From positions 1 to 26,145 of IMG/VR virus record IMGVR_UViG_3300020553_000031: a DNA stretch of 26,145 nucleotides. One strand, 5' to 3'. The position numbers were made by a program, and so were the translations under genes. Numbering within the stretch: the stretch's first letter is position 1; each line of letters opens with the position of its first letter. The notes beneath the pieces are model-generated. The model was given only the letters and a program-made list of their open reading frames with translations, was not told where the DNA came from and ran no database searches. Source of the DNA: a virus. Positions 1 through 26,145 of this stretch are shown piece by piece.

Positions 1-56
1 CCGGATCCCCGGAACCTCACCCCGCCGGAGGCGGGGGGGGGTTCCCCTGGGTTGCC
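1..56 (+). repeat. GGATCCCCGGAAC hairpin element, copy 1
   Basis: First of three copies of an intergenic element (others at 10749 and 22660). It has GGATCC at 3-8, then a hairpin from GGAAC (11-15) to GTTCC (41-45) closed by a GC-rich inner stem, CCCGCC facing GGCGGG, and a trailing CCCTGGGTTGCC. There is no T-run after the stem, so a canonical intrinsic terminator is not shown. The element may begin before the window. By position it separates whatever lies to the left from the DUF932 unit. Confidence 0.75.
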
Positions 57-65
57 ATTGCCGAT

Positions 66-216
66 GTGCGTCGGGTTGTGCGTCTCGTTGTGCGGCCACA
101 CCTGACCCTTCTCAGCCATTTGGCTGAGGACAACGCTTCGTCCAGCGTCGAGGCTTGACACGTCTGGCAGAATGATTGAAGCCGGGGCACCCCGCCTCGG
201 CCATCCCTCAAGGAGA
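66..216 (+). promoter_or_regulatory. Leader cassette 1 (12-bp repeats, inverted repeat, CTTGACAC box)
   Basis: First of three related leader cassettes (others at about 3071 and 4612). Direct repeats GTGCGTCGGGTT (66-77) and GTGCGTCTCGTT (78-89) plus a partial third unit (90-95) are followed by a perfect inverted repeat, CTCAGCCA-TT-TGGCTGAG (111-128). Next comes a block shared with cassette 2 (139-161) ending in CTTGACAC, with TTGACA at 155-160, and a weak -10-like CAGAAT 7 nt later. A Shine-Dalgarno AGGAGA sits at 211-216. TTGACA lies 70 nt before the start codon. Because only 7 nt separate TTGACA from the -10-like box, TTGACA may be an operator rather than a -35 element. Confidence 0.65.
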
Positions 217-224
217 CACACCCC

Positions 225-1343
225 ATGAGCGCAGAAACGCTCGAATGGCTCAACGCCAACGTCATGTACGGCTTCGCCCATCACCGCACCAACTGGGGTG
301 CAGGCACGTCGTTCAGCAACGGTCAGCGGCCGTGGTTCGCTGACAGCAACTACAAGTTCCTTTACCCGGACGCCATCCCGGTCGAGGACGTCATCAACAA
401 CCTGTTCCACTGGGAACCCGTCGAGCAGATCCCCCATTTCGCCATCCCGTGCGACATGGCGACCGCTGACGGTATCGACACCAGCGGCCATCCGTTCCGT
501 TGGGTCACCGACACCCGCCGCAAGGCGATCATGCGGCCCGACACCAACGAGGTGTTCGGCTATTTCGGCGCATCGTCGTACAAGGTCCACTCGTACGGCG
601 AGTGGCTGATCGACAACGTCGCCACCATGCTCGATGCCGGCGAGATCGGCATCTCATCGGCCGGTCTGCTCCGTGGTGGCGGACAGGCATGGGTGTCGAT
701 CGAACTGCCCGACGACATCGAGGTCGAGGGCGCAGGACACATCCGGCCGTGCATCATCGCCGCGACGTCACTCGACGGGTCGCTCGCCACGACCTATGCG
801 ACCCGCATCATGCGGCCCGAGTGCGACAACTCGTTGCGACTGTCGCTGGCAGCATCCGGCGGCACACTGCGCGTCAAGCACTCGTCACGGTCCCTGACAC
901 GCATCAACGATGCCCGACAGGCGCTCGGCATCGTGTATCAGATCGGCGAGCAGGCCACCGAGTGGTTCGACATGCTGGCATCGGTCGACATCACCGACCA
1001 GCAGTTCAACGAGATCGTCCGCACGTTGGCACCGGTCCCGAACCCTGACGTGGTCGATGGCAAGGTCAAGAACCAGCGTGCCATCACGATCGCCACCAAC
1101 AAGCAGGTCGAGTTGCATGACTTGTGGGCTCACGACCACCGTGCAGCACCGTGGAACGGCACCCTGGCCGGCGCATACCACGCTGTCAGTACCTGGCAGC
1201 AGCACATGCTCCCCCAGGACGACGTGCAGATCCGCCGTCTCATGGTCGGCACTGTCACCGGCACGTACGACAAGGCCGAGCAGGAGTTCTGGCAGATCGT
1301 CGACTCGCTGGACATCAAGCTGCCGGAACTGGTGGTGGCGTGA
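225..1343 (+). CDS. DUF932 family phage/plasmid-like protein
   Basis: A 372-residue protein that I recognise as DUF932 (the phage/plasmid-like protein family TIGR03299). The diagnostic core is the central stretch around residues 150-210: an AWVSIELPDD-type strand, then a TSLDGS...ATRIMRPECDNSLRL segment, which corresponds to the family's usual 'hDGS...t.iRvvC.NtL' pattern. The N-terminal part with PW..D......D.I carries the family's typical lead-in. The biochemical role of DUF932 proteins is not established. They are common in phages and plasmids and are often expressed early. The ATG at 225 has AGGAGA 8 nt upstream, which decides the start. It heads a unit with the next gene, overlapping it by one base, and is driven from leader cassette 1. 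Confidence 0.85.
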   Translation: MSAETLEWLNANVMYGFAHHRTNWGAGTSFSNGQRPWFADSNYKFLYPDAIPVEDVINNLFHWEPVEQIPHFAIPCDMATADGIDTSGHPFRWVTDTRRKAIMRPDTNEVFGYFGASSYKVHSYGEWLIDNVATMLDAGEIGISSAGLLRGGGQAWVSIELPDDIEVEGAGHIRPCIIAATSLDGSLATTYATRIMRPECDNSLRLSLAASGGTLRVKHSSRSLTRINDARQALGIVYQIGEQATEWFDMLASVDITDQQFNEIVRTLAPVPNPDVVDGKVKNQRAITIATNKQVELHDLWAHDHRAAPWNGTLAGAYHAVSTWQQHMLPQDDVQIRRLMVGTVTGTYDKAEQEFWQIVDSLDIKLPELVVA

Positions 1344-1621
1344 TGAAGCGCCTTGCCATCACCGTGTCCGCCCGTTTCGTTGTGGACATCGACTACGACG
1401 TCGACCCGCACGACATGCCGTACAACATGGTCCACCACCTCATCGACTCGACGTTGGGGCTTGTCAAGGACGACCGGCTCCATGACGAGACGATGTTCAT
1501 GCCCGACCCGAATGCGGACATCGTCGGTTCACAGCGCACCATCCGTGACGTCTACGGCACGTCGATCGACTGGGAGATCGACGAGGACGACCCGTGGCGA
1601 CATGTGAGGGTCGTCCGATGA
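1343..1621 (+). CDS. Small acidic protein of unknown function
   Basis: A 92-residue hypothetical protein. The start ATG at 1343 shares its A with the TGA stop of the DUF932 gene, which indicates translational coupling. Predicted layout is a beta strand (ITVSARFVVDIDYD), a helix, and a closing strand (TSIDWEIDEDD). The same strand-helix-strand arrangement occurs at the C-terminus of the coiled-coil protein encoded at 3257. It is Asp-rich: about 19 acidic against 10 Lys/Arg. No catalytic motif is visible. An in-frame ATG as far upstream as 1124 would place the protein inside the DUF932 gene and is not credible. Confidence 0.7.
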   Translation: MKRLAITVSARFVVDIDYDVDPHDMPYNMVHHLIDSTLGLVKDDRLHDETMFMPDPNADIVGSQRTIRDVYGTSIDWEIDEDDPWRHVRVVR

Positions 1622-1902
1622 TGTCGGCACCCACACCACCACCCAGCGGCCAGTTGAATTGCCTCCCCACCATCTCGTTCGGTGAGGGATGCGACTGGGC
1701 CTCACTGGAGTACTTCATGGCCCGCACCGACCTGTGCTACCGGGTGTGGTACCGCCGTGACGGCCACATCGTCCATGCCGACATCGACAACCTGTCGTTC
1801 GACGAGGGCTGGATGACGGCATTCCACGAGGGCTACGACGTCGACAGCCCTCGCAAGCTCGTCATCGGCCTCGACGACATCGTCCACATCCAGTACCAGT
1901 AG
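1618..1902 (+). CDS. Hypothetical protein, 94 residues
   Basis: Unrecognised small protein. The start is taken as ATG 1618, overlapping the previous stop (ATGATG). ATG 1621 is the alternative, and GAGGG at about 1604 is a weak ribosome site. The N-terminus is proline-rich (residues 4-10), followed by a compact, aromatic-rich region with three cysteines. The middle part (YRVWYRRDGHIVHADI) looks like two beta strands. Codon use matches the flanks. It is the third gene of the DUF932 unit and is followed by a structured intergenic element rather than another coupled gene. No function can be assigned. Confidence 0.65.
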   Translation: MMSAPTPPPSGQLNCLPTISFGEGCDWASLEYFMARTDLCYRVWYRRDGHIVHADIDNLSFDEGWMTAFHEGYDVDSPRKLVIGLDDIVHIQYQ

Positions 1903-1914
1903 CCGCCTCTGACG

Positions 1915-1980
1915 GTTGCCAGCGGCACAGCGGGCCTCCATGGTCCGCTGTGCCAATGGGAGCAGTCAGTCCCGCTCCGC
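1915..1980 (+). promoter_or_regulatory. Structured intergenic element A (covarying hairpin)
   Basis: GTTGCCAGC leads into a perfect 10-bp stem, GGCACAGCGG (1924-1933) with CCGCTGTGCC (1945-1954), then a conserved tail AATGGGAGCAGTCAGTCCC and GCTCC, which can fold as GGAGC/GCTCC. The same element recurs at 3934-4000 with a different upper stem that still pairs perfectly. It lies in the 124-nt gap before the ParA-like gene. The shared ACACACACCCC sequence follows. There is no T-run, so it is more likely a 5' leader structure or processing site than a terminator. Confidence 0.7.
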
Positions 1981-2026
1981 AACACACACCCCTGGTGCAT
2001 CAGCACCCCACACCCCTGGAGACATC

Positions 2027-2632
2027 ATGTCTTTCCGTCCACCCATCAACCTGTTCTCCGTCAAGGGCGGCATCGGCGCAACAACGCTCGCAGCTGTCCT
2101 GCATCGGGAACTCGCACACCCGTCGCACCGTCTCGACCGTGTCCGTACCGTCACCCCGGACATGCGCGACATGGCTGCGATCTTCGCTCAGTCGGTCGGT
2201 GGTTACACCAATAACGACCGGACGCTCAACTACGCGTTCGACGGTGTGCTCACCACCATCACCGCACAACACACTCCCCCGGCGCACGACGAGTGCGACA
2301 TCGCCGAGGGCTACGGCCGTCCACTGCCCGGCTTCTACAACGTGCTGCTCGTCAAGCCGTGCTATCTGGCGCTCAGCAAGATCGTCCGGGAGCGCGACAG
2401 CTGGGAAGCCCCACTCGACGCACACATCGTCATCGAAGAGGACGGCCGTCCACTCAGAGCAGCCGATGTCACCCATGTGCTCGGCACGCGCTGCATCGCC
2501 AACATGATGTGGAATCCGGCGATCGGTCGCATCATCGACGCCGGCCTGCTCATGTCGCCGCAGTACACCCACTACGACCTCAATGTCGCGCGGTTCATCA
2601 TCGAGGAGGCCGAGTGCCATGTCACTCGCTGA
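2027..2632 (+). CDS. ParA/MinD-like protein with degenerate P-loop
   Basis: A 201-residue protein with the N-terminal strand and loop of ParA/MinD-type SIMIBI ATPases: INLFSVKGGIGATTLA, with the loop at residues 13-20. The signature lysine (K13) is present, but the P-loop lysine expected at position 18 (KGGxGKTT) is alanine. A later segment (NVLLVKPCYLALSKIV...HIVIEEDGRPLRAADVTHVLG) resembles the strand and helix pattern of actinobacterial ParA-like proteins. Loss of the P-loop lysine suggests weak or no ATP hydrolysis, so it may bind nucleotide, DNA or a partner without cycling. Start ATG 2027 has GGAGA 4 nt upstream. A longer frame to 1916 would run through the structured element and is rejected. 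The last 14 nt overlap the next gene. Confidence 0.7.
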   Translation: MSFRPPINLFSVKGGIGATTLAAVLHRELAHPSHRLDRVRTVTPDMRDMAAIFAQSVGGYTNNDRTLNYAFDGVLTTITAQHTPPAHDECDIAEGYGRPLPGFYNVLLVKPCYLALSKIVRERDSWEAPLDAHIVIEEDGRPLRAADVTHVLGTRCIANMMWNPAIGRIIDAGLLMSPQYTHYDLNVARFIIEEAECHVTR

Positions 2633-2870
2633 CCAGCTGCTCACGCTGTTCGATGCGTTCTGCGACAACGCGTCGTCGTTCACCTGCCAGGAGGCTGAGG
2701 TCATCTACGACATGTACGTCGAAGCCGACCTGCGCACCGAGGCACACAAGTTCATGTCGCATCACGCTGACGGCGACAACGACGACAGCGACGACCACGC
2801 ACCGCTGTACGACCACAACGGTTATCTGTCCGGTTGGAAGTACGTCGACCACGACAGCGAGGTCGCATGA
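2619..2870 (+). CDS. Small highly acidic protein
   Basis: An 83-residue hypothetical protein with about 19 Asp/Glu against 3 Lys/Arg. The N-terminal half appears helical. A middle segment is extremely Asp-rich (HHADGDNDDSDDHAP, about residues 47-61), and the end is aromatic (YLSGWKYVDHD). ATG 2619 is preceded by GAGGAGG with a 9-nt gap, a strong site inside the ParA-like gene, so its translation is independent or coupled. The charge pattern would fit a DNA-mimic or metal-binding protein, but no family is recognised and this is only a hypothesis. Confidence 0.75.
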   Translation: MSLADQLLTLFDAFCDNASSFTCQEAEVIYDMYVEADLRTEAHKFMSHHADGDNDDSDDHAPLYDHNGYLSGWKYVDHDSEVA

Positions 2871-3055
2871 AACTGCCAGCTGACCTGATCGACCATCTGC
2901 GCGACTGGCACACCCGATGGGCTGATGTCCAGATCGCCATGGATGAAGCCGAGATCAACTCGTCGCTCTACCCGGATGCCGACGACATGAGCATCGACCA
3001 CTCGTACGAGGGTCGTGAACTGCTGCTGCTCGTCATCGAACACATCGGCCTGTAG
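2867..3055 (+). CDS. Small acidic helical protein
   Basis: A 62-residue hypothetical protein. Start ATG 2867 forms an ATGA overlap with the previous stop, with GAGG 4 nt upstream. It has 14 acidic against 4 basic residues, an N-terminal amphipathic helix (LIDHLRDWHTRWADVQIAMDEA) and a hydrophobic C-terminal helix (ELLLLVIEHIGL). It is too short for a confident domain call. It closes the ParA-like unit: the repeat-bearing leader cassette 2 starts only 16 nt after its stop. Confidence 0.65.
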   Translation: MKLPADLIDHLRDWHTRWADVQIAMDEAEINSSLYPDADDMSIDHSYEGRELLLLVIEHIGL

Positions 3056-3070
3056 CAGCCACACATCGAC

Positions 3071-3245
3071 GCACAACCGGACCACACATCGCTGTGCGTC
3101 CGGTTGTGCGTCCGGTTGTGCGTCCGGTTGTACGGACACGCAGTCGCCACACAGCCACCACCCACCGTCCAGCGTCGAGGCTTGACACGGTGGGGATACT
3201 GACCCTGTCCGACCGGCACCCCGCCGGCGGCACTGCCTTAGGAGG
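3071..3245 (+). promoter_or_regulatory. Leader cassette 2 with alternative hairpins
   Basis: Contains three tandem 12-bp units GTGCGTCCGGTT (3094-3105, 3106-3117, 3118-3129) plus a degenerate end. Upstream lies an inverted unit, GCACAACCGGAC (3071-3082), that pairs perfectly with 3098-3109 or 3110-3121 and nearly perfectly with the third. Further down is the block shared with cassette 1, ending in CTTGACAC (TTGACA 3182-3187) with GATACT 7 nt later. A strong Shine-Dalgarno AGGAGG is at 3240-3245. TTGACA is 75 nt before the ATG. GATACT resembles a -10 element, and a standard -35 is not seen at the correct distance. Confidence 0.7.
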
Positions 3246-3256
3246 GCACACACCCC

Positions 3257-3931
3257 ATGGAACAGACATTGGACCAGCAGCAGTTGCACTGGGAGGCCGA
3301 ACGGTCCCGCTACAACAGCGAGATCGCCGGGCTCACCGAGCGCAACAACAACCAGATGCTGCTCATCGAGAAGCTTGACGCTGACATCACCGAGATCAAG
3401 GCCGATCGGGACCGCTTGCTCAGCTCGCACTTCGACGCTGTCAGCGAGACGGACAGCAAGATGGCCCAGCTGCACAGCGTCATCGCCGAGTTGACGCAGT
3501 GCAACGAGACGCAGCAGCAGCGCATCAACAGCGACATCTTGGCTCTCAACGAGATGACCAATCAGCGCGATGCCTTGCAGGCACGGCTCGACACCGTGCA
3601 GGAGACGGTCAAGTCGCTCTACAGCGACGCACAGATCATCTCCGACGAGTTGCTCAGCGAGGCCGAGAGCCGCGACTGGTGCAGCGAGTACGACCGGTTC
3701 GTCGACCGCGTCAACGGGCGGTTGAGCCGCATCGAGTTGCAGCAGCGCATCCGTCGCTACGAGGTCAGCATGACCGCCACGGTGACGTTCAGGGTCGAGG
3801 TCGAGGCCACTGACGAGGACGGTGCGCTGCAGTACGCCAACGACATGTCGATCGACCTGCCGTCCAGCTACGGCTCGATGTACGACATCGACATCTCGGA
3901 CCTCACCGCCGATGAGGCCAACCTGGCCTGA
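3257..3931 (+). CDS. Coiled-coil protein of unknown function
   Basis: A 224-residue protein. Residues 1 to about 135 are a continuous charged helix rich in Gln, Glu, Leu and Arg in heptad-like spacing, almost certainly a coiled coil and therefore likely a dimer or higher oligomer. A second helical part spans about 136-166. The C-terminus (about 168-215) is a strand-helix-strand module: YEVSMTATVTFRVEVEATDED, a helix, then YDIDISD. It resembles the fold predicted for the 92-residue protein at 1343. ATG 3257 has AGGAGG 11 nt upstream. It is expressed from leader cassette 2 as a single gene and is followed by structured element B. No family recognised. Confidence 0.75.
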   Translation: MEQTLDQQQLHWEAERSRYNSEIAGLTERNNNQMLLIEKLDADITEIKADRDRLLSSHFDAVSETDSKMAQLHSVIAELTQCNETQQQRINSDILALNEMTNQRDALQARLDTVQETVKSLYSDAQIISDELLSEAESRDWCSEYDRFVDRVNGRLSRIELQQRIRRYEVSMTATVTFRVEVEATDEDGALQYANDMSIDLPSSYGSMYDIDISDLTADEANLA

Positions 3932-3933
3932 CA

Positions 3934-4000
3934 GTTGCCAGCGGCACAGCACCACGCCCGGTAGTGGTGCTGTGCCAATGGGAGCAGTCAGTCCCGCTCC
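3934..4000 (+). promoter_or_regulatory. Structured intergenic element B (covarying hairpin)
   Basis: Second copy of the element at 1915. GTTGCCAGC precedes a perfect 13-bp stem, GGCACAGCACCAC (3943-3955) with GTGGTGCTGTGCC (3964-3976), then the same AATGGGAGCAGTCAGTCCC and GCTCC tail and ACACACACCCC. The outer 8 bp match copy A. The inner stem differs on both sides and still pairs, which is evidence for selection on structure. It sits between the stop of the coiled-coil gene and the Shine-Dalgarno of the gene at 4037. Confidence 0.7.
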
Positions 4001-4036
4001 ACAACACACACCCCACTGCCTCAGGAGGGCACAGCA

Positions 4037-4315
4037 ATGGTCACAGATGATGACATCATTCGGCATGTGCGTCAGTCCGACGCACTACAACCCAACGCCA
4101 TCTTCGTCGTGTCACCACTCGACGAGAATGCAACGTGCGGCACCATGTTCATGGTCCGTAACGTCCCCGACGACGCTGCCGACGATCTGCTCAGCAGCCT
4201 GTACAGCATCCACGTTCTCAGCCTGGCAGCAGGTGAGGACGTTCCGACGGCCGCATGGTACGGCCGTTGCCTCCCCACTGGGGACATCGTCATCGTCCAC
4301 AGGGTCTCGTCATGA
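4037..4315 (+). CDS. Hypothetical protein, 92 residues
   Basis: Unrecognised small protein with AGGAGGG 7 nt before ATG 4037. It is mildly acidic (13 Asp/Glu, 5 Arg). Predicted strands alternate with a short helix (AIFVVSP, MFMVRNV, DLLSSLYSIHVLSL, GDIVIVHRV), suggesting one small alpha/beta domain. Its leader carries structured element B, so it may share regulation with the ParA-like gene, which carries element A. The stop overlaps the next start (ATGA). Confidence 0.7.
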   Translation: MVTDDDIIRHVRQSDALQPNAIFVVSPLDENATCGTMFMVRNVPDDAADDLLSSLYSIHVLSLAAGEDVPTAAWYGRCLPTGDIVIVHRVSS

Positions 4316-4536
4316 GCACCCTCAGCACCTTCGATGACCCCATCCACCTCCGCACCAATGAGCCGTGCGAGTGGTGCAATGCACCCTGGGTGCCCATCCC
4401 GCATGTCGCTGACCGAGCGATGGAGATGGAGCACAGCGAGGACTGCGCGTACTACCAGTGGTACTGCGACATCCTCGACGACCCGGAGGACATCGACATG
4501 ACCGGAGTCCTGGGCGACGACATCGTCCCGCTCTAG
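4312..4536 (+). CDS. Small acidic Cys/His protein, possible zinc binder
   Basis: A 74-residue hypothetical protein starting at ATG 4312 in an ATGA overlap. It carries C19-x2-C22, H31, H41, C45 and C52, a spacing that could bind one zinc ion, though it matches no finger I can name. About 17 acidic residues face 2 arginines, and the C-terminal third is Asp-rich (DILDDPEDID). Acidic and possibly zinc-stabilised, it could be an inhibitor or adaptor of a host DNA-acting protein, which is inference only. A terminator follows. Confidence 0.65.
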   Translation: MSTLSTFDDPIHLRTNEPCEWCNAPWVPIPHVADRAMEMEHSEDCAYYQWYCDILDDPEDIDMTGVLGDDIVPL

Positions 4537-4558
4537 TCCTGTGCCCTCCAGATGATCT

Positions 4559-4604
4559 GGCCGTCCACTAGCAGCCGCTAGTGGACGGCCATTTCGTCGT
4601 TTCT
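4559..4604 (+). terminator. Intrinsic terminator after the 4037-4536 unit
   Basis: Perfect 13-bp stem GGCCGTCCACTAG (4559-4571) with CTAGTGGACGGCC (4578-4590), 6-nt loop, followed by a T-rich ATTTCGTCGTTTCT. It lies 22 nt after the stop at 4536 and directly before leader cassette 3, so it insulates that promoter from upstream transcription. Confidence 0.85.
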
Positions 4605-4757
4605 GCGTCCGGTTGTGCGTCCGGTTGTGCGGAACGACATGGGAGGCACCTTGGACACCACACACCGTCCACTGTGCAGCACTACAGCAGGCTTGACACG
4701 GTGGGGATACTGATGATGAGCCGATCGGCACCGGGCCGACGGCATTCATAGAGAGGA
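4605..4757 (+). promoter_or_regulatory. Leader cassette 3
   Basis: Direct units TGCGTCCGGTTG repeated twice (about 4605-4630) are followed by GGCTTGACACGGTGGGGATA at 4690 (TTGACA 4693-4698, then GATACT 7 nt later). The core is identical to cassette 2 over this stretch. GAGAGGA (4751-4757) is the ribosome site. TTGACA lies 72 nt before the ATG, close to the 70 and 75 nt in the other cassettes. The leader between them has a CGGCACC...GCCGACGGCA segment resembling those of cassettes 1 and 2. Confidence 0.7.
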
Positions 4758-4764
4758 CAGTGAG

Positions 4765-5121
4765 ATGGCTCGCAAAGCCACTACCACTACTGACAGCAAC
4801 AACGGACCGATCCGGCTTGATCCGGACCGATTCGGTATCCGGAAGTACGGCAAGTACGACAACCCTACGTGGGCCATCGTCGGACCGTCGGCAGACATCG
4901 CCGCCATGTTCCGGAACACCGGACAGCACTACGTGATCACCACGAGCCGTGGTCGTGACATGGTGATCATCCCGACCGGCACTGTGGTGAGCCGGAAGGT
5001 GGACGGACAGCCGGTCCGTATCTGGCTCGACGAGAATGGGGAGAAGCGTTCCGCCATGGTCTACAACCGCGTCAACAACGGCAAGACTGTGCAGCGCTAC
5101 GATGAGTCGGCATTCGACTGA
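4765..5121 (+). CDS. Hypothetical protein, 118 residues
   Basis: Unrecognised protein with a Thr/Ser-rich N-terminus (residues 4-13), then a globular, probably beta-rich part (WAIVGPSADIAAMFRNTG, HYVITTSRGRDMVIIPTGTVVSRK, PVRIWLD). It is roughly neutral to basic, unlike the acidic small proteins before it. It is a single-gene unit, between leader cassette 3 and a very strong terminator. Being isolated with its own promoter and terminator suggests a high or separately timed demand for the product. Function unknown. Confidence 0.75.
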   Translation: MARKATTTTDSNNGPIRLDPDRFGIRKYGKYDNPTWAIVGPSADIAAMFRNTGQHYVITTSRGRDMVIIPTGTVVSRKVDGQPVRIWLDENGEKRSAMVYNRVNNGKTVQRYDESAFD

Positions 5122-5139
5122 CAGTGAGTGAGCAAGAAC

Positions 5140-5182
5140 GGGGCGACCGTACGGCATCACGCCGTGCGGTCGCCCCTTTCTT
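5140..5182 (+). terminator. Strong intrinsic terminator
   Basis: A 16-bp stem, GGGGCGACCGTACGGC (5140-5155) with GCCGTGCGGTCGCCCC (5161-5176), contains only one G:T pair. A 5-nt loop separates the arms and TTTCTT follows. It ends the left-arm transcription. Downstream to 5270 is a non-coding GC-rich stretch with no recognisable gene. Confidence 0.92.
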
Positions 5183-5274
5183 CGTGTCCCAATTTGGCCG
5201 GCCCGGCCCGCCCGCCCCCTAGAGCGCACTTCGCAGGCCGATTTCGGGTGCTGAACTTCCCCCCTAGACGGTGG

Positions 5275-5304
5275 TTGCTCCGACTAGACTGGAGTGTGTA
5301 CGCT
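5275..5304 (+). promoter_or_regulatory. Candidate promoter of the packaging/head unit
   Basis: TTGCTC (5275-5280), an 18-nt spacer, and TACGCT (5299-5304), with the ATG at 5313, 8 nt beyond the -10 box. There is no Shine-Dalgarno ahead of that ATG, so the transcript would start at or just before it. The geometry resembles the boxes at 8922, 10839 and 22741. Confidence 0.45.
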
Positions 5305-5312
5305 GTCTGGAC

Positions 5313-5756
5313 ATGCAGATGGTGAGTGTTGTAGCGATCGTGGTGGTGGCAGGGATGGCGATGACGGTCATCTGGCTCCAGTCACGGCTGATGTCGGTCA
5401 TGTCGAAGCCGCAGGTGGACGTATCTCAGGTTGTGCGGGACGTTCTCGACCGGTTCGTCGAACAGTCGAAGGTGTCGGGGGAGGTTCTGACCGGTGTGTA
5501 TGCGCCGCCCGAGCCCCCGCCGGCAGCACCGAGCCCGTTCGTGGCGTACGACGAGAGCCCGCGCATGGTGTCGTTGGCTGATTTCGATGATTCGGACCCG
5601 ACCGACGAGTATCTGCGGCCTGTTCGTTCTGCTGCGGTGGTGGTCGATCCGGCCGATGACAGCCCGTTCGGTGTGCCCGGCCTGACCTACGTCACCCGCA
5701 AGGACGAGCCGTTGACGATTGCCGACATCATCGGGACCGGCTATGCCCCGAGGTGA
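5313..5756 (+). CDS. Membrane-anchored protein of unknown function
   Basis: A 147-residue protein with one N-terminal hydrophobic segment (VSVVAIVVVAGMAMTVIWL, about residues 4-22), then a short basic stretch, a helix (VSQVVRDVLDRFVEQSKV) and a proline-rich spacer (PPEPPPAAPSPF). The long polar tail ends in LTIADIIGTGYAPR. It should be anchored in the host membrane with the tail in the cytoplasm or outside, and orientation is not clear. ATG 5313 was chosen because it lies just after a -10-like box. ATG 5319 and GTG 5271 are alternatives and none has a good ribosome site. It heads the packaging unit and overlaps the next gene by 14 nt. Confidence 0.65.
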   Translation: MQMVSVVAIVVVAGMAMTVIWLQSRLMSVMSKPQVDVSQVVRDVLDRFVEQSKVSGEVLTGVYAPPEPPPAAPSPFVAYDESPRMVSLADFDDSDPTDEYLRPVRSAAVVVDPADDSPFGVPGLTYVTRKDEPLTIADIIGTGYAPR

Positions 5757-6081
5757 CGCATCGCAGAAGGCTCGCCAGCGCGCCCGCAACGGCACGTCGC
5801 AGGGGTCGTCGCTCATCACCCAGGTCGCTGCTGGGATGCGGCGGCGGGAGTTCGACGAGATCGCCGACGTGGCCGAACATGTGGCGGACCTCCAGGCCGT
5901 GTTCCAGTCGGGCCAGATCATGGCGAACCGGGCGGTGACCGGGACGCTGGTGGCTTCGAAGGAATGGGCGCACGAAATGATCGACGCTGCACTGGCGTCA
6001 CAGGGCCGTGCGGTGTACGTCCGGTTCTATGTGGTGCCGTTGCGGGCCTTGGTGGAGGACGATGACGATGATGAATGGTGA
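5743..6081 (+). CDS. Helical hypothetical protein with acidic tail
   Basis: A 112-residue protein starting at ATG 5743 inside the end of the previous gene, with a weak GGGA upstream. It begins with a basic segment (residues 2-16, Lys/Arg-rich), continues with long helices (about 30-95) and ends in DDDDDEW. The combination of basic head and acidic tail is common in small DNA-associated phage proteins, but no family is recognised. Its place two genes before a candidate small terminase makes a packaging role possible. Confidence 0.6.
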   Translation: MPRGDASQKARQRARNGTSQGSSLITQVAAGMRRREFDEIADVAEHVADLQAVFQSGQIMANRAVTGTLVASKEWAHEMIDAALASQGRAVYVRFYVVPLRALVEDDDDDEW

Positions 6082-6385
6082 TGCCAAGCCGCGCGAAGAG
6101 GTGCTGAGCGCAGCGTTCGGGCTGGTGTGCGGTGATCGGAACCGTGACTACGACGAGCCCTCAGCCAACTTCCGACGTATTGCTGACCTGTGGGATGCGT
6201 ATGCCCGCGGTGTCGTCGAGTCGGGGCGCACATGGATCCAGCCTCACGACGTCGCTGTGCTGAACATCTTGCAGAAAGTGTCTCGGTTGACGACCAGTCC
6301 GACGAAGCTCGACAACTGGGTTGACATCGCGGGCTATGCCGCAACCGGGTTCGAGGTGACCCGTGGCTACCCCCAAACAGACTGA
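6068..6385 (+). CDS. DUF6378 domain protein
   Basis: A 105-residue protein that I recognise as DUF6378: REEVLSAAFGLVCGDRNRDYDEPSANFRRIADLW near the start, then PHDVAVLNILQKVSRL and DNWVDIAGYAATGFEV. The family is frequent in phages. Its conserved GDRN.DYG/D..NF.RIA and WVDIAGYA motifs suggest a small all-helical enzyme or nucleotide-related protein, but its activity is unknown. ATG 6068 has GGAGG 9 nt upstream; ATG 6071 is also possible. It overlaps the preceding gene and the GTG of the next. It lies unusually among packaging genes rather than with metabolic genes. Confidence 0.8.
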   Translation: MMNGDAKPREEVLSAAFGLVCGDRNRDYDEPSANFRRIADLWDAYARGVVESGRTWIQPHDVAVLNILQKVSRLTTSPTKLDNWVDIAGYAATGFEVTRGYPQTD

Positions 6386-6668
6386 CACGCTGACCCAGTT
6401 GGCGCAGACGGCGCTGGCTGCGGATTCGACGCTGAAGGAACGGACACAGAAGATGTTCGGCCAGGCGTTGCAGCGGGCCCAGTACATCTTGGACTTCGGC
6501 ACCGATCAGGAACGGTCGGCGCTCATCAAGGCGATCGTGCCACAGATGATGCGGTCGTTGCAGGACGAACAGGCCGACGTCGAGGCGAAGGCGCAACGGG
6601 CTGCGTATGAGCGGATGCGTGAAGCGATGCGTGGCGGTCCGCCAGGGAAACGGGCGCGCAAGAAGTGA
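6363..6668 (+). CDS. Candidate terminase small subunit
   Basis: A 101-residue, all-helical protein starting at GTG 6363, with GAGGTGA just upstream. It has a polar N-terminus, central helices (LQRAQYILDFGTDQERSALIKAIVPQMMRSL) and a strongly basic C-terminal tail (GGPPGKRARKK). It ends four bases into the large terminase, a GTGA overlap. Position and size fit a small terminase subunit that recognises packaging DNA, but no helix-turn-helix signature is clear, so the assignment rests mostly on context. Confidence 0.5.
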   Translation: MATPKQTDTLTQLAQTALAADSTLKERTQKMFGQALQRAQYILDFGTDQERSALIKAIVPQMMRSLQDEQADVEAKAQRAAYERMREAMRGGPPGKRARKK

Positions 6669-8476
6669 CGCTGTTGACGATCACCCCATCGGCGTGGGAC
6701 GACATGGACTGGGAAGCTGACGGACGGATCCATCTCGTCCCGCTGGTGTCCGAGTTGTTCATCCTCACCAAAGAGCGCGGCATCGTCCGGCTCGGCGACG
6801 TGATGAATCATGCCCAGCGCGACTTCCTGACACGCTGCGAGCAGCAGTTGAACGACACCGGCCGGATCCGCGCCTGCGTCCTCAAGGCCCGCCAGATCGG
6901 CCTGTCGACGATCATCGAGGCGATCATCTTCGTGCTGTCGATGCTGTACGACAACCTGAACAGCCTGGTCATCTCCCATGAGAAGGATTCCGCCGAGGCG
7001 CTGCTCGGCATGACGAGGCGCTACTGGGAGTCGTACCTGTGGAAGTCGATGCATGACGAGAAGTACTCGGGGCGCACCCAGTTGTCGTGGTCCGACACCG
7101 GCTCGAACATCCAGATCGCCACCGCCAAGAACGTCAACGCCGGCCGGTCCCGCACCATCCACTGTATGCACGCTTCCGAGGTCGCCTTCTACGACGACCC
7201 GGAGACACTGATGACCGGGCTCCGCCAGTCGATCCCGACGAACGGGCTGTCAGCAGTGTTCTACGAGTCGACGGCCAATGGTGTCGGCAACTTCTTCCAC
7301 CGGCAATGCGTCTCGTCGATGAAGCACCAGTCCGAGTACGAGTTCTTCTTCTACCCGTGGCATGAGCACCCCGAGTACACGGCGAAGTCGATGCCGTCAT
7401 CGGAACAGAAGAAGTACACCTTGCTGGCCGACCCTGACGACGAAGAACTGGCGTTGCGCAAGATGGGCCTGGGCGACGACCGGCTGATCTGGCGGCGCTA
7501 CGCGATCGAGAACCTGTGCCAAGGCGACGTCGACAAGTTCCATCAGGAGTACCCGACCACCCCGCACGAAGCGTTCGTGTCGACGGGCCGCAACGTGTTC
7601 CCGCTGAAGGATCTGCTGTCGCACTACCACCCCAAGCGTGGGGTCCGCGGCGTGCTGCGCCGGCGAGGCAACAACGTCGAGTTCGTCGAACAGCGAAACG
7701 GCTGGCTGACCGTCTACTCACGCCCGTCACGCGACATCTCCTGGGGCGTCTACCTCGTCGGCGCAGACGCCACCCACACCGTCACCGGCGACTTCGCTGT
7801 CGGCCAGATCATCAATCGGCGCACCAAGGAACAGGTCGCCGTCTACACCCGCAAGGTCGACCCGGTGCAGTTCGGCAAAGACCTCCAGCTGCTCGGCCAC
7901 TGGTACCACATGGCGATGATCGCCCCAGAACGTGAAGGCCCGGGCTACGCCACGGTCGGCTGCATCGCCTCCGACAACTACCCGAACCTCTACCAAGGCA
8001 CCAACGTGGTGTCGGCCCGCGGCCACGTCACCGATGCCCTCGGCTGGTCGACGAACTCGGTGACCAAACACCTGGCCGTCCAGCATCTCCGCCGGCTCGT
8101 CACCGAACCGATCATCGAAATGGGTGGCGCACAGTACGGCCTCGTCGTCCACCATGAGGTCACCCTGGCCGAGATGCGCGACTTCGTCACCGACGAACGC
8201 GGCACCGGCTACGAGAACTCGGGCGCATCAGCCCACGACGACCACGTCATGGCCCTCGCCATCGCCATTGCCGTCGACGCCCTCGAACCGCCGCCACCGC
8301 CGTACGAGGCCACCGACATGGACAGCGACTTCCAGCGCCCCATCGCGCGGGTGTCGCTCGAAGAGGGCCGCTACATGGCCCACCATCCAGAAACAGCCGC
8401 ACTGGAGCCCGCCGGCGAAGGCGGACCAGTGGTCCCATGGGAGGCATGGGGCGAAGCCCAGGAGATGTTCACATGA
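6665..8476 (+). CDS. terL: Terminase large subunit
   Basis: A 603-residue packaging ATPase/nuclease. The ATPase part has a Walker A-like CVLKARQIGLST (residues 71-82; the usual GK[ST] is here GLST, a form common in this terminase group), an acidic Walker B-like HASEVAFYDD (169-178) and an ESTANGVGNFF coupling motif (201-211). The RNase H-like nuclease part has VGADATHTVTGDFAVG (365-380, D368 and D376) and HDDHVMALAIA near 524-534, supplying the later metal-binding aspartates. Length is normal. It starts at GTG 6665 in a GTGA overlap with the candidate small subunit. The protein would dock on the portal encoded at 8935. Proline-rich residues 541-547 begin a non-conserved tail. Confidence 0.95.
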   Translation: MTLLTITPSAWDDMDWEADGRIHLVPLVSELFILTKERGIVRLGDVMNHAQRDFLTRCEQQLNDTGRIRACVLKARQIGLSTIIEAIIFVLSMLYDNLNSLVISHEKDSAEALLGMTRRYWESYLWKSMHDEKYSGRTQLSWSDTGSNIQIATAKNVNAGRSRTIHCMHASEVAFYDDPETLMTGLRQSIPTNGLSAVFYESTANGVGNFFHRQCVSSMKHQSEYEFFFYPWHEHPEYTAKSMPSSEQKKYTLLADPDDEELALRKMGLGDDRLIWRRYAIENLCQGDVDKFHQEYPTTPHEAFVSTGRNVFPLKDLLSHYHPKRGVRGVLRRRGNNVEFVEQRNGWLTVYSRPSRDISWGVYLVGADATHTVTGDFAVGQIINRRTKEQVAVYTRKVDPVQFGKDLQLLGHWYHMAMIAPEREGPGYATVGCIASDNYPNLYQGTNVVSARGHVTDALGWSTNSVTKHLAVQHLRRLVTEPIIEMGGAQYGLVVHHEVTLAEMRDFVTDERGTGYENSGASAHDDHVMALAIAIAVDALEPPPPPYEATDMDSDFQRPIARVSLEEGRYMAHHPETAALEPAGEGGPVVPWEAWGEAQEMFT

Positions 8477-8847
8477 TGTTCGAGTACAAGTGCCCCGGCT
8501 GCGACTGGCGCGACCTGTCGACTGTGCGCGACGACCGGCTTCACCGACCTTGCCAACGCTGCGCCGACCCCGGCCCGCTGCGGCGCGTGTTCTCGGTGTC
8601 GGTGCAACGGCCGATGCACGCCCACTGGAACCCGACGACGAACAGCGTTGTGTCATCGAACCGGCAGTTCGACGACGAGTTGAAGCGGCTGTCCGCCGAA
8701 CGATCCGAACAGACCGGCATCGAGCACCGTTTCGTCCGCCACGACCCCGCTGATTGGCGTTCACTTGGCGTGACAAGTGAGGGTTTGGACGACTCGAACC
8801 GTGTCCGCCGGGAACAAGGGATGTCGGAACTGCCCACCCCGCAGTAG
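8473..8847 (+). CDS. FmdB-like zinc-ribbon protein
   Basis: A 124-residue protein that opens with the MFEYKCPGC pattern of FmdB-type putative regulatory proteins. C7-x2-C10 and C27-x2-C30 form a zinc ribbon. The rest is polar, with a segment RPMHAHWNPTTNSVVSSNRQFDDELKR typical of phage versions that sit between terminase and portal. Its role in phages is not known; a structural or assembly role fits the location. ATG 8473 overlaps the terminase stop and AGGAG lies 8 nt upstream. Confidence 0.8.
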   Translation: MMFEYKCPGCDWRDLSTVRDDRLHRPCQRCADPGPLRRVFSVSVQRPMHAHWNPTTNSVVSSNRQFDDELKRLSAERSEQTGIEHRFVRHDPADWRSLGVTSEGLDDSNRVRREQGMSELPTPQ

Positions 8848-8879
8848 AATAGTGGCGAGCAGCAGGGGTGTTGCCTTCC

Positions 8880-8912
8880 TGTGGCCCGCCGTTCCCCCCA
8901 CGGCGGGCCACA
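8880..8912 (+). terminator. Hairpin between the zinc-ribbon and portal genes
   Basis: Perfect 12-bp stem TGTGGCCCGCCG (8880-8891) with CGGCGGGCCACA (8901-8912), 9-nt loop, followed by GTCATTTG. The T-run is poor. It probably terminates or attenuates transcription from the left just before the portal promoter. Confidence 0.7.
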
Positions 8913-8918
8913 GTCATT

Positions 8919-8937
8919 TGCTACACTGACTGTAATG
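8919..8937 (+). promoter_or_regulatory. Extended -10 leaderless promoter of the portal gene
   Basis: TGC plus TACACT (8919-8927) is an extended -10 element, and the ATG begins 7 nt later at 8935. Transcription should therefore start at or next to the A of the ATG. No ribosome site precedes the ATG and no -35 is evident. The same spacing occurs at 10836-10854. Confidence 0.65.
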
Positions 8938-10731
8938 AGTCTGGACGAAACCATCGAGGTATTGGGACCGGACAACAAACCGTCCAGTCATTCATCGGAA
9001 CATGAAACGGCCGTCGTGCAGATGGTGCGCGACCTGTTCTACCGGGCTCGGGACTCGCGACGCCCGCTGGTGCGCCAGTGGAAGAAGTGGTATCGCACGC
9101 TGAACAACCGGACCTGGGCACCAGGCGCATCCTGGGAGCCGAACGTCGAGATCCCGCAGATGTGGCCGATCATCGCGTCGATGGTGGCGTGGATGACCGA
9201 CCAGCGTCCGATCCTGTCGACGCTCGCCGGCGGCACGGCGTTCTCGCCGCACAACGACTTCTACGACACCCTGTCCAAGGACATGAACGCCGTCCTCGAA
9301 GCGGCCTTCGTCGAGTATCAGGAAGATGCCGAGATCACCCGCGGCCTGTGGGACGTGGCGACCTACGGGATCGGCTGGCAGAAGACGGTGTGGGACGCCA
9401 CGTTGGCTGACGGGCTCGGCGACACCACGTTCCGGCGCGTCGATCCGTTCACCATGTACCCGGACCCGTTCGCGCGGTCGCCGAAGGACATGAACCACGT
9501 GATCGAAGCGAAGATCATGACCCTCAGCGACGTCGACCGGGCCTGGCCCGGCGCAGCCAAACGGCTGGGCTTTGCCAACTTCTTGGAAGACATCGACGAA
9601 TCACCGCACCTGCTCGACCAGTCGATCACCCAAACCGCCCCACGGGCCGTCATGTCGCCCCCAGCGGCCGGCGGATCGACGTCCTACCAGTTCACACGGC
9701 GAGGCGGATCGTTCGAACAGAACAGCCGCGAAGAGCCGGTGGTGTCGGTCCTCGAATGCTGGGTGAAGTCGCACTCGGCGACCCCCACCGACGACCCGCA
9801 GGTGATGCAGGTCAGCGACGTGTGGACCTGCTACGTGGTGTGCGGCAACGTGCTGCTGTTCGAAGGGGTCGCCCAGGACGTGTCCGGGCACCGTCTCCAC
9901 CCCTACGACCGGATGGTGCTGTTCGACACCGGCGAGATGTACGGCCCGTCGCTGGTCGACTTCATGTCGAGCCCGCAGGAGTCGATCAACCGGATCGTGT
10001 CGATGATCGAACGCAACGCGATGCTGCACGGCAACCCGATCATGGCCGAATCGCCACGGTCGATGTCGCGCGGGCAGCGCAAGTCGAACCGGCCGGGCAC
10101 GATCATCAAGGCGAATCCCGGCGAAGTGGGCTGGATCCAGCCGCCACAGATGCACCCGCAGATGTCGGTGTCGCTGCTCGGCTACTTCGAGTCGAAGCTG
10201 GAGTCGATCTCGGGCATGTCAGCCATCGTGCGCGGCTTCACGTCGAGCGGCCGCAACAGCCAAGGCGTCATGGATTCCGTGCAGGACGCCGCATTCGTCC
10301 GCATCCGCGCCACTTTGCGCGAACTTGAGCGCACCCTGCGTGGGATCACGATGAAGAAGGCGGCGAACATCGCCGAGTTCTACACCGAGCCCCGGTTCAT
10401 GGCGATCATCGGCCCGGACGGCCAGCAGACCCGGCGCGCCCTGAAGTCCCGGCACTTCTACACGCCTCAAGGCCAAGACGGCCAGCGCGTGCCGCTGCGG
10501 TTCACGGTCCTCGCCGACGCCGGCTCACAGCTGCCCACATCGAAACAGGCACGCTCCGCCGAGGCCGACACCCTCTATGCGCTCGGCGCGATCGACGTAC
10601 TCGAACTGCTCAAGGCCAAGCAGTGGCCCAACTACGCCATCGTCGCCAAGCGGGTCATGGAGGCCCAGGCGGCGAACGGCCAGTCCGGTGGCGTCGCTGC
10701 ACCAGGCAAGCGCGAACGGGCACGGGCCTAG
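8935..10731 (+). CDS. Portal protein
   Basis: A 598-residue portal (head-tail connector). Features typical of podovirus-like portals include the N-terminal helical region with WKKWYRTLNNRTW and WPIIASMVAWMTDQRP, the wing-region motif RVDPFTMYPDPFARSPKDMNHVIEA (about 168-193), and QESINRIVSMIERNAMLHGNP in the stem-helix area, followed by SSGRNSQGVMDSVQDAAFVRIRATLRELERTL. The C-terminal end is basic (GKRERARA). ATG 8935 is chosen because it sits exactly 7 nt after an extended -10 box. An upstream in-frame GTG at 8881 would lie within the hairpin. It forms the dodecameric DNA channel and the docking site for the terminase. Confidence 0.92.
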   Translation: MSLDETIEVLGPDNKPSSHSSEHETAVVQMVRDLFYRARDSRRPLVRQWKKWYRTLNNRTWAPGASWEPNVEIPQMWPIIASMVAWMTDQRPILSTLAGGTAFSPHNDFYDTLSKDMNAVLEAAFVEYQEDAEITRGLWDVATYGIGWQKTVWDATLADGLGDTTFRRVDPFTMYPDPFARSPKDMNHVIEAKIMTLSDVDRAWPGAAKRLGFANFLEDIDESPHLLDQSITQTAPRAVMSPPAAGGSTSYQFTRRGGSFEQNSREEPVVSVLECWVKSHSATPTDDPQVMQVSDVWTCYVVCGNVLLFEGVAQDVSGHRLHPYDRMVLFDTGEMYGPSLVDFMSSPQESINRIVSMIERNAMLHGNPIMAESPRSMSRGQRKSNRPGTIIKANPGEVGWIQPPQMHPQMSVSLLGYFESKLESISGMSAIVRGFTSSGRNSQGVMDSVQDAAFVRIRATLRELERTLRGITMKKAANIAEFYTEPRFMAIIGPDGQQTRRALKSRHFYTPQGQDGQRVPLRFTVLADAGSQLPTSKQARSAEADTLYALGAIDVLELLKAKQWPNYAIVAKRVMEAQAANGQSGGVAAPGKRERARA

Positions 10732-10748
10732 CCCCAACAGCGCGCCCC

Positions 10749-10801
10749 GGATCCCCGGAACCTCACCCCGCCGGAGGCGGGTGGGTGTTCCCCTGGGTTG
10801 C
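10749..10801 (+). repeat. GGATCCCCGGAAC hairpin element, copy 2
   Basis: Second copy: GGATCC at 10749, hairpin from GGAAC (10757) to GTTCC (ending 10791) with CCCGCC-GGA-GGCGGG at the tip, then CCCTGGGTTGCC. It is preceded by CAGCGCGCCCC, also seen at copy 3. It fills the gap between portal stop and the promoter at 10836, and probably ends or processes the portal transcript. Confidence 0.8.
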
Positions 10802-10835
10802 CTTTCCAACAATGCCCACACACGACACTGGACAT

Positions 10836-10854
10836 TGCTATACTGCGCCCCATG
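10836..10854 (+). promoter_or_regulatory. Extended -10 leaderless promoter of the head unit
   Basis: TGC plus TATACT (10836-10844), then exactly 7 nt to the ATG at 10852. No ribosome site or clear -35. It would drive the small genes, scaffold, capsid and decoration genes as one unit. Confidence 0.7.
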
Positions 10855-11034
10855 AACATTCGCCCAACGGACTCGTTCGAGCGTTCGGACTTCCAGCGCC
10901 CCGACTGCTCCTGCGAAGACCCACGTGGCGGTTTCCGCAACAACCCGCGCTTCGAGATCGTCGGTTCGATCGACAACGGCGGAAGTTGGGACTCGCGTCG
11001 CGGCAACTCGACCAACCGATTCGTCAACAGCTAG
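10852..11034 (+). CDS. Small hypothetical protein, 60 residues
   Basis: First gene of the head unit. It is polar and rich in Arg, Asn, Asp, Ser and Gly, with one CSC pair (about residues 19-21), and no hydrophobic core is obvious, so it may be disordered or virion-associated. The leaderless ATG is set by the promoter spacing. No family recognised. Its placement ahead of capsid genes and its leaderless start suggest abundant late expression. Confidence 0.6.
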   Translation: MNIRPTDSFERSDFQRPDCSCEDPRGGFRNNPRFEIVGSIDNGGSWDSRRGNSTNRFVNS

Positions 11035-11042
11035 GAGGATCC

Positions 11043-11189
11043 ATGCAGGCGAACATCAAGTCCAAGACCGGCAACGCCGAGGTCAAGAAGATCGGCCACA
11101 CCTACAGCGGCCAGCACGGCAACAGCGTCAGCGCGCAGCGTCGCGGCTACCCCAAGGAGCCGACGACCATCACCTTCGGCAAGGGCTGA
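11043..11189 (+). CDS. Small basic protein, 48 residues
   Basis: Short basic, Gly/Lys-rich protein (KSKTGNAEVKKIGHTYSGQ near the start, TTITFGKG at the end) with a strong AGGAGGA at 11034-11040 and ATG 11043. The spacing is only 2 nt, but the site is unmistakable. Longer in-frame readings starting at 10623 run through the portal gene and are rejected. Possibly a minor virion or DNA-binding peptide; function unknown. Confidence 0.6.
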   Translation: MQANIKSKTGNAEVKKIGHTYSGQHGNSVSAQRRGYPKEPTTITFGKG

Positions 11190-11192
11190 TCT

Positions 11193-11489
11193 ATGGCGTC
11201 ACGCAGCACCAACACGATGGCTGAACTGCTTCAGCGTCTGCTCAGCGACCTCGCCCAAGCGAAGGTGCTGCAAGACGCCGACCTGCCGTTCATCATGGAG
11301 TTGGAGACGGCCATCGTGTCGAAGCTGCGTGACCCGATGATGAAGATGCAAGAGGCAGGGATGCTCCCCCCTGGCCCTGCTGCCCCACAGCAACAGATGT
11401 TCCCCGGCCAGGGGATGCCCGTTGGTGGCGGCGTGATGCAGGGGGCGGGCACTCCCCCAGTCGACGAGCTTCGTCGGCTGATGATGTGA
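11193..11489 (+). CDS. Hypothetical protein between portal and scaffold
   Basis: A 98-residue protein. The N-terminal half is helical (MAELLQRLLSDLAQAKVLQDADLPFIMELETAIVSKL region), followed by a Met/Gly/Pro/Gln-rich flexible part (about 55-88) and a short C-terminal helix (VDELRRLMM). Such proteins often sit between portal and scaffold in podovirus-like phages and may help assembly. AAGGG precedes ATG 11193. No confident family. Confidence 0.6.
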   Translation: MASRSTNTMAELLQRLLSDLAQAKVLQDADLPFIMELETAIVSKLRDPMMKMQEAGMLPPGPAAPQQQMFPGQGMPVGGGVMQGAGTPPVDELRRLMM

Positions 11490-11496
11490 GGAACCG

Positions 11497-12468
11497 ATGA
11501 CCGTCACCGACAACGAACTTGGACAGGCCCCCGACTTCGAGGAACTGCTGTCTGCCGAAATGGCGAAGCGGATGGTCGTCGTCGAACAGCCGCGGCTGTT
11601 CGACGACGACCCGACCTCCGCCCCCGACCCGGAGCCCGCTGTCGAGCCGGCCCCGATCCCCGACACCTTCGACGAGCCCGAACCCCAGCCGGCCGCAGCC
11701 CGGCTGTCCGTGCCGATCCCCGGCACCGATCAGACCTACGACGTCGACGTCGACACCGCAGCACGTCTGCTGTCACTCGCCGCGTGGGCCGAGAACCTGC
11801 CGTCGAACACCCGCGAAGCATTCGCAGCGATCGAAACCGGCACCGCCGTTCCCGTCAACCGCGCCGACTACGAACAGTTCGTCGCCTGGCAGCGGATGCG
11901 GACCAGCAAGCAGGCCGATACTGACTTCGACGACCTCGACGACGACGACTTGCGACGCTCCGCCGAGATCGCCGAACTACGCGCCGAAGTCGACCGCCTG
12001 CGCCGCCAGCCGCTCGTCGACCAGTACACCGCGCAGACCGAACAGGCGACCGTCACGTTCGTCAGCACCGCCGAGCAGTACGCAGCCGAGCGCGGCCTCT
12101 CCGAAGACGAGATGGCTGTCGTGCTCAACTACGCGGTCGAGGCCAACGTGATCCCAGGGATCGCCAACTCGCTCCGCCAGTACAGCCCGACCGGCCAGCT
12201 GGTCCGCGACGCCGACTACACCGAAGTGGCGCGTCGAGCATTCGACTTCGCGATGGTCAACCATCCCCAGTTCCGGGGGCGCACCGCTCCCGTACCCGGC
12301 AACCAGCCGGACCCGACAGCAATCAAGAAGGCCCGTGCAGGGTCTTTGGCCTCCGCTCCTTCGGCCGCTGTCACCACCCCACCCATCGACGTCAGGCAGA
12401 TGTCCGAAGCGGACCGACGCAACGCGATGGCCGAAGAACTCCGTGCCGCGATGAACGGGCGGATGTGA
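11497..12468 (+). CDS. Probable capsid scaffolding protein
   Basis: A 323-residue protein directly before the major capsid gene. It is acidic and proline-rich in the first 70 residues (PDPEPAVEPAPIPDTFDEPEPQPAA region) and has an Asp-rich run near 144-152 leading into a coiled-coil-like helix (ELRAEVDRLRRQP). The C-terminus is helical with basic residues (DRRNAMAEELRAAMNGRM). This low-complexity acidic head, helical middle and charged C-terminal helix is the usual build of scaffolds, which bind capsid protein through the C-terminus. No protease domain is visible. GAGGA precedes ATG 11497. Confidence 0.75.
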   Translation: MTVTDNELGQAPDFEELLSAEMAKRMVVVEQPRLFDDDPTSAPDPEPAVEPAPIPDTFDEPEPQPAAARLSVPIPGTDQTYDVDVDTAARLLSLAAWAENLPSNTREAFAAIETGTAVPVNRADYEQFVAWQRMRTSKQADTDFDDLDDDDLRRSAEIAELRAEVDRLRRQPLVDQYTAQTEQATVTFVSTAEQYAAERGLSEDEMAVVLNYAVEANVIPGIANSLRQYSPTGQLVRDADYTEVARRAFDFAMVNHPQFRGRTAPVPGNQPDPTAIKKARAGSLASAPSAAVTTPPIDVRQMSEADRRNAMAEELRAAMNGRM

Positions 12469-12491
12469 CCCACTAGGAGAAGGAGCCACCC

Positions 12492-13481
12492 ATGGCAACC
12501 CCAATCGGTACCGACACGGTGACGTCCATCGCCCACCGGTACATCGTCCCGACCATCACCGATCAGGTGTACCCCGCGAACGTGTTTCTGTACCGGATCC
12601 ATCGCGGCAACAAGAAGATGGTGCAGGGCGGCACGCAGATCGAAGTGCCGTCGATGTACCGCCGGTTCACGGCCGGAGGCGCATACCGCGGCTTCGAGCC
12701 CCTGGACACCACGCCCAGCGACACGATCCGCAACGGCGCACTCGACTGGAAGCAGTACTACGTGCCGTGGTCGCTGTCGGGCCTCACCCTCATCCAGACC
12801 GACTCGCCCGACGCGATCGCCAACTTCCTCACTCTCCAGTCGCAGCAGGCGTTCATGGAGATGGCTGAGAACCTGGCGTACGGCCTGTTCCAGAACGGCG
12901 TGTCGAACGTCAAGGAACTCGACGGCTTCGCTGGCGCGATCGGCAACGCCTCGGTCGGCAACGCCAACTACGCCGGCATCAGCCGCTCGGCGAACTCATG
13001 GTGGAACTCGTCGATCGACGCCTCGACGTCGACGCTGACCCTCGCCTCGCTGCACGCGCTCATCATGAACGCATCCCGTGGCGGTCAGCACCCGACGATC
13101 CTGCTCACCCGCCAGGAGCAGTACAACCGCGCCTGGGCGCTCGGTGTGTCGGCCAACAGCTACGAGATCCAGTTCAACCGTGCCCCCGGCGGTCACGACG
13201 AACTGCTCCTGTCGGCAGGGTTCACGAACATCCTGATCGACAACATCCCGATGGTCGTCGACCCGCACGTCGACAACGGCCCGAACGCGTCGAACGGCAA
13301 GATCTACGCGATCAACGAGAACACGTTCCACCTGTGCGTCAGCCCTCGCGCCGACTTCTACGTGGAGCCGTTCCAGAAGCCGGTGAACCAAGACGCCATG
13401 GTGTCGATGATCCTGTGGGCCGGCAACGTCGTCTGCACCGCACCGAACCTGAACGCCGTCATGACCAACGTGTCGGCCTGA
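12492..13481 (+). CDS. Major capsid protein
   Basis: A 329-residue protein with the sequence character of HK97-fold capsid proteins of podovirus-like phages. It has an N-terminal arm (IAHRYIVPTITDQVYPANVFLYRI), an E-loop-like basic region (RGNKKMVQGGTQIEVP) and a spine-helix region with AFMEMAENLAYGLFQNGVSNVKELDGFAGAI. A SANSWWNSSI segment and a C-terminal A-domain part (ILWAGNVVCTAPNLNAVMTNV) follow. The strong ribosome site (AGGAGAAGGAG, 12475-12485) agrees with very high expression. It is flanked by scaffold and decoration genes, the classical order. Confidence 0.92.
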   Translation: MATPIGTDTVTSIAHRYIVPTITDQVYPANVFLYRIHRGNKKMVQGGTQIEVPSMYRRFTAGGAYRGFEPLDTTPSDTIRNGALDWKQYYVPWSLSGLTLIQTDSPDAIANFLTLQSQQAFMEMAENLAYGLFQNGVSNVKELDGFAGAIGNASVGNANYAGISRSANSWWNSSIDASTSTLTLASLHALIMNASRGGQHPTILLTRQEQYNRAWALGVSANSYEIQFNRAPGGHDELLLSAGFTNILIDNIPMVVDPHVDNGPNASNGKIYAINENTFHLCVSPRADFYVEPFQKPVNQDAMVSMILWAGNVVCTAPNLNAVMTNVSA

Positions 13482-13497
13482 GCACAAGGGAGCCACG

Positions 13498-13974
13498 ATG
13501 CCTCTTCACATCAACAACCCGTTCGGTGCCCATCGTCCGGTCACCACGTTCGTCGCCGGTCAGGACGCCAACGGCGAGCCCTTCCATCTGCCCAACGCAG
13601 TGCAGGAGTACCGCGCGAACGCGGCCATCCAGCGCGGCGAACTCGTCCAGTGGGTCGCCCCGACCGCGTCGGTCCCGCTGTCGGTCACCCCGATGGCAAC
13701 CGCGTCGTCGCAGCTGATCTTCGCCGGTGTCGCCCTCAACGACGCAGCGACCGGCGAGACGGTGCAGGTCGCTCAGCACGGCCATGTGCTGGTCCGCACT
13801 GGTGACGTCACCACGTCGCTCGGCGAGTACCTGCTGAAGCCGAGCACCACCGCTGGTGTCGGCGTGGTGGCCTCGATCGCGGTGGACGCCACCACGGTGG
13901 CCGGCACGGTGCTCGGTGTCGTGCTCGGCAACGACGACGGCACCTTCACGCCGGTCTTCCTGACCCGTCTGTAA
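13498..13974 (+). CDS. Head decoration protein candidate (DUF2190-like)
   Basis: A 158-residue, small-residue-rich beta protein: many short strands separated by Gly/Asp turns (ELVQWVAPT, IFAGVALNDAATGETVQVAQHGHVLVRTG, GVVASIAVDA, VLGVVLGNDDGTFTPVFL). This is the pattern of DUF2190-type or other trimeric capsid decoration proteins that cover capsid three-fold sites. It directly follows the major capsid gene with AAGGGAG upstream. A long hairpin follows, perhaps to reduce expression of later genes relative to the two most abundant proteins. Confidence 0.75.
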   Translation: MPLHINNPFGAHRPVTTFVAGQDANGEPFHLPNAVQEYRANAAIQRGELVQWVAPTASVPLSVTPMATASSQLIFAGVALNDAATGETVQVAQHGHVLVRTGDVTTSLGEYLLKPSTTAGVGVVASIAVDATTVAGTVLGVVLGNDDGTFTPVFLTRL

Positions 13975-13977
13975 TCT

Positions 13978-14039
13978 CCATCGGTGGAAGCCAAGGTCGC
14001 CGGCAACCCGGTAGCTGGCACCTTGGCTTCCACGGATGG
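13978..14039 (+). promoter_or_regulatory. Long hairpin after the decoration gene
   Basis: GTGGAAGCCAAGGT (13984-13997) pairs perfectly with ACCTTGGCTTCCAC (14020-14033). Outside it, CCATC (13978-13982) pairs with GATGG (14035-14039) across a G/G mismatch, and inside it GCCGG can pair with CTGGC. No T-run follows, so it may be an RNA-processing or attenuation site setting capsid expression against downstream genes. Confidence 0.75.
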
Positions 14040-14065
14040 TCCCTTCCCTCAACCCCAAGGTGACC

Positions 14066-14758
14066 ATGTCTCAGATCTACGACCTCGTCCGTGTCGTCAA
14101 CACCGGCTCGACCGAAGTGGTGTTGCGTGGCAACACGCGCTACTCGATCGCTGCCGGCGAGGAACGCATCATCCCGTTCAACGAAGCAGCCGCCTGGTTC
14201 GGTGACCCCCGTCTTCAAGACGACGGCCGGAACCGGTTCCGGTCCGAAGCGTTCCGCATGACACAGAACCTGTGGGGCTTCACCGAAGGGATGAAGTACA
14301 TGCGGGACCGCTGGGATCCGTCGCAGGGCTTCCTCGAATGGGAGGACTTCAAGCCGTCCGTCGACTGCTTCGACATGGAAGGCAACCCGATGTACTTCCT
14401 GATCCACGACCCGGACGGGGCGCTCGGCTCAGGGAACGCACCGGCCCTCATCGACCCGTCGACGCTCGATGCGGCCGCACTGGTCAAGCAGGTCCAGCAG
14501 ATGGCCGATCAGATGGCGAAGCTCCAGCAGGCGCTGCGCGACCGTGCCGAGTTCGAGGCACAGACCCCGAAGCCGTCCGACCGCCCCGGCCCGACCGTCA
14601 CGCCCCTGCCGGCATCGACGATGGTCGCCGAACAGTTCAACAACCCTGTCGTCACCGACGAGCCCAACATCGCCGATGCTGTCGTGTTCCCCCAGCCGGC
14701 CGCAGACGACAAGGTCACCGACGACGCTCCCCGCACCGTGCGGAGCCGGGCGAAGTGA
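14066..14758 (+). CDS. Hypothetical structural protein
   Basis: A 230-residue protein. Residues 1 to about 50 resemble a small beta domain (YDLVRVVNTGSTEVVLRGNTRYSIAAGEERIIPF). Aromatic-rich residues up to 115 follow, then a coiled-coil-like helix (AALVKQVQQMADQMAKLQQALRDRAEFEAQ, about 140-170) and a proline-rich, probably flexible tail. ATG 14066 has AAGGTGA directly upstream; an upstream GTG at 14036 would lie in the hairpin. It lies between decoration and fiber genes, so a head or tail accessory is likely, but no family was recognised. Confidence 0.65.
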   Translation: MSQIYDLVRVVNTGSTEVVLRGNTRYSIAAGEERIIPFNEAAAWFGDPRLQDDGRNRFRSEAFRMTQNLWGFTEGMKYMRDRWDPSQGFLEWEDFKPSVDCFDMEGNPMYFLIHDPDGALGSGNAPALIDPSTLDAAALVKQVQQMADQMAKLQQALRDRAEFEAQTPKPSDRPGPTVTPLPASTMVAEQFNNPVVTDEPNIADAVVFPQPAADDKVTDDAPRTVRSRAK

Positions 14759-15015
14759 TCGAACGACGCAGGCAGCTTGCCGCCGAGTTGGCTGCGTCGT
14801 ACCGCGCGTACGGGGACACGTCTGCTGTGCGCCGTGGCCGGTGGAGCGAAGCCTACGACCATGCCCGGATGATGGGGGACAACATCACCACGGTGCGCAG
14901 CGTCGCTGATCGCGCCGTGGCACACCTCGACGCTGAACTGGACCGGCTGCGCGGCGAGATCGACGCGTTGAAGGTCGAGCTTGAGCACTGTGACGTGGAG
15001 GCCAGCCATGGCTGA
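14755..15015 (+). CDS. Helical coiled-coil protein, 86 residues
   Basis: Starts at GTG 14755 in a GTGA overlap with the previous stop. All-helical: an N-terminal Arg/Ala-rich helix (IERRRQLAAELAASYRAYG) and a C-terminal heptad-like helix (AHLDAELDRLRGEIDALKVELEHCDVEA). Longer in-frame readings back to 14272 are shadows of the preceding gene. No function can be assigned; it may act with the preceding coiled-coil-bearing protein. Confidence 0.6.
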   Translation: MIERRRQLAAELAASYRAYGDTSAVRRGRWSEAYDHARMMGDNITTVRSVADRAVAHLDAELDRLRGEIDALKVELEHCDVEASHG

Positions 15016-15061
15016 CATGCGCACCAACGGGAACGCGAACTGCGCAACAACGGGATCGTAG
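15008..15061 (+). CDS. Possible 17-residue peptide ORF
   Basis: ATG 15008 to TAG 15061, with GAGG about 5 nt upstream and overlapping the previous stop, encodes a 17-residue peptide rich in Asn, Ala and Thr. Its stop leads straight into the AGGAGG of the fiber gene. It may simply carry ribosomes towards the fiber start. No other evidence supports a functional product. Confidence 0.2.
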   Translation: MADMRTNGNANCATTGS

Positions 15062-15070
15062 GAGGCCACC

Positions 15071-17455
15071 ATGAGCGAGATTCAGCGTCAAGACGTCCCA
15101 GCTTTCATCAAGTCGGCACTGATCGGCGACAGCGGTGTCGATGTCGTCGAGTCGATTCTGTCCGGCGTTGTCGTCGGCGGAGGCGGCGAGGGCGGCACGT
15201 CGTGGCTGTCGGGCTCGTCGGCGCCGGCCGGCAACACAGGCACGGTCGGCGACTGGTTCCTGAACACTGCAACCGGCGACGCCTACGAGAAGACCGGCTC
15301 GTCGACATGGGTGCTGCGCGCCAACCTCCGCGGTCCGACCGGGGCGACTGGTTCGCAGGGCCCCGCCGGTGCCGCTGGTCCGACCGGTCCTGCTGGTCCG
15401 GCCGGTCCCGCTGGGGCAGCAGGTGCAACCGGTGCGGCCGGTGTCGGTGTGCCCGTCGGCGGGACCACGGGCCAGGTGCTCGCCAAGACGTCAAGCACCA
15501 ACTACGACACGACGTGGGTGACGCTTGCTGCTGGCGGTGGCGGCGGCTCTGTGTCGGGCGATTACGTGCCGCTCAACGCGTTTCCGGTCACTCTTGGTGT
15601 CCAAGTCTCGTCGCTGTCTCAGGCCGTCTCGGCGTCTACCACCGTGCCGGTTGTGCGGGTGCGACTTCCGTATGCCTGCACGTTGAACTCGGTGCGCGCC
15701 TACGCGTCAACGACTGGCGCTACCGCTGCCATCATCGACATCGAAACCGACGTCAACGGCGTGTCTCAATCCATCTTCGCCAACCGTCCACAGATCGACG
15801 CCAACGAGCTGACGTCACTGGACACGACGACCCAGCCGGTTCTCAGCGTGACGTCGTTCGCAGCAGATCAGGAACTTCGCGTTTTCGTCGATCAGGCTTC
15901 GTCGGACTGGCGTGGCTTGGCGTTGTGGCTGATCGGAAATCGTCAGTTGACACTTACCCCTTCAGTTCCGGGGACTCCAACCATTATTCAGCTGCTAGCT
16001 GAAGGTTCGGGTGCGTTGATGCTGAACTTCCTTGTTCCGTCGGCAAACTATTCACCGATTCTTTCTTACACCGTCGAGTACCGAATCGGCGCAGGCGCTT
16101 GGACCGCATGGAACGGGCAACTGACGAACACCGTTGTGGGCCCATTGAGCACCCCAGCAAAGACGACGCTGATTACTGGCTTGACGAATGGAACGTCAAC
16201 CAATGTGCGAGTGTCAGCAACCAATGCGGTTGGCACTTCGGAGTATTCGTATGCCAGTGCAACGCCGACCGCACCTGGCGGCAGTGCTCCTGGCGCGCCA
16301 ACCATCACGGCTGTTACGACTCCATCAACTGGAGCAGGGGCGCTCAGCGTGGCATTCACTGCGGGCTCCAGCAATGGTGGAACTATTTCCACGTACCAAT
16401 ACTCGTTCGACGGAACGACGTGGACGAACCGTCAGACCGGAACAACTGCTTCTCCGATTGTCATTACAGGACTTTCAAACGCCACAACCTACGCAGTACG
16501 CATCCGTGCGGTCAGCGAAATTGGCAACGGTCAAACGTCAAATACGGTCAACGGCACTACCGCAGACGTGCCGCAGGCACCGAACGCTCCAACGCCGACA
16601 GGGGGGAATGCTTCGGTGGCGCTGTCGTGGACAGCACCATCAGACGGTGGAACAGCGATTACTGACTATGTTGTTCAGTGGTCGAGTAACAGCGGGTCGA
16701 CGTGGACGACGTTCTCCGATGGAACCAGCACGACGACCAGCGCCACTGTCACTGGGCTCACGAATGGCACGGCCTACGTGTTCCGTGTTGCGGCCGTCAA
16801 TGCTGCTGGACAGGGCGCGTACTCATCCGCCTCTCAGGCGGCAACGCCTTCTGCTGGCGGTGGCGGTGGCGGTTCGACCGGCACGTTCAACCTGAACCCG
16901 ACAGCCAACAGCGCAAGTATCACTCTCGCAGACTCCTCATTCGATAGCACAACGTATGGCCTGTTACGCGCCGGTACCGGAACTGTAGAGACATCGACCA
17001 CTGCATGGGGTGTTGGTCAGACAGGCTTTACCGGTGAAGCAGAGAGGCTTGCGATTTCGCAGTTCTTCTTAGAGTTCAACACCAGCGGCATATCTGGCAC
17101 GGTCAGTTCCGCCACATTCACCGTCAACGTCAACAGCGTTGGCAGTCAGGCGGCAACTTTGGAGTTGTACGCATTCGATTACGGATCATCCATCACGTCG
17201 GCTGATTGGCGCAACACTACGTGGATGTCGAACCCTGGAACCCTGTTGGCTTCTCGCGCTTCGGGATTCGGAGAAGGCAGCGTGACCTTTACGGCCAACG
17301 GGAACAATTTGAGGAATGCCATCAACGTCGGCGGAACCACGCGATTCGTGTTGATTGCCTCCACCAACAGGCTGGGCACAATGCCCCCTGACCCAACCTC
17401 TGGCTCAACGTCTGGCTCCATTTCTGCTGTCGCGTTGCAGGTGGTGAGTTCCTAA
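15071..17455 (+). CDS. Tail fiber with collagen-like and fibronectin III domains
   Basis: A 794-residue modular fiber. Residues 1-50 form a likely virion-attachment part. GPTGATGSQGPAG-type Gly-X-Y repeats (about 88-124) imply a trimeric collagen-like stalk. A GTTGQVLAKTSSTNYDTTWVT linker, often found after such stalks in phage fibers, comes next, then a beta domain (about 170-295). Three fibronectin type III repeats lie at about 298-401, 402-499 and 500-596, and a Gly-rich hinge precedes a C-terminal beta domain (605-794) that may bind carbohydrate. AGGAGG precedes ATG 15071. From the first fibronectin repeat onwards, codons become markedly more A/T-ending than in the first 290 codons, suggesting that the distal part was acquired by recombination. 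The role is host adsorption. Confidence 0.85.
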   Translation: MSEIQRQDVPAFIKSALIGDSGVDVVESILSGVVVGGGGEGGTSWLSGSSAPAGNTGTVGDWFLNTATGDAYEKTGSSTWVLRANLRGPTGATGSQGPAGAAGPTGPAGPAGPAGAAGATGAAGVGVPVGGTTGQVLAKTSSTNYDTTWVTLAAGGGGGSVSGDYVPLNAFPVTLGVQVSSLSQAVSASTTVPVVRVRLPYACTLNSVRAYASTTGATAAIIDIETDVNGVSQSIFANRPQIDANELTSLDTTTQPVLSVTSFAADQELRVFVDQASSDWRGLALWLIGNRQLTLTPSVPGTPTIIQLLAEGSGALMLNFLVPSANYSPILSYTVEYRIGAGAWTAWNGQLTNTVVGPLSTPAKTTLITGLTNGTSTNVRVSATNAVGTSEYSYASATPTAPGGSAPGAPTITAVTTPSTGAGALSVAFTAGSSNGGTISTYQYSFDGTTWTNRQTGTTASPIVITGLSNATTYAVRIRAVSEIGNGQTSNTVNGTTADVPQAPNAPTPTGGNASVALSWTAPSDGGTAITDYVVQWSSNSGSTWTTFSDGTSTTTSATVTGLTNGTAYVFRVAAVNAAGQGAYSSASQAATPSAGGGGGGSTGTFNLNPTANSASITLADSSFDSTTYGLLRAGTGTVETSTTAWGVGQTGFTGEAERLAISQFFLEFNTSGISGTVSSATFTVNVNSVGSQAATLELYAFDYGSSITSADWRNTTWMSNPGTLLASRASGFGEGSVTFTANGNNLRNAINVGGTTRFVLIASTNRLGTMPPDPTSGSTSGSISAVALQVVSS

Positions 17456-19386
17456 TGCCGGTAGTCAATTTTGAGAAAACGGATGGCGGCTCAATGGCGC
17501 TCCTTTCCAATGGAAAGGTGTTGAAATGGACATTGGCTGGAACGTGCTTCATCTTTGAACCAAACGAGGACGGCTCGTACGTCTTGGGATCTTGGAGACG
17601 CGTTCAAGACATACCGAACACCCAGTTTGCTGGCGTGTCTGTAACCTTGAATAATGGTCGCCTTGCTGTGACTGCCGGTGAATATGGAGTCTCTGCTCTA
17701 ATCAAATCAGTTCAAGTCTTCGATCCAGAAACTGAAACGTGGGAAGTGTTTCAAGGCAAGTCAATTGCTGCGCATTCATTTGCGTTGATGTTTGACAACG
17801 GTTCCTTGTACGGCGGTGGCGTACCATTGCAAACTTCTCACGCAGCATTGCTTGCGGGAAGCAAACCACAGGACTCAACGTCGTTCATTCTTGAGTCCAA
17901 TCTGCCTCCAGATGTCAATTTGGGTCAATACGGTCTTCTCGGCGAATGTGCAGGATGCCTACTTCCCAATGGCTGGTACTTGCTAGTAGACGCTCCAAGG
18001 CCGTCGACGGACAACTCATGGCTGACGAGCGTCTTCGTCAATCTCATCAAGCCACTCAGCTATAACGCGTTGATTATGCAGTGGGGTAGGGCAGACGCTA
18101 AACCGCGCTTGAATCAGCTTTCGGGTTGGTGGAGGCTTCCCAACAGTGATCTCCGTGGTCGCTGGGCCTCGATTGGTCAAGAGTTGCAACAGCCAACATT
18201 AGGAGTTGGTGGCGCTCAAAGCGTGTGGTACGAACCAGGCACAATGGTTTGGATGCCCAAGATCAATAAAGCTGTGCTTGTCGATGGCTTGGGCAGCATT
18301 CTGACATTCACGCCACCGTCAATGACACCTGACCCTACCGATTATCCAAAGACTGCTTCCATATCGGCCCTTGTCAATTCAATCACACGCGCCGCAACCA
18401 TGCCGCTGAGCCCTCTCAAGCCAGCCAACACGTTCAACAGGCTGAACAATCCTGGCGCCGTAGCTGCCACTGACGCTGGCAAGACCGCAGGGCAAATAAT
18501 TGCACAGGGCACGCTTACAGCCACAGCAGGTTTTGACACTCTACAGCAGACGGCTATTGATGCGTGGAACCAGCAGAGTTGGAAACGTGTGCATGTTCGC
18601 TGCCAGAACAACACCAAGTTTATGCAATTTGCGTACACCAGTGTCGTTGCTGCTGGAAGTCAAGAGTTTCGCTTTGAAGGATTGCAGCTTCCTGACTTTT
18701 CTGGGGCAACCTGGGACGGCACGACAACCCAACTAGGGGATCAACTGAGCACTCTGTGCCCCATCCTGTGCAATATGGACGAACCCATTGCAATCATGCC
18801 AAACGGCGATTTGTTGATTATCGCTGGTGAAACTAGCGGTGGATTTCCATTGTCTCGGTATTTGGTCAAATGGGACGGCTCGCAATCGGTGGCAGACATT
18901 GTTTCTGACTTTACGGGATCAGCGGACGTATTGCTTCCGCTGCCTGATGGCTTGGTGTTTGCAAATGGACTTGGTTACCAATGTTCGGAATCCGAGATGA
19001 TTTCGCATCAAGCCTCCATTCCAACAATCTCACAAGCGCCAAGCATGGTCGTTGCCGGTGAGCGTTTCTCGATGACCGGCACGAACCTTACGGGAACTCA
19101 TAACGGCGGGTATTTTTCCGAGGACTATCAACCGTGGACAAACATTCCGTTAGTGCGTCTGACCGGAACGGACGGTCGCGTGTGGTACTGCCAGTCTCGC
19201 GACTACTCGTACCGGGGAATTGAACCCGGACGCACATCTTCCTGCAACGTCGTCGTGCCTTACGATGTCCCGTCAGGTAGTTACTCCATGCAAGTTGTGG
19301 TCAACGGAATCGCCTCGATCAGTCGCCAGATTACGGTTGCCCCACAATCTGGAGGCGAAGCAACTTTCCTCAACTTCATTCAGTGA
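17455..19386 (+). CDS. Kelch-like beta-propeller with galactose-oxidase-type C-terminal domain
   Basis: A 643-residue protein. Residues 1 to about 515 show repeated blade-like units (LLSNGKVLKW, TLNNGRLAVTAGEYG...VQVFDPETETWEVF, LFDNGSLYGGG-like, ILPNGDLLIIAGETSGG...YLVKWDGS), matching kelch/galactose-oxidase propellers. Residues about 522-637 match the immunoglobulin-like early-set domain that follows such propellers: GERFSMTGTNLTG, YFSEDYQPWTNIPLVRLT, then VPSGSYSMQVVVNGIAS. Catalytic copper ligands of galactose oxidase are not recognisable, so binding, not oxidation, is more likely. No signal peptide is present. Stop and start overlap by one base (TAATG) with the fiber gene. The whole gene is A+T-richer than the phage average. 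Probable receptor-binding protein or capsid-surface adhesin. Confidence 0.75.
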   Translation: MPVVNFEKTDGGSMALLSNGKVLKWTLAGTCFIFEPNEDGSYVLGSWRRVQDIPNTQFAGVSVTLNNGRLAVTAGEYGVSALIKSVQVFDPETETWEVFQGKSIAAHSFALMFDNGSLYGGGVPLQTSHAALLAGSKPQDSTSFILESNLPPDVNLGQYGLLGECAGCLLPNGWYLLVDAPRPSTDNSWLTSVFVNLIKPLSYNALIMQWGRADAKPRLNQLSGWWRLPNSDLRGRWASIGQELQQPTLGVGGAQSVWYEPGTMVWMPKINKAVLVDGLGSILTFTPPSMTPDPTDYPKTASISALVNSITRAATMPLSPLKPANTFNRLNNPGAVAATDAGKTAGQIIAQGTLTATAGFDTLQQTAIDAWNQQSWKRVHVRCQNNTKFMQFAYTSVVAAGSQEFRFEGLQLPDFSGATWDGTTTQLGDQLSTLCPILCNMDEPIAIMPNGDLLIIAGETSGGFPLSRYLVKWDGSQSVADIVSDFTGSADVLLPLPDGLVFANGLGYQCSESEMISHQASIPTISQAPSMVVAGERFSMTGTNLTGTHNGGYFSEDYQPWTNIPLVRLTGTDGRVWYCQSRDYSYRGIEPGRTSSCNVVVPYDVPSGSYSMQVVVNGIASISRQITVAPQSGGEATFLNFIQ

Positions 19387-19394
19387 AGGATGTC

Positions 19395-19628
19395 ATGAAT
19401 CAATCGCATAGTGCTGAAGATCAGCAGTCTCACGAATTGGTGCTTGTCAGCAAGGACGAATGGGATGCCATTCGTGCCGACATCAGCACGTTGATCGAAT
19501 GTCATCGTGCGATTCGTGAGCTTGCACCATATGTGTTTTCCCCGGAGGAGATCACAGATCAGCAGCGCATCGAAGCAGCAATGTTCTTGCAGCACTTCTT
19601 CAGGACGTACGGATCCGAAGACGGCTAG
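19395..19628 (+). CDS. Small hypothetical protein, possible fiber chaperone
   Basis: A 77-residue acidic helical protein (HELVLVSKDEWDAIRADISTLIECHRAIRELAPYVF; EEITDQQRIEAAMFLQHFFRTYG). ATG 19395 has AAGGA 4 nt upstream and is preferred; GTG 19383, overlapping the propeller stop, would add four residues. Base composition is intermediate, like the end of the A+T-rich patch. A small acidic gene immediately downstream of fiber genes often encodes an assembly chaperone; that is inference from position. Confidence 0.6.
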   Translation: MNQSHSAEDQQSHELVLVSKDEWDAIRADISTLIECHRAIRELAPYVFSPEEITDQQRIEAAMFLQHFFRTYGSEDG

Positions 19629-21482
19629 ATGGCTACCAACCACATCACTCACCGCATCCAAGTCAGCGACTTCCGGCCTGGCATGTTCTCCGACTTCCAT
19701 GCCGGCGTCCCCCCGACGTCCCAGTCGTCGATGCTGATGAACGGTGCAGCCGTCGTCGAGGACACCTGGGGGTGTTGTGCAGACCAAGCGGGTTCACTGG
19801 TGCCGTTGCCACGTGTGTCGGTCGGCAAGACGTCCGGCCTGGTCCCGCCGAATCCGGCGCTGCACGGCACGGCTCTGCCGCATACGTACACGCTCGATGC
19901 GTTGGTGCTCGACGACGTGCAACAGGTTGGCCGGGCTCCTGGCCCGGAAGTGGTGACCCTTCAGACGTTCATCTACGCATCCGGCGGGTTCCACGACGCC
20001 TACGTCCTCGTCCGCCGCTGGCATGAGTTCAAGGCGTCACCGGACACCTCGGACGTGTCGTTCGCCAAGTCGTACGCCGAGGGGCCGGGCGCGAACCGGC
20101 TGCTGTCCGGCAACCTGACGACGACGCGCGGGTTCGAAGCAGACAGCTATCTGGCGACCGAATTTGGCGCTGTCCGGGCGTTGCGGCGCGGGTTCGCCTG
20201 GGTGGCGCACAGCTACGTCGGGACCGCCGACCCATCGACCGGCAACCAGTTCGTGCAGGGTGCGATCACCGCCGCCGATCAGGCGCTCACCGACTACGAC
20301 ACCAAGTACGCCCCGAACTTCAGCGGCAACTACCCGACCCGCCTACGTGACGGCCTGTATGGCTGGTTCCCGAACTTCACTGCTCCGCCCGGCGTGTTCA
20401 TGAACTCCGGTGCCCATTTCGACGGTTCGTCCTCGAACGAGTTATGGGGCGCGTTCATGTGTGTCGGCCATCAGGGCCGGGTCGTCATCGCCCAGCGCAT
20501 CCCCGCCCAGTTCGAGAACCGCAGCAGCGGCCTGTACGCCTGGAAGGACCGTCTGTCGGCAACGGGCCTGCTGCGCCCCGACCTGTTCGGTGGTGCCGGC
20601 GAGTTCGTCGAAGAGAACACTTCGGGCATCGGCACGATGGCGTCACTGTCGGCCGACGAACTGCTCGTCGTCAAGCATTCCGGTGGTGGCTACCTGTTGC
20701 GCGGCTCGGTGGCCTCACCGACCGTCACCAAGTTGCCGTTCATCGAGTCCACCGGTGGCGTGGCGTCGACAGCGGCGTCGACGCCGCTCGGGCTCGTCTA
20801 CGGGTCGCGCCACGGCGTGTTCGTGTGGGAAGGCGGCGAGACATCCCGGCATCTGTCGCCACAGCTGGACGGCTTCTTCTGGAACCATGCACCGGCCACC
20901 TACGACGGCCATCGTGGCCGGTTCGGCTGGTGGCATCCATGGGTGATGGCCCCTGGCGGCTTCATGTTCGACAGCCGTCACCAGTCGTGGTGGCGGCTCG
21001 ACGACCCGGCCGGTCACGAGGCGTACAACGTGTTTCAGGTGTCGGGCACCGGCCGGCTGTACGCATTCCCGTGGCGGGTCACAGGTAACAGCCCTGGCGA
21101 CGTTGTGTGGTCCACAGCGGACCCCGAGGTGCTGGCGAACACGTGGTCATGGAAGTCGCAGCCACTGCTGGAATCGCGCGACCGGGCGTTCAAGGTGCGC
21201 GACGTCGAGGTGGTCGCCACCGCGGCGGATGCGGGCTCGAAGTTCACGGTGACGTTGACCGGCTACACCGACGAGGGTGCCCCGGTGGCGTTCTCTCCGT
21301 TCGACGTGACGCTGTCGGCGAACACGGACCGGCCGCAGATCGTCAAGATGGACGTCCCGAACCAGTCGACGGCGTTGACCTACATTCAGGTCAAGATCGT
21401 CGCAGCGGGCGCGCCAGGGTTGCCGGCCCCGAAGCTCCACGCGGTCACGTTGGGCGCGATCGACACGAACCCGAGGCCGTGA
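19629..21482 (+). CDS. Large tail protein, probably nozzle-like
   Basis: A 617-residue beta-rich protein, beginning immediately after the previous stop, with composition back to the high-GC norm. It opens with VSDFRPGMFSDFHAG, a type of opening seen in podovirus nozzle or tail-tube-B-like proteins, and continues with repeating short strands separated by Gly/Asp turns, consistent with a beta-propeller or multi-domain tail tube (for example GYLLRGSVASPTV, GLVYGSRHGVFVWEGG, GGFMFDSRHQSWWRLDD, GRLYAFPWRV). The C-terminal part is a further beta domain. It precedes the adaptor gene, in keeping with a T7 gp12-like partner to a gp11-like adaptor. No exact family is recognised. Confidence 0.6.
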   Translation: MATNHITHRIQVSDFRPGMFSDFHAGVPPTSQSSMLMNGAAVVEDTWGCCADQAGSLVPLPRVSVGKTSGLVPPNPALHGTALPHTYTLDALVLDDVQQVGRAPGPEVVTLQTFIYASGGFHDAYVLVRRWHEFKASPDTSDVSFAKSYAEGPGANRLLSGNLTTTRGFEADSYLATEFGAVRALRRGFAWVAHSYVGTADPSTGNQFVQGAITAADQALTDYDTKYAPNFSGNYPTRLRDGLYGWFPNFTAPPGVFMNSGAHFDGSSSNELWGAFMCVGHQGRVVIAQRIPAQFENRSSGLYAWKDRLSATGLLRPDLFGGAGEFVEENTSGIGTMASLSADELLVVKHSGGGYLLRGSVASPTVTKLPFIESTGGVASTAASTPLGLVYGSRHGVFVWEGGETSRHLSPQLDGFFWNHAPATYDGHRGRFGWWHPWVMAPGGFMFDSRHQSWWRLDDPAGHEAYNVFQVSGTGRLYAFPWRVTGNSPGDVVWSTADPEVLANTWSWKSQPLLESRDRAFKVRDVEVVATAADAGSKFTVTLTGYTDEGAPVAFSPFDVTLSANTDRPQIVKMDVPNQSTALTYIQVKIVAAGAPGLPAPKLHAVTLGAIDTNPRP

Positions 21483-21967
21483 TGCCTGGCGTGTCGAACC
21501 GCACGAAGCTGAACGTCTCGCCGAACGAACAGGATCTCTGGCGGGTCGTCAGCGAAGTGAACCGCCTGCCGTTCGCCTTCGTCGGTGCCGGCCTGACGCT
21601 CGTCGGCCCTCACAGCTTGACGAACGTCGACGAGTGGCAACCGATGCTGATGACCCCGACCGTGGACCTCGACTCGATCGTGGCCGGCGGCACGTCCGCA
21701 ACGATCCCGTCCGGCGGCGAAGGCGTCTACCAGTTCGCCTTCCAGATGCAGGTGTCAGGGGCGGTCAGCGATGTCCGGGTCACGGCGAACGGCACCGACG
21801 TGGCGAGCGCAACGCTGCCGGTCGGCGTCTCCACCCTGCGAATCTCCCCACCCATGCGGCTTGACGCCGGCGACGTGGTGCGTTGGGAACGGCGCTCGGC
21901 CAGCCTGCTGTCCACACTGAACGCTGGAAGCATGGTTTCCTTCCATCGGTTAGGCTTGCTGCCGTGA
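21482..21967 (+). CDS. C1q/TNF-like beta-sandwich protein
   Basis: A 161-residue protein starting at ATG 21482, overlapping the previous stop. Residues about 55-158 follow the C1q/TNF-like jelly-roll pattern: GVYQFAFQMQVSGAVSDVRVTANGTDVASATLPVGVSTLRISPPMRLDAGDVVRWER, ending MVSFHRLGLL. The equivalents of the conserved C1q positions are a Y-x-F strand, N-G, L-x-x-G-D-x-V and an S-F-x-x-x-G-like end. Such domains trimerise and in phages form head or tail surface knobs. The N-terminal 50 residues (NRTKLNVSPNEQDLWRVVSEVNRLPFAF) are probably the attachment segment. Confidence 0.7.
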   Translation: MPGVSNRTKLNVSPNEQDLWRVVSEVNRLPFAFVGAGLTLVGPHSLTNVDEWQPMLMTPTVDLDSIVAGGTSATIPSGGEGVYQFAFQMQVSGAVSDVRVTANGTDVASATLPVGVSTLRISPPMRLDAGDVVRWERRSASLLSTLNAGSMVSFHRLGLLP

Positions 21968-22632
21968 CCACTGCGGCACAGATCATCACCCGTGTCCGGG
22001 CCAGGCTCGACGAATCGTCGCCGTACTTTTGGGCGGACAGCGAACTGTTGGGCTGGCTCAACGAAGCCCTGCGCGACGCCGGCCGCTACACCAAGCACAT
22101 CCGTGACCGCAAGACGGTGTCGGTGAGCGCGACCACCGCCGAATACGTGCTCCCAGCCGACGTCATCGAGGTCGAGCACGTCTACTTCCTTCCCGGCGAC
22201 GGGCGACAGGTGCCGCTCACCGGCCAGTCCTACGACAACATGGACGCCGTGTGGGGCTCCTGGCAGAACTTGCAGGTCGGCGAGCCACGCACCTACTCGC
22301 TGTGGGGCACGCCGCCAGCGTTGAACATGAAGCTGTATCCGACACCCGACCAGGCCGGCCAGGTGTCGATGCTGGTCGTGCGGATGCCAACCCAGGCCGC
22401 ATCCACGTCGAGCACCGTCGATTGGCCCCCCGCATGGGAAGACGTGCTGGAGGACTACATGGAGATGGCGGCGCTGCGCAAGGCCCGCGACCCCCGCTGG
22501 CAGGAAGCGTTCACCATGTACACCGCCAAGCGGGACCGCCTCGACGTCGACTCGGACTACGGCACCAACCCGGACACCTTCGTGTTCGACGGATACGCCG
22601 GCATCCTCCCCCGCTGGCTCGTCGAAGGCTGA
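21964..22632 (+). CDS. Head-to-tail adaptor (gp11-like)
   Basis: A 222-residue protein starting at GTG 21964 in a GTGA overlap. The N-terminus has the typical adaptor opening, AAQIITRVRARLDESSPYFWADSELLGWLNEALRDAGRYT. It then has a strand-rich centre with YVLPADVIEVEHVYF, and a C-terminal helical part (WEDVLEDYMEMAALRKARDPRWQEAFTMYTAKRDRL). This matches the ring-forming adaptor below the portal in podoviruses (T7 gp11-like) and related phages. It supports a short-tailed particle. The A+T-rich patch does not include it. Confidence 0.8.
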   Translation: MTTAAQIITRVRARLDESSPYFWADSELLGWLNEALRDAGRYTKHIRDRKTVSVSATTAEYVLPADVIEVEHVYFLPGDGRQVPLTGQSYDNMDAVWGSWQNLQVGEPRTYSLWGTPPALNMKLYPTPDQAGQVSMLVVRMPTQAASTSSTVDWPPAWEDVLEDYMEMAALRKARDPRWQEAFTMYTAKRDRLDVDSDYGTNPDTFVFDGYAGILPRWLVEG

Positions 22633-22659
22633 CCTCAGCGCGCCCCAGCGGCGCGCCCC

Positions 22660-22708
22660 GGATCCCCGGAACCCCACCCCCCGAAGGGGGTGGGTGTTCC
22701 CCTGGGTG
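22660..22708 (+). repeat. GGATCCCCGGAAC hairpin element, copy 3
   Basis: Third copy: GGATCC at 22660, hairpin from GGAAC (22668) to GTTCC (ending 22700) with a near-perfect stem whose inner part is CCCCC facing GGGGG instead of CCCGCC facing GGCGGG, so both sides changed together. CCCTGGG follows. It lies between the adaptor stop and the promoter at 22741. Confidence 0.8.
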
Positions 22709-22740
22709 TCTGACAGCATACCGCTTTCTACACTGGTGTG

Positions 22741-22755
22741 TAGAATCTGTGTGTG
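22741..22755 (+). promoter_or_regulatory. Candidate leaderless promoter of the internal-protein unit
   Basis: TAGAAT (22741-22746) lies 6 nt before GTG 22753, with a nearby TACACT at 22729-22734. No ribosome site precedes the GTG. The overall arrangement (hairpin element, -10 box, immediate start) repeats that at 10749-10854. Confidence 0.5.
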
Positions 22756-23907
22756 CCGCTCGGTGTCCCCACAAATCTTCCTCAGCAGCTGCGGCCACCT
22801 TCGATGCCAGCGCGTCCGCAGCGCACACCGTTGCCGCCATCAGATGGCGGCGAGGGCTCGTCGACGACAGTGACGCGCCCGGTGCAGCCGATGCCTTCGG
22901 ATGGCGCAGGGTGGTCGTCGACGACGTACCGCCGGCCGACGCCGTCGACGACTCCACAGCGACGCATCCCGACAATGCCATCGGACGCTGGCGACCCATT
23001 GCCGCAACTGATTCCGTACGGCAGTCCGCAAGGCCAGTCAGTGGCGGCCATGTATCAGCAGCGTGTTCCGCTCACCGCACAGCAAGAGGCCGAGCAGCAG
23101 GCATACAAGGCGTTGCAGAACTACGCCGAGATGCAGTACCTGTCGCGCAACCTCCCGCTGTTCTACGACCAGGCGTTCGCCAACAACGCGCTCCAGTTCG
23201 ACACCGGCGTCCTCCAGCGGGACACGGCCTTCGACCGGGCGCGTCTCGCCAACGCCCAGTACCGCGACGTCGACCTCGCCCGCATGAACGCAGCCGATCA
23301 GCTGGAAGCTGCCCGCCGTGGGGTGAACTCCCGCATCCTCACGATGAACGACGCGTTCACTGTCGACATGCGCCGCATCGCCGATCAGATCGCTGCGGCG
23401 GACCGCGACTATGCGCTTGGCATGGATGCGGCAACGATGCAGAACCGCTCGCAACTGCGCGACGTCGGCAACATGGCCGCAGCATCCGGCGCAGGGTCAT
23501 CGACCGGCATGGGCAACATGCTCGGCACGGTGCGCGACCAAGACATGCTGACCCGCCGAGGGCTCGGCAACACGCTGCGCGACGCGAGCGACCTGAACCG
23601 TTCACGCACCGAAACCGCACAGGCCGGGTACGACGCAGCGAATCGGTCGGTGATGGATGACTGGTCGACGGCGCAGGCCGACAACACCGCCCGCATGAAG
23701 TTCATCGACTCGGTCGCACGGGACTACGGGATCAGTCGCCAGCAGATGGAGCAGGCATTGCGCGACGGGATGCAGCGGCTCCAGATGGACTACGCGACGA
23801 CCACGCGCAAGATCCAAGACGCGATCACGTCGAACGATTCGATGGCGACCGCAGCCGGCGAAGCGGCGCTCAATCAGATCCTGATGGCGTCCATGGGAAG
23901 GGTGTGA
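22753..23907 (+). CDS. Probable internal (ejection) protein
   Basis: A 384-residue protein starting at a leaderless GTG 22753. Residues 1 to about 95 are proline- and serine-rich with repeated PPSDGGEGSSTT / MPSDGAGWSSTT-like units. The remainder is almost entirely helical, Gln/Ala/Asp/Arg-rich and without cysteine (for example QQEAEQQAYKALQNYAEMQYLSRNL, ADQLEAARRGVNSRIL, QQMEQALRDGMQRLQMDYATTTRKIQDAI). Long helical, Ala/Gln-rich proteins after the adaptor are typical of podovirus inner-core or ejection proteins that leave with the DNA. No family is recognised, and assembly functions elsewhere are possible. Confidence 0.65.
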   Translation: MPLGVPTNLPQQLRPPSMPARPQRTPLPPSDGGEGSSTTVTRPVQPMPSDGAGWSSTTYRRPTPSTTPQRRIPTMPSDAGDPLPQLIPYGSPQGQSVAAMYQQRVPLTAQQEAEQQAYKALQNYAEMQYLSRNLPLFYDQAFANNALQFDTGVLQRDTAFDRARLANAQYRDVDLARMNAADQLEAARRGVNSRILTMNDAFTVDMRRIADQIAAADRDYALGMDAATMQNRSQLRDVGNMAAASGAGSSTGMGNMLGTVRDQDMLTRRGLGNTLRDASDLNRSRTETAQAGYDAANRSVMDDWSTAQADNTARMKFIDSVARDYGISRQQMEQALRDGMQRLQMDYATTTRKIQDAITSNDSMATAAGEAALNQILMASMGRV

Positions 23908-23910
23908 CCG

Positions 23911-26145
23911 ATGTTTCGTCACCACTCGGAAATCCCTGTCCTCCACAACGTCCTTGATTACAGGAAAGAGATTGCGGTTCTGGAGGATGCGCTCCGCAAT
24001 CGCACAATCAGTGCCGGATACGCCGAAACGCATCGAGAGGCACTGGAACAAAAGCTCACCACTCAAGCGCGACTTGAGTTGATGCGCGGTGTGGGCGAGC
24101 CGTCAGCGCGAGACACATTTCAAGACGCAGGAGGGATGACAGTGGCGAAGCAACCGAAGAAGGTGATGCTGACCAAGGCGTTGTTCGAGGAACTGAAGTC
24201 TCAGGGCTTCCCGATCACATACCCCGACGTCACCATCGTCAGCCAGAACGCCCGCACCGTGTCGTTGGAGTTGGATGACGCGTCGTACTCGCGTCTGTGG
24301 GAACTCACTGACGACATCAAGAACGGCGACAACGCCAAGCTGAAGAACGTGTCCTCGGCGGCGGCGAGTCGTTCGGCTGAAGCCTGGCAGAACAAGAACA
24401 AGGATCTCCGCCCAGCCAATGTGGTGAACCAGCAGCAGGCGAATGCTGAGGCAGCGGTGGCGCGATCGAAGGCTTCGCGCGCGCCGACGCCCTCTGCGAC
24501 AGCGGCCCTCGACGAGTCGATGTTCGACGATGCCCCCACGGTCGCCGTCGATGACCCCACCTCATCCCCCAAGTCCTCCAAGACCTCCAAGGCCCCCAAG
24601 GCCCCGGCCGGGCTTGCAGAGCAGCTTGCACCGCCTGCCCCGAAGACGGCGTTCAACCTTGCACAGATGCAGGCGTTGCAGACCTTGGCGCGCTCCAAGG
24701 AAGGGCTTCCCCCGTTGCCGATCAGCCAGACAGGCAGCGCCGACCGCACGCTGATCCCCAGCAAAGACCAGTACGGGGCACCTCTGCCGGAAGGCTTCGA
24801 GGACGCCGACTACGTCGAAGAGGTCCGGGGGAGGTCCAAGGTCGATCAACTGATTCGGGAACGCAGCGACCGGTTTGCTTCGATCAACGCCGCTCTTCGA
24901 AGTGGATACATCACCTCTGACGAGCACGAGATGCTGATGGAGACGACGCGCCGGAAGTATGAATGGCCGATCTTCGATGCTCGTCAAGCTGAGCGGTTGA
25001 AGACGTCGGGTTTGGTCAAGGGCGCGCCATCCTCATCGGAGAACATGGGCGACTACGCGAAGGACTTCGAGGCGCTGGAACGGGTTCAGCGCGTCGCGAT
25101 CGACCCCGTCACCGGCAAGGCAACCGTTGTCGTCGGCACGTCCGACGACCCGTTCCGCGACGAGTTGATGGGTCGCGACCTGTCGCATCTCCGCCCGAAA
25201 CGTGTTCGCGATCGAATGGAGGCGTCGTCCGCACAGGCGATCCGTCCGAGGTTCCGCACCGAAGCCGAAGCAATCGCCGCGCAACTGACCGAGGACGCTG
25301 CGAGTGGACAGATGGTGGAAGCCGAGATGGTGCAGCGAACCGGTCGTGTCATCAGGGACTCAAACGGCAAGCCAGTGCTCAACCCTGACGGCAAGCGCCA
25401 ACGTCAACTCGAATACGTGTTCGAGGTCGCGACCGATGAGGAGGTGTACGCTTACAACGATCGTGTGGCGGAACTGGACGCCGCCGTGCGTGAAGGCCGC
25501 TTGTCTGCACTGGATGCAAGCCTCGAAACTCAGCAACGGTTCGGTGAGTTGTCCCCGGCAGGTCAGGAGCGGGTACGCGCCGGGCTCAGGAACAGCATCG
25601 CGGCCCGCACCTCGCAGGTCGCTGACGTGGTGCTCGCCTCGAACCTGAAGCAGACCGGCACGCTCCCGCCTGCTTTTCAGCTTGGAATGTCGCCCGAGCA
25701 CGTTCGTGATCTGCGCGCCATGGCCAACGACCCCTGGGATAAACTCGCCCGGCAGTTGCGGGCGAGCGGCTACACGCCCATGGACATCCCCAGCTTGGGC
25801 GCAGGCTTGGGGATCCACCCGTTGTACAGCACCGGTGTGTTCCCCGATCCCTACGCCGGCGGCGGGATGGGTGGCCCGTCGCCCGCGCCCGGCTCGTCCG
25901 GGTACATCCCGACGCTGAACCCGCAGTATCAACAGGCATCATCGCCGCTGACTCCCCCTCCTGTGATTGCTTCGCCCGCAGCGCAGCAGGCGGCACGACA
26001 GGCGATTCAGCCGTTGTCGATCCCTCCGTCATCGCTGCCTGCTGGCCCAACTTCCCCATTCCCGCGTCAGCCGTTGTCGATCCCTCCGTCATCGTTGCCT
26101 GCTGGCCCAACTTCGGCGTGGCCTTCTGCGGGTGGCGGCGCAGTC
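23911..26145 (+). CDS. Long internal-protein candidate (partial, runs off window)
   Basis: An open frame from ATG 23911 to the window end (745 codons visible, no stop), read through codon by codon. AAGGG lies 8 nt upstream. Residues 1-75 are helical and A+T-richer than the rest. Residues from about 76 begin with a second possible start, AGGAGGG at 24129-24135 followed by GTG 24142. An Ala/Lys/Pro/Ser linker (about 191-235) and a long helical region with charged residues follow. From about residue 631 the chain is Gly/Pro-rich and ends in two copies of a 20-residue repeat, QPLSIPPSSLPAGPTS plus four. Very long helical/proline-rich proteins here are usually ejection-associated; no lysozyme or transglycosylase motif is seen in the visible part. 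Confidence 0.8.
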   Translation, partial: MFRHHSEIPVLHNVLDYRKEIAVLEDALRNRTISAGYAETHREALEQKLTTQARLELMRGVGEPSARDTFQDAGGMTVAKQPKKVMLTKALFEELKSQGFPITYPDVTIVSQNARTVSLELDDASYSRLWELTDDIKNGDNAKLKNVSSAAASRSAEAWQNKNKDLRPANVVNQQQANAEAAVARSKASRAPTPSATAALDESMFDDAPTVAVDDPTSSPKSSKTSKAPKAPAGLAEQLAPPAPKTAFNLAQMQALQTLARSKEGLPPLPISQTGSADRTLIPSKDQYGAPLPEGFEDADYVEEVRGRSKVDQLIRERSDRFASINAALRSGYITSDEHEMLMETTRRKYEWPIFDARQAERLKTSGLVKGAPSSSENMGDYAKDFEALERVQRVAIDPVTGKATVVVGTSDDPFRDELMGRDLSHLRPKRVRDRMEASSAQAIRPRFRTEAEAIAAQLTEDAASGQMVEAEMVQRTGRVIRDSNGKPVLNPDGKRQRQLEYVFEVATDEEVYAYNDRVAELDAAVREGRLSALDASLETQQRFGELSPAGQERVRAGLRNSIAARTSQVADVVLASNLKQTGTLPPAFQLGMSPEHVRDLRAMANDPWDKLARQLRASGYTPMDIPSLGAGLGIHPLYSTGVFPDPYAGGGMGGPSPAPGSSGYIPTLNPQYQQASSPLTPPPVIASPAAQQAARQAIQPLSIPPSSLPAGPTSPFPRQPLSIPPSSLPAGPTSAWPSAGGGAV
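26008..26127 (+). repeat. 60-bp direct repeat in coding sequence
   Basis: Two tandem copies with a 60-bp period. The first begins at 26008 and the second at 26068, and the first 47 nt are identical except for a CTG/TTG leucine change. They encode a 20-residue Pro/Ser-rich unit inside the last, partial gene. Because the repeats keep the frame, recombination between them would lengthen or shorten the protein without disrupting it. Confidence 0.85.

Follow-up and report, generated by a model that had tools for sequence, protein, structure and literature searches.

What reads the TTGACA sequences that precede three gene units in the left arm of this viral DNA, and do they belong to promoters? In the window, i.e., the whole stretch of 26,145 nt that was analyzed, TTGACA begins at positions 155, 3182 and 4693, and all three left-arm units (n = 3) display the same succession of elements: 12-bp direct repeats, a CTTGACAC box, a −10-like hexamer exactly 7 nt past TTGACA (CAGAAT, GATACT and GATACT in units 1, 2 and 3), a leader hairpin, a ribosome-binding site and a start codon, the ATG lying 70, 75 and 72 nt from TTGACA. 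A first-pass annotation had described this three-copy cassette, and its coordinates, hexamer spacing and ATG distances proved exact. Relative to a usual promoter, TTGACA is about 10 bases too close to the −10. The features of the region are the following.

62–94, + strand: unit 1 upstream array, CGATGTGCG, GGTTGTGCG and CGTTGTGCG on a 12-bp lattice, ending at −84, −72 and −60 from TTGACA
154–161, + strand: unit 1 CTTGACAC box (TTGACA at 155–160)
168–173, + strand: unit 1 putative −10, CAGAAT
181–201, + strand: unit 1 leader hairpin, GCCGGGGC-ACCCC-GCCTCGGC, directly past the predicted transcription start (z −2.8)
225–1343, + strand: unit 1 lead gene, phrog_1221 family
3068–3112, + strand: unit 2 inverted repeat copy upstream, with perfect 15-nt arms that could pair with the array
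3090–3134, + strand: unit 2 upstream array, four GGTTGTGCG-type units ending at −83, −71, −59 and −47
3181–3188, + strand: unit 2 CTTGACAC box (TTGACA at 3182–3187)
3195–3200, + strand: unit 2 putative −10, GATACT
3207–3233, + strand: unit 2 leader hairpin, loop ACCCC, no stronger than shuffles (z −0.3)
3257–3931, + strand: unit 2 lead gene, 224 aa, without assigned function
4551–4598, + strand: terminator-like inverted repeat separating units 2 and 3
4599–4631, + strand: unit 3 upstream array, three GGTTGTGCG-type units ending at −85, −73 and −61
4692–4699, + strand: unit 3 CTTGACAC box (TTGACA at 4693–4698)
4706–4711, + strand: unit 3 putative −10, GATACT
4720–4743, + strand: unit 3 leader hairpin, loop ACCGG, with a bulged A (z −3.1)
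4765–5121, + strand: unit 3 gene, 118 aa, without assigned function
5275–5304, + strand: for contrast, a canonical-type promoter, TTGCTC-N18-TACGCT, ahead of the rightward structural genes

The repeats extend over 66–89 in unit 1, where they are degenerate (1 or 2 mismatches), over 3094–3129 in unit 2 (three perfect copies) and over 4603–4626 in unit 3. A more fitting description of the repeat unit is GGTTGTGCG-TCN, placed on a 12-bp lattice. The 9-bp sites (GGTTGTGCG) are arranged in tandem with a 12-bp pitch, in a fixed register approximately 60 bp above the TTGACA box. The box is not significant by itself, as its three copies in the window compare with at least three in 11 of 100 shuffles. 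The composite is significant, because units 2 and 3 do not differ over the 25 nt AGGCTTGACACGGTGGGGATACTGA, and because a scan of the window with a 24-nt matrix, partly built from the three sites, retrieved these sites only and none in one shuffled copy. Searches of the window against Rfam yielded no match above threshold, and its DNA matched no annotated phage. The relatives of the phrog_1221-family lead gene in databases are nearly all from actinophages, and the host of this lineage is probably an actinobacterium.

The suspicion that TTGACA is not a normal −35 was borne out. No −10 is found at N16 to N19 below TTGACA in the cassettes, and within 16 to 19 nt above the hexamer the best −35-like match does not exceed random expectation, unlike in sigma-A promoters. 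In two related contigs, L004 and L005 (terminases 83 to 84% identical), the structural genes are preceded by TTGACA-N18-TACGGT and TTGACA-N18-TACGAT, respectively. These contigs, whose homologous loci were found via protein rather than via the motif, contain four further cassettes at equivalent places, with N7 in all four. Boxes, repeats and spacings are thus kept in related phages, a conservation on which the first-pass annotation had made its proposal depend. The −60 repeat slot is filled within ±2 bp in 7/7 cassettes, and the 59- to 62-bp spacer between array and box has kept its length while its identity has diverged to near-random. All seven leaders can form a hairpin with an ACC loop (ACCNN). 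The seven cassettes share descent and do not represent seven independent events. The unit 3 protein and its L004 counterpart are 53% identical; its predicted structure (pLDDT 45) is not usable.

Two unrelated phages of high GC content, L024/G003 and G303, each contain several instances of the TTGACA-N7-GAYAMT core; they were first flagged by pattern or matrix scans that demanded N7 by construction. In a count over 126 kb (five contigs) that covered spacings of 0 to 30, TTGACA followed by KAYAMT was present eight times at N7, two of these instances being pattern-seeded, versus twice at all other spacings. High-GC control loci, with pattern matches excluded, gave none at N7, and neither did eight isolate actinophages. 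The hexamers across cassettes include GATACT, GATAAT and CAGAAT. Two G303 copies are leaderless, with the ATG exactly 6 nt past the hexamer, which suggests that the hexamer is a true −10 and not merely −10-like, and in turn makes the box more likely a promoter part than a separate operator. The cassettes of L024 also have paired upstream direct repeats, at the equivalent place in both copies; both unrelated phages possess the promoter core without arrays of the window type. That this geometry recurs both in the related contigs and in two phages unrelated to them suggests a little-known mode of transcription initiation.

Several candidates were set aside. A host-wide promoter class was rejected for the Actinomycetota sampled, whose 296 genomes were at control level. 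In IMG/VR, most of the sites retrieved by box-based scans were either canonical promoters (TTGACA-N17-TATAAT) in AT-rich phages or chance matches in coding sequence. Lone sites in L061/L078, L086, L094, L103 and Thermus phage P23-45 (L063) were not counted, because a search of spacings 1 to 24 gave no second copy in the same contig. The 12-mer tandem repeat was found elsewhere in IMG/VR only in the contig of L004; its seven matches in GTDB genomes comprised coding AQPD repeats in the Ja1 MAG and others without a cassette as far as inspected.

The account toward which we lean, if only slightly, is that the cassettes are factor-dependent phage promoters, in which a TTGACA box, closer by one helical turn, would take the place of the −35 and be complemented with an upstream activator array. 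Each cassette would constitute the complete promoter and leader module of its own transcription unit. RNA polymerase would open the DNA at the hexamer and start approximately 7 nt downstream, placing TTGACA at about −25 to −20. At that position it is too near to serve as a −35 for sigma region 4 when region 2 is engaged with the −10, and it may therefore be read by another protein or by a remodelled sigma. A second phage protein, or the same one, could bind the upstream array and activate from a fixed distance. The three units, for which a single regulatory scheme is likely, would be switched on jointly, separately from the structural operon with its normal N18 promoter. More tentatively, TTGACA-N7-GATAMT could represent an undescribed class of phage promoters, distributed among several unrelated high-GC phages, in which a −35 sequence is read by a factor one helical turn nearer the −10 and lineage-specific arrays lie at a fixed distance.

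In sequence, the box coincides with what is conserved in a known repressor operator, an observation that counts against reading it as the site of a promoter factor. In a serious rival account, though on balance an unlikely one, the hexamer is still the −10, the promoter depends on an activator, and CTTGACA is an operator in the spacer, at which a cluster A-type (L5/Bxb1) monomeric repressor would block the three units together. The first-pass annotation had invoked the cluster A operators, and part of that comparison stands. As in D29, all cassette boxes read CTTGACA toward the downstream gene; most D29 stoperators start with CTTGACAGCC and agree with the cassettes over the first 10 bases. In the systems of L5 gp71 and Bxb1 gp69, too, several units are governed through one asymmetric site with a CTTGACA core followed by variable bases. 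The published consensus sequences GGTGGMTGTCAAG and GTTACGWDTCAAG have a constant CTTGA and a variable remainder (PMC3029335), consistent with CTTGACACG in the window versus CTTGACAGCC in L004. Other features differ. The cluster A site is conserved over its whole 13 bp, whereas the cassettes share CTTGACA plus 1 to 3 bases and differ among themselves in the three bases that end the 13-mer. Cluster A genomes carry 20 to 34 sites, many away from promoters; in these partial genomes there are three per 25 to 26 kb, every one at a promoter and none dispersed. A steric block would not need a fixed N7, the −10 of D29 Pleft lies at a normal N17 from its operator, and the described system lacks tandem 12-bp upstream arrays in fixed register. 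No homologue of the Trixie repressor was detected in the contigs, which are incomplete. We regard the cluster A operator as an analogy only.

Were there no promoter at all, the box, hairpin and repeats might act within a longer transcript from further upstream, in processing or translation control. The constant ACC loop fits this improbable reading, and the start-associated sequences (SAS/ESAS) of cluster K phages offer a precedent. Those are also short conserved elements ahead of several unrelated genes in one actinophage group, with GGGATAGGAGCCC near the start codon and a role thought to be translational (PMC3203893), but direct reading of the cassette leaders revealed no GGGATAGGAGCCC by the start codon. 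Terminator-like hairpins ahead of the arrays in the window and L004, the leaderless G303 copies, and the promoter vocabulary of TTGACA plus a −10-like hexamer argue for DNA-level signals, and no RNA reading demands exactly 7 nt. About as improbable is that the arrays serve as replication iterons or, like the omega/delta arrays of pSM19035, as a centromere, and lie close to promoters because a partition or replication protein regulates its own expression. Short tandem repeats do occur at three places, and the same arm of L004 encodes a weakly ParA-like protein (1763–2323; E 0.002 to AAA_31 and ParA models), with Pfam scores under the cutoff and no match for the window protein. The arrays stay in register with the promoter box, for which a centromere would have no use, and the other two phages have the core without the arrays. 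That ordinary host promoters acquired TTGACA by chance is highly improbable: −10-like hexamers are common and database-wide pattern scans give such sites randomly, but the N7 peak appears in three unrelated lineages, is conserved in homologues and is missing from controls.

The factor-dependent promoter that we favor has partial counterparts. The phi29 late promoter A3 lacks a −35 and is activated by p4 bound well upstream, similar to the upstream activator and missing −35 proposed here, but p4 reads inverted repeats, whereas in the cassettes the repeats are direct and in tandem, and a TTGACA box is present in addition. Sigma-54 promoters also combine two elements, −24 and −12, about 12 to 13 bp apart with upstream enhancer sites. 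The cassettes lack the −12 TTGC with its invariant GC and have a −10-like hexamer instead, and actinobacteria are generally devoid of sigma-54. A further counterpart are the T4 middle promoters, where sigma appropriation by AsiA and MotA keeps the host −10 and replaces the −35 with a box that lies nearer, at a fixed spacing, and is read by a phage protein. The MotA box has a different sequence and lies 12 ± 1 bp from the −10 (PMC2988021), unlike the 7-bp spacing, TTGACA and upstream arrays of the cassettes; this comparison concerns the sites alone. We found no phage promoter with a 7-bp spacer in the open-access literature.

How phages take over host RNA polymerase in uncultured high-GC bacteria is little known past a few model systems, and the proposed promoter, if real, would be a new route of polymerase redirection. 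Its compact, repeated form with a seemingly "impossible" fixed spacing makes it directly testable, and the cassette provides a searchable signature for co-regulated units and for the missing regulator. All-against-all BLAST among the lineages yielded no common regulator. WhiB, sigma region 4 and phage RNA polymerase were not detected in the incomplete contigs of the window lineage, the polymerase search having no positive control. The phage of L024 does encode a WhiB.

The three left-arm cassettes of the window are real, with elements and positions exactly those of the first-pass annotation, and they represent a promoter-like module that is both conserved and unusual. CTTGACAC on its own is no rarer than chance; the composite element is rarer. 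Terminase searches yielded two related contigs, L004 (25,354 bp, 84%) and L005 (8,320 bp, 83%). Sites in these contigs and in two unrelated phages are as follows, with the ends of GGTTGTGCG repeat units counted from TTGACA.

Window, 155, 3182 and 4693: TTGACA boxes of units 1 to 3; repeat ends -84,-72,-60; -83,-71,-59,-47; -85,-73,-61
L004, 144, 2881 and 4632: TTGACA boxes of all three cassettes, positions equivalent to the window; repeat ends -74,-62; -84,-72,-60,-48; -60
L005, 1733: TTGACG box, equivalent of the third cassette; repeat ends -82,-60
L024 (IMGVR_UViG_3300008116_005375): unrelated high-GC phage, two TTGACA-N7 promoter-like sites
G303 (IMGVR_UViG_3300037422_000199): unrelated high-GC phage, about five such sites

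The proposed fixed spacing of 7 nt (N7) between TTGACA and the hexamer was kept in 4/4 cassettes of L004 and L005, an independent test because these were found by protein homology. Their hexamers are TTCAAT (a poor -10), GATGAT and GATAAT in L004 and GATGAT in L005. Exact GGTTGTGCGGGA also occurs outside the cassettes, within a conserved coding region (VSQVVRDV; window 5429, L004 5358, L005 2426), reflecting either coding constraint or an extra site. In a count made without assuming N7, which covered the window, L004, L005, L024/G003 (17 kb) and G303 (49 kb) at spacings of 0 to 30, TTGACA and KAYAMT were 7 nt apart in eight cases and at some other distance in two. The N7 cases at L024 8086 and G303 1218 were pattern-seeded; the remaining ones in L024 and G303, not so seeded, were first shown by an N7-assuming matrix scan.

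These sites lack a normal -35 positioned 16-19 nt above the hexamer (mean best match 2.2/6, random 2.6), in agreement with the earlier view that TTGACA is probably not a -35. Normal promoters of the window lineage read TTGACA-N18-TACGGT (L004) and TTGACA-N18-TACGAT (L005), with ATG 6 nt after each; the window counterpart is TTGCTC-N18-TACGCT. At G303 46635 and 47301, the hexamers TAGGAT and GAGAAT are followed, at exactly 6 nt, by the start codons (ATG) of reading frames of 211 and 146 aa, which at the sequence level is the layout of leaderless promoters. We infer that RNA polymerase uses the hexamer and that TTGACA is a positive element. The first 3 kb of the record of Thermus phage P23-45 (L063), a cultured, growable phage, contain a single CTTGACAAGCCCTGGATAATG site ahead of a ribosome-binding site; this one copy may be due to chance.

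Control counts, obtained with a strict hexamer that overlooks weaker -10s, argue that N7 is neither actinophage-wide (eight cultured actinophages: 0 matches at N7, one at N5) nor host-wide as a promoter type (three matches at N7 and 16 across N5-N9 in 296 Actinomycetota genomes, against 8 in the reversed control). High-GC control loci (215 kb, 100 TTGACA) gave 0 at N7, the pattern matches themselves left out, and low-GC loci peaked at N17, as expected.

The GGTTGTGCG units fit a single 12-bp lattice whose -60 slot is occupied (±2 bp) in every cassette, and in the 59-62 bp between array and box similarity is mostly gone (14-49%, median about 21-26%, last 18 nt excluded). Phase concentration of the repeats against random phases gave P of about 0.0007 taking seven cassettes as independent, and 0.09 with only three (range test, 0.007). 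Given these register statistics and the diverged spacer, a length constraint looks real, although the cassettes share ancestry. The array would bind an activator, and the three units would be co-regulated. In both L024 cassettes, 8 nt found at -91 recur directly at -65, with a different sequence in each cassette, and both have GCGCGTRCG at about -62 (0/20,000 shuffles; noticed post hoc). L024's phage encodes a WhiB protein; all-against-all BLAST found no common regulator of the lineages, just a few weak or structural matches. Relatives of phrog_1221 point to an actinobacterial host. The identical 12-mer in tandem in MAG Ja1_bin-2358 (L014, L016) was rejected as unrelated to phage: it encodes AQPD repeats in an esterase-like gene, with copy number varying between these near-identical contigs.

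Folded from the inferred start, each of the seven window, L004 and L005 leaders forms a hairpin, usually with one bulged base (loops ACCCC, ACCCC, ACCGG, ACCCC, ACCGG, ACCTAC, ACCGG; z-score -0.3 for unit 2 of the window and -1.7 to -3.8 for the other six). Stems differ while the loop is kept, which suggests a selected RNA structure. L024's two leaders also fold strongly (z -7.6 and -2.6); G303 leaders fold no better than shuffles.

The box might instead be a repressor operator within the spacer, in line with the first-pass analogy to cluster A operators. Its likeness to published operator/stoperator consensus sequences (PMC3029335, PMC5559632) keeps this alternative alive, the window box CTTGACACG(T/G) being similar to the Bxb1 form and the L004 box CTTGACAGCC to the L5 form. 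However, the 13-mer is not conserved among cassettes, and the incomplete contigs revealed neither dispersed copies nor a repressor. Of twelve CTTGACA sites in the rightmost 9 kb of D29, eleven read CTTGACA(G/T)(C/A)(C/T)ACC, oriented along transcription, and 0/12 have a -10 at N7; the site taken as Pleft has TAGAGT at N17. Most likely, the module belongs, as a new variant, with the factor-dependent phage promoters and not with the stoperator family.

Other elements of the contigs are listed below.

Window 1-55, 10740-10800, 22658-22712; L004 6640-6690, 10789-10832; L005 3716-3757, 7857-7900: recurrent hairpin CCGGAAC..GTTCCCCTGGGT
Window 1909-1992 and 3928-4014: two copies of an intergenic element, large hairpin
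L004 1643-1718: tRNA-like sequence, T-arm GGGGTTCGATTCCCC, 7-bp acceptor, CTA in loop
Window 2027-2632; L004 1763-2326: deviant Walker A protein, encoded between units 1 and 2

The window is a complete 26,145-bp IMG/VR record classed as linear. Since its left end falls within a copy of the hairpin that recurs in all three contigs, an assembly break there is suggested, and the window is probably a fragment. The intergenic element looks like a structured RNA: in its two copies, near-identical flanks (46 nt, 98% identical) surround a hairpin whose loop-proximal part is altered on both sides (GCGGGCC/GGTCCGC versus GCACCAC/GTGGTGC), and its GTTG..CAAC ends could close it as a three-way junction. 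It had no Rfam match. The tRNA-like sequence, a decayed or unusual tRNA, scored 33 bits to the tRNA-Sec model, under the cut-off, and ARAGORN called no tRNA there. The deviant Walker A motif lies at the protein start (SVKGGIGATT / SVKGGVGLTT), and the L004 protein is weakly ParA/MinD-like.
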